Shown here: positions 1-64,000 of the stretch, one piece after another | Position numbering within the stretch: the stretch's first letter is position 1 | Layout of the letters: each line of letters begins with the position of its first letter | Source of the DNA: Dietzia cinnamea NBRC 102147 | GTDB taxonomy: Bacteria > Actinomycetota > Actinomycetes > Mycobacteriales > Mycobacteriaceae | Direction: 5' to 3' | DNA length: 64,000 bases | Assembly: GCF_001571065.1 (NCBI RefSeq) | Contig: NZ_BCSW01000010.1 | Coordinates: forward strand, 1-64,000 | The notes under the pieces: generated by a model | Database searches by the model: none | What the model was told of the DNA's origin: nothing | The model's input: the letters and a program-made list of their open reading frames with translations, nothing else | Position numbers and translations under genes: made by a program

Positions 1-1060
1 CCGCCCGCCGGCGGGCGGCGCCGCGGCGACGCAGTTCCGGCGGCGCGGGATCGAGGACGACGGCACCCGAGGGGATCCGGTCCGCGCCCGGTTCGCGCAG
101 GATCAGGCGGTCCCCGATCCGCATCGGCAGCGGCGCGGAGATCGCCAGCCGCGCGTGGCGCTCGTCGAGGGGCCGGACGCGGGCGGCCACCGCCGCGGAG
201 CCGAGATGCACCATGATCTGCTCGGGCAGCGCGTCGGTCCGCCCGTCGACCCGCACGTCGACCGTGTCGACCGCCCGCCAGCGGCCCGGCGCGACCAGGG
301 TGCTGCCCCGCGGGACGTCGTCGGCGGCGACCCCGCGGAGGTTCACGGCCACCCGCGCCACCGCGGTCACCTCGTCCCGCGTGTGCCCGAGCGACTGCAG
401 GCCACGCACGGTGACGCGCTGGCCCGACGGACCGAGTTCGAGCGAGTCGCCCACGCGGATCGTGCCGGCGGGCAAGGTCCCGGTGACGACCGTGCCGGCG
501 CCGCCGATCGTGAACGAGCGGTCCACCCACAGGCGCACGTCGGCATCGGGGTCGGGCCGGGGCAAGAGCGAGCCGAGCTCGGCCAGCTCGGCGCGCAGTC
601 GGTCCATGCCCTCGCCGGTGACCGCGGAGACGCACACGGCCGGGATGTCGGCGAGCGGGGTCCCGGCGAGCGCCTCGCGGGCCTCCGCCAATGCGAGCTC
701 CGGCTCCAGCAGGTCACTGCGGGTGATCACCAGGATCCCGTGCCGCACCCGCAGGGCCGCGAGGGCGTCGAGGTGCTCGGCGGACTGCGGCATCCAGCCG
801 TCGTCGGCCGCCACGACGAACATCACCGCCGGCACCGGCCCCACTCCGGCGAGCATGTTCGGGACGAACCGCCGGTGCCCGGGCACGTCGACGAACGCGA
901 CGGTCCGGCCGTCCTCGAGGGTGGTGGAGGCGTAGCCGAGGTCGATCGTCAGTCCGCGGCGCCGTTCCTCGTCCCACCGGTCGGGCTCCTCGCCCGTCAG
1001 CGCGCGGACGAGCGTCGACTTGCCGTGATCGACGTGCCCGGCGGTGGCCACGACGAACAT
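1..1060 (-). CDS. selB: Selenocysteine-specific elongation factor SelB (partial, C-terminus beyond window)
   Basis: SelB is the GTPase that carries selenocysteinyl-tRNA to the ribosome at UGA codons marked by a SECIS hairpin. The reading frame opens MFVVATAGHVDHGKSTLVRALT, whose GHVDHGKST is the P-loop of translational GTPases. DVPGHRRF (G3-type) follows, then an EF-Tu-like beta-barrel region (VDRSFTIGGAGTVVTGTLP). About 353 residues are visible. The winged-helix domains that bind SECIS lie off the left edge. The ATG shares one base with the selA stop (TGATG), so the two are translationally coupled. Identification is firm from the motif order and from the selA/tRNA-Sec neighbours. Confidence 0.95.
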   Translation of the reverse strand, partial: MFVVATAGHVDHGKSTLVRALTGEEPDRWDEERRRGLTIDLGYASTTLEDGRTVAFVDVPGHRRFVPNMLAGVGPVPAVMFVVAADDGWMPQSAEHLDALAALRVRHGILVITRSDLLEPELALAEAREALAGTPLADIPAVCVSAVTGEGMDRLRAELAELGSLLPRPDPDADVRLWVDRSFTIGGAGTVVTGTLPAGTIRVGDSLELGPSGQRVTVRGLQSLGHTRDEVTAVARVAVNLRGVAADDVPRGSTLVAPGRWRAVDTVDVRVDGRTDALPEQIMVHLGSAAVAARVRPLDERHARLAISAPLPMRIGDRLILREPGADRIPSGAVVLDPAPPELRRRGAARRRA

Positions 1061-2379
1061 CAGGCGAGCGCCCCCACGCGGAGCACGAGCGTCGCGAGCT
1101 CGTCGTCGTCACCCGGAGGCAACGCCCGCAGATCCAGGAGGCACCGGCCTGCGGCGACCCGCCCCAGGACGGCGGGGCGGCCGGCGCGCAGCGCGTCGGC
1201 GAAGGAGTCCGGCAGGGACACCGCGGCGCTGGGGAGCTCGACGCCCGGTGCACCGCCGCCGCCGACGGCCGCGACCGACCGCACGGCCCGCGCGTCCACC
1301 CCCGCGTCGTGCAGACGGCCGGCGATGCGCTCGGCGCGCGACATGAGCTCGACGGGGTCCGCCTCGAGCCCCGCCACGACGGGCGGGCGAGGCCCCCGCA
1401 ACGTCGCCTCAAGCGCCGCGAGGGTGAGCTTGTCGACCCGCAGCGCGCGGGCGAGCGGGTGGCGCCGCAGGCGGTGGACGAGCTCGGCGTCGCCCGCCAG
1501 GACCCCGGCCTGCGGGCCGCCGAGCAGCTTGTCGCCGCTCGAGGTGACGAGGTCCGCACCCGCGGCGAGCGTGGTCGTCATGTCCGGCTCGTCGGGGAGC
1601 GCGGGATGGGGCGTGAGCAGGCCCGAGCCGATGTCGACGACCAGCGGCACGCCGAGACCGCGGAGATCGGCGGGCGGGACGGACGAGGTGAAGCCGCTCA
1701 CCACAAAGTTCGACGGGTGCACCTTGAGGACGAACGCGGTGGTGTCGTCGATGGCGCGGGCGTAGTCCTCGGCGTTGACGCGGTTAGTCGTACCGACCTC
1801 CCGCAGGCGCGTGCCCGTGGACTCGAGCAGCTCGGGCAGACGGAAGCCGTCGCCGATCTCGACCATCTCGCCGCGCGCGATGACGACCGTGCGGCCCGGG
1901 CCGCCCAGCGCCGTCACGGCCAGCGCGAGGGCGGCCGCGCCGTTGTTCACCACGTGCACGTCACCGGCCGTCGGGACCGCCGCGCGCAGGGCGTCCAGCG
2001 CCCCGCGGCCCCGCCTGCCGCGGCGTCCCGTCGCCAGATCCAGCTCCACGTCGTTGGTCCCCGCCGCCTCGGCGAGTGCCCGCACCGCGGCATCGGACAG
2101 CGGCGCGCGGCCGAGGTTGGTGTGCAGCAGCACGCCGCTGGCGTTGAGGACCCGGGTCAGGGTCACCGCGGCGGTGGGCAGGGCCGCGACGACGGCGTCG
2201 ACGATGCTCGCCGGGTCGAGGTCGCCCGAGCGGGCCCGCTGCTGCGCGCGCCGGATCTCTGTCTTGACCAACTCGCGGCCCAGGTCGGCGACGGCGGCGG
2301 CGAGCCGGGGATCGCGGAGCAGGACGTCGGTGGACGGGATGCGTCGGCGTGGATCGTCGGAAGCGGGCCGGGGCGGCAC
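1060..2379 (-). CDS. selA: L-seryl-tRNA(Sec) selenium transferase SelA
   Basis: SelA is a PLP enzyme that converts seryl-tRNA(Sec) to selenocysteinyl-tRNA(Sec) with selenophosphate. The frame shows the N-terminal RVLNASGVLLHTNLGRAPL segment, a VNNGAAALALAV stretch, and the PLP-lysine region TSSGDKLLGGPQAG. It ends one base into selB. The start is uncertain. The coordinate given uses the first in-frame GTG (439 residues), which has no visible ribosome-binding site. An ATC at 2437-2435 sits five bases behind a strong AAGGGGAG and would give 458 residues, nearer to the E. coli protein. No ATG, GTG or TTG lies between the tRNA end and that GTG. Confidence 0.92.
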   Translation of the reverse strand: MPPRPASDDPRRRIPSTDVLLRDPRLAAAVADLGRELVKTEIRRAQQRARSGDLDPASIVDAVVAALPTAAVTLTRVLNASGVLLHTNLGRAPLSDAAVRALAEAAGTNDVELDLATGRRGRRGRGALDALRAAVPTAGDVHVVNNGAAALALAVTALGGPGRTVVIARGEMVEIGDGFRLPELLESTGTRLREVGTTNRVNAEDYARAIDDTTAFVLKVHPSNFVVSGFTSSVPPADLRGLGVPLVVDIGSGLLTPHPALPDEPDMTTTLAAGADLVTSSGDKLLGGPQAGVLAGDAELVHRLRRHPLARALRVDKLTLAALEATLRGPRPPVVAGLEADPVELMSRAERIAGRLHDAGVDARAVRSVAAVGGGGAPGVELPSAAVSLPDSFADALRAGRPAVLGRVAAGRCLLDLRALPPGDDDELATLVLRVGALA

Positions 2380-2460
2380 CGAGCGTGGATCGTCGGCGGC
2401 GGTCCGCGTGGGCCCCGCGGGCGGCTGCTCGGCGATCGTCGCTCCCCTTACGGACGGTTG

Positions 2461-2556
2461 TGGCGGAGGCGGACGGGAATCGAACCCGCCTGACCGAGAT
2501 ACTCGGCCACGTCGGTTTTGAAGACCGCGGGGACCACCAGGTGCCCGGACGCCTCC
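2461..2556 (-). tRNA. selC: tRNA-Sec (anticodon UCA)
   Basis: The 96-nt minus-strand RNA begins GGAGGCG and ends CGCCTCC-G-CCA, so the acceptor pairs over seven clear base pairs with an encoded CCA. The anticodon loop is CTTCAAA (anticodon TCA). The long variable arm GGCCGAG/CTCGGTC pairs over seven positions, and the T arm is GCGGG-TTCGATT-CCCGT. Length, long variable arm and UCA anticodon are the marks of selenocysteine tRNA. It lies just upstream of selA on the same strand and is probably co-transcribed. Confidence 0.95.
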
Positions 2557-2625
2557 CTGCCACCACGAGGGTAGGCGTTCGTCGCCGGACGCGCCCGGTG
2601 ATCCTCGCGCGTGGGTGCCCACCAG

Positions 2626-2685
2626 CCGCTCTCGTGGTCACCCGCCCGGCCGCTCTCGTGGTCACCCGCCCGGCCGCTCGCGTGG
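2626..2685. repeat. Tandem 24-bp direct repeat upstream of selD
   Basis: Two perfect 24-bp units (2626-2649 and 2650-2673, beginning CCGCTCTCGTGGTCACCCG) are followed by a partial third copy (2674-2685). They fill most of the spacer between tRNA-Sec and selD, directly before the selD start, where the selD promoter or leader should be. No function is evident. Confidence 0.8.
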
Positions 2686-2698
2686 CTAGGGTCGGGGC

Positions 2699-3709
2699 AT
2701 GGCCACCGACACCACTTCGTCCCCCGCCCGGTTGACCTCGTACGCCCACGGTGGCGGTTGCGCCTGCAAGATCCCGCCCGGCGCGCTGGAGAACGTCGTC
2801 TCCGGACTCGTCGGGGCCCCGGTCCGCGATCCGGCCGCGGAACTCATCGTGGGCCTCGACGACGGCGACGACGCGGCGGCGGTGCGGATCACCGGTGGCC
2901 GGGCCGTCATCAGCACCGCCGACTTCTTCACCCCCGTCGTCGACGACCCGTACGACTGGGGGCGCATCGCCGCGGCCAACGCGCTGTCCGACGTCTACGC
3001 GATGGGCGGGACGCCGATCATGGCGATCAACCTGCTGTGCTGGCCGATGGACGTCCTGCCGTACGAGATGGCCGGAGAGGTGCTGCGTGGCGCCCAGGAG
3101 GTGGCCGGCGCCGCCGGATGCCACGTGGCCGGCGGGCACAGCGTCGACGACCCCGAGCCCAAGTACGGCATGGCCGTCACCGGGCTGGCGGACCCGGACC
3201 GGCTGCTGCGCAATGACGCGGGCCGGGCCGGGATGCCGCTGTCGCTCACCAAGCCGCTGGGGATCGGGATGCTCAACTGTCGGCACAAGAACACCGGGGA
3301 GGTGAGCCGCGAGGCGATCGAGACGATGACCACCCTCAACGACGTCGCCTCCCGGGACGCCCTGGCCGCCGGGGTCGAGTGCGCCACGGACGTCACCGGG
3401 TTCGGCCTGCTCGGCCACCTGTACAAGATGGCCCGGGCCAGCGGCGTCTCGGCCGTGATCGACCCCGCCGCGGTGCCCTACCTCGAGGGCGCCCGTCAGG
3501 CGCTCGCCGACGGATACGTCAGCGGCGGGACGCGCCGCAACCTCGACTGGGTACGTCCGCACCTCGCGGCCGACGTGGACGAGGACGAGCTGCTCCTGCT
3601 CGCCGACGCCCAGACCTCCGGCGGGCTGCTCGTGGCCGGGGAGATCCCGGGGGGCACCGTGATCGGCGAACTCGTCCCCGCCGGAGACGCGGCGATCACC
3701 GTGCGCTGA
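2699..3709 (+). CDS. selD: Selenide, water dikinase (selenophosphate synthetase) SelD
   Basis: SelD makes selenophosphate from selenide and ATP, the selenium donor for SelA. The 336-residue protein has the N-terminal catalytic segment SYAHGGGCACKIPP, matching the HGxGCxCK signature with Cys21, Cys23 and Lys24. This is a cysteine form, not a selenoprotein. Further family segments are DDAAAVRITGGRAVISTADFFTP, AINLLCWP and GGHSVDDPEPKYGMAVTG. Length is normal for the family. It is transcribed divergently from tRNA-Sec-selA-selB, so the selenocysteine synthesis machinery is together here. Confidence 0.95.
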   Translation: MATDTTSSPARLTSYAHGGGCACKIPPGALENVVSGLVGAPVRDPAAELIVGLDDGDDAAAVRITGGRAVISTADFFTPVVDDPYDWGRIAAANALSDVYAMGGTPIMAINLLCWPMDVLPYEMAGEVLRGAQEVAGAAGCHVAGGHSVDDPEPKYGMAVTGLADPDRLLRNDAGRAGMPLSLTKPLGIGMLNCRHKNTGEVSREAIETMTTLNDVASRDALAAGVECATDVTGFGLLGHLYKMARASGVSAVIDPAAVPYLEGARQALADGYVSGGTRRNLDWVRPHLAADVDEDELLLLADAQTSGGLLVAGEIPGGTVIGELVPAGDAAITVR

Positions 3710-3731
3710 CGGGGCCGGTTTCCCCGCGCCT

Positions 3732-3794
3732 CGCCGAGCAGAGGGTTTCGCACACCCGCTCTCGGGCGATACCGGCGAAATCCTCTGCTCGGCG
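3732..3794. repeat. Long imperfect palindrome between convergent selD and M20 gene
   Basis: CGCCGAGCAGAGG (3732-3744) is matched by its exact inverse at 3782-3794. The pairing continues inward through GTTTCG/CGAAAT, giving a stem of about 19 bp with one G-T pair and a loop of about 25 nt. It lies between two convergent genes, so it may serve as a two-way terminator. It resembles the element at 30826-30890 in length and in the shared GTTTCGCACA segment. Confidence 0.75.
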
Positions 3795-3856
3795 GGAGAG
3801 TGAGCGCCCAAAGGCGGGAGGGTGAGCGCACGAGGGCGGGAGAGTGAGCGCGCGCG
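3791..3856. repeat. Three 22-bp tandem repeats
   Basis: Units at 3791-3812, 3813-3834 and 3835-3856 share GGCGGGAGRGTGAGCGC, with variation in the last five bases. The first unit starts inside the right arm of the preceding palindrome. The array lies just past the end of the M20 gene. Confidence 0.8.
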
Positions 3857-3877
3857 GCCGGGATCCGCCCCGCCAGC

Positions 3878-5065
3878 TCAGGCGGGGCGGTCGAGGCGGG
3901 CGAACGCGTCGAAGATGCGGGCACCGTGGGCCAGCGCCCGCTCGTCCAGCACGAAGCCCGGATGGTGGAGATCCGTCTCCTCGGACTCGCCGTCCCACAC
4001 CCCCAACCGCAGGTAGACGCCGGGGATCTCCTCGGTGTACCAGGCGAAGTCCTCGCCGCCGCTGGACTGGTCGGCGGTGCCCACCCCGTCGGTTCCGAGT
4101 ACCGATTCGACGGCCTTCGCCGCGAGGTCGGCGCACTCGTCGTCGTTCACCACGGGCGGCACACCCTGGATGTACTCGACCTCAGTGCGCGCCCCGTACA
4201 GGGCACCGATCCGCTCGACCGTCTCGCGGACCAGCGGCTCGACGGTCGCCCACACATCCCGGTCCGCACTGCGCAGCGTGCCCCAGATCTCGCCCGAGTC
4301 GGGGATGACGTTGGGCGCGGACCCGCCGGCCTTGAACGAGGCCCACGTGAGCACGGTGCCGGACCGCGGGTCGATCCGCCGGTCGATCACGCCCGTGACG
4401 CCCGTGACGATCTGGGCGAGGGTGAAGACGGTGTCCTGGGTCTCGTGCGGACGCGCGGTGTGCCCGCCGTCCGAGTGGACGGTGATGCCGATCTTGGCGT
4501 TGGACGAGGTGATGGCCCCGCCGGTCACGCCCACCTCGCCGACCGGGCGGTGCGGGTCGCAGTGCAGCGCGAGGATGCGGTCGACGCCCTTGACCACGCC
4601 CTCCTCGACGCAGTCCTTGGCACCGCCGGGCATCGTCTCCTCGGCCGGCTGGAAAATCAGGCGCACCGGGCGGGGCGGCGGGTCGGCGACCAGCATCTCG
4701 GCGGCGCCCAGCAGCATCGCCGTGTGGCCGTCGTGCCCGCAGGAGTGGCTGACGCCCTCGACCTCGGAGGAGAAGGACTCGCCGGACTCCTCGCTCATGG
4801 CCAGCGCGTCGATGTCCGCGCGCAGCGCCACCACGTCGGTCGACGTGGCCCCGTCGGCGGCCGCGATGTCGCACCACAGCCCGGTGCCCACCTCGAACCG
4901 CTCGGGCTTGAGCCCCATCGAGCGGAGCTCGCCCTCGATGTACTCGGTCGTCTCCCGCTCCTCGTAGGACAGCTCGGGGTGGGCGTGGATGTGCCGCCGC
5001 CACCCGACGAGCCGGCCCTCGAACCCGGTCGGGTCGGGGGTCTCATTCTTCTTGCGTCCGAACAT
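3878..5065 (-). CDS. M20-family amidohydrolase/aminoacylase-type peptidase
   Basis: This 395-residue metallo-hydrolase belongs to the M20D group (IAA-amino-acid, N-acyl-amino-acid and aminobenzoyl-glutamate hydrolases). Metal ligands are visible as SHSCGHDGHTAM (Cys109, His111), QPAEE (Glu142-Glu143) and ALHCDP (His168). The C-terminal ligand region is LHHPGF. The N-terminal RRHIHAHPELSYEE block is typical. There is no signal peptide, so it should act in the cytosol. It is the last gene of a four-gene operon and overlaps the S9 peptidase gene by 23 bp. The natural substrate is not predictable. Its company of two amide-forming ligases suggests it hydrolyses an amide made by them. Confidence 0.85.
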   Translation of the reverse strand: MFGRKKNETPDPTGFEGRLVGWRRHIHAHPELSYEERETTEYIEGELRSMGLKPERFEVGTGLWCDIAAADGATSTDVVALRADIDALAMSEESGESFSSEVEGVSHSCGHDGHTAMLLGAAEMLVADPPPRPVRLIFQPAEETMPGGAKDCVEEGVVKGVDRILALHCDPHRPVGEVGVTGGAITSSNAKIGITVHSDGGHTARPHETQDTVFTLAQIVTGVTGVIDRRIDPRSGTVLTWASFKAGGSAPNVIPDSGEIWGTLRSADRDVWATVEPLVRETVERIGALYGARTEVEYIQGVPPVVNDDECADLAAKAVESVLGTDGVGTADQSSGGEDFAWYTEEIPGVYLRLGVWDGESEETDLHHPGFVLDERALAHGARIFDAFARLDRPA

Positions 5066-6932
5066 CGAACACCTCCTGGCAGAACTGGACCACCCGGTCG
5101 CCGAGACGCTGCCGGTTGGCCAATTTCACGAATTCATGACCTTCGTCCTCGAACAGCAGGACGTCCACCGGTACGCCGCGCCGGCGCAGGAACTCCACGG
5201 CCTGATCGGTCTCGCTGAGCGGCACATTGGTGTCGTGCGCGCCGTGGACGAAGAGCATCGGGACGTCCACGTGGTGGTACCGCCGTAGGGGCGAGACCTC
5301 CCGCAGTAGCTCACGTTCCTGGAGCGGGTTGCCGTACTTGGGGTAGGCGGCCGCGGCGATCCACGGCTCGGTGGTGCGGTAGAAGGTCTGCAGGTCGCTC
5401 ATCCCGCACGCGGCGATTCCGCCTCGCCACCTGCCGGGGTGGCGGACCAGGGTGGCGTTGACCAGGTAGCCGCCGTAGGACCGGCCCGAGACCACCGCCC
5501 GGCCTGGATCGGCGATGCCCTCGTCGATCAGGTGCAGCAACGCGTCCTCGACATCGTCGATGCCGGAGAAGCGACCGTAGCGGTCGTCGGCGTGACTGAA
5601 GAAACGCCCCGAGCCGGTGGAGCCGCGCACGTTGGGCAGGAAGTAGTTCACGCCGATGTCGAGGTAGCGGCGGGCGATGTCGTTGTACCCGGGGCGCGAC
5701 TGCCCCTCGGGACCGCCGTGGAGGTGGACCACGGTCGGGCCCGGTTCGTCGCCGATGTCGGGACGGTAGAGCCAGCCGCTGAGCTGGAGCCCGTCACGGG
5801 CGGTGAACTCGACCAACGTCGGCGCGGGGTCGGGTTGCTCGGGCGGCCGCCCGGTCCACCTGCGGTTGTCCACGTCGTACATCACCACGCGCGGCGGCTG
5901 GTCGAGGCTCTCGATGGTGAGCGCGAGCAACCGGCCGTCTGCGGTGAGCGTGGGTGAGGTCGCCACGACCTCGGGCAGCGGTGGCCGAACGATCACGCGG
6001 GGGCGCTCCGGCCGTAGGTCGAGGACCTCGATCTCCGACAGACCACCGCGCACGTTCCACAGCAGCACCGCGGTCGAGCGGTCCAGGCTCACCTCGACGC
6101 GGTCGAGATCGGCGTCGGTGCGGAACGCCACCGGCCAGGACTCGGTGGAGTCCTCGTCCGCCTCGACCGCGAGCAGGCCCATCCGGTCCGCCGAATGGTC
6201 GCTGCGGACGACCATCCGCATGGGACGGTCGTCGTCCCCCGCGTCGAGGATGACCCCGGCGTCCGTGGTGGAGCCGGTGTCGACGGGTAGCAGTGGCCAC
6301 CACCGGCCGTCGGGGACGATGCGCAGCAACTCGCGGTTACCGCGGGCACCCACCCGGAACAGCGCGGCTCCGTCCCACGCGTGGACCAGTGCACCGCCCA
6401 TCCGTCGATCGACGACGGTGTGCTCCCCGGTCTCGGGGTCCACGAGGCGGCCCTCGGCCAGGCCCTCGGAGTCGAACGCCGTCACCGCGAGCAGGTCGCC
6501 GTCCCAGCCGACGATCTGGACGGTGGCGTCGCCCACGGTGTCGACGGGGTAGACGTCGTGATCGTCGGGGTCGGTGGTGACCAGCCAGATCCGTTCGCGC
6601 TCGCCGCCGTCCGGGGCGACCTCGCAGGCGAGCCACCTGCCGTTGGGCGAGTAGGCCACGCGGCGCACGGGGCCGTCGACGGGCAGCACGACGTCGCGCT
6701 CCGGCCCGGCCCCGTCCAGCCCACCCGGCCCCAACGGCCGCTGCACGGCGCGCGGGTAGCCGGTGCGCTCGGTGACCACACACGCCAACATCGACCCGTC
6801 GGGCGACAGGTTGGGGGACGTGGTGTGGCGGATCTGGGTGGCCCCCCCGGCGGCGTCGTCGGGTGGTCCCGCGACGTCGCGGGACTCGGCCTCCTCGGTG
6901 ACCTCGACGTCGACCTCGGTGGTGTCAGGCAC
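5043..6932 (-). CDS. S9-family (prolyl oligopeptidase-like) serine peptidase
   Basis: The 629-residue protein has an N-terminal beta-propeller-like half (repeats such as SPNGRWLACEV and SPDGSMLACV) and a C-terminal alpha/beta-hydrolase half. The catalytic triad can be read as GRSYGG (Ser485), HGAHDTN (Asp567) and DEGHEF (His599). The oxyanion region is HLHGGPEGQ. No export signal is visible. The gene overlaps the upstream ligase gene by 8 bp and the downstream M20 gene by 23 bp, so all are translationally coupled. It probably cleaves or remodels short peptides or acyl-peptides; specificity is unknown. Confidence 0.88.
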   Translation of the reverse strand: MPDTTEVDVEVTEEAESRDVAGPPDDAAGGATQIRHTTSPNLSPDGSMLACVVTERTGYPRAVQRPLGPGGLDGAGPERDVVLPVDGPVRRVAYSPNGRWLACEVAPDGGERERIWLVTTDPDDHDVYPVDTVGDATVQIVGWDGDLLAVTAFDSEGLAEGRLVDPETGEHTVVDRRMGGALVHAWDGAALFRVGARGNRELLRIVPDGRWWPLLPVDTGSTTDAGVILDAGDDDRPMRMVVRSDHSADRMGLLAVEADEDSTESWPVAFRTDADLDRVEVSLDRSTAVLLWNVRGGLSEIEVLDLRPERPRVIVRPPLPEVVATSPTLTADGRLLALTIESLDQPPRVVMYDVDNRRWTGRPPEQPDPAPTLVEFTARDGLQLSGWLYRPDIGDEPGPTVVHLHGGPEGQSRPGYNDIARRYLDIGVNYFLPNVRGSTGSGRFFSHADDRYGRFSGIDDVEDALLHLIDEGIADPGRAVVSGRSYGGYLVNATLVRHPGRWRGGIAACGMSDLQTFYRTTEPWIAAAAYPKYGNPLQERELLREVSPLRRYHHVDVPMLFVHGAHDTNVPLSETDQAVEFLRRRGVPVDVLLFEDEGHEFVKLANRQRLGDRVVQFCQEVFDVRTQEE

Positions 6933-9567
6933 GGTGAATCCAGGTGTCCTTTCCGCCGCCTCCGCTCGAGGCGTTGACGACCATGGTGCCCGCCGGGGCC
7001 ACGCGCGTCAGTGCGACAGGCGGGGCCGTGGCGGCGATCTCTCCCCCCTCACCGTGCCGCAACATGACGAACGCCCGCATGTCCACGTGGCGACGCTGCA
7101 GTTCGCGGCCGTCGAACGTCGGCAGGGTGGACAGCGACTGCACCTCTTGCGCGACGAACCGGTCCCCGTGGCGGCGCAGCTCGTCCCGACGCTCGTCGAG
7201 CTCCCGGGGCGAGCATTCCGGGCCCACGGTGATGTCGGACCCGCCGTAGCCGTCGATCGGCTTGACGACCAGCTCGCCGAGCCGGTCGAGGACCTGTCGA
7301 CGCTGGTCCGGGTCGGCGCACAGGTACGTGTCGACCTGGCCGATGAGAGGCTTCTCGCCCAGGTAGAAGTCGATGATCTTGGGGACCATGGCGTAGATCG
7401 CCTTGTCGTCGGCGGCACCGTTGCCGGGCGCGTTGACCACGGCGACGCCGTGCTCCGCCATCGCGTTCAGAAGCCCACTGCGCAGCGCGGTGCCATCTGC
7501 GCCCGTAGAGGACAGGAGCATCTCCTCGTCCATACGGACGTAGAGCACGTCGATCTTCTGCCGCTCCCCGCCCTCGACCCGCCACAGGGCGGAGTCCTCG
7601 CACACCAGGTCCGAGGGCGTCACCAGGGTGCCACCGACCGCCTCCGTGACACTCTTGAGGTCGTACGCCTCGAGTTCGTCCTCGGCGACCACCACGCCGA
7701 TGGCGGGATCGTCGACCCCCTCGGGCGCGGCCGCCCGCAGGGTGTCGGTCAGCATCGCCAGCGCCTCGCGGGGGTCGTGGACCTCCGACCGCGCACCGAA
7801 CTCGGGGAAACCCTCGGCGATCCGGTCGCGCAGTGCGACCGCCATCGCCATCCCCCCGGGCATCCGCAGGTTGTCCTCGAGCACGATCCACTCGCCCGGC
7901 GCCGTGGAGACCAGGTCCACGCCACACACCGGGGCGTGGAGGACGCCCTCGGGCACCGCGCGTCCGGTGGGACGGAACCCCGGTGCGCGCTGGAGCGCCT
8001 CGGCGGGGACCACGCCGGCCCGGCTGATCTCGCCCGCCCCGTAGATGTCGCGCAGGAACATCTCCATCGCGCGCGCCCGCTGCTCGATGCCCGCAGAGAT
8101 CCGCGCCCATTGGTCAGCCGGGACGATCCGCGGGACGGAGTCCAGCGGGAAGACCTGCGGCTCGTCCTTGCCGTACACCTTGAGCGTGATGCCCATGGAG
8201 CGCAGCGTGTCGTCCACCTGCTCCTTACGCTCGCACAGGACCTCGGGGCCCATGTCGGACACGGACTTGAGCAGGTCCACGTACTCGGGCCGCGGGGTGC
8301 CGTCCTCGGAGATGGCCTCGTCGTGCACCTCCTCGGTGACCGCCTCCCCGAGCGGCGAGTAGGAGGCGAGCATGTGTCGCATCCCGCGGTCGTCGGCGGT
8401 GTCCCGGGGGCGGATCCGCTCGACGGTCTCGGCCAGCAGGACGGCGATCACGTCGCTGCGGCGTCCCCGTCGGCGGTGCGCCGCGCGTTGGCGGGTGGCC
8501 GAGGTCGCGGAACCGCGGACCCCGTCGAGCAGGTTCAGCACCAGGTCGAGTTCGCCTCCGGCCCGGAGGTGGTCGACGTGGTCGTCGACCAGTCCGGTGA
8601 GCACCTCGGTGGCGGGGCGGGGGCGCCCGGTCGCCACGTCCACGAGGTCCCCCTCGAGTCCGGAGCGTGCGGCGCGCCAGAACGCCGCGGCCAGCACGGC
8701 GTCGGAGGGTCCGTCCCACCCACCGGATCCGGAGTCCTGACCGGCGTCCCGTTCGGCGAGGACGCGGTCGACCGCCGCGCGGAACAGGGCGGCGACGACG
8801 ACGAGGGTGTCGATCGTGCTGCAGGAATCGCAGGCCACGAGTTCGATCCCGTCCCCGTCCCGGGCGGGGCGGACGTCGACCGCGATCCCCTCCCGTCCCG
8901 CGACCACGCCGGTGGCGACGATCTCGTCCTCGCAGGCGAGCGCCTCGTCGGCGGTGTCGGCGGCATAGGCGGGCAGGTGTGCGGGCGACCACTGGCTCTC
9001 GAAGTAGCGGGTGGAGGCGTACCCGGAATCGGTGCCGTCGGCCCAGTAGGGGGAACTCGCCGACAGTGCCAGCAGCACCGGCGCGAGGGCGGCGACCCGT
9101 CGGGCCGCGTACTGGGCCTCGTCGGCGTCGGCGGTCTCGACCACCACCCGGAAGCCGGCCGAGGCGCGGGTCTGCGACTCGCGGCCCGGCGCGGGGTGGG
9201 GGTCCTGCGGGGCGGGGTCGAACTCCACGCCGGGCGAGGCCAGCGACCCTGCCGCGACCACCCCGGTCCGCAGTCCGTTGGCGGCCTCCGCCAGGCGGGT
9301 CCGGTTGCGGCGGAGGGTGTCCCCGAGCTCGCCGAGCCCGGTGTGGGCGCCCGCGTCCGCGACCACGATCGCGCCGTGTTGCTCCGGCCGGACGTGGCCC
9401 TCCTGTCCCCGTTGCCCGGTGTCGCCGAGAGCGGCGAGCACCTCCGTTGCCCGCCGAACCGGTCGCCGGGTCCTCGTGTCGACGAGGTGGAGTTCCTCTT
9501 CGACTCTGATCCATCGCTGTGCGTCGGTCATCATTCCCACGCTAAGCGAACCCGGGCGAGCCCGCAC
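6925..9567 (-). CDS. Fused GCS2-type carboxylate-amine ligase / circularly permuted ATP-grasp protein (copy 1)
   Basis: This is an 880-residue two-ligase fusion. Residues about 20-390 resemble the YbdK/glutamate-cysteine-ligase type 2 fold (RVEEELHLVD at 21-30, LALSASSPYW.DGTDSGYAS). Residues about 430-880 are a circularly permuted ATP-grasp domain (GVDLVSTAPGEWIVLEDN, NAPGNGAADDKAIYA, ELVVKPIDGYGG with Lys769, RRHVDMRAF). Each domain type forms amide or peptide bonds with ATP. The usual His-x-His strand of YbdK proteins reads GFRVVVE here. It starts 31 bp after the paralogous gene and overlaps the S9 peptidase gene by 8 bp. Met12 or Met13 are alternative starts. The product is unknown. Confidence 0.85.
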   Translation of the reverse strand: MRARPGSLSVGMMTDAQRWIRVEEELHLVDTRTRRPVRRATEVLAALGDTGQRGQEGHVRPEQHGAIVVADAGAHTGLGELGDTLRRNRTRLAEAANGLRTGVVAAGSLASPGVEFDPAPQDPHPAPGRESQTRASAGFRVVVETADADEAQYAARRVAALAPVLLALSASSPYWADGTDSGYASTRYFESQWSPAHLPAYAADTADEALACEDEIVATGVVAGREGIAVDVRPARDGDGIELVACDSCSTIDTLVVVAALFRAAVDRVLAERDAGQDSGSGGWDGPSDAVLAAAFWRAARSGLEGDLVDVATGRPRPATEVLTGLVDDHVDHLRAGGELDLVLNLLDGVRGSATSATRQRAAHRRRGRRSDVIAVLLAETVERIRPRDTADDRGMRHMLASYSPLGEAVTEEVHDEAISEDGTPRPEYVDLLKSVSDMGPEVLCERKEQVDDTLRSMGITLKVYGKDEPQVFPLDSVPRIVPADQWARISAGIEQRARAMEMFLRDIYGAGEISRAGVVPAEALQRAPGFRPTGRAVPEGVLHAPVCGVDLVSTAPGEWIVLEDNLRMPGGMAMAVALRDRIAEGFPEFGARSEVHDPREALAMLTDTLRAAAPEGVDDPAIGVVVAEDELEAYDLKSVTEAVGGTLVTPSDLVCEDSALWRVEGGERQKIDVLYVRMDEEMLLSSTGADGTALRSGLLNAMAEHGVAVVNAPGNGAADDKAIYAMVPKIIDFYLGEKPLIGQVDTYLCADPDQRRQVLDRLGELVVKPIDGYGGSDITVGPECSPRELDERRDELRRHGDRFVAQEVQSLSTLPTFDGRELQRRHVDMRAFVMLRHGEGGEIAATAPPVALTRVAPAGTMVVNASSGGGGKDTWIHRA

Positions 9568-9598
9568 CCGCAGCAGCTCTCCGGGCCCGGCGCGGGGG

Positions 9599-12181
9599 TC
9601 ACCGCATGATCCACGTGTCCTTGCCGCCGCCGCCCCGCGAGGAGTTGACGATCATCGATCCCGCCGGCGCGACCCGGGTGAGCCCGGCCGGGACCGCGTG
9701 TGCGGTGGTCCTGCCCCCCTCGCGTCGGACGTGGGCGAACGCGCGGAGGTCCACGTGTCGGCGCTGCATCCGGGTGCCGTCGAAGGTCGGCAACGTGGAC
9801 AGGGGCACGACCTCCTGGGCGATGAACCCCTCCGGCCGGGTGAGCAGGTCCTCCCGGCGGGCGGCCAGCTCCGCCTCCGAGCACTCCGGCCCGATGGTGA
9901 TCCCGAGTCCGCCGTACCCGTCGATCGGCTTGACCACCAGCTCGCCGAGGCGGTCCAACACGAGGTCCCGCTGCGTCCGGTCGGCACACAGGTAGGTGGG
10001 GACCTGCTCGAGGATCGGGGTCTCCCCCAGGTAGAAGTCGATCATGGCGGGGACGGAGGCGTAGACGGCCTTGTCGTCGGCCACCCCGTTGCCGAGGGCG
10101 TTGGCGATGGTCAGCCGACCGGCGCCGAGCGCGTCCAGCAGCCCGTCGCGCAGCGGGATGCCGTCGTCGCCCGGCGAGCTGAGGAGCATGTCCTCGTCTA
10201 TCCGGGCGTACATGACATCCACCCGGTGCAGGTCGCGGCCCGCGCGATGGTGCAGCACCCCGTCCCGGAAGGTGAGCCGGTCTGGCGTGACCAGCGGCAG
10301 TCCGGTGCGCTGCGCGATGAGTCGGTGCTCGAACCAGGCCGAATCTGCCGACCCGGAGGAGACGACCGCGAGCTGCGGCTCGTCCCCGGCGGCCGGCGGG
10401 GCGGCCGCCTCGAGCGTCTCGCGGATCATGCCGAACGCCTCGTCCGGCGCGTGGAGATCGAACCCGCCCGTGAGGTCGCCGAACAGGGAGGTGGTCATCT
10501 GTCGCAGGGCGTGGGAGAAGGCGATCCCGGAGGGCACCCGGACGTTGTCCTCCAGCACGAACCACGTGCCGTCGTCCCCGCACACCAGGTCGATCCCGCA
10601 GATGTGCGCCCGCGTCCGACCCGGCCGCTGTACGCGTCCCGTGCTGCGGTGACCGGGGGCGCGGTCCAGGGACTCGGGCGTCATGTGCCCCGCGCGCACG
10701 AACTCGCGCTGGCCGTAGATGTCGTCGAGGAAGGCGTCCAGGGCGCGGGCGCGCTGCTCCGTGCCGGCGGCCAGCACCCGCCACACTTCGGGCGAGATGA
10801 TGCGGGGTACGAAGTCCATGGGGAACGCCTGGGGCCGCTCCTGTCCGGTGACCCGGAACGTCACCCCGGCCACCGAGGCCTCCTTCTCCGCCGTCACCTG
10901 TCGCGACCGGAGCCGCACGGTGCCCGCCCGGTCCAGGGCCGACATCACGGGAGCGTAGGCCTCACGGGGGGCACCCCCCTCCTCGACCGCCTCGTCCCAG
11001 CTCGGGTCGGCGTCGAGGCCCTCGATCGGTTCGTAGACGCCGAACAGTCGGGAGTGGGCGTCGGGGACCGCCGACCGGGGACCGCTGATCCCGGCGGTCT
11101 CCGCCGCGAGCAGGTCGACCACGTCGTGGGGGTGTCCCCGCCGACGGAGGGCCTGGCGCTGCCGGAACGCACTGCTGCCGTTGTAGAGCGCGTTGTCGAG
11201 GAGGGTGCGCACGGTGTCGAGGTCGCCCGAGCGGCTCAACTCGCCGGTCAGGGACTCCACCAGATCCGAGACGACGTCGGTGGCGGGCCGGGCCCGGAAG
11301 GTGACGGGGTCCACGAGATCACCCTCGAGGCCCGACCGGGCCGCGCGCCACAGGGCTGCCCGCAGCCTCGTCTCGGCGGGGGCCGCCGACCCGGCGCCGT
11401 CGGCGACGGCGGTCGCCTCGCGTTCGACGAGGGCCCGGAACAGGGCGGCGGCCAGAACGGTGGCGTCGGCGGAGGGACAGGCGTCGCCCACCTGCAGCTC
11501 CACGGACCGCCGGTCGGCCCCGGGCTGCACACCGAAGTCCACCATCGACGCATCGACGACCACCCCGCTGGCCACGAGGTCGGCCACCAGCTCGTCGTAC
11601 TCGGCGGCCGAGCACACGCCCGCCACGGGCGCCGCCGTGGGCCACTGCGAGGCCGCCACCGAGCGGCAACTCGCGTAGCCGGAGTCCGACCCGTCCCTCA
11701 GGAAGGGCGAGCTCGCCGTGAGCGCGAGGAACACCGGCAGGTACGGAGCGATCCGGCAGGACACCGCGACCGCCTCGTCTGCGCCATGGGCCTCCACCCG
11801 GATCCGGACGCCACAGTAGATCTGATCCCGGGCCAGGTACTCGTAGTCGGCCAGGAGTCGACGAGTCCTCGGCGTCTCGTCGACGAGGGCGGACCCGGGG
11901 GGCACGAGCGGGACGGCCCCGGCGGCGACCACCGCCAGCCCGAGCTCGGCCCCCGCCCCGTTGAGCCCCGCCCGCTCCGCGCGGAGGGCCGACCGCAGCT
12001 CCGTCGCGGACCCGGCAGGGGCGGTCGCGGCGCGGATGACGCAGTTGCGCAGTTCCTCTCCCGCGCCACCTCCACCCCGCAGGGCCAGCAGCTCCGCCGC
12101 CCGGGGCGTCAACTCCCTGCTCGCGGTGTCGAGGACGTGCAGGTCCTCTTCGACGACCATCGACCTCAACACTGCTTCCAT
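9599..12181 (-). CDS. Fused GCS2-type carboxylate-amine ligase / circularly permuted ATP-grasp protein (copy 2)
   Basis: The 860-residue paralogue has the same architecture as the following gene. The N-terminal GCS2-like domain shows VVEEDLHVLD and YCGVRIRVEAHGADEA, where YbdK proteins have CGLHVHVG, so both histidines are arginines (126 and 128). It also has LALTASSPFLRDGSDSGYAS. The C-terminal permuted ATP-grasp domain shows GIDLVCGDDGTWFVLEDNVRVPSG, NALGNGVADDKAVYA, ELVVKPIDGYGG and RRHVDLRAF. It heads the operon: ligase, ligase, S9 peptidase, M20 hydrolase. An alternative start is Met8 (12160). The two copies have clearly diverged, so they may take different substrates. Confidence 0.85.
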   Translation of the reverse strand: MEAVLRSMVVEEDLHVLDTASRELTPRAAELLALRGGGGAGEELRNCVIRAATAPAGSATELRSALRAERAGLNGAGAELGLAVVAAGAVPLVPPGSALVDETPRTRRLLADYEYLARDQIYCGVRIRVEAHGADEAVAVSCRIAPYLPVFLALTASSPFLRDGSDSGYASCRSVAASQWPTAAPVAGVCSAAEYDELVADLVASGVVVDASMVDFGVQPGADRRSVELQVGDACPSADATVLAAALFRALVEREATAVADGAGSAAPAETRLRAALWRAARSGLEGDLVDPVTFRARPATDVVSDLVESLTGELSRSGDLDTVRTLLDNALYNGSSAFRQRQALRRRGHPHDVVDLLAAETAGISGPRSAVPDAHSRLFGVYEPIEGLDADPSWDEAVEEGGAPREAYAPVMSALDRAGTVRLRSRQVTAEKEASVAGVTFRVTGQERPQAFPMDFVPRIISPEVWRVLAAGTEQRARALDAFLDDIYGQREFVRAGHMTPESLDRAPGHRSTGRVQRPGRTRAHICGIDLVCGDDGTWFVLEDNVRVPSGIAFSHALRQMTTSLFGDLTGGFDLHAPDEAFGMIRETLEAAAPPAAGDEPQLAVVSSGSADSAWFEHRLIAQRTGLPLVTPDRLTFRDGVLHHRAGRDLHRVDVMYARIDEDMLLSSPGDDGIPLRDGLLDALGAGRLTIANALGNGVADDKAVYASVPAMIDFYLGETPILEQVPTYLCADRTQRDLVLDRLGELVVKPIDGYGGLGITIGPECSEAELAARREDLLTRPEGFIAQEVVPLSTLPTFDGTRMQRRHVDLRAFAHVRREGGRTTAHAVPAGLTRVAPAGSMIVNSSRGGGGKDTWIMR

Positions 12182-12255
12182 AAAGGAAGTGTAGGGCCGG
12201 GGGGGCGGAGTTCACATCCGGTCGGATTGTGGGATGGGTCTCATCGGATCCGGGT

Positions 12256-13056
12256 TCAGCGCGCCTTCCATACCGGGGCACGCTTCTCCGCGAACGCCCT
12301 CGGGCCCTCCGCCGCGTCCTCGGAGGTCATGACGGTGATCATCTCCGTGTCATTGACCTTCCACTGGTCGACCTCCGCCGGACGCCCGCCGTCGGTGATA
12401 CCGAGCGCGACCCGCTTGGTCCCCTGGACCGCCAGCGGCGCGTTGGCGGCGATGGTCCCGGCGAGCTCGAGCGCGGTGTCGAGCAGCCGGTCGGCCGGGA
12501 CGACGTGGTTGATCAGGTGCAGGTCGAGCGCCCGCCCGGCGGTGATCGGCTCGCCGGTGAGCATCATCTCCATGGCCACCCGGTGGGGCAGCTGGGCCGG
12601 CAGCCGGAACGCGCCACCGGCGGCGGCGATGAGCCCACGCCGCACCTCCGGCAGACCGAACACCGCGTGGTCGGCGGCCACCACGAGGTCGCAGGCCAGG
12701 GCGATCTCGCAGCCCCCACCCAGTGCGGTGCCGTTGACCGCGCCGATCACGGGGACCGAGACGTACTGCTGCATCATCCCCGCGAATCCCCACCACCGGT
12801 TCTCGACCGGGAAGATGTCCTCACCCCGGGAGATGGCCTTGAGGTCGGCGCCCGCACAGAACGACCGCTCTCCCGCGCCGGTGATCACCACGACCCGGAT
12901 CTCGGGATCGGTGTCCGCCTCGTGCAGCGCGTTGCCCAGCAGCGTGCTGACCTCGCCGTTGACGGCGTTGCGGGCCTCCGGGCGGTCGAGGGTGACGAGT
13001 AGGACGTGGTCCCGGCGCTCGGTACGGACGGCGGGACGGTTCTCGGTTGACGTCAT
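12256..13056 (-). CDS. Enoyl-CoA hydratase/isomerase (crotonase family)
   Basis: The 266-residue crotonase-fold protein shows the oxyanion-hole segments RSFCAGADLKAI and GTALGGGCEIALACDLVVA. The glutamate positions used by hydratases are near GLPEVRRGLIAAAGG. It would hydrate 2-enoyl-CoAs during acyl-CoA degradation in the cytosol. It is a single gene lying between the ligase/peptidase operon and the GntR regulator gene. The exact substrate cannot be read from the sequence. Confidence 0.88.
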   Translation of the reverse strand: MTSTENRPAVRTERRDHVLLVTLDRPEARNAVNGEVSTLLGNALHEADTDPEIRVVVITGAGERSFCAGADLKAISRGEDIFPVENRWWGFAGMMQQYVSVPVIGAVNGTALGGGCEIALACDLVVAADHAVFGLPEVRRGLIAAAGGAFRLPAQLPHRVAMEMMLTGEPITAGRALDLHLINHVVPADRLLDTALELAGTIAANAPLAVQGTKRVALGITDGGRPAEVDQWKVNDTEMITVMTSEDAAEGPRAFAEKRAPVWKAR

Positions 13057-13421
13057 GGGCCCAGTCTCGCCCGGCGGTGGCTGCCACGCAGCCCCTCCGC
13101 GCTATTCGGCCCTCTCCGCAGGAAGGTTCGTGCGGATGTCCGCGCATCGCACGCTCGAGTGGCACGGCCGACGTCGCTGCGCGTAAACGCATCCTTCCCC
13201 TCGGCCGGTCCCGGTGCGGGCGGGCCCAGGCGCCCCGCCGGTCGGGCACCGTGCCCCGCCGGTCGGGCTCCATGTCGCGGGTCGGGGGCGCCACTCGCGG
13301 GTCGCCGACGGTCGCCGCGGGGCCACCGCCGAACTGTCGCCGATTCCGACCCGCGCTGCAGCGCCCCGAGGAGACGGGCCGGTCGAGGGTTGTCATAACC
13401 GAAACGAAGGCGAGCGAGAGA

Positions 13422-13437
13422 TGTTTCACGTGAACCC
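13422..13437. promoter_or_regulatory. parS-like palindrome (candidate ParB binding site)
   Basis: TGTTTCACGTGAACCC matches the conserved ParB site TGTTTCACGTGAAACA at 14 of 16 positions, with the central TTCACGTGAA intact. parS sites normally cluster around the chromosome origin. One imperfect copy is suggestive only. Confidence 0.45.
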
Positions 13438-13489
13438 TTCTCGGCGGTGGGTGGATGCCCCGCCCCCGGCGAGGTAGTGTGAGCCACTA

Positions 13490-13501
13490 CAGATATATTT
13501 G
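13490..13501. promoter_or_regulatory. Candidate operator of the GntR regulator (own promoter)
   Basis: CAGATATATTTG, followed by AT, lies upstream of the regulator start. It matches the palindromic core CANATATATNTG found again at 18059-18070 and 20857-20868, in front of the neighbouring catabolic operons. Such an AT-rich palindrome stands out in this G+C-rich sequence. It suggests autoregulation. Confidence 0.6.
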
Positions 13502-13565
13502 ATTTAGATCATCGGTCTCGGCGCTCCGGGTGGGTGCCCTTCTCTCGTGGAATGAGGTGGCGGAC

Positions 13566-14267
13566 GTGGCCCCCACACGACTCGGCCAGCGCCCGCAGCT
13601 CTCCGAGGAGGTCGCCGACCACGTGCGGACTCGGATCATGAGCGGCGATGTCCGCCCGGGGTCCTTCATCCGGCTCGACGAGACCGCCTCCGCACTCGGG
13701 GTGAGCGTGACCCCGGTCCGGGAGGCACTACTCACCCTGCGCGGCGAGGGCCTCGTCGATCTGGTGCCGCGGCGCGGCTACCTGGTCTCGCCGATGAGCC
13801 GCCAGGACATCGAGGACATCTTCTGGCTCCAAGCGGAACTCTCCAAGCGCATCGTCGACCGGGCCATCACCCGCTACGACGCGGAAACTCTCGAGTTCCA
13901 CGGTCGTCTGATCGACGAATTCGAGAAGGCATCCGCGTCAGATGACACCGACGGCGTGGTGCACGCCCAGTACGCGATCCACCGGTGCCTCAACCGGGCT
14001 TCCCGCTCGGACAAGCTGTCCCGGTTCCTGTCCAACGCCGCCCGCTACATGCCCTACCGGCTGTACGCGGACGACCCCGAGTGGCGTGCGGGCGCACTGA
14101 CGGACAACCGCCGCATGCTCGAGGCGCTGCGTGACGGCGACGTCGAGACGGCCCACGAAGTGGTGGACGCCGAGTTCACCGGTGGCGCGAGTCTGCTCAT
14201 CGCCCATCTCGAGCGAGCGGGCGTGTGGGACGACGAGCGCGCACCGGAACTCGACCCCGAGCACTGA
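13566..14267 (+). CDS. GntR-family transcriptional regulator (FadR/FCD subfamily)
   Basis: The protein has about 233 residues. The N-terminal winged helix is EEVADHVRTRIMSGDVRPGSFIRLDETASALGVSVTPVREALLTLRGEGLVDLVPRRGYLV with the family signature TPVREALL. An all-helical FCD-type ligand domain follows (DIEDIFWLQAELSKRIVDRAI, HRCLNRASRSDKLSRFL). The GTG at 13566 is chosen because GAGGTGG precedes it by five bases; GTG at 13530 would add 12 residues. It probably senses an acyl-CoA or related acid. The shared palindrome upstream of this gene and at two other promoters implies that it controls the surrounding catabolic genes. Confidence 0.87.
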   Translation: MAPTRLGQRPQLSEEVADHVRTRIMSGDVRPGSFIRLDETASALGVSVTPVREALLTLRGEGLVDLVPRRGYLVSPMSRQDIEDIFWLQAELSKRIVDRAITRYDAETLEFHGRLIDEFEKASASDDTDGVVHAQYAIHRCLNRASRSDKLSRFLSNAARYMPYRLYADDPEWRAGALTDNRRMLEALRDGDVETAHEVVDAEFTGGASLLIAHLERAGVWDDERAPELDPEH

Positions 14268-14355
14268 GTCCCACTTCAGTGATCGGTCCGTCCGCACTCT
14301 CCACCTCAGATCGGTTTGAACAGGATGCGGTGGGTGGCCGTCCGAACCGTCCGGG

Positions 14356-14383
14356 GGAGTTCGTCGGGCCGCGTGCGAACTCC
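14356..14383. terminator. Hairpin between convergent GntR and CoA-ligase genes
   Basis: GGAGTTCG (14356-14363) and CGAACTCC (14376-14383) form a perfect 8-bp stem with a 12-nt loop. There is no T tract, so termination is only a guess. The remaining 250-bp gap shows nothing else. Confidence 0.35.
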
Positions 14384-14520
14384 ACGGGATTCCGAGTTCA
14401 TCCCGGAACGGTCGCTGCAGGAAGCCGGTGGTCGCGCACCTGTGGATCCGGCCCGACGATAGAGCTGGTGAGCACTTCCCTGCTCTCCCGGAGTGGTCGG
14501 ACGGGAGCCGGGACACCAGC

Positions 14521-16104
14521 TCAGACGCCCACGGTGCCGTGCTCGGAACGCAGTGTGCCCTTGACGACCTTGCCGCTGGCGTTGCGGGGGAGTTCGTCGA
14601 CGTGGACCAGATGCTTGGGGAGCTTGAAGCCGGTGAGCTTGTCCCGCAGCCACTCGCTGAGCTCCTCGAGGGTGAGATCGGCAACGCCGTCCTCCACGTT
14701 CTGGGCGACCACTGCGACGGGGACCTCGCCCCACCTGTCGTCCTTGCGGCCGATCACCGCGACCTCGCGGATCCTCGGGTGCCCGGCGATGATGTTCTCC
14801 ACCTCGGCGCAGTAGATGTTCTCGCCGCCGGAGATGATCATGTCCTTCTTGCGGTCCACCACGTAGACGAAGCCCTCGTCGTCCATGCGGACCAGGTCGC
14901 CGGAGTGGAACCACCCGCCCTCGAAGGCCTCCGCCGTCTCCTTGGGCTTGTTCCAGTAGCCGGACATGGTGGTGGGACCGCGGTAGACGATCTCACCCGG
15001 GCCGACGAGCTCGCCGAAGGCGTCGACGACGCGGGCCTGGAGGGTGGGGATGACCTTGCCGACGGAGCCGATCTTGCGGATCGCGTCATCGCCGTCGAGG
15101 GCACAGGTGATGGGGCTCATCTCGGTCTGGCCGAACACCGCGCAGTTCAGGGCGTCCGGGAAGGTCTCGGCCATGGCGCGCAGGATCGTGTCGGTGGACG
15201 GGGCCGCGCCCCAGGAGATGGTGCGCAGCACCAGGCTGCGCGGGCGGGCCTGCTGCTCGGCACAGACGGCCTGCCACTGCACGGGGACGAGGAAGATGCT
15301 GGTGATGTGCTCGGCCTCGAGGGTGTCCAGGACCGCTGCGGGGTCGAAGGCCTGCAGCGGGTGGACCACCGTGACGCCGCCGAGTTGGAGGCTCGGCGCG
15401 ATCGAGCCGAGCGCCGCGATGTGGAACATCGGGGCGGCGCACAGTGCGCGCCCGTCCTCCTCGAACAGTCGGAACACCCGGATGCAGGTCAGGGACTGCG
15501 CCGTGAGGTTCTCGTAGGAGAGCATCGCGCCCTTGGGGCGACCCGTGGTGCCCGAGGTGTACATGATGAGCGCGGTGGAGTCCTCGGGGACGTCGACGGG
15601 CTCGTGCGGCTGGCCCTCCTCCGCGATCGCGTCCGCGTACGTGGTCTGGTCGGGCGTCCCCGGTTCACCGCCGATGACGATGTGGTGGCCCGGCTCCTCG
15701 CCCTGGGCGCGGATCGCGCCGACGAGCGGGGCGAGCATCGCGTCGGTGATGACGCCCTTCGGCGTGCAATCGCTGACCAGGTAGGCGAGCTCGCCGGGGG
15801 TGAGACGGAAGTTCACCGGGACCGCGATGGCACCCAGCTCGTTGATGCCCAGGACCGCCTCGACGAACTCCGGGTTGTTGAGCGTGATGAGCATGACCCG
15901 GTCGCCCCTGCCCACACCGCGGCGGGCCAACGCGTCGGCGAAGCGGTTGCTGCGGTCGTGCAGCTGGGACCACGTGGAGGTCTGGCCGAGGAACCGCAGC
16001 GCCTCGGCGTCGGGCTGCATCTCGGCGTGGGTGGCGACCCACGTGTTCCAGTTGTTGCGACGTGCCGCGTGGAGTTCGGCGATGGGATCCGTGGCGGTGG
16101 TCAT
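14521..16104 (-). CDS. AMP-dependent acyl-CoA synthetase (long/medium-chain fatty acid-CoA ligase type)
   Basis: This 527-residue ANL-superfamily ligase activates a carboxylic acid to its CoA thioester. It has the P-loop STALIMYTSGTTGRPKGAML, the A5 region FGQTEMSPITC, YRGPTTMSGYWNKPKETAEAF, the hinge SGDLVRMDDEGFVYVVDRKKDMIISGGENIYCAEVE, and the C-terminal lysine in NASGKVVKGTLR. The ATG at 16104 is chosen because AAAGG precedes it and the 46 residues upstream lack family similarity. It is the last gene of an operon starting with the nitronate-monooxygenase-like gene at 17941. Within the regulon it would activate the acid produced by the aldehyde dehydrogenase. Confidence 0.9.
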   Translation of the reverse strand: MTTATDPIAELHAARRNNWNTWVATHAEMQPDAEALRFLGQTSTWSQLHDRSNRFADALARRGVGRGDRVMLITLNNPEFVEAVLGINELGAIAVPVNFRLTPGELAYLVSDCTPKGVITDAMLAPLVGAIRAQGEEPGHHIVIGGEPGTPDQTTYADAIAEEGQPHEPVDVPEDSTALIMYTSGTTGRPKGAMLSYENLTAQSLTCIRVFRLFEEDGRALCAAPMFHIAALGSIAPSLQLGGVTVVHPLQAFDPAAVLDTLEAEHITSIFLVPVQWQAVCAEQQARPRSLVLRTISWGAAPSTDTILRAMAETFPDALNCAVFGQTEMSPITCALDGDDAIRKIGSVGKVIPTLQARVVDAFGELVGPGEIVYRGPTTMSGYWNKPKETAEAFEGGWFHSGDLVRMDDEGFVYVVDRKKDMIISGGENIYCAEVENIIAGHPRIREVAVIGRKDDRWGEVPVAVVAQNVEDGVADLTLEELSEWLRDKLTGFKLPKHLVHVDELPRNASGKVVKGTLRSEHGTVGV

Positions 16105-16163
16105 GATCTCGGCCTTTCGTAGGGCGGTGGGTGACGGGAGGGGCAGGTGACAGGAGGGACGGT

Positions 16164-18251
<2,088 letters not shown>

Positions 18252-19331
18252 TTAGGCGGCTCCGGTGGAGCCGGCGGCTGGAGCGTGCACGACCGGGCAG
18301 GCGACCACCCGGTCGCGCGGCTGGATGGGGCAGGCCCCCAGGTCGGCGGGACGGTAACCCTCCGGGTATCCCGGGTACGTCCGGTTCTCGGTCCGACGGG
18401 ACCCGAGCTCGCGGCGGCGGACCGGCAGCCACCGCACAGCCTTCGACCGCATCCGCAGCGCCGCGTAGGCGGCCTCGCGGAACGCCGGAGGAGGCCACGG
18501 GAAGCCGAAGGCGCGGGTCATGTCGTCGTCGATCAGCGCCTGCACGACCTTGCGGACCACCGGCCGGGCCGGCTCCGGGTACCAGGAACACATGAGATCG
18601 AGCGTGTACGTCCCGATGAGCTCGTTGGTCCGGGCGTAGCGCATGGTGCGCGCCTCGTAGTCGTCCCGCCAGCGCCGGAACTCCCCGATGTCCTGCGGGA
18701 TCCCCTTGATCTTCATCCGCTCCCCGACTGCGCGGTAGAAGTGGAACGCCGCGAGCCGTTCGTTCGGATGCAGACGCCGCCAGCCGTTCGCATCGATCCA
18801 CTCGAGCGGTTCGTAGATGAACGTCGACAACACATAGAGCATGTCGTCATTGGTGATCTCGTACATCGCGTGTTGGCGGTTGATCACCCGCAGCGCCTCC
18901 TTGCCGCGGGGCGAGTCGTACCCGTGCTCGACCAGCTCCACCATGAGCAGCGCGGTGTCGTCGTACCGCTTCTGCGGGTGATCGCGGAAGTTGCCCGCCT
19001 GCTCCAGGACCGCCGACACCGAAGGGATGCAGTAGGTCCGGTACAGCGCCAGCTCGAGCGCCCGCTGATAGTCCCACGGGAACTCGTACGCGGAGGTGAT
19101 GCGGTGGATCTCCGCCGCGTCCGCCACCGGATCGAGAGTCGCGATGAGATCACGCCAGTACCAGCGCCCGGGCCTGAACGGGACCCCTGCCGTGAGCGGG
19201 TGGTCGACGGCGGAGTCGGCGACGAGGTCGGCCGGGATCGGTCCGAACACCCCGGGCACGGCGGACCGCTCGGTGGCCGCGGCCCTCGTCGTCGTCGTCA
19301 TCTCCTCGGTTCTCTCGGAGGTGGCGGTCAT
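18252..19331 (-). CDS. Oxygenase of the MpaB/rubber oxygenase (DUF2236) family
   Basis: The 359-residue protein belongs to the family of latex-clearing protein and the fungal oxygenase MpaB, heme-type enzymes that cleave isoprenoid double bonds to aldehydes. Family-type segments are RYDDTALLMVELVEHGYDSP, RVINRQHAMYEITNDDMLYVLSTFIYEPLEWI and RLHPNERLAAFHFYRAVGERMKIKGIPQ. It has no Tat or Sec signal, unlike secreted rubber oxygenases, so the substrate must be intracellular. It starts six bases after the aldehyde dehydrogenase stop, behind GAGG, so the pair is one operon. The pairing suggests oxygenase product to aldehyde to acid. Confidence 0.8.
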   Translation of the reverse strand: MTATSERTEEMTTTTRAAATERSAVPGVFGPIPADLVADSAVDHPLTAGVPFRPGRWYWRDLIATLDPVADAAEIHRITSAYEFPWDYQRALELALYRTYCIPSVSAVLEQAGNFRDHPQKRYDDTALLMVELVEHGYDSPRGKEALRVINRQHAMYEITNDDMLYVLSTFIYEPLEWIDANGWRRLHPNERLAAFHFYRAVGERMKIKGIPQDIGEFRRWRDDYEARTMRYARTNELIGTYTLDLMCSWYPEPARPVVRKVVQALIDDDMTRAFGFPWPPPAFREAAYAALRMRSKAVRWLPVRRRELGSRRTENRTYPGYPEGYRPADLGACPIQPRDRVVACPVVHAPAAGSTGAA

Positions 19332-19337
19332 CTCACC

Positions 19338-20834
19338 TCACATCCTTCCCTGGACGTTCGCGAGCATCCACTTGACGATCTTGATGTCACGCGGCTTGCG
19401 GGTCATGGTCATGAGGTTCAGCGGGGCCGCGAACTTCTGCGCGGTGATGGCCTTGGGGCGGGCGAACTCGCGCAACCCGTCGGCGCCGTGGATACGGCCG
19501 AAGCCCGAGTCACCCGAACCGCCGAACGGCAACGCCGGGATACCGGCGAACGCGAGGAACGAGTTGACCGACACCATGCCCACGTCCAACTTCTCCGCGA
19601 GGGCCAGCCCCCGCTTCTTGTTGCCGGTGAAGATCGAACCGCCGAGGCCGTAGCTGCTGGCGTTCGCCTTCTCGATCGCCTCCTCCAGGTCCGCGACAGG
19701 GTTGATCACGACGGTGGGGCCGAAGGTCTCCTCGGTGATCGCGGACGAGTTCTCGGGGACGTCGACCAGGACGACCGGCTCGATGATCTTCTCGCCGACG
19801 GAGTCCTCGCCGCCGAGTACGGCCCTGCCCCCCTTCGCGAGTGCGTCCTTGACGTGCCTGCGGACGATGTCGACCTGTGCCGGCAGCGTCATGGGCCCGT
19901 AGCTGGAGGAGATGGAGTTGCCCGGGGTGAGCGCGCGGACCTTGGCCGTGAACTTCTGGACGAACGCGTCGTGGACGTCCGAGTGGACGTAGATCCGCTC
20001 CACGCCCGCGCAGGTCTGGCCCGCGTTGCCCATGGCGCCGAAGACCGCCTGGTCGGCGGCCGCGTCGAGATCCGCGTCCGAGTCGACGAGCAGGGCGTCC
20101 TTGCCACCGCCCTCGATGACGACCGGCGTGAGCGTCTCCGCGCAGGCGGCCATGACCTTGCGGCCCGTCGCGGCGGAGCCGGTGAACGCGAGCTTGTCCA
20201 CGCCCGCCCGGCACAACGCCGCACCCGTCGAGCCGTCACCGGTGATCGTCTGGATGAGCGGCTGGGAGGCGCCCAGGGAATCCCACACCTCCGCCAGCCA
20301 CACGCCAACACCCGGCGTGAGCTCGCTGGGCTTGAACACCACCGCGTTGCCCGCGGCCATGGCGTAGGACAGCGTGCCCATCGGGGTGAACGCGGGGTAG
20401 TTCCACGGGCCGATCGCGCCGACCACGCCGTAGGGCTGATATTCCACGTAGGCGGCCTGGTTGCTCATGAGCAGCCCGGCCGAGACGGAGCGCCGTCGCA
20501 GGACCTTGTCCGCGTTCTTGGCCGCCCACTCCAGATGGCTGACGGTGAGCATGACCTCGAGGGTCGCGTCCTCGTCCGGCTTCCCGGTCTCGGCGGAGAT
20601 CAGGGACGCCAACTCCTCGGCCCTGGACGAGATCGCCCGCTTGTACTCCAGCAGCCACTCACGGCGACCCCGCGGACCCTGGTTCGCCCACCAGCGGGCC
20701 GCGGCACGCGCACGCTCCACGGCGAGGGCGACCTCCTCGGGACCGGCGACGGGGTACTCCGCGAGGACGGTGCCGTCGCGGGGGTCCAGGCTCGCGAACG
20801 TGGGGCCGGTCTTGCTGGGCTCGGTTGTCGTCAT
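19338..20834 (-). CDS. Aldehyde dehydrogenase family protein
   Basis: The 498-residue NAD(P)-dependent dehydrogenase shows GAIGPWNYPAFTP (cofactor loop), FTGSAATGRKVM, VVIEGGGKDALLV (general-base Glu) and NAGQTCAGVERIYV (catalytic Cys). The C-terminal PFGGSGDSGFGRIHG is typical of class-3 and succinate-semialdehyde-like enzymes. It is first in an operon with the MpaB-type oxygenase and is divergent from the acyl-CoA dehydrogenase gene, with the operator-like palindrome at 20857 between them. It probably oxidises the aldehyde made by the oxygenase. Confidence 0.92.
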   Translation of the reverse strand: MTTTEPSKTGPTFASLDPRDGTVLAEYPVAGPEEVALAVERARAAARWWANQGPRGRREWLLEYKRAISSRAEELASLISAETGKPDEDATLEVMLTVSHLEWAAKNADKVLRRRSVSAGLLMSNQAAYVEYQPYGVVGAIGPWNYPAFTPMGTLSYAMAAGNAVVFKPSELTPGVGVWLAEVWDSLGASQPLIQTITGDGSTGAALCRAGVDKLAFTGSAATGRKVMAACAETLTPVVIEGGGKDALLVDSDADLDAAADQAVFGAMGNAGQTCAGVERIYVHSDVHDAFVQKFTAKVRALTPGNSISSSYGPMTLPAQVDIVRRHVKDALAKGGRAVLGGEDSVGEKIIEPVVLVDVPENSSAITEETFGPTVVINPVADLEEAIEKANASSYGLGGSIFTGNKKRGLALAEKLDVGMVSVNSFLAFAGIPALPFGGSGDSGFGRIHGADGLREFARPKAITAQKFAAPLNLMTMTRKPRDIKIVKWMLANVQGRM

Positions 20835-20856
20835 CTGAGGTCCTCTCGCTTCCGAT

Positions 20857-20868
20857 CACATATATTTG
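20857..20868. promoter_or_regulatory. Candidate GntR operator in the divergent ALDH/ACAD promoter
   Basis: CACATATATTTG within GATCACATATATTTGATGTA lies 23 bp upstream of the aldehyde dehydrogenase start and about 100 bp before the acyl-CoA dehydrogenase start. One bound regulator could control both directions. Confidence 0.6.
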
Positions 20869-20968
20869 ATGTAGCGTGCCGTGATACGGGCCACAGTAGT
20901 CCAGTGTGCACCCAACCGACACCCCGTGACAGATACCGGGGCAGCCACACAGAAAAACGAGGCGAGAA

Positions 20969-22111
20969 GTGTTCGACATCCTCACCGAAGAGCAGCGTGA
21001 CTTCGCCAAGTCGATCGATGACTTCTGCGCGCGCGAGGTCGGCGGCGTCGAGAAGCGACGCGAGCTCACCACCGAGGGCGGCACCCACTCGCCGCACATC
21101 TACTCCAAGATGGCCGAGCTCGGATGGTTGGGGCTGACCGTCCCCGAGGAGTACGGCGGCTCCGACGTCGGTGCCGTCGAACTGTGCCTCCTGCTCGAGC
21201 ACTCCCTGCGCGGCCTCGCCCCGATCGGCGGCATCGGCCCCACCCTCATCACGGCCGCCGCGTACCAGAAGTTCGGGACCGAGGAGCAGCGCAGGCGCGC
21301 CCTCGAGCTGGTCGTGAACGGCGGGACCCTGTCCATCTCGATGTCCGAGCCCGGCGCCGGGTCCGACGTCGCCGCCCTGCGCTGCAAGGCCGAGCGCGAC
21401 GGCGACGACTGGGTGATCAACGGGCAGAAGACCTGGTGTTCCAACGCCCACTTCGCCGACCGCATCCTGCTCGTCGCCCGCACCGACTCGTCGGGCAAGA
21501 AGCACGAGGGCATCACGATGTTCGACGTGCCCGCGGACATCGAGGGCCTGCAGATCACCGGGATCGAGACCATGGGCGGCAAGGAGGTCAACGACCTCTA
21601 CTTCACCGACGTCCGCCTGCCCGCCGACTCCGTGATCGGAGAGGTCGGCGGCGGCTGGGCGCAGCTCATGACCGGGCTCAACACCGAGCGCCTCATCCTC
21701 GCCGCCATGCAGCTCGGCGTGGCCCAGCGGGCGTTCGACGACTGCCTGACCTTCATCAAGGAGCGCGAGCAGTTCGGCCGCCCCGTCGGCTCCTTCCAGG
21801 TGCTCCGCCACCGTATGGCCGACCTCGCCACCGAGATCGAGGCCACGCGCCTGCTCGTCTACGCGGTCGCCAGGAAGGTCGACGAGGCCGACCCCACGGC
21901 CCTGTTCCCGCGTGAGGCCTCCATGGCCAAGCTCAAGGCGTCCGAGCTGAGCAAGCGGGTCACGCTCGAGTGCATGCAGTCCATGGGCGGGTACGGGTAC
22001 GCCACCGAGTACGGGATGGAACGTCTGGTCCGCCAGGCGGTGGTCTCCACCATCTACGGCGGCACCAACGAGGTCCAGCGGGACATCATCGGCAAGACGC
22101 TCGGCCTGTGA
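20969..22111 (+). CDS. Acyl-CoA dehydrogenase
   Basis: This 380-residue FAD flavoprotein makes 2-enoyl-CoA from acyl-CoA. Signatures visible are SMSEPGAGSDVAALRCKAERDGDDWVINGQKTW (FAD and substrate binding), RLPADSVIGEVGGGW, QLGVAQRAFDDCLTFIKEREQFGRP and the C-terminal QSMGGYGYATEYGMERLVRQAVVSTIYGGTNEVQRDII, in which the catalytic Glu precedes the VQRD motif region. The GTG start has GAGGCGAGA behind it. It leads a plus-strand group with the DUF4334 and luciferase-like genes and shares the palindrome-bearing promoter with the aldehyde dehydrogenase gene. Confidence 0.93.
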   Translation: MFDILTEEQRDFAKSIDDFCAREVGGVEKRRELTTEGGTHSPHIYSKMAELGWLGLTVPEEYGGSDVGAVELCLLLEHSLRGLAPIGGIGPTLITAAAYQKFGTEEQRRRALELVVNGGTLSISMSEPGAGSDVAALRCKAERDGDDWVINGQKTWCSNAHFADRILLVARTDSSGKKHEGITMFDVPADIEGLQITGIETMGGKEVNDLYFTDVRLPADSVIGEVGGGWAQLMTGLNTERLILAAMQLGVAQRAFDDCLTFIKEREQFGRPVGSFQVLRHRMADLATEIEATRLLVYAVARKVDEADPTALFPREASMAKLKASELSKRVTLECMQSMGGYGYATEYGMERLVRQAVVSTIYGGTNEVQRDIIGKTLGL

Positions 22112-22156
22112 GCACCGCCGGTACAGCCGGGGCGGCCGGGACCGCAGGGACCGCGG

Positions 22157-22534
22157 GTGTCGCCGCGCGACGACATCGCGGGCAGCCGCTGGAAGGGCAT
22201 CGGCCTGGACACCGGGCACCCCATGTTCGGCATGCTCGGGCAGATGCGCTGGTGGGGCAAGGACTTCACCGAGGCCCGCAAGGTGGACCCGATCCTCGTC
22301 ACCGACGACTCCGGTGAGGTCGTGCCGGACACCTCGGCGACCGGCGGGGGCGGGGCGTCCCTGTGGGAGGTCTCCTTCCGCGGCCGCCCGACCGCCTCCA
22401 TGGTGTACGACCGCCTGCCGGTGATCGACCACTTCGCCGTCGTCGGACCCGACACCCTCCTCGCGGTGATGAACGGGCGCCGCACCGTGCACGAGGGCGA
22501 GCACTTCTGGTTCGTCCTGGAGCGCGAGCGCTGA
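22157..22534 (+). CDS. GXWXG/DUF4334 domain-containing protein
   Basis: The 125-residue small protein has the GXWXG-like start (AGSRWKGIGLDTGHPMFGMLGQMRWWGKDF) followed by a DUF4334-like block (SLWEVSFRGRPTASMVYDRLPVIDHFAVVGPDTLLAVMNGR). It ends in FFWxLER-like HFWFVLERER. The function of these domains is unknown. It lies 45 bp after the acyl-CoA dehydrogenase gene on the same strand. It begins with GTG and no strong ribosome-binding site, so the exact start is uncertain. Confidence 0.7.
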   Translation: MSPRDDIAGSRWKGIGLDTGHPMFGMLGQMRWWGKDFTEARKVDPILVTDDSGEVVPDTSATGGGGASLWEVSFRGRPTASMVYDRLPVIDHFAVVGPDTLLAVMNGRRTVHEGEHFWFVLERER

Positions 22535-22584
22535 GACGCACGGGCCGGGTGCGCGGGGCGGCGCCACGCCCCACAATGGGGCGC

Positions 22585-23385
22585 ATGACCCCGAACCCCA
22601 CGCGCCCGGTCCGCATCGCCGTCCAGCTCCAGCCGCAGCACTCGCCGGACTACGGACTGATCCGGGACGCCGTCCGACGCTCCGAAGACGCGGGCGTGGA
22701 CGTGGTCTTCAACTGGGACCACTTCTTCCCGCTCTACGGTGATCCCGACGGCGCCCACTTCGAGTGTTGGACGATGCTGGCCGCGTGGGCCGAGCAGACC
22801 GAACGCGTCGAGATCGGCGCCCTGGTCACCTGCAACACCTATCGCAACCCCGACCTGCTCGCCGACATGGCCCGGACCGTCGACCACATCTCCGGCGGCC
22901 GCCTCATCCTGGGCCTGGGCAGCGGATGGTTCGAGCGGGACTATGCCGAGTACGGCTACGAGTTCGGCACCAAGGGCTCGCGGCTCGACGACCTCGGGCA
23001 CTCCCTCGAGCGGATCGAGCAGCGCTTCGCCACGCTCACCCCCGCCCCGACGAGGGACATCCCCGTGCTGCTCGGTGGCGGCGGTGAGAAGAAGACCCTG
23101 CGACACGTGGCCCGCCACGCCGACATCTGGCACTCGTTCGTGGACGTGGAGACCTACCGCCACAAGTCGGAGGTGCTCGCCGGGCACTGCGCGGACGTGG
23201 GGCGCGATCCGGGCGAGATCGAGCGGTCGACGGAGATCGGCGGGGCCAGCTCACCCGACGAGGCGAAGCGGCTCGCCGAGGACCTGCACGCCGAGGGCGT
23301 CACCCTCTTCACGGTCGGGCTCAACGGCCCCGACTACCCGCTGGACCTGGTCGAGTCGCTGGTGGCCTGGCGCGACGGCCGCTGA
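22585..23385 (+). CDS. LLM-class F420-dependent oxidoreductase
   Basis: The 266-residue luciferase-like TIM-barrel protein contains VDVVFNWDHFFPLYG, GALVTCNTYRNPDLLADMARTVDHISGGRLILGLGSGWFERDYAEYGYEF and DIPVLLGGGGEKKTLRHVARHADIWH. These are typical of F420-using mycobacterial-type oxidoreductases. The ATG at 22585 is chosen because GGGG lies just upstream; ATG at 22576 is possible. The substrate is unknown. It ends the plus-strand group begun by the acyl-CoA dehydrogenase gene. Confidence 0.87.
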   Translation: MTPNPTRPVRIAVQLQPQHSPDYGLIRDAVRRSEDAGVDVVFNWDHFFPLYGDPDGAHFECWTMLAAWAEQTERVEIGALVTCNTYRNPDLLADMARTVDHISGGRLILGLGSGWFERDYAEYGYEFGTKGSRLDDLGHSLERIEQRFATLTPAPTRDIPVLLGGGGEKKTLRHVARHADIWHSFVDVETYRHKSEVLAGHCADVGRDPGEIERSTEIGGASSPDEAKRLAEDLHAEGVTLFTVGLNGPDYPLDLVESLVAWRDGR

Positions 23386-23433
23386 CTCGGCGCTGACCCT
23401 GCCCGTCGGCGCCGAGCCTGCCCGTTGGCGCTG

Positions 23434-23507
23434 GAAATCCGCTACTTGGATTCCGAATCCGCTATCCCGATCGGCGTAGCGAATCCGCATTCCGAGTAGC
23501 GGATTTC
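23434..23507. repeat. 74-bp near-perfect palindrome between convergent genes
   Basis: GAAATCCGCTACTTGGA (23434-23450) pairs with TCCGAGTAGCGGATTTC (23491-23507) at 16 of 17 positions. The interior (GAATCCGCTAT / GTAGCGAATCC) continues pairing imperfectly. It fills the gap between the luciferase-like gene (plus) and the small membrane gene (minus). It is unusually AT-rich for the region. Confidence 0.8.
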
Positions 23508-23575
23508 GGGTTGGGAGGGAACCGGGCGGGCCGGGCGGGCTGGGGCGGGCGCGTGTCGGCGCAGACCGCGGCGGG

Positions 23576-23800
23576 TCAGCCCCGCTTGACCGCCCGGTCG
23601 ACCCGGCGCCACGTCCGGTAGGTGTACCACGACGCCACCAGCATGAGCACCAGCACGAGCGAGGCGAAGATCGACGGTCGCCCGGTGAGGATCAAGCCCA
23701 CCGCGTTGACCAACGCCAGCACGGTGAAGAACCCGACGAACCCGCCGATGACCTCCAGCCGCTGCCGGGCGCCCAGGGCGTCACCGCCGCTCCGAGCCAC
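23576..23800 (-). CDS. Small two-helix membrane protein, function unknown
   Basis: The 74-residue protein has two hydrophobic stretches (VIGGFVGFFTVLALVNAVGLIL and ASLVLVLMLVASWYTYRTW) and a basic C-terminus. I do not recognise a family. It begins six bases after the stop of the ABC permease gene, so it is probably the last gene of the sugar transporter operon. A role in transport is only an inference from position. Confidence 0.6.
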   Translation of the reverse strand: MARSGGDALGARQRLEVIGGFVGFFTVLALVNAVGLILTGRPSIFASLVLVLMLVASWYTYRTWRRVDRAVKRG

Positions 23801-23806
23801 CGCCGA

Positions 23807-24754
23807 TCAGCTCTTCAGGCCGCCGGCGGTGAGGCCGGAGATGATCCGTCGCTGGAAGATCAGCACCATGATCACCAGCGGCACGGTGACGAGCGCGCCG
23901 GCGGCCATGATCGCCGCGTGCGGCGGCAGGTACGGGTTGACCCCGGAGAACCGGGCGATCGCCACCGTCACGGGCTCGGTCGCGGTCGTGGACAGCTGCT
24001 GCGAGAGCACGAACTCGTTCCACGTGATGATGAACGCCAGGATCGCGGTGGTGAACAGGGCCGGCGCGGCGAGCGGAAGGATGATCTTGATGAACGCCTG
24101 GCCGCGGGTCGCACCATCGACGCGGGCAGCCTCCTCCAGCTCCCACGGCAGGTCGTTGAAGAACGACGTGAGCGTGTAGATGGTCAGCGGGAGCGCGAAC
24201 GAGATGTTGGGGATGATGAGCGCCTGGTAGGTGCCGATCCAGCCGATGTCCGTGAACAGCTGGAACAGCGGCGTGACCAGGGCGACGCCGGGGAACATCG
24301 ACGCGGCGAGGATGAGGCCGGTGACGAAGAATTTGCCGCGGAAGTCGACCCGGGCGAGCGCGTAGGCGGTGAACACGCCGAACGTCAGGGCGAGCGCGGT
24401 GGTGACGGAGCTGATGATCACCGAGTTGATGATCGCGCCCAGGAAGTTGTTGCCGCCGTCCGTGGACAGTGCCTCACGGAAGTTGTCCAGCGTGACGTTC
24501 GACGGCAGCGGGCTGGCGGAGAACACGAACCTGTTGTCGCGGAACGCCGTGACGAGCATCCAGTAGAACGGCGCGAGCCCCCAGATGAGGATGAGCAGGG
24601 CGCCGACGTAGGTGCCCGCGGTGCGGCCGAGGGGCTTGCGCGGGGGCTTGAGGTCCCGGTCGTCGGGACGTCGGTGGGGGCCGGAGGTCGACGACGACGA
24701 GGTGGTCGTCGGCGTGGCCGGCGAGGTGCTGTGGTCAGGCACTCGGTGGCTCAC
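23807..24754 (-). CDS. Carbohydrate ABC transporter permease (SugB/MalG-type)
   Basis: This 315-residue inner-membrane permease is of the MalG/SugB type. It has six predicted helices and the EAA loop DLPWELEEAARVDGATRGQAFIKIILPLAAPAL, through which the ATPase couples. A hydrophilic N-terminus (about 40 residues rich in Ser, Thr and Pro) precedes the first helix. The GTG at 24754 is chosen because it overlaps the stop of the preceding permease gene by four bases (GTGA) behind a good GGAG site. It forms a heterodimer with the product of that gene. Confidence 0.92.
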   Translation of the reverse strand: MSHRVPDHSTSPATPTTTSSSSTSGPHRRPDDRDLKPPRKPLGRTAGTYVGALLILIWGLAPFYWMLVTAFRDNRFVFSASPLPSNVTLDNFREALSTDGGNNFLGAIINSVIISSVTTALALTFGVFTAYALARVDFRGKFFVTGLILAASMFPGVALVTPLFQLFTDIGWIGTYQALIIPNISFALPLTIYTLTSFFNDLPWELEEAARVDGATRGQAFIKIILPLAAPALFTTAILAFIITWNEFVLSQQLSTTATEPVTVAIARFSGVNPYLPPHAAIMAAGALVTVPLVIMVLIFQRRIISGLTAGGLKS

Positions 24755-25737
24755 CGGATCTCCTCCTTCTTGCCTGTGCGATCTTCCACGACGTTCGCGC
24801 CGAGGAACTTCACCATGATGTACGCGACGGCGAAGACCAGCAGGAACACGAGTGTCGAGATCGCGGAGGCGCTGTTGAAGTTGCCCATCCTCATCTCGTT
24901 GACCACGAGCATGGACACGGTCGCGGTGGGCGAGTTGGAGTTCGCCGAGACCAGGATGACGGGCAGGTCGTACATGCGCAGCGCGTCGAGCGTGCGGAAC
25001 AGGATCGCGACCATGAGCGCGGGCCGGACCAGCGGCAGGGTGATGCGGACGAACTGCTGCCACCGGGAGGCGCCGTCGACGCGGGCCGCTTCATAGACGT
25101 CACCGGGGATCATCTGCAGTCCGGCCAGGATGAGCAGGGCCATGAACGGCGCGGTCTTCCACACGTCGGCGACGATGATGGCCACACGGGCGTAGAAGGG
25201 GTCGGTGGTCCAGGCGATGTTCGTGCCGAGGATCGTGTTGGCGATGCCGTTGGGATCGAAGATGAACGCCCACAGCTTGGCGGTGACGGCGGTGGGGATC
25301 GCCCAGGGGACGAGCACCGCGGCCCGCAGGAGGGAGCGGCCCCAGATGCTCTTGCCCATGATGACGGCCATCGCGAAGCCGAGCACGGTCTCGAGCGAGA
25401 CCGTGGTGACCGTGAAGAACAGGGTGTTGCCCATGGCGGGCCAGAAGTCGGTGGCCGAGACGCCGTCGGGGCAGGTGACGGTGCCGCCGCCGGGGGCCGG
25501 GCACGCCTGCGTGAGCCAGTAGAGGTAGTGCTGGAAGCCGGCGAACCCGCCGGAGGTGAACATCCCGGTGGCGGGGTCGAGCCCGCGGTCGGCCATGAAG
25601 GACAGGTACACCGCGCGGACGATCGGGTAGCCGATCACCACCGCGAGGATGATCAGGGCGGGGCCCACCATCCACACCGGTCGCCAGTCGAATCTCTTCG
25701 CCACCAGCGGAGCCTGGGACTTCTCGCTCGTCGTCAT
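24751..25737 (-). CDS. Carbohydrate ABC transporter permease (SugA/MalF-type)
   Basis: The 328-residue integral membrane permease carries the EAA motif (IPGDVYEAARVDGASRWQQFVRITLPLVRPAL). It has a first helix at about residues 22-42 and a periplasmic-side insert containing two cysteines (ACPAPGGGTVTCP). The ATG at 25737 has GAGGAAG upstream. It lies between the substrate-binding protein gene and the second permease gene, overlapping the latter by four bases. Confidence 0.92.
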   Translation of the reverse strand: MTTSEKSQAPLVAKRFDWRPVWMVGPALIILAVVIGYPIVRAVYLSFMADRGLDPATGMFTSGGFAGFQHYLYWLTQACPAPGGGTVTCPDGVSATDFWPAMGNTLFFTVTTVSLETVLGFAMAVIMGKSIWGRSLLRAAVLVPWAIPTAVTAKLWAFIFDPNGIANTILGTNIAWTTDPFYARVAIIVADVWKTAPFMALLILAGLQMIPGDVYEAARVDGASRWQQFVRITLPLVRPALMVAILFRTLDALRMYDLPVILVSANSNSPTATVSMLVVNEMRMGNFNSASAISTLVFLLVFAVAYIMVKFLGANVVEDRTGKKEEIR

Positions 25738-25837
25738 CTCGCCGCTTCCTCGCCGGGTGCGCCACACCCTGTCAGGGAGACCGCTGGGCCCCGGGCTCGC
25801 ACCCGGGGCCCATCGGCCGTTGTTCAGAGAGGGCCCG

Positions 25838-27106
25838 TCACTGAGCCTGTTCGATCGCGGCGCTCATGTCGGTGAGCGCCTGCTCGACGGTCTTCTCGCC
25901 CTTCAGGGCCGCGAAGGTGTTGTCCTGGATGGCCTTCGACAGAGCCGGGTAGAACGGCGAGACCGGGCGCGGCTCGGCGTTGTCCAGGGCGGCCTTGAGG
26001 GCCTCCATGTACGGGAACTGCTCCTGCAGCGCGGCGTCGTCGTAGATCGAGGACAGCACCGGCGGGAAGGACTCCTGCGCGAAGCCCATCTGGACGTCCT
26101 CGGAGATGAGGAACTCGAGGAACGCCTTGGCCGTGGCCTTGTTCTCGGAGTAGACGTTGATGCCGTTGTTGTAGCCGCCGAGCACGGACTTGCCCGGACC
26201 GTCCGGGCCGAGGATCGGCGCGACGTCGAACTTGTCCACGACCTCCGAGGTCGGGTCGGTCTGGCCCGAGTCGTACATGTACGGCCAGTTGTAGGCGTAC
26301 ATGGTGCGGCCGCCCAGGAAGGCCTGCGCGGTCTGCTCCTCCGTGAAGCTGTCGGACTTCATGGCGACGACGTCGTTCTTGTACGCGTCGACCAGGGCCG
26401 TGAGGCCGGCGCGGGTCTCCTCGCTGTCCAGCTCGGGGGTCTGGCCGTCGTCGCCGACGATCCTGCCGCCCCAGCTGTGGATGAACTGCGTGGCCGCGAC
26501 GGTCAGGCCCTCGTACTGCTTGAGCTGCAGGTTGACGCAGTCGATGGCGGCCTCGACGGCAGCGCCGCAGGACTCGACGAGCTCGCCCCAGTTGGCGGGG
26601 GCCTCCGGCTGCAGGTCGGTGCGGTAGTAGAGCAGCTGCGCGTTGGTGTTCTGCGGCACCGCGTAGAGGGTGTCGTTGTAGGTCGCCGAGTCGACGGCGG
26701 CCTCGATCAGCCCGCTGGTGTCGACCTCGGTCTCACCCTCGATCGGCTGGAGCCAGCCGTTGGCCGCGAAGTACGCGGTGTCGGTGACGTCGAGCGCGAA
26801 CACGTCGTACTCGCCGCTCTCCGTCTGCAGCGACTGCACGAGGGTGTCGCGCTGACCGTCCTGCTCGGCGGGGAGCTCGTGGAGGGTGACCTCCTGGTCG
26901 GGGTTCTCCGCGTTCCACTGTTCGATGACGGGGCGCAGCTTGTCCGTGTCGTTGCTGCCCATCGCGAAGGTGATGGGGCCGACGCCGGAGGTGCCGGAGC
27001 TCGCCTGTTCGCTGTCCTCCCCGCCCCCGGAGGAACAACCCGCGGCGACCACCGCGACGATGGAGGCGGCCGTCGCCGCCTTGAGGAACCTGCCGTGAAC
27101 GGCCAT
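25838..27106 (-). CDS. Sugar ABC transporter substrate-binding lipoprotein
   Basis: This 422-residue extracytoplasmic solute-binding protein (family 1, MalE/LpqY-like) is lipid-anchored. The N-terminal signal MAVHGRFLKAATAASIVAVVAAGCSS has a lipobox ending at Cys25. A Gly/Ser/Glu linker and a two-lobe binding fold follow (ITFAMGSNDTDKLRPVIEQWNAENPDQEV, AYNWPYMYDSG, GGYNNGINVYSENKATAKAFLEFLI). The ATG at 27106 is supported by AGGAGAG eight bases upstream. The likely ligand is a di- or oligosaccharide such as trehalose or a maltose-type sugar; this is inferred from the operon type. Confidence 0.92.
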   Translation of the reverse strand: MAVHGRFLKAATAASIVAVVAAGCSSGGGEDSEQASSGTSGVGPITFAMGSNDTDKLRPVIEQWNAENPDQEVTLHELPAEQDGQRDTLVQSLQTESGEYDVFALDVTDTAYFAANGWLQPIEGETEVDTSGLIEAAVDSATYNDTLYAVPQNTNAQLLYYRTDLQPEAPANWGELVESCGAAVEAAIDCVNLQLKQYEGLTVAATQFIHSWGGRIVGDDGQTPELDSEETRAGLTALVDAYKNDVVAMKSDSFTEEQTAQAFLGGRTMYAYNWPYMYDSGQTDPTSEVVDKFDVAPILGPDGPGKSVLGGYNNGINVYSENKATAKAFLEFLISEDVQMGFAQESFPPVLSSIYDDAALQEQFPYMEALKAALDNAEPRPVSPFYPALSKAIQDNTFAALKGEKTVEQALTDMSAAIEQAQ

Positions 27107-27346
27107 GCGCTCTCTCCTACTGTCGTGTCTCGACTCCCGTCGGCGCGCGCCGAGGGGCAGCTGATCGACGTCGACTGTGACGCGGATCTCACTGAGGACC
27201 TGCTGAGCGTAACCCACACGACGGCGGCGGCGCGGGACCACGGCGATCATCGGCCGCGTCGCTCGCTCCCGCCGTCACGTGGGGTTCACGCAGGCGAGGT
27301 CACAGCGTTAACTGTAACAACAACAGATGTTGCGCCGCTTGACGGT

Positions 27347-28402
<1,056 letters not shown>

Positions 28403-28489
28403 GAGCGGGTCTTTCCCTTCACCGGCAGGAACGTGCCGGACGATCCGAGATAGAGGGTGGACACGACGACTGTAGCGGCCCGCGCCGGA

Positions 28490-28530
28490 GTTCACCGGCA
28501 CTGCGCCCACAGTTCATCCGGACGTTCACC
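28490..28530. promoter_or_regulatory. GTTCAYC repeats, PHO-box-like, upstream of phoX-like gene
   Basis: GTTCACC at 28490, GTTCATC at 28512 and GTTCACC at 28524 stand in the same orientation, spaced 22 and 12 bp. Actinobacterial PhoP-type regulators bind direct repeats of this kind, and a phosphatase gene follows. The spacing is not the ideal 11 bp. Confidence 0.35.
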
Positions 28531-28608
28531 GGGCGCGTCCGTCCGGTGGTTCTGCGCACCTAGCGTCACAGCGTCCGTTGAGCCGTAGATGTCTTCAGGG
28601 AGACTCGA

Positions 28609-30753
28609 ATGTCCGTCCGCCGCCTGCTTCCGATCGCCACTCCGGGGATCTCCAACCGCCAGCACGTGACCTGTGTGTACAAGTGTGGAGACCAGTGCGC
28701 CGCCCCGGTGCCGAACACCTCCGACAACGCCTACTTCGGCGACATCGCCACCGAGATCAGCCGCCGCGGGGCGCTCAAGGCCGCGGGCGTCGTGGCGCTG
28801 GCGGTGGGAGCCGCGCAGGCCCTGCCCGCGACCGCCGCCGCGCAGGGTTCCGCGGCCACCGGCTCGCTCGGGGCCACCGGCTCGACCGGCGGCGCCGCGA
28901 TCGACACCGGATTCACCCCGGTCGCGCCCAACAAGGCCGACGCTGTGACCGTCCCCGAGGGCTACTCCAGTGACGTCGTGATCCGCTGGGGCGACCCCGT
29001 GCTGCCCGGCGCCCCGGAGTTCGACTTCGAGAACCAGACCGCGGCCGCCCAGGCCATGCAGTACGGCTACAACTGCGACCTCGCCGTGATGTTCCCGATG
29101 GACGACCGCGACGGCCGCTACCTGCTCACCGTCAACCACGAGTACACCACCGAGCCCACGATGTTCCGTGGCTACGACTCCGCGAACCCCACCCGCGAGC
29201 AGGTCGAGATCGCATGGGCCGCACACGGGCTGACCGTCGTCGAGCTGGCCACCCGCTCCTCCGACGGCGGCCTCGACCCCGTCATGGGCTCCTACAACCG
29301 TCGCATCACCGCCACCACCCCGTTCGAGCTGCGCGGTCCCGCCGTCGGCCCGCTCACCCGGACCACCGCCGACCCGACCGGCACGCGCGTCCTGGGCACG
29401 CTGAACAACTGCGCGGGCGGGCACACCCCGTGGGGCACCGTGCTCTCCGGCGAGGAGAACTTCAACCAGTACTTCGGCACCTCCGGTTCGGTCACCGACA
29501 CCGAGCGCCGCGCGCAGCTGAGCCGCTACGGCATCAGCGTCTCCCCCTCCGGCCGGCTGTGGGAGCGGTTCGACGACCGCTTCGACCTGGCGAAGGAGCC
29601 CAACGAGGTCAACCGCTTCGGCTACGTCGTCGAGGTCGATCCCTGGGATCCCGACTCGACGCCGGTCAAGCACTCGGCCATGGGCCGCTTCAAGCACGAG
29701 GGCGCGAGCATCCACGTGACCGCCAACGGGACCGTCGTGGCCTACTCCGGTGACGACGAGCGCTTCGACTACCTCTACAAGTTCGTGTCCAGCCGCCGCA
29801 TCGTCCCCGGTAACACCCGGGCCGCGCGGGCCCAGAACATGCGGATCCTCGACGAGGGCACCCTCTACGTGGCCACCTTCTCCGGCAACTCGCCCGCGTC
29901 CGAGATCGACGGCTCGGGCACGCTTCCGTCCGACGGCGCGTTCGACGGTTCCGGCACCTGGATCCCGCTCATGACCGTCAACGCCGACGGCAAGGCCGTC
30001 TCTCACGTCGAGGGCATGACGCCCGAGCAGGTCGCCGTGCACACGCGTATGGCGGGCGACCGCGTCGGCGCCACCAAGATGGACCGGCCCGAGGACGTGG
30101 AGCCCAGCCCGACCACCGGCAAGGTGTACATGGCGCTGACCAACAACTCCCAGCGCGGCGGCACCGGCCGGGCCGCGGCCGACGAGGCCAACCCCCGGCA
30201 CAACAACAAGCACGGTCAGGTCGTCGAGATCACCGACGACCACGAAGGCACCACCTTCGGCTGGAACCTGCTGCTCGTGTGTGGTGATCCCGCCGAGGCC
30301 GATTCCTACTTCGGCGGCTTCGACAAGTCCAAGGTCAGCCCGATCTCGTGCCCGGACAACGTCGCGTTCGACCCCGCCGGCGGACTGTGGGTGTCGACGG
30401 ACGGCAACGCGCTCGGCTTCAACGACGGCCTCTACTCGGTGGCCACCGAGGGGTCGAACCGCGGCGAGACCAAGCTGTTCCTCACCGTCCCGATCGGGGC
30501 GGAGACCTGCGGTCCGCTGGTGTTCAAGGATCGCGCGATCGTCAACGTCCAGCACCCGGGCGAGATGGACGGCGCGTCGATCGAGAACCCGGCCTCGCAC
30601 TGGCCCGATGGCGGCGACTCCCAGCCGCGCCCGTCGACGGTCGTGGCCTGGCGCGACGGCTTCTCCGGCGGCACGGGCTCGCTCGGCTCGGGTTCCCTGG
30701 GCGGGGGTTCCCTGGGCTCGGGGTCGCTGCCGACGGGCTCGCTCGGCCGCTGA
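28609..30753 (+). CDS. PhoX-family (DUF839) alkaline phosphatase-like protein, Tat-exported
   Basis: The 714-residue PhoX-type protein is of the calcium/iron-dependent phosphatase family that releases phosphate from organic esters outside the cell. The long N-terminus (CVYKCGDQCAAPVPN) precedes the twin-arginine signal SRRGALKAAGVVALAVGAAQALP, as is usual in PhoX proteins. Later blocks include NHEYTTEPTMF, GTLNNCAGGHTPWGTVLSGEENF and AYSGDDERFDYLYKF. Gly-Ser-Leu repeats flank the domain: GSLGATGS near residue 85 and a run of GSLGS/GSLGG/GSLPT units at the C-terminus. AGGGAGA precedes the ATG. Phosphate control is suggested by the GTTCAYC repeats upstream. Confidence 0.88.
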   Translation: MSVRRLLPIATPGISNRQHVTCVYKCGDQCAAPVPNTSDNAYFGDIATEISRRGALKAAGVVALAVGAAQALPATAAAQGSAATGSLGATGSTGGAAIDTGFTPVAPNKADAVTVPEGYSSDVVIRWGDPVLPGAPEFDFENQTAAAQAMQYGYNCDLAVMFPMDDRDGRYLLTVNHEYTTEPTMFRGYDSANPTREQVEIAWAAHGLTVVELATRSSDGGLDPVMGSYNRRITATTPFELRGPAVGPLTRTTADPTGTRVLGTLNNCAGGHTPWGTVLSGEENFNQYFGTSGSVTDTERRAQLSRYGISVSPSGRLWERFDDRFDLAKEPNEVNRFGYVVEVDPWDPDSTPVKHSAMGRFKHEGASIHVTANGTVVAYSGDDERFDYLYKFVSSRRIVPGNTRAARAQNMRILDEGTLYVATFSGNSPASEIDGSGTLPSDGAFDGSGTWIPLMTVNADGKAVSHVEGMTPEQVAVHTRMAGDRVGATKMDRPEDVEPSPTTGKVYMALTNNSQRGGTGRAAADEANPRHNNKHGQVVEITDDHEGTTFGWNLLLVCGDPAEADSYFGGFDKSKVSPISCPDNVAFDPAGGLWVSTDGNALGFNDGLYSVATEGSNRGETKLFLTVPIGAETCGPLVFKDRAIVNVQHPGEMDGASIENPASHWPDGGDSQPRPSTVVAWRDGFSGGTGSLGSGSLGGGSLGSGSLPTGSLGR

Positions 30754-30825
30754 CCCCACTCGGCCGCTGACCCCGCCGCGCCCCGGAGCGTAGGCCTCTG
30801 ACCCTGCGCACCGGGGCGTAGGCCG

Positions 30826-30890
30826 CCGTCGAGAAGACCGTTTCGCACATTTCCACTCGGACAATGCGGGGCAAACGCTCTTCTCGACGG
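30826..30890. repeat. 65-bp imperfect palindrome between convergent genes
   Basis: CCGTCGAGAAGA (30826-30837) and TCTTCTCGACGG (30879-30890) are exact inverses. Pairing continues inward past one mismatch (CGTTT/AAACG). It shares GTTTCGCACA and overall length with the 3732-3794 element. It lies between the phoX-like gene and the minus-strand hydrolase gene. Confidence 0.75.
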
Positions 30891-30924
30891 GCCGGCGGAC
30901 AGGCGGGCAGGCGGGCGGCGCGGC

Positions 30925-31764
30925 TTACCGCCCGGCGGGTGCGCCCGCGTTCGCGACCGCCGGTGCCGCGCCCGTGTACGCCAGTCCGCGCTCGGCGCAG
31001 GCCGCGATCGACGCGGCCACGCCCTCGGGGTCGTCGGACATCGGCACGTGCCCGTCGGCGGTGATCTCCACCTTCGCCTGCGGGAACAGCCGCGTGGCGA
31101 GCTTGATCTGACCGACCGGTAGGACCATGTCGAACCGGCCCCAGCGGATGGTGATGGGGAGGTTCTCGTCGACGGGCGCGGAGAACAGGAAGGTCCGGCG
31201 GTCGGCCCGGTCCAGCACGGTGTTGGACACGATCGCCTCGCTGTCTATCGCGGCGGCCTCGGCGGGGTACCGCCACGGGCGGGCGCAGAACACCGCCATC
31301 ATCACCGCGCGTCCGGCGGCCCGCTCGGTGAGGGCGGGGATGTGCCGGCCGAGTCTGCCGGCCGCGCGTCGGAGGCTGCGGAAGACGGTGATCGTGTAGC
31401 GCCACTCGGCGTGCGAGCGGAAGAACCCGGCGGGCGAGAGCGCGGTGACGCTGCTGGCCAGCCCGCGCGCGCCGAGTTCCAGCGCGAGGAAGCCGCCGAG
31501 GGAGTTGCCGGCGATGTGCGGCCGCTCGCCGGCCGGGACGACCGCCTCGATCAGGTCGACGAGCTCACCGACGAAGTGGTCGAGCACGTCCCCATCGTCC
31601 GGCAGGTCGGCGGAGCGTCCGTGTCCGGGCAGGTCGACGACGACCACGCGGAACCGGTCGGCGAGCAGCGGCACCACGGCGTCCCAGGCGTGCGCGCGGT
31701 GGCAGACGCCGTGGATGAGGACGATGGTCGGTCCGGATCCGGTGATCTGGTGATACAAACCCAT
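30925..31764 (-). CDS. Alpha/beta-hydrolase
   Basis: This is an alpha/beta-hydrolase of about 279 residues. It shows LIHGVCHRAHAWDAVVPLL (oxyanion loop), VVDLPGHGRSADLP, the nucleophile elbow AGNSLGGFLALEL, and a late ITADGHVPMSDDP with the catalytic His. The acid is probably in WGRFDMVLP. The substrate is unknown. ATG at 31764 is used; a GTG at 31821 would add 19 residues but has no ribosome-binding site. It is divergent from the MarR gene. Confidence 0.82.
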   Translation of the reverse strand: MGLYHQITGSGPTIVLIHGVCHRAHAWDAVVPLLADRFRVVVVDLPGHGRSADLPDDGDVLDHFVGELVDLIEAVVPAGERPHIAGNSLGGFLALELGARGLASSVTALSPAGFFRSHAEWRYTITVFRSLRRAAGRLGRHIPALTERAAGRAVMMAVFCARPWRYPAEAAAIDSEAIVSNTVLDRADRRTFLFSAPVDENLPITIRWGRFDMVLPVGQIKLATRLFPQAKVEITADGHVPMSDDPEGVAASIAACAERGLAYTGAAPAVANAGAPAGR

Positions 31765-31895
31765 GCCTTCAGTGTCCACCACCACACGCCCCCCCACCAG
31801 TGCCTCGACGTGACGCCCCACGGCGGGAGAGGAAGGGCTTACATTCGGTGCCGCGAGGCTCCCGGGGGGGAGCCGGTCTCGAGGGGGCTGGGGTC

Positions 31896-32381
31896 ATGGT
31901 GACGACGACGAGGGAACCGGACACCGGTGAGGTCGGGCCCGCTCTGGGTCTCGCCGAACAGTTCCGGCCCATCCTCCTCCGGCTGGACCTGCTGGTCCGC
32001 CGGCAGAGCACCCAGTACGCGCTGAGTAGAGCGCAGACGTCGATACTGCACACCCTGGCCTGCCACGGGCGGCTGCGCATGACGGACCTCGCCCGTCTCG
32101 AGAACGTGCGGGTGCCGACCACCAGCAACTCGGTGAGCGTCATCGAGGCCATGGGGTACGTCGAGCGCGAGCCCGACGAGTCGGACCGGCGTGGTGTCTG
32201 CGTTCGTCTGACGGACCTGGGCCGTGCGCGCATCGAGCAGGTGCTGGCAGACCGCGACCGCGACTTCGCCGAACACCTGGGGCGGCTGACCGGCGAGCAG
32301 CGTGAGCTGCTGTCGGCGGCGGTGCCCGCCTTCAACGCCCTCCTCGACGCCTTCGACGCCGACTCCGCCGGACCCGCCTGA
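31896..32381 (+). CDS. MarR-family transcriptional regulator
   Basis: The 161-residue dimeric winged-helix regulator has the helical N-terminus (LGLAEQFRPILLRLDLLVRRQ), HTH region (GRLRMTDLARLENVRVPTTSNSVSVIEAMGYVERE) and wing (PDESDRRGVCVRLTDLGRARIEQ). The DxRR-type wing motif is typical of the family. The ATG at 31896 is preceded by GAGGGGG. Its target may be the divergent hydrolase gene or the SDR gene 86 bp downstream; no operator could be recognised. Confidence 0.85.
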   Translation: MVTTTREPDTGEVGPALGLAEQFRPILLRLDLLVRRQSTQYALSRAQTSILHTLACHGRLRMTDLARLENVRVPTTSNSVSVIEAMGYVEREPDESDRRGVCVRLTDLGRARIEQVLADRDRDFAEHLGRLTGEQRELLSAAVPAFNALLDAFDADSAGPA

Positions 32382-32467
32382 ACCCACCTGGCCCCCGCCC
32401 GACGCACGGCCCCCGCCTGGACCCGCGCGGCCCACTCCCCCGCCTTGCCCGACTAGCCTCGGCGGGC

Positions 32468-33166
32468 ATGAGCACAGTCGTCATCACCGGCGCCTCCCAC
32501 GGGATCGGGGCGGCGACCGCCCGCGCCCTGGCCGGCAGCCACGACCTGGTCCTGGTGGGCCGCGACGCCGACGCGCTGCGGGCCGTCGCCGCCGACTGCC
32601 GCTCCGCACACCCGGGCGACCGCCGGGCCGTGGAGATCGTCGAGGCAGACCTCACGACCGCCGACGGGGTCGCCCGCGTCGCCGACGGCGTCAGCACGCT
32701 CGACGGGCTCGTCCACTGTGCCGGGGTCGCCGATCTCGGCCGGATCGAACACACCGACGCCGAGCAGTGGCGCCGGGCGTTCGAGGTCAACGTGCTGGCC
32801 GTGGTCGAGCTGACCCGGTCACTGCTCCCGGCGCTGCGCGCGGCACGAGGACACCTCGTCGTCGTCAACTCCGGCGCGGGGACCACCGCCAAGCCCGGCT
32901 GGGGCTCCTACAGCGCCTCCAAGTTCGCGCTGCGCGCCGTCACCGACACCCTCCGCGGCGAGGAGCCCGACCTGCGCGTCACCTCCATCCACCCCGGCCG
33001 CGTCGACACGGACATGCAGCGCGCGATCGTCGCGCACGAGGGCGGCACCTACGACCCCGGCGCCTACCTCAGCGCCGACTCCGTGGCCACCGCCGTCCGG
33101 CACGCGTTGGAGTCGACCCCCGACGCCCACCCCACCGAGGTCGTCCTGCGACCCCGGCCCCGCTGA
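32468..33166 (+). CDS. Short-chain dehydrogenase/reductase
   Basis: The 232-residue classical SDR has the cofactor motif TGASHGIGAATARAL (residues 6-20), DGLVHCAGVADLG in place of NNAG, catalytic Ser in VVNSGAGTTAKPGWG, and YSASKFALRAVTD (Tyr and Lys). Its length is a little short for the family. The substrate is unknown. It may be co-transcribed with the MarR gene. Confidence 0.85.
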   Translation: MSTVVITGASHGIGAATARALAGSHDLVLVGRDADALRAVAADCRSAHPGDRRAVEIVEADLTTADGVARVADGVSTLDGLVHCAGVADLGRIEHTDAEQWRRAFEVNVLAVVELTRSLLPALRAARGHLVVVNSGAGTTAKPGWGSYSASKFALRAVTDTLRGEEPDLRVTSIHPGRVDTDMQRAIVAHEGGTYDPGAYLSADSVATAVRHALESTPDAHPTEVVLRPRPR

Positions 33167-33280
33167 CGCCCGCCGGCCACCCCCTTACGCGCCGCGCCCA
33201 CCCCCTCGCGCTCTTTCCGCACGCCCGCGTGCCGCGAACGCCTGCCGCGCGGCCGTGCGTGTCGTAACGTCTGCACCACC

Positions 33281-34351
33281 ATGACCAGCCCCGATTCCCC
33301 TCTGCGGATCACCGTGATCGGCGCGGGCGTGGTCGGTTGCTACCTCGGCGGCCGGCTCGCCCGCCACGCCGACGTGACCCTCGTCGGGCGACCCCACGTC
33401 CTCGACCCCATCCGTGAACTGGGCCTCACCGTGGAGGCGGGCGGCAACGAGGGCGGCCGCCTGCACGTCCCCGCCGACATGCTCACCCTGGCCACCACGC
33501 CGGACTCGGTCCGCCGCGCCGACGTCGTGCTGGTGTGCACCAAGGCCGGTCAGACCGCCGCCGCCACCGCGGAGTTCGCGCCGCTCCTGCGCCCCACCAC
33601 CCTCGTGGTCGGGCTGCAGAACGGGCTGCACTCCGCCGACCTCATCCGCGAAGGCGTGGACTCCGCGCCGGTGATCGCCGGGGTCGTGCCGTTCAACGTC
33701 GCGCGCACCGGGCCCGCCACCTACCGCCGCACGTCCACCGGTGAGATCCGGATCGCCGAGCACCCGAGGCTCACCCCACTGCTGCGCACGGCCGCCGAGG
33801 CCGGCCTGCCGCTGCGTCCCACCGACGACATCCAGGCCGTCCTGCACGGCAAGATCCTCATGAACCTCAACAGCGCCGTCCAGGCCCTCTCCGGCCTGCC
33901 GCTGCGCACCGAGCTGCTCGACCGCGACCTGCGGTGTTGCGTCGCACTGTGCCAGGCCGAGGCGAACCGGGTGTTCACCGCGGCCGGCGTGGTGCCCCGG
34001 GTGCCGCTCGCCGTGCCCGCGGGCGCCCTCCCGATCGTGATGCGCCTGCCCACCCCGCTGTTCCGCCGACTCGGTCGGGCCGTGATGCGGGTCGACGCCG
34101 ACGGCACCTCGTCCATGAACGACGACCTGCTGCGCGGCCGGCCCACCGAGATCGACGTCCTGCAGGGCAAGGTCGTGAAGATGGCCCGTCAGCTCGGACT
34201 ATCGGCGCCGGCCTGCGAGCGGATGGTGGAGCTGGTGCGCGAGGCGGAAGCCGACGGCGAGAACCGCCGTCGGTGGGGTGGCCCCGACCTGCTCGCCGAG
34301 TTGCAGCGCGCGCGGCGCCGGGCACGCCGGCTCGCCCGTTCCAGCAGATGA
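33281..34351 (+). CDS. 2-dehydropantoate 2-reductase (ApbA/PanE)-family protein
   Basis: The 356-residue protein has an N-terminal Rossmann motif VIGAGVVGCYLGGRLARHADVTLVGR, a LVCTKAGQTA strand, LQNGLHSADLI, and a C-terminal helical domain with KILMNLNSAVQALSGLP containing the lysine typical of ketopantoate reductases. It is longer than E. coli PanE (about 300). It may be the pantothenate-pathway enzyme or a relative that reduces another 2-oxo acid. It ends four bases from the converging AsnC-type gene. Confidence 0.8.
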   Translation: MTSPDSPLRITVIGAGVVGCYLGGRLARHADVTLVGRPHVLDPIRELGLTVEAGGNEGGRLHVPADMLTLATTPDSVRRADVVLVCTKAGQTAAATAEFAPLLRPTTLVVGLQNGLHSADLIREGVDSAPVIAGVVPFNVARTGPATYRRTSTGEIRIAEHPRLTPLLRTAAEAGLPLRPTDDIQAVLHGKILMNLNSAVQALSGLPLRTELLDRDLRCCVALCQAEANRVFTAAGVVPRVPLAVPAGALPIVMRLPTPLFRRLGRAVMRVDADGTSSMNDDLLRGRPTEIDVLQGKVVKMARQLGLSAPACERMVELVREAEADGENRRRWGGPDLLAELQRARRRARRLARSSR

Positions 34352-34355
34352 GCGG

Positions 34356-34637
34356 TCAGTCCTCGTAACCGATCGAGAACGCGGCCTCGAGGTCATGCTT
34401 GGACTGGGTGCGGAACGCGATGTGCGTCTCGGTGTCCAGCACGCCGGGGACCTTGTTGAGGCGGTCGGAGACGATGTCGGCGATCTCCTCGTTGCGCCGC
34501 GCCCGGACCAACACGATGAGGTCGATGGTGCCGGTGACGGAGTACACCTCTGACACGCCGTCGATCTCGGCGATGGCGGAGGCGACCTCGGGGATCCGCG
34601 CCGTCTCGGCGTGGACGAAGACGATTGCGGTGATCAT
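34356..34637 (-). CDS. Lrp/AsnC ligand-binding (RAM) domain protein without HTH
   Basis: The 93-residue protein is a stand-alone RAM domain: ITAIVFVHAETARIPEVASAIAEIDGVSEVYSVTGTIDLIVLVRARRNEEIADIVSDRLNKVPGVLDTETHIAFR. It has no helix-turn-helix. Such proteins form amino-acid-sensing oligomers and may modulate full-length Lrp proteins. Its ATG follows an intergenic gap with no other gene. Confidence 0.88.
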   Translation of the reverse strand: MITAIVFVHAETARIPEVASAIAEIDGVSEVYSVTGTIDLIVLVRARRNEEIADIVSDRLNKVPGVLDTETHIAFRTQSKHDLEAAFSIGYED

Positions 34638-34797
34638 GGGCCCAAGGCTAGTGCAGTCGAGCGGCCAAGGGGCGGCGGTGTCCGGTGCGAAAACCTCCGG
34701 ATGGTGGAGCGGCGAACCGCACGGGCCCACTCCTCCGACCGGAGGCCTTCGCTCAGCCGGGGTCAGCTTCTCGAGCCGCGAACGACCCTCCCGTGGA

Positions 34798-35820
34798 TCA
34801 GATCTCGCCTGCCTCATCGAGCACCGCATGAGCGCAGGCGACGAGTTCATCGACCGCCTCCGCCGGGATCTGACCCATCGCCGTGAGGTTGCGCGGATCG
34901 TCGAGCTGGCGCCGTCGCACCCCCTCGAGGATGATCGCGAGCTTCCACAGTCCGAGGCCATGCCAGAAGGGCAAGTCCGAAACGTCACGTCCTGACACCT
35001 CGGCGTAGTGCTCGACCAGCTCGGTCCGTGTTGCGAAGCCCGGCAGGGTCGAGGCGTCGAAGCGCATCGTCGGCGGGTCTCCCTCTTGGGGCCAGTAGGC
35101 CAGCAAGGTGCCGAGGTCGGCGAGCGGGTCGCCGAGGGTGGCAAGCTCCCAGTCGAGGATCGCCCGCACCTGCGCGTCATCCGGGTCGATGATGATGTTG
35201 CGCAGGTGGCTGTCGCCGTGGACGAGGGTGATCTCGCCCGCCTGCGGGACGAGCCCGGTGAGGCGTTCGGTCAGCCGGTCCAGCTCAGCCAGGTCACGGG
35301 TGCGGGAGAGCTCCCACTGCCGCGACCACCGACGCAGCTGTCGCTCGCCATACGGCTTGTGACTGGCCAGGTCGGCGAGACCGACTTCCTCCAGATCGAC
35401 AGCGTGAATGCGTGCCAGGGTCTCCGCCAGAGACAGCCCCACGGCGTGCCGAGCAGCCGCGGAGAGCCGCTCCGCATCCGCTCGATCATCGAGCACGAGC
35501 CCGTCGACGAAGGACACGACGAGTACCGGACGGTCGGCGACCGCCGGGTCCTCGCACAATCCGTGGACGACAGGCAAGGGTACCCGCGTGTCCTGGAGAG
35601 CCGAGAGAATCCGGTGCTCCCGCGCGACATCATGCGCGGAGGCGAGGATCTCGCCCATCGGTGGACGGCGTAACACCAACCGGCGGCCCCTGACGTCTGT
35701 CGCCAGGTAGGTCAGGTTGGACTGACCCAAACCCACACGTTCGTAGGTCAACGGCTGCTCGACCTCCACTCGCTCGGCGAGCCACTCCGTCATCGCCTCC
35801 GTGTCGATGCCCTCGATCAC
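34798..35820 (-). CDS. APH-type phosphotransferase (ACAD10/11 kinase-like, candidate 4-hydroxyacyl-CoA kinase)
   Basis: This 340-residue aminoglycoside-phosphotransferase-fold kinase is of the type fused to acyl-CoA dehydrogenases in animal ACAD10/11. Motifs visible are [22 protein letters not shown] (ATP-binding), [15 protein letters not shown] (Brenner-type HxDxxxxN) and [22 protein letters not shown] (metal-binding Asp). The GTG start overlaps the acyl-CoA dehydrogenase stop by four bases. In Pseudomonas levulinate catabolism a kinase of this family phosphorylates a 4-hydroxyacyl-CoA. The adjacent acyl-CoA dehydrogenase and HAD genes support a similar job here, which is an inference. Confidence 0.83.
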
Positions 35821-37040
35821 TTCTTCCGCCCCCACTCGGGATCGCGGCGACGGTACTCGCGACGCGCGATGGTCATCTTGTGCACCTCGTCCGGACCATC
35901 GGCGAGACGCAGGGTGCGCATATTGGCGTACCAGAGCGCGAGAGGGAAGTCGTCGCTCACGCCGCCACCGCCATGCACCTGGATGGCGCGGTCGATGACC
36001 TTCAACGCGACAGCTGGGGCCGCGACCTTGATCGCGGCGATCTCCGTGCGCGCCACCTTGTTGCCGACGGTGTCCATCATGTGTGCCGCCTTCAGGGTGA
36101 GCAGGCGGGCCATCTCGATCTCGATGCGCGATTCGGCGACCCAATCCATGATGTTGGCCCGGTTCGCCACCGGCTCGCCGAACGTCACCCGCGACTGTGC
36201 GCGGTCGATCATCAGGTCGAGAGCACGCTCGGCCACACCGATCGCTCGCATGCAGTGATGGATACGACCCGGGCCGAGTCGTGCCTGGGAGATCATGAAG
36301 CCATCCCCCTCGCCGGCGAGAAGAGCGGAGCGGGGCACGCGCACATCGGTGAACGTCACCTCCGCATGACCTTCCCGATCCATGTACCCGAAGACCGGGA
36401 GACCGCGTTCAATCTTCATACCCGGGGTGTCGATCGGCACGACCATCATCGACTGCTGCCGGTGAATGGGGGCGTCTGGGTCGGTTTTGCCCATGACGAT
36501 CATGACCTTGCAGTTCTTGTGCAAGGCGTTGGAGGTCCACCACTTGCGGCCGTTGATGACGTACTCGTCACCATCGCGCTCCATGCGGGTCTCGATGTTG
36601 GTCGCGTCGGAGCTCGCGACGGCGGGCTCGGTCATCGCGAAGGCGGAGGCCATCTCGCCGGCGAGCAGCGGCTTGAGGTACTTCTCCTTGTGCTCGTCGG
36701 TGCCGAAGAGGGTGAGCACCTCCATGTTGCCGGTGTCCGGGGCGTTGCAGTTGATGGCCTCGGGGGCGATCTCGAGGCTGCGGCCGGTGATCTCGGCCAG
36801 GTGCGCGTACTCGAGGTTGGTCAGGCCCGGCCCCCACTCCGGATGCGGGTGGAACAGATTCCACAGACCCTGGCTACGAGCCTCCGCCTTGAGGTCCTCG
36901 AGCACCTGCGGCTGGTGGTTCGCATCGCCCGATGCACGCATCTGCTCGCGGTAGACGCTCTCGGCCGGGTAGACGTGCTCTTCCATGAAGGTGAGGAGAC
37001 GGTCGCGGTAGTCCTGTCCGCGTTCGCTGAGTTCAAACAT
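35817..37040 (-). CDS. Acyl-CoA dehydrogenase (ACAD10/11-like)
   Basis: The 407-residue acyl-CoA dehydrogenase has [38 protein letters not shown] and [11 protein letters not shown]. The latter phrase is typical of the ACAD11-like branch. [38 protein letters not shown] and [35 protein letters not shown] also fit. In the ACAD10/11 system the dehydrogenase domain removes phosphate from 4-phosphoacyl-CoA to give an enoyl-CoA. It sits between the HAD gene (31 bp upstream) and the APH kinase gene (4-bp overlap). Confidence 0.9.
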
Positions 37041-37070
37041 CGTGGTGGTCCTTTTCTGATGGCGTGCCGG

Positions 37071-37748
37071 CTACTCGCGGGCGACGGATGGGGCAGGAAG
37101 GTGCAAGAGGTCGTGAACGACGCCGATCGTCTCCTCGGCGGTTCGGTGGAGGACGCCGGTGATCCCCAAACGGGCAGCACCGACGAGGTTGTGCTCGAGG
37201 TCGTCAACGAGCAGGCACTCATCCGGTGCCACACCGAGCCGAGCACACGCGATGCGGTAGATCTCGCGTGATGGTTTACGTACACCCACCTGAGCGGAGA
37301 TCACACTGACATCGAAGAGTTCGTCGAGGTCGATGCGGGAATAACAATCCCGACCGAGGGAGTTGGAGACGAGCGCCACCGGTACGCCTGCAGCACGAAT
37401 CCGGCGGACCATGTCGATCATCGGCAGGTCCAGCTCGAGGTGGGCGCCCAGGCCGGCCAGCAGCCCCCGCGCCTCGACCTTCCCCCCTGCCTCGACAAGG
37501 GCTGCCGCGAACGCATCCTCGAAACCCTCGTCATCCAGCTGTCCCACCTCGTGCTCCACCAGCGCACAGCGTGCCCCTTCATGGGTGCCGAGCACGCCAA
37601 GCACCTGATTCGGTTCGAGTCCGGCGTCTTCGGCGATTCCGCGGAAGGCTGAACCCAGCGGGACCGTGAGCACTCCCCCGTAGTCGATCAGAAGTGCCCG
37701 CACACGGCGCTCGTCGGACGGGGCCGTCACCGGAGACATAGACGTCAA
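37071..37748 (-). CDS. HAD-family hydrolase (ACAD10-type)
   Basis: The 225-residue haloacid-dehalogenase-fold hydrolase has motif I LLIDYGGVLTVP (nucleophile Asp), motif II VALVSNSLG, motif III lysine in VGVRKPSREIYRIACARLG, and motif IV CLLVDDLEHNLVGAARLG. These resemble the HAD domains of ACAD10 and epoxide-hydrolase N-domains. A TTG start is chosen because AGGAG stands seven bases before it; the ATG three codons later is too far away. It is first in the HAD-ACAD-kinase operon, behind the palindrome at 37789. Confidence 0.85.
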   Translation of the reverse strand: MTSMSPVTAPSDERRVRALLIDYGGVLTVPLGSAFRGIAEDAGLEPNQVLGVLGTHEGARCALVEHEVGQLDDEGFEDAFAAALVEAGGKVEARGLLAGLGAHLELDLPMIDMVRRIRAAGVPVALVSNSLGRDCYSRIDLDELFDVSVISAQVGVRKPSREIYRIACARLGVAPDECLLVDDLEHNLVGAARLGITGVLHRTAEETIGVVHDLLHLPAPSVARE

Positions 37749-37788
37749 AGCGGGACTCCTTCACGGTTCATCTGACTACAGGTATACT

Positions 37789-37802
37789 TGAACCCTGATT
37801 CG
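37789..37802. promoter_or_regulatory. Candidate operator, HAD/MFS divergent promoter
   Basis: TGAACCCTGATTCG matches the palindrome TGAAYC-NN-GRTTCA except at the last base. Copies also occur at 39996, 43124 and 43145. It lies 41 bp upstream of the HAD gene start. Confidence 0.6.
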
Positions 37803-37832
37803 CCTTCAAGTCTTTGCCGCCTCGCCTGAGGA

Positions 37833-38897
37833 GTGACCATCTCCAGCGCCAGCCCGCCACCGGCACCGCACCGCGGGACGCTCGCCTGGGCCATCGCCGT
37901 GCTCTTCGGCGTGACCGGCCTCGGCAGCGCGGCGGTCGCTGTCGCCCTGCCGGCGATCGCGAACGATCTCAACCTCACAGCTGGTCGTGCCGCTCTCGTC
38001 GTCAGCTGCTACTCGCTGGCCCTTGCGGTGGGCAGCGCGATCTTCGGACGCCTGGGCGACTTTTTCGGCATCCGGCTGCCCCTTCTCGTGGGCATATCGA
38101 TCATGGTCACCGCGGCCTGCGCGGGTGCGCTCGTCGATTCTCTACCCGCCCTCATCGCTACACGCACCCTGCAGGGACTGGGAGCTGCAGCCGTCCCGGC
38201 GCTGACCATCGCCGCAGTCCAAGCGCTATTCGCGGGCGACTCGAGAGCGCGCGCCATGGCGACGTACTCAGGCATCGGAGCGACCATCAACGCACTCGGT
38301 CCGGTGGCCGGGGCCCTGCTCGTCGACCCCTTCGGCTGGCGGCCGGTCGTCGCCATCCCGGCGCTCACCCTTCTCATCGTTCCTCTCGTGAGGCGCGACC
38401 TGCCGACAGATCGCCAGCAGGGCGCGACGCTGGACCCCGCCGGAGTCGCCCTCATCGGGGGCGCGGCTATCGGCGCCGTGATGTCCCTGCAGGCAGCGAC
38501 GCTGGGCCCGATCGTGGCGGCCGCAGGTGGCGCGCTCCTACTCGTCTGCGGACCCACCGCGGTCCTGCGTTCGCGCTGGCGGCCGCACGGGGTCGTGCCC
38601 GCCCGCCTCGTCAGCGACCGAATAGCCCGCCGGAGCCTGCTCACCGCGGTGAGCCTTCCAGCGGCGGCGAACCGGTGGTCCCTGAGGTGTAGAGCAGCAC
38701 TGCGGCGTCCTCGGACTGTGGCTGCTCGAGCCCGGTTGACGATGTGGAACGCCATGCTCCACGCCGACACCGACGTCACCGCCGAGGATCTGAGCAACCT
38801 GCGGTCGCCGAGGCGGTGGAGACGAAGTACCCGCTCCCCCGCTCGACCCACCCCGGTACGAGCTGCCGAGCCGCGCGCACGTGGGCGAGCAGGTTGA
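37833..38897 (+). pseudogene. MFS transporter (DHA2/EmrB-type), 3' end lost
   Basis: The first 270 or so residues are a normal 14-helix-type MFS drug/metabolite transporter N-terminus (VALPAIANDLNLTAGRAALVVSCYSLALAVGSAIFGRLGDFFG, LIATRTLQGLGAAAVPALTIAAVQALF, GPVAGALLVDPFGWR). Similarity stops around RRSLLTAVSLPAA (near 38660). After that the frame runs through unrelated DNA that carries a minus-strand AMP-ligase scrap and an SDR end. About half of the transporter is missing, so it is unlikely to work. GAGGA abuts the GTG used here as start. Confidence 0.75.
38664..38760 (-). pseudogene. Remnant of an AMP-dependent acyl-CoA synthetase gene
   Basis: On the minus strand one frame reads LEQPQSEDAAVLLYTSGTTGS (38730 down to about 38667), which is the P-loop of AMP-binding ligases. 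It is flanked by unrelated sequence and stops, so only about 30 codons survive. It marks a deletion between the truncated MFS and SDR genes. Confidence 0.7.
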
Positions 38898-39225
38898 CGT
38901 CCAGTGCGAGCTGCCATTGTTCGTCCGTGGCAGCCAGGCCGGAGCCGTCGCCGACCCCGGCGTTGGCGAAGAAGAGATCGACCGGGCCGTAGTGATTCTG
39001 CGCTGCGGTGATCATCTCGCTGATCGTCTCCTCGCGGGAGGCGTCCCCCGCGACCGCGATCGCGCCGAGACGCTCAGCGGTAGCGGTCAGCCGGTTCTCG
39101 TCGAGGTCGGAGACGACCACCCGCGCGCCGGCCTCGAGGAGCGCTTCCGCGAGGGCGGCACCGATGCCACCGGCAGCGCCGGTGACCACGGCCACCTTGT
39201 CGTGTACCTGCATCGGGACGCCCAT
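38776..39225 (-). pseudogene. Short-chain dehydrogenase, C-terminal half lost
   Basis: The open frame of 149 residues begins MGVPMQVHDKVAVVTGAAGGIGAALAEALLEAGARVVVSDLD and continues through FFANAGVGDGSGLAATDEQWQLALDVNLLAHVRAARQLVPGWVERGSGYFVSTASATAG. It then ends in CSDPRR. The catalytic YxxxK and the rest of the SDR fold are missing, so it is a truncated gene. Its ATG overlaps the stop of the preceding SDR remnant by one base (TGATG), which shows that the two were once coupled in an operon. Confidence 0.8.
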
Positions 39226-39949
39226 CAGTCGCACGGCCCGCCCGCAACGTAGAGAACCTGGCCCGTGGTGAAGCCGGCGCCCTCGCTCGCGAAGAAGGAG
39301 ACGGCATGCGCGATGTCGTGGGGCGTGCCCGTGCGACCGACGGCCGCCTGGTCGCGCGCCATATTCTTCAGGTCGTCGAACGAGATCCCGATGCGCTCGG
39401 CGGTTTCCGCGGTCATCTCGGTCTCGATGAATCCGGGGGCGATCGCGTTGGCGGTGACGCCGAACTTCCCGAGTTCGATGGCGAGGGTCTTGGTCAGACC
39501 TTGCATGCCGGCCTTCGCGGCAGAGTAGTTGACCTGGCCCCGGTTCCCCTGCGCCGATGTCGAGGAGAGGTTGACGATACGACCGAAGCGTTCCTGCGTC
39601 ATGTACGCCTGGCAGGCCTTGGTCATGAGAAAGGCACCGCGCAGGTGGACCGCCATGACGGAGTCCCAGTCCTCGACCGACATCCTGAAGATCAGGTTGT
39701 CGCGGATGATGCCGGCATTGTTGACCAGCACCGTGCCTCGACCTGGTCGGGATCCGACACGTCGGCGCCGACCGCGAGCGCCCGGCCCCCGTTGGCGACG
39801 ATGTCCTCGACGACGTCCGCACAGGTGGATTCGTCCAGGTCCAGTACTGCCACCGCCATTCCGTCGCCGGCCAGTCGCCGGGCGACGTCCGCGCCGATAC
39901 CCCGCGCGGCGCCGGTCACGACGGCGACACGCTGATGATCAGTGGTCAT
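39225..39949 (-). pseudogene. fabG: FabG-type short-chain dehydrogenase with internal deletion and frameshift
   Basis: The first 64 residues (MTTDHQRVAVVTGAARGIGADVARRLAGDG to DVSDPDQVEA) are one frame. The remainder (LVNNAGIIRDNLIFRMSVEDWDSVMAVHLRGAFLMTKA to EGAGFTTGQVLYVAGGPCD), with catalytic YSAAKAG, is another. The join is near 39735. Between DQVEA and LVNNAG a FabG has about 14 residues; here five bases remain, so about 37 bp were deleted. An assembly error is possible but unlikely to lose that much. Confidence 0.8.
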
Positions 39950-39995
39950 GTGAGCTCTCCTGTATCCGTATTTGCGATCTATCTCACACGTTAGT

Positions 39996-40009
39996 TGAAT
40001 CCGGTTTCA
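39996..40009. promoter_or_regulatory. Candidate operator, SDR/MaoC divergent promoter
   Basis: TGAATCCGGTTTCA fits TGAAYC-NN-GRTTCA except for one T. It is followed at once by GGTTCAAC, a further half-site. It lies between the minus-strand SDR remnant and the MaoC gene, 50 bp before the latter. Confidence 0.55.
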
Positions 40010-40058
40010 GGTTCAACTATGGTTGAAATCACAACGTTCATGACCCAAGGAGTTCCGC

Positions 40059-40529
40059 GTGACCCAGACCGCCCGACACCGCCCGACTTCTGTGCAGGAC
40101 CTGAAGGACCTCTCGGGCCGAGAGCTCGGCCCCACCGCGTGGCACACCGTTGACCAGTCCCGAATCGACGGATTCGCCGAGCTCACCGGCGACCATCAGT
40201 GGATCCACGTCGACCCCGCGCGAGCGGCGGACTCGCCGTTCGGCTCGACCATCGCGCACGGTCTCTACAGCCTGTCGCGCACGCCCGCCTTTCTCGAAGA
40301 GCTGATGGCCTTCGACGGGTTCGCCCACAGCCTCAACTACGGCTACGACAAGGTCCGCTTCATCCACCCACTGCCGGTGGACTCTCGGATCCGGATGCGC
40401 GCCACGTTGACCTCGGTCGAGGAGACAGCCCCGGGCGCGGTGAAAGTCGTCACCACGCTCACCGTCGAGGCCGACGGCATCGACAAGCCGATCCTGGTCG
40501 CCGAGTCGATCGGCCGCTTCACGGTCTGA
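40059..40529 (+). CDS. MaoC-like (R)-specific enoyl-CoA hydratase
   Basis: This is a 156-residue hotdog-fold hydratase. The hydratase-2 motif is complete: FAELTGDHQWIHVDPARAADSPFGSTIAHGLYSLS, with catalytic Asp and His. It continues with YGYDKVRFIHPLPVDSRIR. It would hydrate an enoyl-CoA from the ACAD reaction in the same locus. It is followed by a clear intrinsic terminator. Confidence 0.9.
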   Translation: MTQTARHRPTSVQDLKDLSGRELGPTAWHTVDQSRIDGFAELTGDHQWIHVDPARAADSPFGSTIAHGLYSLSRTPAFLEELMAFDGFAHSLNYGYDKVRFIHPLPVDSRIRMRATLTSVEETAPGAVKVVTTLTVEADGIDKPILVAESIGRFTV

Positions 40530-40545
40530 CCCGTAACTCGCACGA

Positions 40546-40582
40546 AAAGGGACCGCATCTGCAGTGCAGGTGCGGTCCCTTT
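40546..40582 (+). terminator. Intrinsic terminator after the MaoC gene
   Basis: AAAGGGACCGCA (40546-40557) pairs with TGCGGTCCCTTT (40571-40582), followed by CTGTTT. The arms also read as a terminator for the converging thioesterase gene, which ends at 40606. Confidence 0.85.
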
Positions 40583-40605
40583 CTGTTTCCCGGTCCGGGT
40601 TCGAC

Positions 40606-41109
40606 CTAGTGGCGCACGGCCATAGCCCCCGAGAGGGGGAGCTGCCACCCGAGACCTCGGTGGGCGGCTACCTGCTCATCGATCCGCTGCGCGACGCCGG
40701 CGGGGAAGGGCGCCGTCCGTCGCGCGGTGAGGTCGACGTGGCCCTCAATCATCTCGAGCGTGTTGGCGATCCGCCCGGTAGTACGGTTGACGATCACCGA
40801 GATGCCGTGAAACACCTTGTCCCCGCGGTCGAGCCACCGGACGTGGACCGAGATCTCCTCACCGATCCGCACTTCGTCGAAGAACTTGAGGTGCTGCTCC
40901 ATACTGAAGACCCCCATCCGCCGGCTGGCACGGTAGGCCTCGTCGATTCCCACTCGACGTAACTCCTCCTCAGCCCCTCGGATGTGGAAGCCGTAGAAGT
41001 GAGCGACGTTGACGTGGCCGTTGCCGTCCTCCCACTCGCCTCCGGCGACCGTACTGCACGCCGCCGGGATCTGGTCGACCTCCTCCACGGAGGGCAGGTT
41101 CTGTTTCAC
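40606..41109 (-). CDS. Acyl-CoA thioesterase (hotdog family)
   Basis: The 167-residue 4HBT-type hotdog protein has EWEDGNGHVNVAHFYGFHIRGAEEELRRVG (catalytic-region DGNGHVN) and VFSMEQHLKFFDEVRIGEEISVHVRWLDRGDKVFHGISVIVN. It would hydrolyse acyl-CoA to acid and CoA. The GTG start overlaps the stop of the quinone-oxidoreductase-like gene by four bases (GTGA), so it is the last gene of a three-gene operon. Confidence 0.82.
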   Translation of the reverse strand: MKQNLPSVEEVDQIPAACSTVAGGEWEDGNGHVNVAHFYGFHIRGAEEELRRVGIDEAYRASRRMGVFSMEQHLKFFDEVRIGEEISVHVRWLDRGDKVFHGISVIVNRTTGRIANTLEMIEGHVDLTARRTAPFPAGVAQRIDEQVAAHRGLGWQLPLSGAMAVRH

Positions 41110-42059
41110 GGCACCAGCACGACCTTGCCGGTGACCGAACGCCCCTCGAGGGAGCGCAGTGCAACGGAGGCGTCCTCTAGTGGATGAGTGGCGCCGACGA
41201 CGGGCCGCAGAGCCCCGCTTCTTAGGTGCGGCAGCATCGCCTCCCACTCCCTGCCGACATGGCCGGGGCGGGATAACGCGTAGGCACCCCATCCGACTCC
41301 CACGACGGAGACGTTGTTCAGCAGGAGCCGGTTGACCTTCACCTCGGGGATGGATCCGGCGGTGAAGCCGATGACGAGAAGACGGCCGTGCTCCCGCAGG
41401 GAGCGCAGCGAGTCGGTGAACCGTTCACCACCGACGGGATCGACGACGATGTCGACGCTCGCTTTGCCGACCGCCTCGAGGAAGCCGTCGGCCGGGACCA
41501 CCTCGTCCGCGCCCGCAGCGCGGGCAATCTCGCCCTTCTCCGGCGTGGAGACCACTCCGATGACCTTGCCCGCCCCGAACGCCTTCGCCATCTGGATGGC
41601 CGCGGTCCCGATCCCGCCCGCGGCGCCGTGGACGAGGACGGTCTCACCCTCGGCGAGGTGACCGCGCTCGACGAGGGCGAAGTAGACCGTCGCGTAGTTG
41701 AAGGTGAAGGATGCCGCCTCCTCGAAGCCGACCTCGTCCGGCAGTGCGAAGGTGAGGTCGGGGCGCGCCAGGGCCTGCTCCGCGAAGCCACCGAGCAGCG
41801 TCAGGGCCGCCACGCGGTCACCGACAGCCAGGCCGCTGCCCTCGGGCGCAGCGGTGACGACACCGGCGACCTCCGCCCCCGGGACGAAGGGGAGCTCGGG
41901 CTTGAGCTGGTACAGGCCTCGGGTCTGGAGCAACTCGGGGAAGGCGACCCCGGCCGCTTTGACCTCTATGGTCACGAGCTCGTTGTCGCGGAGGTCGGGG
42001 AGCTCGACGACCTCGACGGCGTCCGGGCCATCGAGAGAGGAGATGTGGATGGCGCGCAT
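41106..42059 (-). CDS. NADPH:quinone oxidoreductase-like medium-chain reductase
   Basis: The 317-residue zinc-free MDR protein has PFVPGAEVAGVVTAAPEGSGLAVGDRVAAL, LVHGAAGGIGTAAIQMAKAFGAGKVIGV (cofactor motif) and VVDPVGGERFTDSLRSL. It is close in type to quinone oxidoreductases and to enoyl reductases such as those of mycobacterial fatty-acid clusters. The ATG at 42059 comes two bases before the stop codon of the next MDR gene. The substrate is likely an enone or enoyl thioester of the pathway. Confidence 0.87.
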   Translation of the reverse strand: MRAIHISSLDGPDAVEVVELPDLRDNELVTIEVKAAGVAFPELLQTRGLYQLKPELPFVPGAEVAGVVTAAPEGSGLAVGDRVAALTLLGGFAEQALARPDLTFALPDEVGFEEAASFTFNYATVYFALVERGHLAEGETVLVHGAAGGIGTAAIQMAKAFGAGKVIGVVSTPEKGEIARAAGADEVVPADGFLEAVGKASVDIVVDPVGGERFTDSLRSLREHGRLLVIGFTAGSIPEVKVNRLLLNNVSVVGVGWGAYALSRPGHVGREWEAMLPHLRSGALRPVVGATHPLEDASVALRSLEGRSVTGKVVLVP

Positions 42060-42061
42060 GG

Positions 42062-43072
42062 TCAGCCCTTTCGGATTCTCAGCAGAAGCTTGCCGGTGTT
42101 GACCCCGTCGAAGAGGCCGAGCAGGGCGTCCGGGAAAGCAGGCACCCCGCCCTCGAGGATCGTTTCGGTCGCGACGAGGCGCCCCTCGGCGATGAGTTCC
42201 GAGATCTCGGCGACGGCCTCGGCGTAGCGGTCCGCGTAGTCGGACACGACGAACCCCTGCATCGTGGCGCGGAAGACCAGAAGGGACATGTACCGCCGCG
42301 GGCCGTCGGCGAGGGTCTCGTCGTTGTACGTCGACACAGCCCCGCACAGCACGACCCGGGCGCCGCGGCGCAGGTTGGCCAGTGCCGCGTCGAGGAGCTC
42401 GCCCCCGACGTTATCGAAGTAGATGTCGATTCCGTCGGGGGCGGCGTTGCGGACCTGGCGCAGGAGGTCGCCCTCCCGCCGGTCGATGACCTCGTCGAGT
42501 CCGAGCTCGCGGAGCCAGGACACCTTGTCCGGACCACCGGCGACGCCGATGACGCGGGCCCCTTTCGCCTTGGCCAGCTGCGCGACGGTGCTCCCGACCG
42601 CCCCGGCCGCCGCGGAGACCAGGACTGTGTCACCGGCCCGGAGTCGGCCGACGTCGTGGAGGCCGAAGTACGCGGTCATGCCGGGCATGCCGAGCGCGCC
42701 TAGCCAGGTGCCCATCGGGGCGATGTCGGTGTCGATACGGTCCACCCCCTTGCCGTCTGACAGCGCGTACTCGCACACGCCGAAACTGCCGGTGACCCGG
42801 TCGCCGACGGCGAAGTCCGGGTGCTCCGAGGCGATCACCTCGCCGGCGCCCAGTGCCCGCATGACGTCTCCGATCCCGACCGGGGGAATGTAGGACCGCA
42901 CGTCGTTCAGCCATCCGCGCATCGCCGGGTCGAGGGAGATCAGATCGACGCGTACGAGGATCTGACCGGGACCCGGGTCCGGGATTTCGGTGCTGGTGAG
43001 ATCCCAGGTACTGGAGTCTGGGCGGCCTTGCGGGCGGGCGGCGAGACGGATCTCCTGCGAGGTCCGGGACAT
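42062..43072 (-). CDS. NADP-dependent oxidoreductase (prostaglandin reductase/curcumin reductase-like MDR)
   Basis: The 336-residue medium-chain reductase without zinc ligands has SLDPAMRGWLNDVRSYIPPVGIGDVMRALGAGEV, TAYFGLHDVGRLRAGDTVLVSAAAGAVGSTVAQLAKAKGARVIGVAGG and YFDNVGGELLDAALANLRRGARVVLCG. Family members reduce 2-enones with NADPH. The ATG at 43072 is supported by AGGAG seven bases upstream. It is first in the operon and divergent from the SDR gene, with two operator-like palindromes between. Confidence 0.88.
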   Translation of the reverse strand: MSRTSQEIRLAARPQGRPDSSTWDLTSTEIPDPGPGQILVRVDLISLDPAMRGWLNDVRSYIPPVGIGDVMRALGAGEVIASEHPDFAVGDRVTGSFGVCEYALSDGKGVDRIDTDIAPMGTWLGALGMPGMTAYFGLHDVGRLRAGDTVLVSAAAGAVGSTVAQLAKAKGARVIGVAGGPDKVSWLRELGLDEVIDRREGDLLRQVRNAAPDGIDIYFDNVGGELLDAALANLRRGARVVLCGAVSTYNDETLADGPRRYMSLLVFRATMQGFVVSDYADRYAEAVAEISELIAEGRLVATETILEGGVPAFPDALLGLFDGVNTGKLLLRIRKG

Positions 43073-43123
43073 AGGTCGACTCCTGTGTTCGGTGCGGGGT
43101 TTGTTCGTCAGCCTCCCACAATC

Positions 43124-43158
43124 TGAATCTAGGTTCAACTAGTATGAATCGGGATTCA
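43124..43158. promoter_or_regulatory. Two candidate TetR operators in the MDR/SDR divergent promoter
   Basis: TGAATCTAGGTTCA (43124-43137) and the perfect palindrome TGAATCGGGATTCA (43145-43158) lie 21 bp apart, two helical turns on one DNA face. They match the copies at 37789 and 39996. Confidence 0.65.
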
Positions 43159-43202
43159 ATCGAATCTCGAGTCGACCCACTGCACCCGAACGAAGGACAA
43201 CA

Positions 43203-43988
43203 ATGGACATTCCCGCCCTCTTCTCTCTCGATGGACGCGTCGCCCTCGTCACCGGCGGGTCCCGCGGCATCGGCCGCATGATCGCCGAAGGCCTGCTCGC
43301 CCAGGGCGCGACCGTCTACATCACCGCGCGCAAGTCAGAGGCCTGCCTGACCACCGCCGACGAGCTGTCCGCGACCTACGGCGAGGGGCGGTGCGTCGCC
43401 CTGCCGTACGACATCTCCACGACCGCTGGCATCGCCGCCCTGCTCAACGCATTCCGCGAGAACGAGGACCATCTCGACATCCTCGTCAACAACGCCGGTG
43501 CAGCGTGGGGAGAGGCCTTCGACGACTTCCCCGAAAGCGGTTGGGACAAGGTGATGGACCTCAACGTCAAGGCGCCCTTCTTCCTCACCCAGGCCGCCAA
43601 GCAACTGCTGCTGGCAGGACGCGAGAGCACGGGCCACCTCGCCAAGGTCATCAACATCGCTTCGATCGACGGGCTCTCCCTCAACCCGATGGAGACGTAC
43701 TCCTACCACGCGAGCAAGGCCGGCATCGTCCACCTGACCAAGCGCATGGCGGTGCGCCTGGCTCCCGAGGGCATCATCGTCAGCGCGATCGCCCCTGGCG
43801 CATTCGCGTCCGCGATGAACAAGGGGGCCCGCGACCACGCCGAGGAGATCGCCGGCGAGATCCCCTCCGGCCGTATCGGCCGTCCCGAGGACATGGCGGC
43901 CGCGGCGATCTACCTGGCCTCGGACGCCGGCGACTACGTCGTCGGCAGCACTCTCGCCGTCGACGGCGGGGTCAACATCGCCCGCTGA
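43203..43988 (+). CDS. Short-chain dehydrogenase/reductase
   Basis: The 261-residue classical SDR has VTGGSRGIGRMIAEGL, VNNAGAAWGEAF, INIASIDG (Ser), YSYHASKAGIVHLTKRMA (Tyr and Lys) and the C-terminal SDAGDYVVGSTLAVDGGVNIAR. It begins with ATG 45 bp after the second palindrome. In this locus it would oxidise a 3-hydroxyacyl-CoA or an alcohol intermediate. It is the only intact SDR left in the cluster, which may now rely on it. Confidence 0.9.
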   Translation: MDIPALFSLDGRVALVTGGSRGIGRMIAEGLLAQGATVYITARKSEACLTTADELSATYGEGRCVALPYDISTTAGIAALLNAFRENEDHLDILVNNAGAAWGEAFDDFPESGWDKVMDLNVKAPFFLTQAAKQLLLAGRESTGHLAKVINIASIDGLSLNPMETYSYHASKAGIVHLTKRMAVRLAPEGIIVSAIAPGAFASAMNKGARDHAEEIAGEIPSGRIGRPEDMAAAAIYLASDAGDYVVGSTLAVDGGVNIAR

Positions 43989-44014
43989 CCGCGCGGAGTT
44001 GCGCGCTGGACGCC

Positions 44015-44701
44015 TCAGTCCGCGCGCAACTCCGGCGTCGTCAGGCCCAGGGCATTGGTCCACAACCGGGTCGCTGTTTCGACGAGTTCGTCGATGGACT
44101 CGACCACCGCGCCCCCGGTAAAGGATTCGAAGGCCAATCGGGCCACCATGCCGGACAGCGCCATCGCCGCCATCGAGGCGTCGACACCACGATCTGCCAG
44201 GCCCCGTTCCTGCAGATCCGCTATGGCACGCGCGTTACGCGTGACGAAGGCCATCGTGCGGGCGTTGCGCAGCTCGCGGAATCGGGGATTGAGCGCCGCC
44301 ACCTGCTGCAGGAGCACGTTCAGCTGGGCGTTGCGCCGATAGGCTTCGAAGTAGGCGCGGTTGCTGGCGGCGATGATCGCGACCGGGTCATCGCTCGCCT
44401 CGATACGGCCCGTCCCCGGATGGAGCATGTCGCTTTGCGCTTGGTACAGGACAGCAGCAAGAACCTCGTCCTTGCTGTCGAACCACGTGTAGAAGCTGCC
44501 AATCGAACATTTGGCCTCGGCGGCAATGTCTACGAGCCGGGAATCAACGTAACCATCGCGCTCGAACACCGTGCGCGCGGCCGCGATCAGAGCGTCACGG
44601 GTGCGCCGGCCACGCTCCGTCTGCGGCTGCGGCTGGGCACCCAGCCGTGCAGCATCGACGAGGTCGGGGGCCGCCGTGCTGTTATCGCGGTCGCTGGACA
44701 T
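44015..44701 (-). CDS. TetR-family transcriptional regulator
   Basis: The 228-residue regulator has the N-terminal HTH RRTRDALIAAARTVFERDGYVDSRLVDIAAEAKCSIGSFYTWFDSKDEVLAAVLY (about 33-87), with a helical ligand domain after it. It converges on the SDR gene 26 bp away. The palindrome TGAAYC-NN-GRTTCA at three promoters of the locus is the natural candidate for its binding site. Its own promoter lacks a clear copy. It probably senses an acyl-CoA or acid of the pathway. Confidence 0.87.
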   Translation of the reverse strand: MSSDRDNSTAAPDLVDAARLGAQPQPQTERGRRTRDALIAAARTVFERDGYVDSRLVDIAAEAKCSIGSFYTWFDSKDEVLAAVLYQAQSDMLHPGTGRIEASDDPVAIIAASNRAYFEAYRRNAQLNVLLQQVAALNPRFRELRNARTMAFVTRNARAIADLQERGLADRGVDASMAAMALSGMVARLAFESFTGGAVVESIDELVETATRLWTNALGLTTPELRAD

Positions 44702-44997
44702 ACCGGTTATGCTAGCGGCCGCTTATCCGGGAGCGACAATGGTGAAACCGCCAGGGCTTGTGTACTACATGGCGTAGCCAGGTCGGTATGGCGCAGAGGT
44801 GACGCCGGGGCGGCAGGTGGTCGGAGCTCGTCATGGCGGGTAGCGAGGGCTCGCCATTGCGTGGCCAGGCTTCGGCGAGCACCGCGCCGTCGTTGCGTTA
44901 GCCTCCGGTGGTTGCGCCCGGTGCGAAACGGGTGTCGAACATGCAGGTCAGTACCCACTTGTCGACGCGCACCATGTTGGTATGCGAGCGGCCGCGA
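44702..44997. other. Intergenic region with a flanking 15-bp direct repeat
   Basis: No supportable gene. TATGCTAGCGGCCGC (44708-44722) and TATGCGAGCGGCCGC (44981-44995) are a direct repeat with one mismatch. They frame about 258 bp that resembles neither neighbour. It may be a scar of an inserted or deleted segment. Confidence 0.5.
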
Positions 44998-45381
44998 TTA
45001 GCTCATGTTCTCCGGGGTCCAGTAGGCGCGCATCGAGGCGACCTTGCCCTGGTCGTTGTGCACCATGAGGTCCCACACGTTGATGGTCGCCTTGGAGCCG
45101 CCGTCGAAGTGGGTGGTGATCTCGAAGTTGAACAGCAGGTCGTTGCCGCACACGCGGGTCTCGAGGACCTTCGCCTCGATCTTCAGCGCGGTGACGGTGG
45201 AGTAGAAGGCGCGGATCGCGTCCGCACCCTCGTGCACGGTGCCGCCGCCGACGGGGTCCTCGACGGTGGCGTCGTCGGCGTAGAGGGCCATGACGGCCTC
45301 GAGGTCGCCGGCGACGAGCGCGTCGACGTAGGACTGCGCGGTGGCGCGGATCTGCTCGGGTGCTGTGACTGCGGCGCTCAT
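44998..45381 (-). CDS. Ketosteroid delta-5-isomerase (KSI)
   Basis: The 127-residue NTF2-fold protein closely follows classical ketosteroid isomerase: YVDALVAGDLEAVMALYADDATVEDPVGGG, HEGADAIRAFY, and INVWDLMVHNDQGKVASMRAYW. The catalytic set can be read as Tyr18, Asp42 (general base) and Asp104. It would isomerise 5-ene-3-ketosteroids to 4-ene-3-ketosteroids. The ATG at 45381 is chosen to match the family start. A KstR-type box lies 42 bp upstream, so it is probably part of the cholesterol/steroid regulon. Confidence 0.88.
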   Translation of the reverse strand: MSAAVTAPEQIRATAQSYVDALVAGDLEAVMALYADDATVEDPVGGGTVHEGADAIRAFYSTVTALKIEAKVLETRVCGNDLLFNFEITTHFDGGSKATINVWDLMVHNDQGKVASMRAYWTPENMS

Positions 45382-45422
45382 GGTGGGTGGCCTTTCGGTA
45401 CGACGACGAGGTGACCCGAGCC

Positions 45423-45436
45423 TAGAACGTGTTCTC
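45423..45436. promoter_or_regulatory. KstR-type operator upstream of the KSI gene
   Basis: TAGAACGTGTTCTC fits the steroid-regulon box TNNAACNNGTTNNA in all but the last base. The position just upstream of a ketosteroid isomerase gene makes it credible. Confidence 0.65.
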
Positions 45437-45560
45437 GCACTGCGGCCGCGCACCGGCGTATTTCCCGGTGGGCCCTCCTTCGGTGGCGCCTCTCCCGCCC
45501 CAGCCCTACCCTCCTCTCACCACTGTCACAGGGCCGGCGGGCCCGGGGAGCGGGGTACGC

Positions 45561-46994
45561 ATGTCCACACAGCAGACGTCCCGACAGCCGTCCGACGAGG
45601 AGTCGTTCCACACGGGCCGGGTGGTGATCATCTCCCTGGTCGCCGCGCTCGGCGGGTTCCTGTTCGGCTTCGACACCGCGGTCATCAACGGCGCGGTCGA
45701 CGCGGTGCAGCAGGACTTCGGGATCGGTGCCGGGCTGATCGGGTTCACGGTGTCCTCGGCGTTGCTCGGATGCATCCTCGGCGCCTACCTGGCCGGGCGA
45801 CTGGCCGACCGGTGGGGCCGCACCCGCGTCATGGTCCTGGCGGCGGTGTTGTTTCTCGCGAGCGCCCTGGGATCGGGGCTCGCGTTCGGCCCGTGGGACC
45901 TCATCGCCTGGCGTGTCCTCGGCGGGCTCGGGGTGGGCGCCGCGTCGGTCATCGCGCCGGCGTACATCGCGGAGGTCGCGCCGCCGGCCGTCCGAGGTCG
46001 CCTCGGTTCGCTACAGCAGCTCGCGATCGTCTCGGGCATCTTCGTGGCACTGCTCTCGGACGCGTGGCTGGCGGGAGTGGCCGGCGGCGCGATCGAGGAG
46101 TTGTGGTTCGGGGCGGCGGCCTGGCGGTGGATGTTCTGGGCGGAGGTGATCCCCGCGGTGGCCTACGGCGTGCTGGCGCTGATGATCCCCGAATCGCCGC
46201 GCTACCTGGTGGGCCGCGGGATGGTCGACGAGGCCAAACGCGTGCTGCGGTCGATCCAGGAGGGCGGCATCGACTCCCGCATCCGCGAGATCCGGGCGAC
46301 CGTCCGCGAGGACCGCCGGCAGTCGTGGCGGGACCTGATCCGCCCGGGCGGATGGAACTTCCTGCCCATCGTGTGGATCGGCATCATCCTGTCGGTGTTC
46401 CAGCAGGCCGTCGGCATCAACGTGATCTTCTACTACTCCACCACGTTGTGGCAGTCGGTGGGCTTCGCCGAGGAGGACGCGTTCACGCAGTCGGTCATCA
46501 CCTCCGTGACGAACATCGTGGTCACGGTCGTGGCGATCGCGCTCATCGACAAGATCGGGCGTCGCAGACTGCTCATGATCGGCTCCGTCGGCATGACGGT
46601 CTGCCTGGCGGTGATGGCGGCGATGTTCAGTCAGGCCACGATGGTCGCCGGCCCGGACGGCGCGCTCGCCCCACAGCTCGGCGACACCTCCGGGCTGGTC
46701 GCGCTGATCGCGGCCAACGGGTTCGTCGTGTTCTTCGGGATGTCGTGGGGCCCGGCGGTGTGGGTCCTGCTGGGCGAGATGTTCAACAACCGGATCCGCT
46801 CCACCGCGCTGGGACTGGCGGCGGCCGCGCAGTGGCTGGCGAACTTCGCCGTGTCGACCGCCTTTCCGCCGATGGCCGAGTTCAGCCTGCCGTTCACCTA
46901 CGGCTTCTACGCGGTCGCGGCGCTACTCTCGCTGCTGTTCGTGGCGCGGTTCATCCCCGAGACGACCGGCCGCTCGCTGGAGGAGATGGAGTAG
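45561..46994 (+). CDS. MFS sugar porter (SP family)
   Basis: The 477-residue, 12-helix sugar/H+ symporter has GGFLFGFDTAVINGAV (helix 1), GRLADRWGRTRVM (RxGRR-type loop), RVLGGLGVGAASVIAPAYIAEVAPPAVRGRLGSLQQLAIVSGIF, PESPRYLV, FQQAVGINVIFYYS, DKIGRRRLL and PETTGRSLEEME. All sugar-porter signatures are present. It resembles XylE/GalP-type carriers; the sugar is unknown. The ATG at 45561 follows GGGGAG, and the 44 residues upstream lack family similarity. Confidence 0.93.
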   Translation: MSTQQTSRQPSDEESFHTGRVVIISLVAALGGFLFGFDTAVINGAVDAVQQDFGIGAGLIGFTVSSALLGCILGAYLAGRLADRWGRTRVMVLAAVLFLASALGSGLAFGPWDLIAWRVLGGLGVGAASVIAPAYIAEVAPPAVRGRLGSLQQLAIVSGIFVALLSDAWLAGVAGGAIEELWFGAAAWRWMFWAEVIPAVAYGVLALMIPESPRYLVGRGMVDEAKRVLRSIQEGGIDSRIREIRATVREDRRQSWRDLIRPGGWNFLPIVWIGIILSVFQQAVGINVIFYYSTTLWQSVGFAEEDAFTQSVITSVTNIVVTVVAIALIDKIGRRRLLMIGSVGMTVCLAVMAAMFSQATMVAGPDGALAPQLGDTSGLVALIAANGFVVFFGMSWGPAVWVLLGEMFNNRIRSTALGLAAAAQWLANFAVSTAFPPMAEFSLPFTYGFYAVAALLSLLFVARFIPETTGRSLEEME

Positions 46995-47092
46995 CCACCC
47001 GCGCCCCCACCCGCCGCCCCGCGACCCGCCCCGCGGACCCTCACCGTGACTGGACTCCGCCAGCCGTCACTTCGGCCCGCGTTCGCCCAGGT

Positions 47093-47151
47093 CGCCTCCC
47101 GGTGGAACGTACACAAGCGACGGCTGACGCGCGAAACCCTCTCGGGAGGCG
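47093..47151. repeat. 59-bp palindrome between convergent genes
   Basis: CGCCTCCCG (47093-47101) and CGGGAGGCG (47143-47151) are exact inverses around a 41-nt interior that contains GCGAAACCCTCT, resembling the right arm of the 3732-3794 element. It separates the sugar porter gene from the GyrI-like gene. Confidence 0.6.
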
Positions 47152-47161
47152 CCGGGGCGGG

Positions 47162-47770
47162 TCAGGCCGCGTCGTCGGGCGTGCCCACCGCGCAGAACAG
47201 GTCGGTGCGCAGCGTGGCCGGGTCCATGTCGGGCGACGGCTCGGTGACGTAGGACTCCCAGAACGGCAGCCCGGGCGCGCGTCCCGTCCCCGCGATCTCG
47301 CCCATGAAGTCGCCCCAGGCCCGCCCGAGGTCGTCGTACGAGCCCACGTGGCTGATCACGGCGATCTCGCCGGCCGGCAGCTCGGAGGCGACGAGCTGTC
47401 GACCGTCGGCCTCGATCGGCTCCGTGCCCACCTGCTCGGCCAGCTGGGCGCGGAGCGGGAAGCCGATCTCCAGGTCCACCACCGAGTCGGGCCCCTCGAC
47501 CGCGGCGGTGTAGAGCGCGATGGGCGGGCCCGCGGGAGCCAGGCCGACCTCGAACGCGCGCGGCAGCACGGTCCCGAAGACGGAGTCGAACACCCCGGTC
47601 AGCTCCGACATCGGCACGCCCGTCACGCGGACCACCGCGGTGGGCACGGCAGGCGCGCGCAGCACCCGCATCCCGTCGATCGGGTCCGCACCGAGGTCGG
47701 GGTAACCGGACGGGGGGTCGGCCGGCGCCGTCGGCGCCTGATCGTGTGACGAAGAGGATGACGACGACAT
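47162..47770 (-). CDS. GyrI-like/effector-binding (SOUL-type fold) domain protein
   Basis: The 202-residue protein begins with a serine run and a disordered stretch. It then shows a GyrI-like small-molecule-binding fold (RVLRAPAVPTAVVRVTGVPMSELTGVFDSVFG, PIALYTAAVEGPDSVVDLEIGFPL, VASELPAGEIAVISHVGSYDDLGRAWGDFMGEI, WESYVTEPSPDMDPATLRTDLFCAV). The HxGxYDxL-like motif is typical of AraC-effector-binding and GyrI domains. There is no DNA-binding domain. It may bind or sequester a small molecule. Confidence 0.75.
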   Translation of the reverse strand: MSSSSSSSHDQAPTAPADPPSGYPDLGADPIDGMRVLRAPAVPTAVVRVTGVPMSELTGVFDSVFGTVLPRAFEVGLAPAGPPIALYTAAVEGPDSVVDLEIGFPLRAQLAEQVGTEPIEADGRQLVASELPAGEIAVISHVGSYDDLGRAWGDFMGEIAGTGRAPGLPFWESYVTEPSPDMDPATLRTDLFCAVGTPDDAA

Positions 47771-47980
47771 GGTGTGCCCTTCCGACGACGAGGTGCCTCC
47801 TCCCAGTGTGCGCCGTGGTCGGGATGAGGGGAAGACCCGCCGAGCAGCAGTGTGGACCGTCCCGCGCCGACGGGTGCGCCCGGCGCCCGGGGGAGGCGGC
47901 CGACGACGGGTGCGCCCGGCGCCCGGGGTATGCGCCCGGCGAGGGATGCGGCCGGCGCCCGGCGGGGGGACACTGGGGGC

Positions 47981-48163
47981 ATGCCCCACTACCGCCTCCG
48001 CACCCCCGACCAGACGATCGATCTCGGCGAGCACGAGACCGCCCAGCAGGCCCTCGAGTCCGCCGTGTCCGGTCATCGCGAGACCCGGTCCGCCGACGGG
48101 TCCCTCGAGGTTCAGGTGGGCGAGTCGTGGCACCCCGTCGATATCGAGGGGGACATGCCGTGA
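47981..48163 (+). CDS. Small protein of unknown function
   Basis: The 60-residue acidic protein MPHYRLRTPDQTIDLGEHET... is strongly charged and has no membrane segment. ATG follows GGGGG-type purines. Its stop overlaps the GTG of the next gene by four bases (GTGA). That coupling, and codon use like that of its neighbours, support a real gene. No family is recognised. Confidence 0.65.
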   Translation: MPHYRLRTPDQTIDLGEHETAQQALESAVSGHRETRSADGSLEVQVGESWHPVDIEGDMP

Positions 48164-49059
48164 GCGCGGCGCGCGGTGCCGGGGCCGATGGCGGACCGGG
48201 CGGGGCGGAACCGGGTTCGGTGACCCAGTGCGCGACGTGCGGGGTCGAGCGGGCGGAGCCCCTGCCCGAGGTGTGCCCGATCTGCGCGGACGAACGCCAG
48301 TACGTGCCCGTCGCCGGGCAGCGCTGGACCACCCCCGAGCAGTCGCGGGCGGCGGGTGCGTCCATCGAGTTCACCGAGCGCGAGACCGACGTGATCGGTC
48401 TGGAGCAGAAGAACTGCCCCGGGATCGGCCAGCGGCCGTCGCTCATCCGGACCGACCACGGGAACGTCCTGGTCGAGGTCCCGAACTACATCAGCGACGA
48501 GGCGGTCGCGGCGATCCGCGGGTGGGGCGGGTTGTCGGCGATCATCGCCTCGCATCCGCACATGTACGGGCTGCAGTCGCTGTGGTCGGCGGCGTTCGAC
48601 GACTGCCCGGTGTACGTCTCCGCCCCGGACGAGGAGTGGTTGGGCCTGCGACCGCGCAACACGATCGTGTGGGGCGGGGGCCACGCGGCGGACCCGTCCG
48701 ACGGCGGCGAGATAGAGATCCTGCCCGGCGTGCGGGCGTCGCAGCCGGGCGGCCACTTCCCCGGCAGCGTGGTCGTGCACTGGACCGCCCCCGACGGCCG
48801 CGGCGTGCTGTTCAGCGGCGACACGATCGGCACGGTCGCCGACCCGGAGTGGGTGACGTTCATGCGGTCGTTCCCCAACTGGATGCCGCTGTCCGGGGCG
48901 GTGGTGCGCCGGATCGCCGACCACGTCTCGCGGTACGACTTCGACCGGCTCTACAGCAACTTCGGCGGGTGCGTCCCCCGGGACGCGCGGGCCGCCGTGC
49001 AGCGGTCGGCCGAGCGCTACGCGGCGTGGGTCGACGGCGAGTACGACCACCTCACCTAG
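48160..49059 (+). CDS. Metallo-beta-lactamase-fold hydrolase with N-terminal zinc ribbon
   Basis: The 299-residue protein opens with a Cys4 knuckle (CATCGVERAEPLPEVCPIC, residues about 21-40), like a rubredoxin/zinc ribbon. A metallo-beta-lactamase-like fold follows: DHGNVLVEVPNY, IIASHPHMYGLQSLW in place of HxHxDH, GGHFPGSVVVHW and LFSGDTIGTVADP. The metal site is altered (SHPHMYG lacks the Asp), so a changed metal set or loss of hydrolase activity is possible. GTG start, coupled to the small gene before it. Its end overlaps the converging ArsR gene by 8 bp. Confidence 0.8.
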   Translation: MSAARGAGADGGPGGAEPGSVTQCATCGVERAEPLPEVCPICADERQYVPVAGQRWTTPEQSRAAGASIEFTERETDVIGLEQKNCPGIGQRPSLIRTDHGNVLVEVPNYISDEAVAAIRGWGGLSAIIASHPHMYGLQSLWSAAFDDCPVYVSAPDEEWLGLRPRNTIVWGGGHAADPSDGGEIEILPGVRASQPGGHFPGSVVVHWTAPDGRGVLFSGDTIGTVADPEWVTFMRSFPNWMPLSGAVVRRIADHVSRYDFDRLYSNFGGCVPRDARAAVQRSAERYAAWVDGEYDHLT

Positions 49060-49507
49060 GGGCGCCCGGGCCCGACCCGCGTTCGGCGGACTCGGCGACG
49101 TCGCCGCGCTCGTCGGACGCGGCACCCTCCCCGCGCTCGGCCGCCTCGGCCCGATCCAGGCGCTCGGCGCGCTCCCTGACCTGCGCGAGCCGACGATCCC
49201 ATCCCCGCGACACCGCGCCGAGGAGGTCGGAGATCTCCCGGATACGGTCCGGCCGCACGGCGTGTACCTGTCGACGGTGATGCGGTCGCGCGTGCACGAG
49301 CCCTGAGTCGGTGAGGATGCGCAGGTGCTTGGCGACCGCCTGGCGGCTCACGCCGAGATCGCGGGCCACGGCGCCGGCGTCGTCGGGCCGATCGGCGAGT
49401 CGGACGAGGACCCGGCGACGCGTCCGGTCCGCGAGGGCGCCGAACACACCGTCCGCCTCCTCGCTGAGCAGCCGGTCGTGCGGGACCTCTCCCCTCGGGC
49501 TGCTCAT
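49052..49507 (-). CDS. ArsR-family helix-turn-helix regulator
   Basis: The 151-residue protein has a winged HTH: VFGALADRTRRRVLVRLADRPDDAGAVARDLGVSRQAVAKHLRILTDSGLVHARPHHRRQVHAVRPDRI. There are no ArsR metal-site cysteines. The C-terminus is a charged, probably coiled tail. It overlaps the SRPBCC gene by four bases (ATGA). An ArsR plus SRPBCC pair is a common arrangement in actinobacteria and suggests autogenous control of that pair. Confidence 0.87.
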   Translation of the reverse strand: MSSPRGEVPHDRLLSEEADGVFGALADRTRRRVLVRLADRPDDAGAVARDLGVSRQAVAKHLRILTDSGLVHARPHHRRQVHAVRPDRIREISDLLGAVSRGWDRRLAQVRERAERLDRAEAAERGEGAASDERGDVAESAERGSGPGAPR

Positions 49508-50007
49508 CCGCCGCCCTCGGCACGCACCCGCGCGAGCTCCAGCTCGGACACCCAGCCCTCGGAGTTCTCCTCGAACCGCCGGCGCCGGACGGCCGCGTCG
49601 TCGTGCAGCCCCGCGAAGCCGGTCTCGCGGACCGTCAGGACGACGCCCGATCCGTGGTCCTCGATCGTGAACTCGACCAGATTGGCCTGCGCCTCGTCGA
49701 TCTCTCCGGCCATGCCGCCGAGCCACCGGAACACCGCGCGACGCGGCGGGTCGAGCTCGACGGTGCCGATCGTGAACTCGCCGTGCACGGGGTCGACGAC
49801 GCGCGACACGTCGCCGTCGGTGGTGATCTCGTGCTCGGTCCATGTGCCGTCGTTGATGAACCATCCCGGTTCCGACACGATGGCCCAGACCGTCTGCGCC
49901 TCGGCTTCGATGTGGATACTGCGGACGATCTCGTCGGGCACGTCATCGCTGGTCACTCCCGCTCCGGGCGCGCTATCGCCGTCGACGGGCACGGTGTTCT
50001 CGCTCAT
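49504..50007 (-). CDS. SRPBCC/AHSA1-domain protein
   Basis: The 167-residue protein has a START-like hydrophobic-pocket fold of the Aha1 type (EIVRSIHIEAEAQTVWAIVSEPGWFINDG, VVDPVHGEFTIGTVELDPPRRAVFRWLGG, LVEFTIEDHGSGVVLTVRETGFAGLH, NSEGWVSELELARVRA). Ligand and role are unknown. ATG at 50007 is supported by AGAGGAGAG; a longer frame upstream lacks similarity. It is translated with the ArsR gene. Confidence 0.85.
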   Translation of the reverse strand: MSENTVPVDGDSAPGAGVTSDDVPDEIVRSIHIEAEAQTVWAIVSEPGWFINDGTWTEHEITTDGDVSRVVDPVHGEFTIGTVELDPPRRAVFRWLGGMAGEIDEAQANLVEFTIEDHGSGVVLTVRETGFAGLHDDAAVRRRRFEENSEGWVSELELARVRAEGGG

Positions 50008-50108
50008 CGGGCTCTCCTCTCCCCCGCGGTGCCTCCCGCTCGGTGAGGTGGTGTCGCGGCTGCACCTGCCCTCCCACGATGACACGCCGCGCGCCCGGGT
50101 GCAACCAT

Positions 50109-51017
50109 TCAGTTGCAGTTAAGCGCTGTCTCGGCCGCGGCGAACTCCCAGAACCGCGCGGCCGCCGCGGGGTCGGAGGCCTCGGCGCTCCGACCGATGA
50201 GCGTGGGCATGCCGCGCAGGTGCCTCATCGCGTCGGGACCGGTGTAACTGCACGGCGGCAGCGGTCGAGTCGCGGCGCTCATCGTCGTCAGCGCCGCCTG
50301 CGCCGCGGGCTGGGCGAACAGGGAACAGACGCCGGTGACGATCCTGTCCAGCGTCGCGTTACCCGTCGCGTTGGAGATCCCGGTGGCCGCCCACCCGGGG
50401 TGCGTGAGCTGGACGTCGACCCCGACCCTGCCGGCCTCGGCACGTCCGTCGCGCAGCCGCCGCTCGAGCTCGAGCCCCCACAGCATGTCCCCGAGTTTGG
50501 ACTGCGCGTACGCCGCCGCGGACGTCCACCGCCGACGCCGGAAATGCGGGTCGTCGCCGTCGAAGGTGCCCGCGTGGTGGGCGTTGGACGCGACGATCAC
50601 CACGCGCCGACGCACCACGGGCAGCAGCAGGTTGGTGAGCAGGAACGGGCCCAGCACGTTGACGCCGAGCAGCATCTCGAACCCGTCCACGGTCTCCCGC
50701 CGACGAGGCGTGATGGCTCCCGCGTTGTTGACCAGCACGTCGATCTCCTCGCGGCCGCGGCCGTCCTCGCCGGTCAGTTCGCCGGCCGCGCGTCGCACGC
50801 TCGCGAGGGAGGCCAGATCCGTCTCCACGACCCGCGCGTCGCCGGGCAGTTCGGACGCCACCTGACGACCGCGGGCGGTGTCGCGGACCGCGAGGATCAC
50901 CCGCGCCCCGTGCCCGGACGCCGACCGAACCGTCTCGAGCCCGACCCCGCTGGTCGATCCGGTGACAAGCCACGTCTGGCCGGTGAGGTCGGGGATATCG
51001 ATCTGCTTTCGCGCCAC
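50109..51017 (-). CDS. Short-chain dehydrogenase (retinol dehydrogenase/protochlorophyllide-reductase-like)
   Basis: The 302-residue SDR of the oxidoreductase group with a long C-terminus has TWLVTGSTSGVGLETVRSASGHGARVILAVRD, DVLVNNAGAITPRR, VIVASNAHHAGTFDGDD (Ser) and YAQSKLGDMLWGLELE (Tyr and Lys). The GTG at 51017 fits the family start. The substrate is unknown. It is divergent from the secreted lipase gene. Confidence 0.85.
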   Translation of the reverse strand: MARKQIDIPDLTGQTWLVTGSTSGVGLETVRSASGHGARVILAVRDTARGRQVASELPGDARVVETDLASLASVRRAAGELTGEDGRGREEIDVLVNNAGAITPRRRETVDGFEMLLGVNVLGPFLLTNLLLPVVRRRVVIVASNAHHAGTFDGDDPHFRRRRWTSAAAYAQSKLGDMLWGLELERRLRDGRAEAGRVGVDVQLTHPGWAATGISNATGNATLDRIVTGVCSLFAQPAAQAALTTMSAATRPLPPCSYTGPDAMRHLRGMPTLIGRSAEASDPAAAARFWEFAAAETALNCN

Positions 51018-51433
51018 GGCCGAAGCGTACGACCCGGATCCGCGCGCCCGCGCCACTTCGCAGCGGAGCCGGCAGCGCGAACCAGCCCCATGAGACGCCG
51101 CGCGTGGGGCTGCGGCCGGCGATCCGGTCGTAACCACCGCAGAAAAGGTCGTAGTCATGTGGGCAAAACGCCGCCGGGGCCACGATGGCGACGTCCAAGA
51201 AATCGATGATGACGACCAGCTGCGCGATGGACCGGCGAGTGTGTGGTCACGTGTCGAAACGGCGGGCCAGTTGACCTAGCGACGACGGGCACGGGCACCC
51301 TACTGCGGGGCTCGGGAAGAGAACCGGCTCGCCGCTTGCGGGGCTGGGTGAAGCCGGGACGAACGCGGCCCGCCGATTGCGGGACCGGACGAACCCGCCT
51401 GGAGAGGCGCGGGCGGCGGACTACCCTCCGGGT
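51018..51433. other. Divergent promoter region between SDR and lipase genes
   Basis: About 415 bp without a supportable gene. GCTTGCGGGGC, GATTGCGGGAC and similar segments recur near 51340-51385. No operator or RNA could be recognised. Confidence 0.5.
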
Positions 51434-52654
51434 ATGAACTCCCTCACCTCCCCGAAAATCGGGCGGACGCTCTGCGCGGCGGCTGCGGCCCTCGTCGTCG
51501 TCGCCCCTCTCACCGTCCCCACCGCCGGCGCGGCGCCCACCGCGGCGACCAACCCGGCACCCACCTGGTCCGGACTCGACACCCGCGAATGGGCTCGGCC
51601 GATCCCCGCGCCGGGGGCCGCGGCGGAGACCGTCCCGCTCGACCCGTCACTCTCCCTGCCGCAGGCCGGGCGGGCGGTGCGGCAGGTCTACGGCACCCTC
51701 GACCAGCACGGCCGGCCCGCGATCTCCGGGTCCGCGGTCTTCCTGCCCCACGGCGCCGCGCCGGAGGGCGGCTGGCCGGTCATCGCGTGGGCGCACGGCA
51801 CCACCGGCCTGGGCGACGACTGCGCACCGTCCACCCAACCCCGCTCCGAGCGTGACGCCGAGTACCTCGGCCACTGGCTCGACCGGGGCTACGCCGTGGT
51901 CGCCTCCGACTACGTGGGCCTGGGCACGCCCGGGCTGCTCAGCTACCTCAACGGGCCCGCCACCGGCCAGGCGATCGTCGACTCGGTCATCGCCGCACGC
52001 TCCGCCGGCCTGCCCCTCTCCCCCACCTGGGCACTGGTCGGCCAGTCGCAGGGCGCCGGGGCCGCGCTCAACACCGCGGTCCGCGCCACCGAACTCGGCG
52101 CGCCCGCCGGGCTCGACTACCGCGGCGTCGTGGCCACCGGGGCCCCGGCGAACATCGAGCACATCTTCCAGTGGGGCGCGCCCGGCTTCCCGCCCGTACA
52201 GCTACCGACCGGACTCAACGTCTACGCGATGTACATCCTCGCCGGGTTCCGCGACCAGCACCCCGAGCTCGACATCAACGGCTACCTCACGCCGGCCGGG
52301 CGCGAGATGGTCGACGCCGCCGAGACCCTCTGCTACGCGGCGATGCGCGAGAAGGTGGGCGGATTCCAGATCTCGCAGGCGCTCTCGCGGCCCCTCCAGG
52401 AGATCCCCGACGTGTTCGGCCACCTGCGCCGCTACATGGGCACGCCGGCCACCGGGTACGACCGACCCGTGTTCCTCGGCCAGGGGTTGCTCGACCTGGA
52501 CGTGCCCGCGCCGTCGGCCCTGTCGCTCGCCGCGGAGATGACGCTCAACCGGCAGCCGCTCGAGCTGCGCGTCTACCCGGACAGGGACCACAGCGGGACC
52601 GTGTACGCCGCGACCCCGGATGCGACCGCGTTCCTGGCGCGGGTGATGGGATGA
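51434..52654 (+). CDS. Secreted lipase/esterase (LIP family)
   Basis: The 406-residue secreted alpha/beta-hydrolase starts with a Sec signal (RTLCAAAAALVVVAPLTVPTAGAAPT). It shows VIAWAHGTTGLGDDCAPS, VASDYVGLGTPGL, LVGQSQGAGAALNTA (nucleophile Ser) and VFLGQGLLDLDVPAPSAL. The late DRDHSGTVYAATPDATAF has the catalytic His. This is the secretory-lipase type found in actinobacteria and Candida. It would release fatty acids from extracellular lipids. It has a paralogue at 55987. Confidence 0.88.
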   Translation: MNSLTSPKIGRTLCAAAAALVVVAPLTVPTAGAAPTAATNPAPTWSGLDTREWARPIPAPGAAAETVPLDPSLSLPQAGRAVRQVYGTLDQHGRPAISGSAVFLPHGAAPEGGWPVIAWAHGTTGLGDDCAPSTQPRSERDAEYLGHWLDRGYAVVASDYVGLGTPGLLSYLNGPATGQAIVDSVIAARSAGLPLSPTWALVGQSQGAGAALNTAVRATELGAPAGLDYRGVVATGAPANIEHIFQWGAPGFPPVQLPTGLNVYAMYILAGFRDQHPELDINGYLTPAGREMVDAAETLCYAAMREKVGGFQISQALSRPLQEIPDVFGHLRRYMGTPATGYDRPVFLGQGLLDLDVPAPSALSLAAEMTLNRQPLELRVYPDRDHSGTVYAATPDATAFLARVMG

Positions 52655-52829
52655 CCGGGTGATGGGGTGGTTCAGATCACCCCGAACACCCCGTTCGGTG
52701 CGGTCGTCCACTTAGCACCGCGCATTCCTGCACGTCAGGGCGCGCGCTCGAGTGCTCACAGTGTGACCTGCACAATAATCGTTACAGACTTGTCACATCG
52801 CGCTGTCACGGGTTAGAGTCTCGCCATCG

Positions 52830-52863
52830 CCGCGCGGGGATGTTTCAGGGACTCCCCGCGCGG
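52830..52863. terminator. Strong GC hairpin in the HsaD-gene leader
   Basis: CCGCGCGGGGA (52830-52840) and TCCCCGCGCGG (52853-52863) pair perfectly around a 12-nt loop. It lies 65 bp before the KstR-type box. It could terminate the lipase transcript or be part of a leader; there is no T tract. Confidence 0.4.
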
Positions 52864-52927
52864 CTGACATCATTTCGAGGCGACGCCGGGTTCGCCGGGC
52901 CGCTAGATTGCCGGGACAGCGCGATTC

Positions 52928-52943
52928 CTAGAACGCGTTCTAG
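52928..52943. promoter_or_regulatory. KstR-type operator, perfect 16-bp palindrome
   Basis: CTAGAACGCGTTCTAG contains an exact match to the steroid-regulon box TNNAACNNGTTNNA and is fully symmetric. It ends 13 bp before the start codon of the HsaD-like gene, where bound repressor would block transcription. Confidence 0.75.
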
Positions 52944-52956
52944 TACCGTTGAGGCC

Positions 52957-53838
52957 ATGAGCGCCCTCGACTTCGAGTCCACCAGCAAGACCATCACCGC
53001 CGGCCGTTTCGAGCTGCACTACCACGAGGCAGGGCGGGCCACGAGCGCAGCGGGCACGGCCGAGCCCGAGAGCGCGGTGCCCGTCCTGTTCCTCCACGGA
53101 TCCGGTCCGGGCGTCACCGCCTGGTCCAACTTCTCGGGCAACTTCCCGGTCTTCGCCGAGCGGTTCCACACCATCCTGCTCGACATGCCGGGCTTCGGGA
53201 AGAGCTCCGACCTCGAGTGGGAGAAGGCCTACCCGATGATCGCCGCCGAGGCGATCGACGCGTTCTGCGAGGCCAAGGGCATCGAGAAGGTCGACATCAT
53301 CGGCAACTCCATGGGCGGCAACGTCGCGTGCGAGACCGCCCTCGCCTACCCGGACCGCGTCCGCAAGATGGCCCTCATGGGCCCCGGCGGCCTCGCCGCG
53401 CCGCTGTTCGCGCCCGACCCCAGCGAGGGCTCGCGCCGCCTGTTCGAGTTCCTCGCCGATCCGACCGACGAGAAGATGAGCGCCTGGGTCGACACGATGG
53501 TGGGCAACAAGAAGGTCGTCTCCCCCGAGCTGATCCGCGCCCGCACCGAGGCCGCGACCGCGCCGGGCGCCGTCGAGCGCATGTACTCGATCTTCGGCTC
53601 GATCCTCAAGCCCGAGAACGCCTACACCCCGCTGTACACCCGCGCCTCCCAGATCCGCCACGAGACGCTCCTCATCTGGGGCCGCGACGACCGCATGCTC
53701 CCCTACGAGCAGGCGCACTTCGCGTTCCGCCAGCTCCCCAAGGCCGAGCTGCACGCCTTCTCCCGCTGCGGGCACTGGGCCATGATCGAGCAGAAGGACA
53801 AGTTCGAGCGCCTGGTGATCGACTTCCTGCTCAACTGA
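52957..53838 (+). CDS. hsaD: HsaD-like meta-cleavage product hydrolase (4,5:9,10-diseco steroid hydrolase type)
   Basis: The 293-residue C-C bond hydrolase is of the family that splits the ring-cleavage product in steroid and aromatic degradation. FLHGSGPGVTAWSNFSGNF, IIGNSMGGNVACETALAYPDR (Ser118), LMGPGGLAAPLFAPDPSEGSRRL, LIWGRDDRMLPY (Asp) and FSRCGHWAMIEQKDKF (His273) closely parallel mycobacterial HsaD. The ATG follows GAGG. No other hsa genes are nearby, so it may be a second copy or act on a related substrate. The KstR-type box supports a steroid role. Confidence 0.8.
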   Translation: MSALDFESTSKTITAGRFELHYHEAGRATSAAGTAEPESAVPVLFLHGSGPGVTAWSNFSGNFPVFAERFHTILLDMPGFGKSSDLEWEKAYPMIAAEAIDAFCEAKGIEKVDIIGNSMGGNVACETALAYPDRVRKMALMGPGGLAAPLFAPDPSEGSRRLFEFLADPTDEKMSAWVDTMVGNKKVVSPELIRARTEAATAPGAVERMYSIFGSILKPENAYTPLYTRASQIRHETLLIWGRDDRMLPYEQAHFAFRQLPKAELHAFSRCGHWAMIEQKDKFERLVIDFLLN

Positions 53839-53943
53839 GCGCCCGCCGGGCGGCCGGGCATGTGGCGGCCGGGCGCGTGGCGTCCGGTCGCGTCGTGGGC
53901 CGGACGTGTCGCGGCCGCCGGGACGCGGGTTAGCCTGTCGTGC

Positions 53944-54825
53944 ATGACCGACTCCCCGCAGCCCGGCCAGCCCGAGCAGCCGCAGGACCAGCCGCCCGCC
54001 GTCGACCCGCGGACCGGCGAGGACCTGTCGTGGAAGCAGACGCCCGTGGCGATCGTGCTGCTCGACCGGCCCGCCCCCGGCTACGACGAGATCGGTGAAC
54101 TGCTCGCCGAGATCTTCGAGGGCTCCTACGAGGTCGAGCGCGGCACCGAGGACGACCCCGCCACGGCGGTGTACATCGAGGACGCGACGGTCATCGTCTC
54201 CTCGATCGACGCCCCCGTGGCGGAGGCCGCCCAGTACACGCGCGACCTGGCCGCGTGGAACGGCGGCGAGGCCGTGGTGGAGACGCACCGGTCCCAGGTC
54301 GTGGTGGCGGCGTTCCGGTGGGGACCGGTCGGCGACGACGGCGAGCCCACCGATCCCGAGTACCTGGACCCGCGGCTCGATACGCTCCGCTGCGAGTTGG
54401 CGGTCGCGAACGTCACGGCAGCACTGACCGCGCTACCCGGCGCGGTGGCCGTCACCGTGGGCGGCGCCGCGATGACCCTGCCGGCCGGCCCGTACCGCGA
54501 TCTCGTCACGGGCAACCCGGTGCCGGCGCCGGCTCTCGTCGGGGTGCGGGCGGGGATGCAGTCCGAGTCCACGTCGTGCGTCTACACCACGGGGATGGGC
54601 CGGTTCGGCCGGATGGACCTCGAGCGCCTGGACGTGGACGCGCCGCCGGCGGCCGTGTACTCCGAGATGTGCAATCTCGTCGCCTACTCGCTGGCCACCG
54701 ACACCGTGCTCGTGCCCGGCCAGACGATCGAGGTGGGCGGGCCGCAACCGCTGGTCGCCAGCGCCGAGGTCTCCCCCTTCACCGGCCAGGAGATCCTCCG
54801 GCTCGCGCCCGGCCCGAGGGGCTGA
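53944..54825 (+). CDS. DUF4261-like domain protein
   Basis: The 293-residue cytosolic protein has a proline/glutamine-rich N-terminus of about 30 residues. It then has VAIVLLDRPAPGYDEIGELLAEIFEGSYEVE..., VANVTAALTALPGAVAVTVGGAAMTLPAGPYRDL and a C-terminal beta-rich half with GQTIEVGGPQPLVASAEVSPFTGQEILRL. The pattern looks like DUF4261-type proteins of unknown role. It is probably a separate transcription unit. Its last codons are duplicated downstream. Confidence 0.6.
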   Translation: MTDSPQPGQPEQPQDQPPAVDPRTGEDLSWKQTPVAIVLLDRPAPGYDEIGELLAEIFEGSYEVERGTEDDPATAVYIEDATVIVSSIDAPVAEAAQYTRDLAAWNGGEAVVETHRSQVVVAAFRWGPVGDDGEPTDPEYLDPRLDTLRCELAVANVTAALTALPGAVAVTVGGAAMTLPAGPYRDLVTGNPVPAPALVGVRAGMQSESTSCVYTTGMGRFGRMDLERLDVDAPPAAVYSEMCNLVAYSLATDTVLVPGQTIEVGGPQPLVASAEVSPFTGQEILRLAPGPRG

Positions 54826-54879
54826 CCGGCACGCGCCGGGCCCGGGCGCCGCGGCGCGGACCCGGCCCGAGGGGCTGAC
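54808..54879. repeat. 19-bp direct repeat duplicating a gene end
   Basis: CCCGGCCCGAGGGGCTGAC occurs at 54808-54826, covering the last codons and stop of the DUF4261-like gene. It occurs again at 54861-54879, next to the end of the converging methyltransferase-like gene. It suggests a short local duplication. Confidence 0.75.
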
Positions 54880-54881
54880 GG

Positions 54882-55604
54882 TCAGGGCCGCTGGCGGTTC
54901 ATCCGCTCCACCACCAGCCGCGTCGTGGCCGCCAGCTGGAACGGCCGGATGACCGGCTCGATCCGGCTGGCCAGCCGCTCCTTCTTGAGCCGGGCGATCA
55001 CGCTGCGGACCAGCTCCGGCAGCGGGTTGCCGAGGTGGTCGACCAGTGGGTAGATCCGCACCTCCGGCGCGATCCGCGCCATCTCGACGATCGCGTCGAC
55101 GTGGTCGGACAGATCCATCCGGTCGGCGTACGTGAACAACAGGTGCGAGCACAGCACGAGGTCGGACGAGTCGCTGGCCAACGGCAGCGACGGCAGCGCA
55201 CCGGCGATGTACCGCTCGGGCGAGGCCTCCAGGTCCGTGAGCATGCGGTCCGCCGCCGTGCGCCGGATCGCCTCGTGTCCCACGACGCCGCCGCGGACGT
55301 CCCAGTCGAAGTCCACCTCGCGCGCCTGCTTCTGCGCCACCGAGCGGTCGACGTCCGCGAGGATCCGGCCGCGGAGGTCGTCCGCACCCCGGGCGTACTG
55401 GGGGTCCACCGCGATCGCGTCCCCGCCGGCCGCGCAGATCTCCGCCACCGCGCTGGCCGCGCCGCCCGGGCAGTCCACGATCCGGCCCTCCAGGTCAGCC
55501 CCGTTCAAACCGAACATGTCCGTGTACTCGGCCAACGATCGCGCGCTCACGAGGACATCGGTGTCCTCCAGCGCGTGGAACGTGGTGTCGGGACTTACGG
55601 TCAC
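54882..55604 (-). CDS. Class I SAM-dependent methyltransferase-like protein
   Basis: The 240-residue protein has GRIVDCPGGAASAVAEICAAGGDAIAVDPQY (SAM motif I DCPGGAAS) and ALPSLPLASDSSDLVLCSHLLFTYADRMDLSDHVDAIVEMARIAPEVRIYPLVDHLG, as in Rossmann methyltransferases. The motif I glycine triad is slightly changed (CPGGAAS). Substrate unknown. It converges with the DUF4261-like gene. Confidence 0.75.
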   Translation of the reverse strand: MTVSPDTTFHALEDTDVLVSARSLAEYTDMFGLNGADLEGRIVDCPGGAASAVAEICAAGGDAIAVDPQYARGADDLRGRILADVDRSVAQKQAREVDFDWDVRGGVVGHEAIRRTAADRMLTDLEASPERYIAGALPSLPLASDSSDLVLCSHLLFTYADRMDLSDHVDAIVEMARIAPEVRIYPLVDHLGNPLPELVRSVIARLKKERLASRIEPVIRPFQLAATTRLVVERMNRQRP

Positions 55605-55986
55605 CTGGAAACTCTCCTGAAGTGAGCCGGCGCGGATCTGATTTCCGCCGCCGTGGGGTCATGAGCATGGACCCGGGTTCCGGCGCGGACCGCCGCTGAT
55701 ACCGACCGCGGCCCGCCCTTCTCCGGTGGGCCCGCGCGTCGTCCGTGCTACGCCATGACGGCGTGGGCGACGCGGGACCTCTCCGGTACGCGTCGCCAGC
55801 ACATCAGCACATCTTTCGGCACGGACTCACCGTAACAGCGGCGTACGACAGTGGCCACCGTGAAGTTCACGGTGATCAGAATCGACTCCTGAGGTGCACC
55901 ACCGGCCGAACATGACACACGCTAGGGTTTTGTCCAGTTCACGGTCCTCGCGGACCACCTACCGTCTCGACCCCCGGGGAGCACTT
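55605..55986. other. Divergent promoter and leader before the second lipase gene
   Basis: About 380 bp without a supportable gene. The clear element is a 19-bp palindrome at 55856-55874. A half-site-like TTCACGGTCC follows near 55940. Confidence 0.55.
55856..55874. promoter_or_regulatory. 19-bp palindrome, candidate operator of the lipase gene
   Basis: CACCGTGAAGTTCACGGTG is symmetric around its central base with 9-bp arms. It lies 112 bp upstream of the lipase start. The regulator is unknown. Confidence 0.5.
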
Positions 55987-57342
55987 GTGAGATCACCGAC
56001 CAGCCGCCGCAGGAGAACGCCCGGACTGTCCGCCGCCGCGGGTGCGCTCGCCCTGGGCGTCGCGATGGCGCTGGCCCCCGCCGTCTCGCCCGCCGCCCCG
56101 GAGGCCGCCGCGCAGGGCTCGTCCAACACGCCCGACCGCAGCGCGTTCTACACGCCGCCGGCCGACCTGCCCGCCGAGCCGGGCACGGTCATCCGCACCG
56201 AGCCCATGACCATCACGCCCAGCTTCCCCGATCTGGCGAACGGCGGCGCACTGCCCGCCGACGCGCAGCGGATCATGTACCGCTCCACCGGTGCGGCGGG
56301 CGGGCCGATCGCCGTCACCGGCACGTATCTCCAGCCCAAGGCCCCGTGGACCGGGCCGGGCCCGCGGCCGCTCGCCGTGGTCACGCCCGGTACCCAGGGC
56401 CAGGGCGACCAGTGCGCGCCGTCCAAGTCCATGGAGGTCGGGCTCGGCGTGCAGACCGCACCGCTGTCGGCGGCCGCCGGCTACGCGGTGATCGACGCCC
56501 TGACGATGGTCCAAGAGGGCTTCGCCGTGGTCGTCACCGACTACGAGGGCCTCGGCACTCCCGGCCACCACCCGTACGTCAACCGCGACTCGCAGGGCCG
56601 CTCCGCGTTGGACGCCGCACGCGCCGCGCTGCGCCTCCCGGGCACGGATCTCGCTCCCGACTCCAAGACCGTGATCAGCGGCTACTCCCAGGGCGGTGGC
56701 GCCGCCGCGGCGGCCGGTGAGATGCAGCCGACCTACGCGCCGGACGTCACCCTCGTGGGCATCGCCGCGGGCGCACCGCCGTCGGACATGATCGGCACGC
56801 TCGAGCGCGTTGACGGCGGCCTGCTCACGGGCGCCGTGGGCTACGCGATCAACGGGATCCTGCAAGTCCACCCCGAGCTGCGAGAGGCGTTCGACCGCCA
56901 GCTCAACGACGAGGGCCGTCGGATGCTCGAGGTGACCGCCGGGCAGTGCGTCGCCGAGACCGGCTTCGCCTACGGCCTGCGCCGGACCACCGAGTTCACC
57001 CGGGACGGCCGCTCCCTCGCCGACGCGGCCCGGTCCGAGCCGGAGATCATGCGTGTCCTCGAGGGCTACAACCTGGGCGACGAGGCGCCGGCGGTCCCGT
57101 CGCTCGTGCTGATCGGGCGGAACGACGACGTGGTCCCGCACGACACCGCCGTCGACCTCGTCCGGGACTGGTGCGCACAGGGCACCACCGTCGAGCTGCG
57201 GACCGCCGAGGCGCCCGCCCTGGCCCCAGGCCTGGTGATCGACCACGCGATCCCGATGCTGTCCGAGCGCGCGACCAACGCCCGCTACCTCATGGACCGG
57301 GTGCACGACCATCCCGCACCGAACTCCTGCGGGACCGTCTGA
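55987..57342 (+). CDS. Secreted lipase/esterase (LIP family), second copy
   Basis: The 451-residue secreted alpha/beta-hydrolase is paralogous to the lipase at 51434. The GTG at 55987 is chosen because GGGGAG stands five bases before it. It gives a clean signal peptide (basic MRSPTSRRRR, hydrophobic AAGALALGVAMALAPAV, small residues). Catalytic features are VVTPGTQGQGDQCAPS, VVVTDYEGLGTPG, VISGYSQGGGAAAAAG (Ser), LVLIGRNDDVVPHD (Asp) and VIDHAIPM (His). Upstream codons to 55894 are in frame but not signal-like. Confidence 0.88.
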   Translation: MRSPTSRRRRTPGLSAAAGALALGVAMALAPAVSPAAPEAAAQGSSNTPDRSAFYTPPADLPAEPGTVIRTEPMTITPSFPDLANGGALPADAQRIMYRSTGAAGGPIAVTGTYLQPKAPWTGPGPRPLAVVTPGTQGQGDQCAPSKSMEVGLGVQTAPLSAAAGYAVIDALTMVQEGFAVVVTDYEGLGTPGHHPYVNRDSQGRSALDAARAALRLPGTDLAPDSKTVISGYSQGGGAAAAAGEMQPTYAPDVTLVGIAAGAPPSDMIGTLERVDGGLLTGAVGYAINGILQVHPELREAFDRQLNDEGRRMLEVTAGQCVAETGFAYGLRRTTEFTRDGRSLADAARSEPEIMRVLEGYNLGDEAPAVPSLVLIGRNDDVVPHDTAVDLVRDWCAQGTTVELRTAEAPALAPGLVIDHAIPMLSERATNARYLMDRVHDHPAPNSCGTV

Positions 57343-57364
57343 CCGACCGCGCGCCGCGGCGGTC

Positions 57365-57799
57365 TCAGGGCAGATTGTGGTGGTACGCCTGCTGCTGCGT
57401 CAGCCGCGAGATCCGCCAGCCGGCGTCCGCGCGGACGAACTCGAGGACGTACCAGAGCCCGTAGAAGAACACCTGCTGGTCCTTCTCCTCCACGGGCCGC
57501 AGCGCCATGGGGTTGAAGCACATGCACCGGCCCGTCGCCGAGTCCCCGTCCAGACTCACCTCGAGGTTGGCCATGAGGTGCTGCGTGGCCGTGAAGACCG
57601 GCAGCATCTCGGCCAGCCACGCGCGGATCGCCGGGTAGGCGTCGTCGGGCCCACCGGAGGCCTCGTAGCTCACCCGCGCGTCCGGCGTGAAGACCCGGTC
57701 CAGGCCCTCGAAGTCGCGGGCGTCGATGCAGGTTGCGTACCTGGTCACGAGGTCCTGCAGGTCCCAGCGGTCGGATAACTCGACCAGTGTTCGGCTCAT
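57365..57799 (-). CDS. SnoaL-like (NTF2-fold) protein
   Basis: The 144-residue protein has the SnoaL_4-type start DRWDLQDLVTRYATCIDARDFEGLDRVFTPDARVSYEASGG. It continues with ATQHLMANLEVSLDGDSATGRCMCFNPMAL and GWRISRLTQQQAYHHNLP. Such proteins isomerise or dehydrate steroid and polyketide-like compounds or have no known activity. It is divergent from a second SnoaL-like gene. Confidence 0.83.
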   Translation of the reverse strand: MSRTLVELSDRWDLQDLVTRYATCIDARDFEGLDRVFTPDARVSYEASGGPDDAYPAIRAWLAEMLPVFTATQHLMANLEVSLDGDSATGRCMCFNPMALRPVEEKDQQVFFYGLWYVLEFVRADAGWRISRLTQQQAYHHNLP

Positions 57800-57822
57800 G
57801 ATCCCTACGCTAACGTGGCCGT

Positions 57823-58365
57823 ATGCAGTACGAGGAGGAAAGGCGCGCCCGCGAGGCTATCGAGCAGCTGAAGTACCGCTACTGGCGGGCATGCGACGCC
57901 AAGGACCCCGACGGCTTCCGCTCGTGCTTCGTGGCGACCGGCGGAGTACTCGACTTCGGCCCCCTCGGCCGGACCGACCCCGACACCATGGTCGGCATCT
58001 TCCGGCAGATCGCCCTGGCCACCGCCGCCGACGGCGGGCCCCGCATCCTCGACATGCACCACGGCTTCATGCCCTCCATCACCATCGAATCCGGCGGACC
58101 GAGCAGCCCGCCGAACCGCGCCACCGGCACGTGGACCCTGCAGTTCCGTCAGATCGACCGGGACAAGGGCACGGAGACCCTCTCCACCGGCGAGTACTCG
58201 GACGTTTACGTCCTGGAGGGTGACGGCGAGGACGAGCGCTGGGTCATGGCCGAGTGCCTGTTCACGCCCGGCTGGTCCATCACCCGCACCCTCGACGAGG
58301 CCACCGTGACCTACCCGGAGGTCAGCGTCGTCCCGGGTGCGGCCACCGAGGGAGCCGACTCGTGA
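57823..58365 (+). CDS. SnoaL-like (NTF2-fold) protein
   Basis: The 180-residue NTF2-fold protein has AREAIEQLKYRYWRACDAKDPDGFRSCFVATGGVLDFGPLG, ILDMHHGFMPSITI and a C-terminal TYPEVSVVPG tail. It is related to steroid-isomerase/dehydratase-like proteins. It is coupled to the next SDR gene by a GTGA overlap of four bases, which suggests joint action on one substrate. Confidence 0.83.
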   Translation: MQYEEERRAREAIEQLKYRYWRACDAKDPDGFRSCFVATGGVLDFGPLGRTDPDTMVGIFRQIALATAADGGPRILDMHHGFMPSITIESGGPSSPPNRATGTWTLQFRQIDRDKGTETLSTGEYSDVYVLEGDGEDERWVMAECLFTPGWSITRTLDEATVTYPEVSVVPGAATEGADS

Positions 58366-59261
58366 GCGCCCGGGTCGCACTGGTGACAGGTGGCAGCCGT
58401 GGGGTCGGCCGCGGGGTGGCCACCGCGCTCGCCGACGCGGGGTGGGATGTCTACGTCACCGGACGGTCCGCCGAGCGACTGCAGAGCACGGTCGACGCAG
58501 CCGACGGCGCCCCGGGCCGGATCCGTCCACTCGAGTGCGAGCACTCCCGGGACGAGGAGATCCTCGCCGTCGTCGCCCGGATCGCCGACGAGACCGGCCG
58601 CCTGGACCTCCTGGTCAACAACGTGTGGACCAACCCCAAGGGCTTCATGGGGTTCAACGGCCGGTTCTGGGAGCGGCCCGCCACCGACTGGGACGCGCTC
58701 ATGGGTGTCGGCCTGCGCGCGCACTACGTCGCGAGCTGCGAGGCCGCCAAGGTCATGGTGCCGCAGGGGTCGGGGCTGATGGTCAACATCTCGTCGTTCG
58801 GCTCGCGCGCGCCGTTCCACACCGTCCTGTACGGCATGAGCAAGACCGCCCTGGACAAGATGGCCTCCGACATGGCGCACGAGCTCGCTGGCACCGGTGT
58901 GTCGACCCTGTCCCTGTGGCTGGGCCTCATCCGCACCGAGGTGCTGCTGTCCACCGGCATGGAGGACTTCAACGGCTTCCCGCTGGCCCGCGCGGAGGAC
59001 CCCGCGTTCGTCGGTCGCGTCATCGCCGCCCTCGCCGACGACCCGGACCTCGGACGGATGAGCGGCTCGACCGTCATCACGGCCGAGTACGGTCGCGAGA
59101 AGGGCATCCGGAACGACGACGGCGAGGTTCCGCTGTCGCACCGGGGTGCCTTCGGCGGGGGCCCGCTCTTCCCGCCTGTCACGGACGAGCAGTTGGGGAT
59201 CGAGACAGTGGACGAGGTGGCCGCGGCGGGCGGACACAACGGATTCACCAAGGAGGGTTGA
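58362..59261 (+). CDS. Short-chain dehydrogenase/reductase
   Basis: The 299-residue SDR has VALVTGGSRGVGRGVATALADAGWDVYVTGRS, LDLLVNNVWTNPKGF (NNAG altered), VNISSFGSRAPF (Ser) and YGMSKTALDKMASDMAHEL (Tyr and Lys). A long C-terminal extension resembles the human DHRS1-like branch. The GTG at 58362 overlaps the preceding stop. It is followed without a gap by a small membrane protein gene. Confidence 0.87.
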   Translation: MSARVALVTGGSRGVGRGVATALADAGWDVYVTGRSAERLQSTVDAADGAPGRIRPLECEHSRDEEILAVVARIADETGRLDLLVNNVWTNPKGFMGFNGRFWERPATDWDALMGVGLRAHYVASCEAAKVMVPQGSGLMVNISSFGSRAPFHTVLYGMSKTALDKMASDMAHELAGTGVSTLSLWLGLIRTEVLLSTGMEDFNGFPLARAEDPAFVGRVIAALADDPDLGRMSGSTVITAEYGREKGIRNDDGEVPLSHRGAFGGGPLFPPVTDEQLGIETVDEVAAAGGHNGFTKEG

Positions 59262-59651
59262 ATGACATCCCCCGAGTTCGGGGAGCTCGACGACCCGCTC
59301 GAGCGACTGGAGCGGAACGAGCGTCAGGGCAACCAGGCGTTCCGGTTCGTGCTGCTGTCGGTACTGGCGATCGTGGCGCTGGTCGTCGCGATCGTGCTGA
59401 TACGCGGCGGCGTCGGGGACGAGTGCGCTGACGAGGGTGCCCTGTGCCTGACCTCCGACCGCGTCGAGGTGGTCATCATCCCGCTGCTGCTCTCGATCGC
59501 GCTGGCCATCACGTCCGCAGTGAAGACGTACCGGCGGTGGCAGGCGCGGATTCGCTGGCGGCCGTGGCTGTACGCGACCTACGCGATGTGGATGGTCACC
59601 ACCGCGTACCTGCTCATCTCGTCCTCGGCGGTGTTCGTCCAGCGGGGCTGA
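59262..59651 (+). CDS. Small membrane protein of unknown function
   Basis: The 129-residue protein has three predicted membrane helices (RFVLLSVLAIVALVVAIVLI, VVIIPLLLSIALAITSAV, LYATYAMWMVTTAYLLISS) and an acidic N-terminus. Its ATG starts immediately after the SDR stop codon (TGAATG), so it belongs to the SnoaL-SDR operon. No family recognised. It is the last gene before the low-G+C cassette. Confidence 0.75.
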   Translation: MTSPEFGELDDPLERLERNERQGNQAFRFVLLSVLAIVALVVAIVLIRGGVGDECADEGALCLTSDRVEVVIIPLLLSIALAITSAVKTYRRWQARIRWRPWLYATYAMWMVTTAYLLISSSAVFVQRG

Positions 59652-59697
59652 GGGCGGCACCGAAAACACGCGATTCGTCTGGTAGTAATCTCAGTAG

Positions 59698-60687
59698 ATG
59701 AGTGTCCGAAAGCCCAGCCAATTGAGCGATTCACTTCGGGACCGAATTGATGTAAGCGACTGGAGCATTTCCGCACGGGAGACCCTCGGCAGCGATGCTG
59801 GGGAATGGCTCGTGGATCCCTCGGGCAGACGGTGGCTGCACAAGAGGGTTCGTACGCACGCTACCCATGTAGACGGCGAAGACTGGGCAGAGGTCGCGAC
59901 CACAGCTGTCGCGGATCGGCTTACGGTTCCCGCAGCCCGCACACGACTTAGCTCCCGCAGGGGCGTCAACGGGTCAATTTCATTGCAGGTCAACAACCCA
60001 GAAACTCACGACTTTATCGAGGGGACTCTTTTGCTCCTCGATGTTCTCAACATAGACGTACAGAAATCACGCAAGTCGGGCGGCTCGACGTTCGTTCGAA
60101 CCGGGCACTCACTCGAGAACATCAAAGCAGCCTTGAACGGTGTTCGGCCGCCCAGCACCTTCGTAGGCCCAGCTGACTTCTCGGCCTTCGACGTGTTTGC
60201 CGGGTACATATGCCTCGACGCACTGGTCGCCAACAGAGACCGGCACGAGCAAAACTGGGCGGTCCTCGAGCCGCGCTTGACTGGAGGAGACTTAGAACTT
60301 GCGCCGTCTTTCGACCACGGAAGCGCTTTGGGCTACAACCTAACGTCCGAGCAGCGCCAGCGTCTCCTTGCTGACACTGACCGCCTGATGCGATGGGTGG
60401 AGAGGGGCACAGCGTACCGCCTAGAGCACCGGAAACCGCCTGGACCTCTCACCCTCTTAGAGGCAGCAGTCACGGCGTTGAGACTAGCGACCCCGGCTGC
60501 CAGAACCCACTGGTCAGAAGCCGTGGCTAGCTTCGACGTCGCCGATTTCTCGCAGCAGCTTCCTCCCGCGATACCCCAGGCTGACGGGGCTGCCTGCCCG
60601 CAAGTGTCAGACCTCGTACCTACCATGATCACCAGACTGCTAGAGATCAACCAGAGGAGGTTCTGCGATGCCATCGCCAACCTGTGA
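59698..60687 (+). CDS. HipA-like Ser/Thr kinase-fold protein
   Basis: The 329-residue kinase-fold protein resembles the C-terminal domain of HipA toxins. It has a candidate ATP-binding lysine in RRWLHKRV (Lys49), a helix glutamate (EDWAEVATT, Glu66), the catalytic loop VANRDRHEQNW (Asp181, Asn186) and the metal-binding FDHGSA (Asp206). It lacks the usual HipA N-terminal part, which appears instead in the next gene. Sampled bases are about 48-58 % G+C against about 70 % outside, so the cassette was probably acquired. The target is unknown. Its end overlaps the next gene by 20 bp. Confidence 0.75.
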   Translation: MSVRKPSQLSDSLRDRIDVSDWSISARETLGSDAGEWLVDPSGRRWLHKRVRTHATHVDGEDWAEVATTAVADRLTVPAARTRLSSRRGVNGSISLQVNNPETHDFIEGTLLLLDVLNIDVQKSRKSGGSTFVRTGHSLENIKAALNGVRPPSTFVGPADFSAFDVFAGYICLDALVANRDRHEQNWAVLEPRLTGGDLELAPSFDHGSALGYNLTSEQRQRLLADTDRLMRWVERGTAYRLEHRKPPGPLTLLEAAVTALRLATPAARTHWSEAVASFDVADFSQQLPPAIPQADGAACPQVSDLVPTMITRLLEINQRRFCDAIANL

Positions 60688-61510
60688 GCGCACTGTCGTC
60701 CGCGGAAACAAGGTTACTGGTCGGGACCTCCTCGTACTCTGGCAGCACCCAGTGACGCGCGCAATCAAAGTCGTTGGACGCCTCCAATTCGATGGACGGA
60801 CGTACACCTTTGGATATACCAACAGCGCCGAGGAGTCATTCGATAACGGATTCCGCGGCCTGCCAGGGCTCCGCGCACGGGGCCGGATTTATAGGTCCGA
60901 GAGTCTTTTCAAGGTGTTCTCGCAGCGGACTCTTGATCCTGCGCGATCGGACTTTACTCGCCACTTGGAACAGCTCGGTCTCGACGAGGCTTCGACACCG
61001 CTTGAGCAAATCGTGCACTCAGGTGGGAGAAGAGCCGCCGACACGATTCAACTCCTCGAGGTTCCGCGAGCATTGAACGGCGCAATTGAGTCAACGTTCT
61101 TGGCGCACGGAGTTCGTCACATCCCCACGCGCCCTCTCAATTTTGAAGATGGCTCGCGCAGTGTCTCTGGCATAGAGCACGAGAGAGCGCTTAGGAACAT
61201 TCAAGGAGGGGATAGACTCGGTCATCGCATTGAGTCGGGAAACAAGAGCAATCCTCAGGCGACCATCTTGACTTCATCCGATGATGTACCGCTCGGATAT
61301 GTCCCCGATGTGCTCGTAAGAGGTGTTCGATCAGTAATCGACCGGGGCGAGAGCATTGAGTTCCGCGCTCTCAGAGTAAACGGACCAGACGCACCGCCCC
61401 ACCTTAGACTCCTTGTGCGCATGATTGCCCATTCCGACCAACGCGACGTGTTCGATGAGGCGGATTGGAACTTCGCCGCTGGTAGTAGCGAGGATTCCGA
61501 TGAGCGATAG
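60668..61510 (+). CDS. HipA-N-like/HIRAN domain protein
   Basis: The 280-residue protein has two parts. Residues about 20-105 (LLVLWQHP.., VVGRLQFDGRTYTFGYTNSAEESF, RIYRSESLFKVFSQRTLDPARSDF) resemble the N-terminal segment of HipA. Residues about 140-235 (STFLAHGVRHIP.., ALRNIQGGDRLGHRIESGNKSNPQATI, PLGYVPDVL) fit a HIRAN domain, known in DNA-repair enzymes to bind DNA 3' ends. AGGAGG precedes the ATG. It overlaps the kinase gene by 20 bp and the exonuclease gene by 11 bp. It may regulate the kinase and recruit the nuclease to DNA; this is inference. Confidence 0.65.
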   Translation: MPSPTCERTVVRGNKVTGRDLLVLWQHPVTRAIKVVGRLQFDGRTYTFGYTNSAEESFDNGFRGLPGLRARGRIYRSESLFKVFSQRTLDPARSDFTRHLEQLGLDEASTPLEQIVHSGGRRAADTIQLLEVPRALNGAIESTFLAHGVRHIPTRPLNFEDGSRSVSGIEHERALRNIQGGDRLGHRIESGNKSNPQATILTSSDDVPLGYVPDVLVRGVRSVIDRGESIEFRALRVNGPDAPPHLRLLVRMIAHSDQRDVFDEADWNFAAGSSEDSDER

Positions 61511-62132
61511 TCACACGCACCAAATACTCGAAGGCGATATAGACGCACCGACCTTCGAGGCATATATATCCGCTGGGCGCATCGCGGTCGACACAGAGAC
61601 GAGCGGACTCTCGTGGGCTGCCGACCGACTGAATCTCATACAACTGTCGGCACAGTCAGTCGGCGGCTCGCTTGTCCGACTTTCTGCCGGCGCAGCGCCC
61701 CTACTAAAGGACCTGCTCGAATCTCGAGATGTAGTCAAAATTTTCCACTTCGCGCCTTTCGATCTTCGATTTATAACCCAACTAGGAGTGGCGCAAGCCC
61801 AAAACATCCGGTGCACCAAGACGGCCTCTAAGCTGTTAGACCCGCAATTAGATCCAAAGCAACATAGCCTGAGAGCGTTGCTTCTCAGGAAGCTTGGGGT
61901 CGAAATCACAAAAGGCGAGGCCCGAACGAGTGACTGGTCGGCTAGGTCACTCAGCGATTCGCAGATTCGATACGCTCTGGACGACGTAGCGCACTTAGAG
62001 CGCCTCCACTCGAAGTTGGAGAAAGAGCTGGAAGAGCGTTCGCTGATCGAGCTCTACCGTCAGATCTGCGATTACATCCCCATAGACGCGCTGCTTGAGA
62101 CGTCGGGTGTACCGAATCCCCTTAGCTACTGA
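61500..62132 (+). CDS. RNase D-like DEDDy 3'-5' exonuclease
   Basis: The 210-residue exonuclease domain has Exo I RIAVDTETSGL (Asp31, Glu33), Exo II FHFAPFDLRFI (Asp88) and Exo III SDSQIRYALDDVAHL (Tyr158, Asp162). All four acidic residues and the tyrosine of the DEDDy class are present. It has no HRDC domain, so it is shorter than housekeeping RNase D (about 375). ATG at 61500 lies inside the end of the HIRAN gene, behind GAGG. It is the last gene of the low-G+C cassette, 30 bp before an IS630 element. Confidence 0.82.
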   Translation: MSDSHTHQILEGDIDAPTFEAYISAGRIAVDTETSGLSWAADRLNLIQLSAQSVGGSLVRLSAGAAPLLKDLLESRDVVKIFHFAPFDLRFITQLGVAQAQNIRCTKTASKLLDPQLDPKQHSLRALLLRKLGVEITKGEARTSDWSARSLSDSQIRYALDDVAHLERLHSKLEKELEERSLIELYRQICDYIPIDALLETSGVPNPLSY

Positions 62133-62159
62133 GTGTCAGCCTAACTTCACAGTCGCCAG

Positions 62160-63257
62160 CTAGTGGTCCGCATTTGAAGTCTTCTTACGGTTGGCTTTCT
62201 TGAGGACTTCGTCGGCGGTTTTCGTCCAGACGAAGGGGTGGGATCGGTGGTTCCAGCCGTCGATGAAGGCGCGGATCTTCGCGTTGAGGTCCTTGACGGA
62301 TGTAAAGATCCCACGGCGGATGGCCTGGCGTTCGACGATGCCGAACCACACCTCGACCAGGTTCATCCACGACGCGTGGGTGGGTGTGAAGTGGACCTTG
62401 AACCGGGGATTTTCGGCCAGCCAGGCCTTGACGTTTGCGTGCTTGTGGGCGGCGTAGTTGTCCATCACCAGGTGCAGCTCAACTGGCTGACCGTCGGCAT
62501 CGACGACATGACGGTACGCCCGCTCGATCTGCTTCAAAAACGCCAGGAACTCCTGGTTCCGGTGACGCGGTTTGAGTGCGGCGGTGACCTGACCGGTGGC
62601 GATGTCCAGCGCCGCGAACAGGGTGCTGGTGCCGTGCCGGACGTAGTCGTGGCTGCGCCGCTCGATCAGGCCGGGCTGCATCGGCAAGATCGGCTGAGTA
62701 CGATCCAGTGCCTGGATCTGGGACTTCTCATCCACGCACAACACGATCGCGTTCTCCGGCGGCGCCAGGTACAGGCCGCAGATGTCGGTGACTTTGCCGA
62801 CCAGCTCAGGATCGGTGGAGAACCGGAACGACTCCGAGCGCCACGGCTTGATCCCGTAGGCACGCCACGCCGTGACCACCGTCGAGGCCGAGACCTTCAA
62901 CCGGGACGCCAGCAGCCGCGACGACCAGTGGGTCACGCCCAGAGACTTCGGCGGCGGCATCAAGGTCGCCGTCACGATCTCCGCGTGATCGATCGTGCGC
63001 GGCCGACCAGAACGCTTCTCATCAGCCAGGCCCCCGATGCCCTTGTCCTCGTACCTGGACCGCCAGAGGTTCACCTTCGGCCGCGACGCCCCGGCCAACT
63101 CGGCGATCTCCGCATTACGCCGGCCCTCCGAAGCCAGCAGCACGATGCGAGCTCGCTGCACCATGCCTGCCGACATCGACTGCGAGCGCGTCATTCTCTC
63201 AAGCTTCTCGCGATCGCCGGGACGCAACATCAATGCCGGGGCAGGTCGATTCGCCAT
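62160..63257 (-). CDS. IS630-family transposase
   Basis: The 365-residue DDE transposase has an N-terminal HTH (RRNAEIAELAGASRPKVNLWRSRYEDKGIGGL with GRP linker) and a second HTH (LASRLKVSASTVVTAWRAYG). The catalytic residues stand in VLCVDEKSQ (Asp), HLVMDNYAAHK (Asp) and NLVEVWFG (Glu). It appears intact. The stop codon TAG is formed by the TA target duplication plus the next host base. ATG at 63257 is chosen (GGGG upstream); a GTG at 63272 is an alternative. Confidence 0.92.
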   Translation of the reverse strand: MANRPAPALMLRPGDREKLERMTRSQSMSAGMVQRARIVLLASEGRRNAEIAELAGASRPKVNLWRSRYEDKGIGGLADEKRSGRPRTIDHAEIVTATLMPPPKSLGVTHWSSRLLASRLKVSASTVVTAWRAYGIKPWRSESFRFSTDPELVGKVTDICGLYLAPPENAIVLCVDEKSQIQALDRTQPILPMQPGLIERRSHDYVRHGTSTLFAALDIATGQVTAALKPRHRNQEFLAFLKQIERAYRHVVDADGQPVELHLVMDNYAAHKHANVKAWLAENPRFKVHFTPTHASWMNLVEVWFGIVERQAIRRGIFTSVKDLNAKIRAFIDGWNHRSHPFVWTKTADEVLKKANRKKTSNADH

Positions 63258-63308
63258 GCCCCATGATTTCACAAACCCAACTGTAAAACTACTTCACACG
63301 CACGACAC
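62163..63308. mobile_element. IS630-family insertion sequence (complete)
   Basis: The element runs from GTGGTCCGC (62163) to the matching inverse end at 63308 and is flanked by TA on both sides (62161-62162 and 63309-63310), the target duplication expected of IS630. Including the flanking CTA, the ends agree at about 24 of 35 positions (CTAGTG..., ...TTGAAGT..., ...TTAC.GTTGG). It contains one intact transposase gene. It separates the kinase/HIRAN/exonuclease cassette from leuS. Confidence 0.87.
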
Positions 63309-63357
63309 TAGCCGCTGGAGAGCGTCCCATCGGTCACCGCCGACTTCGCATTCGAGG

Positions 63358-64000
63358 TCAGGGCACGATGTTGACCATCTTGCCCGGCACCACGATGACC
63401 TTCTTGGGCGCGGCCCCGCCCAGGTTCTCCTGCACCTTGGCATCGGCCAGGGCGGCGGCCTCGACGTCGACCGGCGAGGCGTCGGCGGGCACGGTGATGC
63501 GCGAGCGCACCTTGCCCTTGATCTGGACCGGGTACTCGACCGAGTCCTCGACCAGGTACGACTCGTCGAAGGTCGGGAAGGGGCCGTGGGCCAGCGACCC
63601 GGTGTGACCGAGCCGGGCCCACAGCTCCTCGGCGAGGTGCGGGGCGACGGGCGCGACCATGAGCACGAGCGGTTCCACGACCGAGCGGGGCGCACCCGGC
63701 CCCTCGGTGGGGTACGCCTTGGTCAGGGTGTTGACGTACTCGATGAGCTTGGCGATCGCGGTGTTGTCGCGCAGGCCGGCGTAGTCGTCGCGGACCCCGG
63801 CGATGGTGCGGTGCAGCGCCTTGAGCACGTCCTCGCCGGGTGCGCTGTCGGTCGAATCCGTGTCGGTCACGCGGACCTCACCGGTGGACTCGTCGATCAC
63901 CACGCGCCACAGCCGCTGCAGGAAGCGGTGCGCGCCCACGACGTCCTTGGTGGCCCAGGGGCGCGAGGTGTCGAGCGGGCCCATGGACATCTCGTACACG
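63358..64000 (-). CDS. leuS: Leucyl-tRNA synthetase (partial, C-terminal part)
   Basis: About 213 C-terminal residues of a class I leucyl-tRNA synthetase: [86 protein letters not shown], and a tRNA-binding tail [18 protein letters not shown]...[14 protein letters not shown]. The catalytic HIGH and KMSKS parts are beyond the right edge. The stop lies 48 bp from the TA duplication of the IS630 element, so the gene was not interrupted. Confidence 0.95.

Follow-up and report, generated by a model that had tools for sequence, protein, structure and literature searches.

The question raised by this locus is whether three overlapping genes of low G+C content in Dietzia cinnamea, found in a 64-kb stretch of one contig (the window), constitute a new system. 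The original prediction had read them as a HipA-like kinase, a HIRAN protein and an RNase D-like exonuclease, acquired horizontally and belonging to no described system, with defence or toxin-antitoxin activity as the natural hypothesis. The three open reading frames, their coordinates and their overlaps (20 bp between genes 1 and 2, 11 bp between genes 2 and 3) are exactly as claimed (Table 1), and the functional hypothesis is retained as such. The claim of novelty did not hold, as genes 1 and 2 correspond to the hipIN module (PMC8262856) and to the PADLOC system PDC-M03, and the trio was reported in 2025 (PMC11706625); the cassette represents a variant form of a candidate defence module already known, and not a new system. 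New in this work are the placement of gene 3 in a supported sister clade of the diDNases, mostly with Phe or Tyr for the EXOII His-81; the recovery, in the HipIN tree, of the same eight linked loci as in the gene 3 tree; a dinuclease gene that is codirectional in D. cinnamea only and convergent in 11 of 12 clusters; and relatives lying in restriction operons (type I, type ISP and GmrSD).

Table 1. Features of the cassette and its surroundings, in positions of the window.
Feature	Position	Strand	Remarks
hipI-like gene (gene 1)	59698..60687	+	329 aa
hipN-like gene (gene 2)	60668..61510	+	280 aa
diDNase-like gene (gene 3)	61500..62132	+	210 aa from ATG
Acquired insert, between core membrane-protein gene and leuS	59653..63355	.	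breakpoints versus congeners
IS630-family insertion sequence	62159..63312	-	transposase and terminal inverted repeats
IS630 transposase	62160-63272	-	NF033545, 7.8e-74
Possible -10-like TAGTAAT directly before the hipI ATG	59682..59697	+	read from sequence

The G+C content of the cassette (59698-62132) is 57.7%, compared to a mean of 70.6% (SD 2.4, minimum 65.1) in equal-size segments of the 64-kb window outside the insert, and GC3 is 0.59-0.67 in its genes versus 0.93 in two flanking genes. DNA identity to congener L101 (94.5-97%) ends sharply at 59652 and restarts at 63356; since the alignment to the closest congeners breaks and returns at these positions, a gain of 3.7 kb is delimited, in place of which those congeners carry an intergenic stretch of about 145 bp that contains an inverted repeat. 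A search for variable presence, suggested in the original prediction, showed that, in all 22 sampled congeners, leuS lies next to the membrane-protein gene (59262-59651), with neither cassette nor insertion sequence. Both the anticipated drop in base composition and the horizontal gain were thus borne out: the cassette was acquired horizontally and recently, and is intact in D. cinnamea. The adjoining IS630 was also as described, bearing its own terminal inverted repeats (62159-62198 and 63273-63312; 40 nt, 73% complementary), and a relative 66% identical to it lies on another contig (C53) of the same genome. It adjoins the cassette as an element of its own and is not shown to be its vehicle; a composite transposon with the cassette as cargo was rejected, given these inverted repeats and the lack of a matching insertion sequence on the left. 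Phage origin was likewise rejected, as the phage collection had no close gene 3 homologue; gene 2 found there only Vibrio tectivirus-like prophages (23-24% identity), and the viral contigs yielded one gene 3 relative (40%), without hipIN, and no gene 2 homologue. The -10-like element would, we infer, give a leaderless hipI transcript.

The hipIN module was described as HipN encoded downstream of a small kinase that lacks N-subdomain-1 (Gerdes, Baerentsen and Brodersen, 2021, PMC8262856). Gene 1 agrees with that kinase in lacking N-subdomain-1 and in having the catalytic and Mg-binding motifs, and gene 2 agrees with the downstream partner in its HipS-like N-terminal domain and C-terminal HIRAN. 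Actinobacterial members and a proposed defence role were already part of that description; D. cinnamea adds a third codirectional gene to a layout reported as bicistronic. The adjacent genes 1 and 2 also match the PADLOC models PDC-M03A (7.3e-89) and PDC-M03B (6.2e-68), respectively. Our literature searches found no paper on PDC-M03 and no experiment on hipIN.

Pfam HipA_C matched gene 1 at 5.7e-6, under the Pfam cut-off, and matched 16 of 16 aligned homologues, in which K49, N179, D181, R182, H183, N186 and D206 are invariant. The catalytic set (K49, the NRDRHxxN loop with D181 and N186, and D206) is intact, in agreement with the original prediction. In its AlphaFold model (pLDDT 87, pTM 0.89), which aligns to CtkA with Z 25 and to HipT/HipA with Z ~16-17, gene 1 has the predicted fold of a small HipA-type Ser/Thr kinase core without N-subdomain-1, presumably active. 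For gene 2, the profile searches proposed at the outset for HIRAN and HipA-N gave a divided result: Pfam and NCBIfam returned no match to gene 2 alone, and phmmer returned one chance match only, whereas among its homologues (n = 18) Pfam HIRAN was found in 14 and Couple_hipA in 5. The domain assignment of gene 2 rests on these homologues and on a predicted model (pLDDT 87) in which both folds are present, HipS at residues 18-133 and HIRAN at residues 136-267. The HipS part aligns to 8ezr/7vkb (Z 11.7) and 7ab3 (Z 11.3), with an rmsd of 1.9-2.1 over 99-100 residues to HipS structures (Legionella HipS: Z 11.7, rmsd 1.9 over 99 residues), and the HIRAN part to 3k2y (Z 13.1) and to HLTF 4s0n/4xzg (Z 10.9); HamB of Hachiman (8vxy), a further HIRAN-like Foldseek match, was too weak to use (Z 6.5). 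The models support the anticipated split of HipA, with the kinase core in gene 1 and the HipS part fused to HIRAN in gene 2, which would encode a putative antitoxin and sensor made of HipS (the HipA N-subdomain-1) and HIRAN. By analogy, HipBST may be compared, since in its HipS-HipT pair, too, N-subdomain-1 is a protein in its own right that serves as antitoxin to a small kinase; in D. cinnamea, the antitoxin gene is downstream and carries a HIRAN domain, and the insert has no HipB-type DNA-binding gene, its only further gene being the IS630 transposase.

Two positions of the HLTF HIRAN pocket are kept in gene 2: R150 as the counterpart of R71, which we take to be a pocket residue, and N192 as that of N91, the latter being present in 26 of 26 aligned HipN. 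Others are replaced, namely Y72 by H151, N90 by G191 and Y93 by S194, and across aligned HipN, His usually occupies the Y72 position, the N90 position varies and conservation is absent at Y93 (HLTF residue numbers other than R71 follow PMC4666394). Gerdes et al. reported actinobacterial HipN to lack DNA-binding motifs, having proposed the HIRAN of HipN as a sensor of phage DNA ends that sets off abortive infection (PMC8262856). Hence, of the suggestion that the HIRAN domain reads DNA ends, the fold was confirmed, whereas recognition is doubtful because the pocket is kept only in part, and the idea itself was already published.

Gene 3 encodes a single-domain protein with all the DEDDy residues foreseen (D31, E33, D88, Y158, D162), the EXOII motif HFAPFDLRF and Tyr210 as its C-terminal residue. 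Its best PDB matches are 9qrf, 'ancestor of diDNase' (6.5e-45), 9f7g (1.3e-30), whose chain fits the Nocardioides diDNase of PMC11706625, and 9f7d, 'diDNase' (1.8e-26), with NrnC entries also among the matches. It shares the DEDDy core, the 5'-phosphate cap residues and the leucine wedge with diDNase (9f7g, 9f7d) and NrnC (7mpl); the diDNase residues T31, L34, H80, F84, F88, K104, S120, L121 and Y206 (numbered as in PMC11706625) correspond to T34, L37, H83, F87, F91, K107, S123, L124 and Y210 of gene 3. Of the residues named as diDNase-defining, H81, F88 and Y206 (PMC11706625), the last two thus have equivalents, including the C-terminal Tyr; H81 is replaced by Phe84, as in NrnC, and the EXOII motif differs from the HHAxFD(L/I)xF reported for diDNases. 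Since one of the three defining residues fails, we use the term 'diDNase-like': by its sequence, gene 3 is assigned as a DEDDy dinuclease of the NrnC group, in a sister clade to the HH diDNases and not a diDNase proper. NrnC proper, an octameric dinuclease acting on diRNA and diDNA, was rejected too, as its EXOII H(F/Y)(A/G)RFD and C-terminal His are unmatched by HFAPFD, with Pro for Arg, and a C-terminal Tyr. The exonuclease assignment of the original prediction therefore stands as to the DEDDy class; the likeness to RNase D does not, gene 3 being closer to NrnC/diDNase and scoring 68.5 bits with the NCBIfam rnd equivalog (cut-off 298.95) over the exonuclease part only, with length also against it. 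In diDNaseNoc, the H81F/Y206H double mutant remained active and kept its DNA preference, and F88I abolished activity (PMC11706625); for this reason, gene 3 is best predicted to be a DNA dinuclease even so. The diDNases are described as dimers that hydrolyse DNA dinucleotides specifically.

Clusters of HipA, HIRAN and diDNase genes have been reported, comprising roughly one in three of 93 diDNase genes, in a study that leaves the functional link among them open (Mortensen et al., 2025, PMC11706625), and the D. cinnamea cassette has the same three adjacent gene types, patchy and island-borne. The search for conserved gene order advised in the original prediction, run over genome contigs, genomes and plasmids, yielded 11 further three-gene clusters, 12 with D. 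cinnamea, in Flexivirga (L058), Frankia (L059, L062), Occultella (L061), Nocardioides (L063, L076) and a Nocardiopsis plasmid (L095), as well as L127, L128, L129 and L021; in the last (6315-7465, genome G227), hipI is broken by three TGA stops, and hipN and the dinuclease gene are intact. That every sampled congener has the site without the cassette, and that the trio recurs at these 11 loci, places the observation beyond chance. Among 395 Actinomycetes genomes, hipI occurs in 12, close gene 3 relatives in 6 and both in 4, so that the diDNase-like gene is found in 4/12 hipI genomes versus 2/383 others (p 7e-6, in a Fisher test that treats genomes as independent). Most sampled hipIN loci have no dinuclease nearby, hence the kinase pair does not depend on one.

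In the gene 3 tree, D. cinnamea falls in a clade of nine (97/95), eight of them hipIN-linked; the ninth (L078, 5956-6522) is a second, HF-type dinuclease gene of Occultella aeris, C-terminally truncated and with no detectable hipIN beside it. The second EXOII position is Phe or Tyr in seven of the eight linked loci of this clade; the other diDNases examined have His there. The same eight loci form one clade (100/98) in the HipI+HipN tree, with D. cinnamea as the first branch, and this recovery indicates from sequence that hipI, hipN and the dinuclease gene are co-inherited across them. The dinuclease gene is convergent with hipIN, tail to tail and often with gene ends overlapping by 4-7 bp, in every cluster except that of D. 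cinnamea, and being convergent it lies outside the hipIN transcript there. As more distant linked loci are also convergent, the codirectional order is probably derived, and the adjacency kept through the reversal suggests selection for linkage.

Following the further proposal to look for placement among defence genes, neighbourhoods were scanned at loci picked by eye among large neighbours, which provides a list and not a rate. Several relatives lie among restriction genes. In a Rhodococcus pyridinivorans plasmid (L098, NZ_CP088976, 2634-7260), the order hsdR-hsdS-hipI-hipN-hsdM is found on one strand; L128 has hsdS-hsdR-hipI-hipN; in L058, the dinuclease gene comes directly after hsdS-hsdR, on the same strand and overlapping by 4 bp; in L031 (8624-14460), a type ISP restriction-modification gene overlaps hipI by 4 bp, with hipN next on the same strand; and in L023 (5948-9600), hipI-hipN is followed by a GmrSD_N-domain gene overlapping hipN. 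This embedding points to defence. In the 64-kb window itself there is no restriction gene beside the cassette, and the single type I R-subunit match of the D. cinnamea genome is on another contig. The distribution of hipIN is patchy and mobile: several loci are on plasmids, some beside other toxin-antitoxin pairs, L024 and L028 have adjoining TrwC relaxase genes, and a HipA-like kinase and HIRAN pair lies beside an integrase in a small tectivirus-like Vibrio prophage (L097, Vibrio phage 10N.222.46.E12_PE001, 11590-13304).

Taken together, we regard as somewhat probable that the cassette is a hipIN kinase-antitoxin module with a co-inherited diDNase-like dinuclease, acting by abortive infection behind restriction, with the dinuclease clearing DNA dinucleotides. 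HipI, by its fold and residues, would be a growth-arresting Ser/Thr kinase; the HipS domain of HipN would bind it, supplying the missing N-subdomain-1 and, if the equivalence seen in the model holds, keeping it inactive as HipS does HipT. The HIRAN half might sense ends or fragments of invading DNA cut by restriction enzymes and exonucleases, and binding of this ligand would free the kinase, which, as with HipA/HipT, could phosphorylate a translation component and so halt the cell, providing a second line behind restriction. The dinuclease would cleave the resulting DNA dinucleotides, either as clearance or to end the alarm. The defence mechanism is favoured by the matches of genes 1 and 2 to PDC-M03 defence-candidate models, by relatives in restriction operons with a patchy and mobile distribution, and by the precedent of PDC-M66/DS-6, a HipA-like kinase paired with a DUF3037 protein in which phage defence is experimental, the kinase is required, and toxicity appears without the partner (PMC12548924); the partner protein differs (it neutralises the kinase there) and PDC-M66/DS-6 has no nuclease. 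The diDNase homology and substrate residues of gene 3 favour the dinuclease role, and the co-occurrence and the matching eight-locus clades favour a three-gene module. The same explanation is weakened by the partly conserved HIRAN pocket, by the many hipIN loci without a dinuclease, by the convergent dinuclease in most clusters, and by the lack of restriction genes adjoining the D. cinnamea cassette.

A less probable reading, although one of real weight, is that gene 3 disposes of DNA dinucleotides as waste after digestion while hipIN guards restriction enzymes in parallel, without signalling between them, for which the PrrC anticodon nuclease with EcoprrI is a parallel. The specificity of diDNases for DNA dinucleotides and the 41.9% of them that have defence genes nearby (PMC11706625) suit this reading, as does the dinuclease gene placed directly after hsdS-hsdR in L058; nevertheless, the D. 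cinnamea genome encodes Orn, a DNA-dinucleotide cleaver in related bacteria, which would make clearance alone redundant, and L098, L031 and L023 carry hipIN and restriction genes without any dinuclease. We consider unlikely a plain toxin-antitoxin or addiction module that stabilises plasmids, ICEs and islands, with the dinuclease as unlinked cargo: the plasmid-borne loci near other toxin-antitoxin pairs, the adjoining relaxase genes and the frequent absence of the dinuclease are in its favour, while the congruent clades and the adjacency kept despite reversal argue against chance cargo, and the restriction operons point to defence. HipA family members cause persistence, and the cassette could thus be a domesticated regulator of host stress or persistence unrelated to phage; its absence from every other sampled congener, its foreign base composition and the defence neighbourhoods elsewhere make this very improbable. 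Equally slight are the chances of a decaying, non-functional island remnant, to which the adjoining IS630 and the broken kinase gene of G227 might be related, as the three frames are intact, with their overlaps and all catalytic residues.

Returning to the preferred reading of a co-inherited module behind restriction, the co-inheritance of hipIN and dinuclease and their ties to restriction operons render testable the question stated in PMC11706625. A concrete candidate for testing, to which we give a low probability, is a shared ligand: HIRAN might read deoxydinucleotides or 3' DNA ends released during DNA destruction, and the dinuclease might erase them. Under this improbable scheme, short DNA fragments would be an alarm with a dedicated off-switch, analogous to the CRISPR type III ring nucleases. 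It is hinted at by the co-inheritance and by the HLTF HIRAN cavity, which takes one ssDNA dinucleotide only (PMC4666394), precisely what diDNases cleave (PMC11706625), and our literature search did not find these two observations connected; the partial conservation of the pocket keeps its odds low. If true, it would account for the existence of a nuclease acting only on DNA dinucleotides and identify what triggers an abortive-infection kinase of the HipA type.

Some further observations concern relatives of these genes. In the Mycolicibacterium plasmid pTY66_01 (L096, 3618-9309), RES-domain genes are found on both sides of hipIN, and an MbcA/ParS/Xre antitoxin gene forms a pair with at least one of them. 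Near the Occultella aeris three-gene cluster (L061, 2598-5201) is an ATPase gene with a weak likeness to LmuB (PADLOC, 2.5e-22). Finally, proteins of ~600 aa (L087, L089, L090, L091 and L093) from Egibacteraceae, Nitriliruptorales and one unplaced actinomycete include an exonuclease domain resembling gene 3, in which the motif reads HHxxFDLRF.
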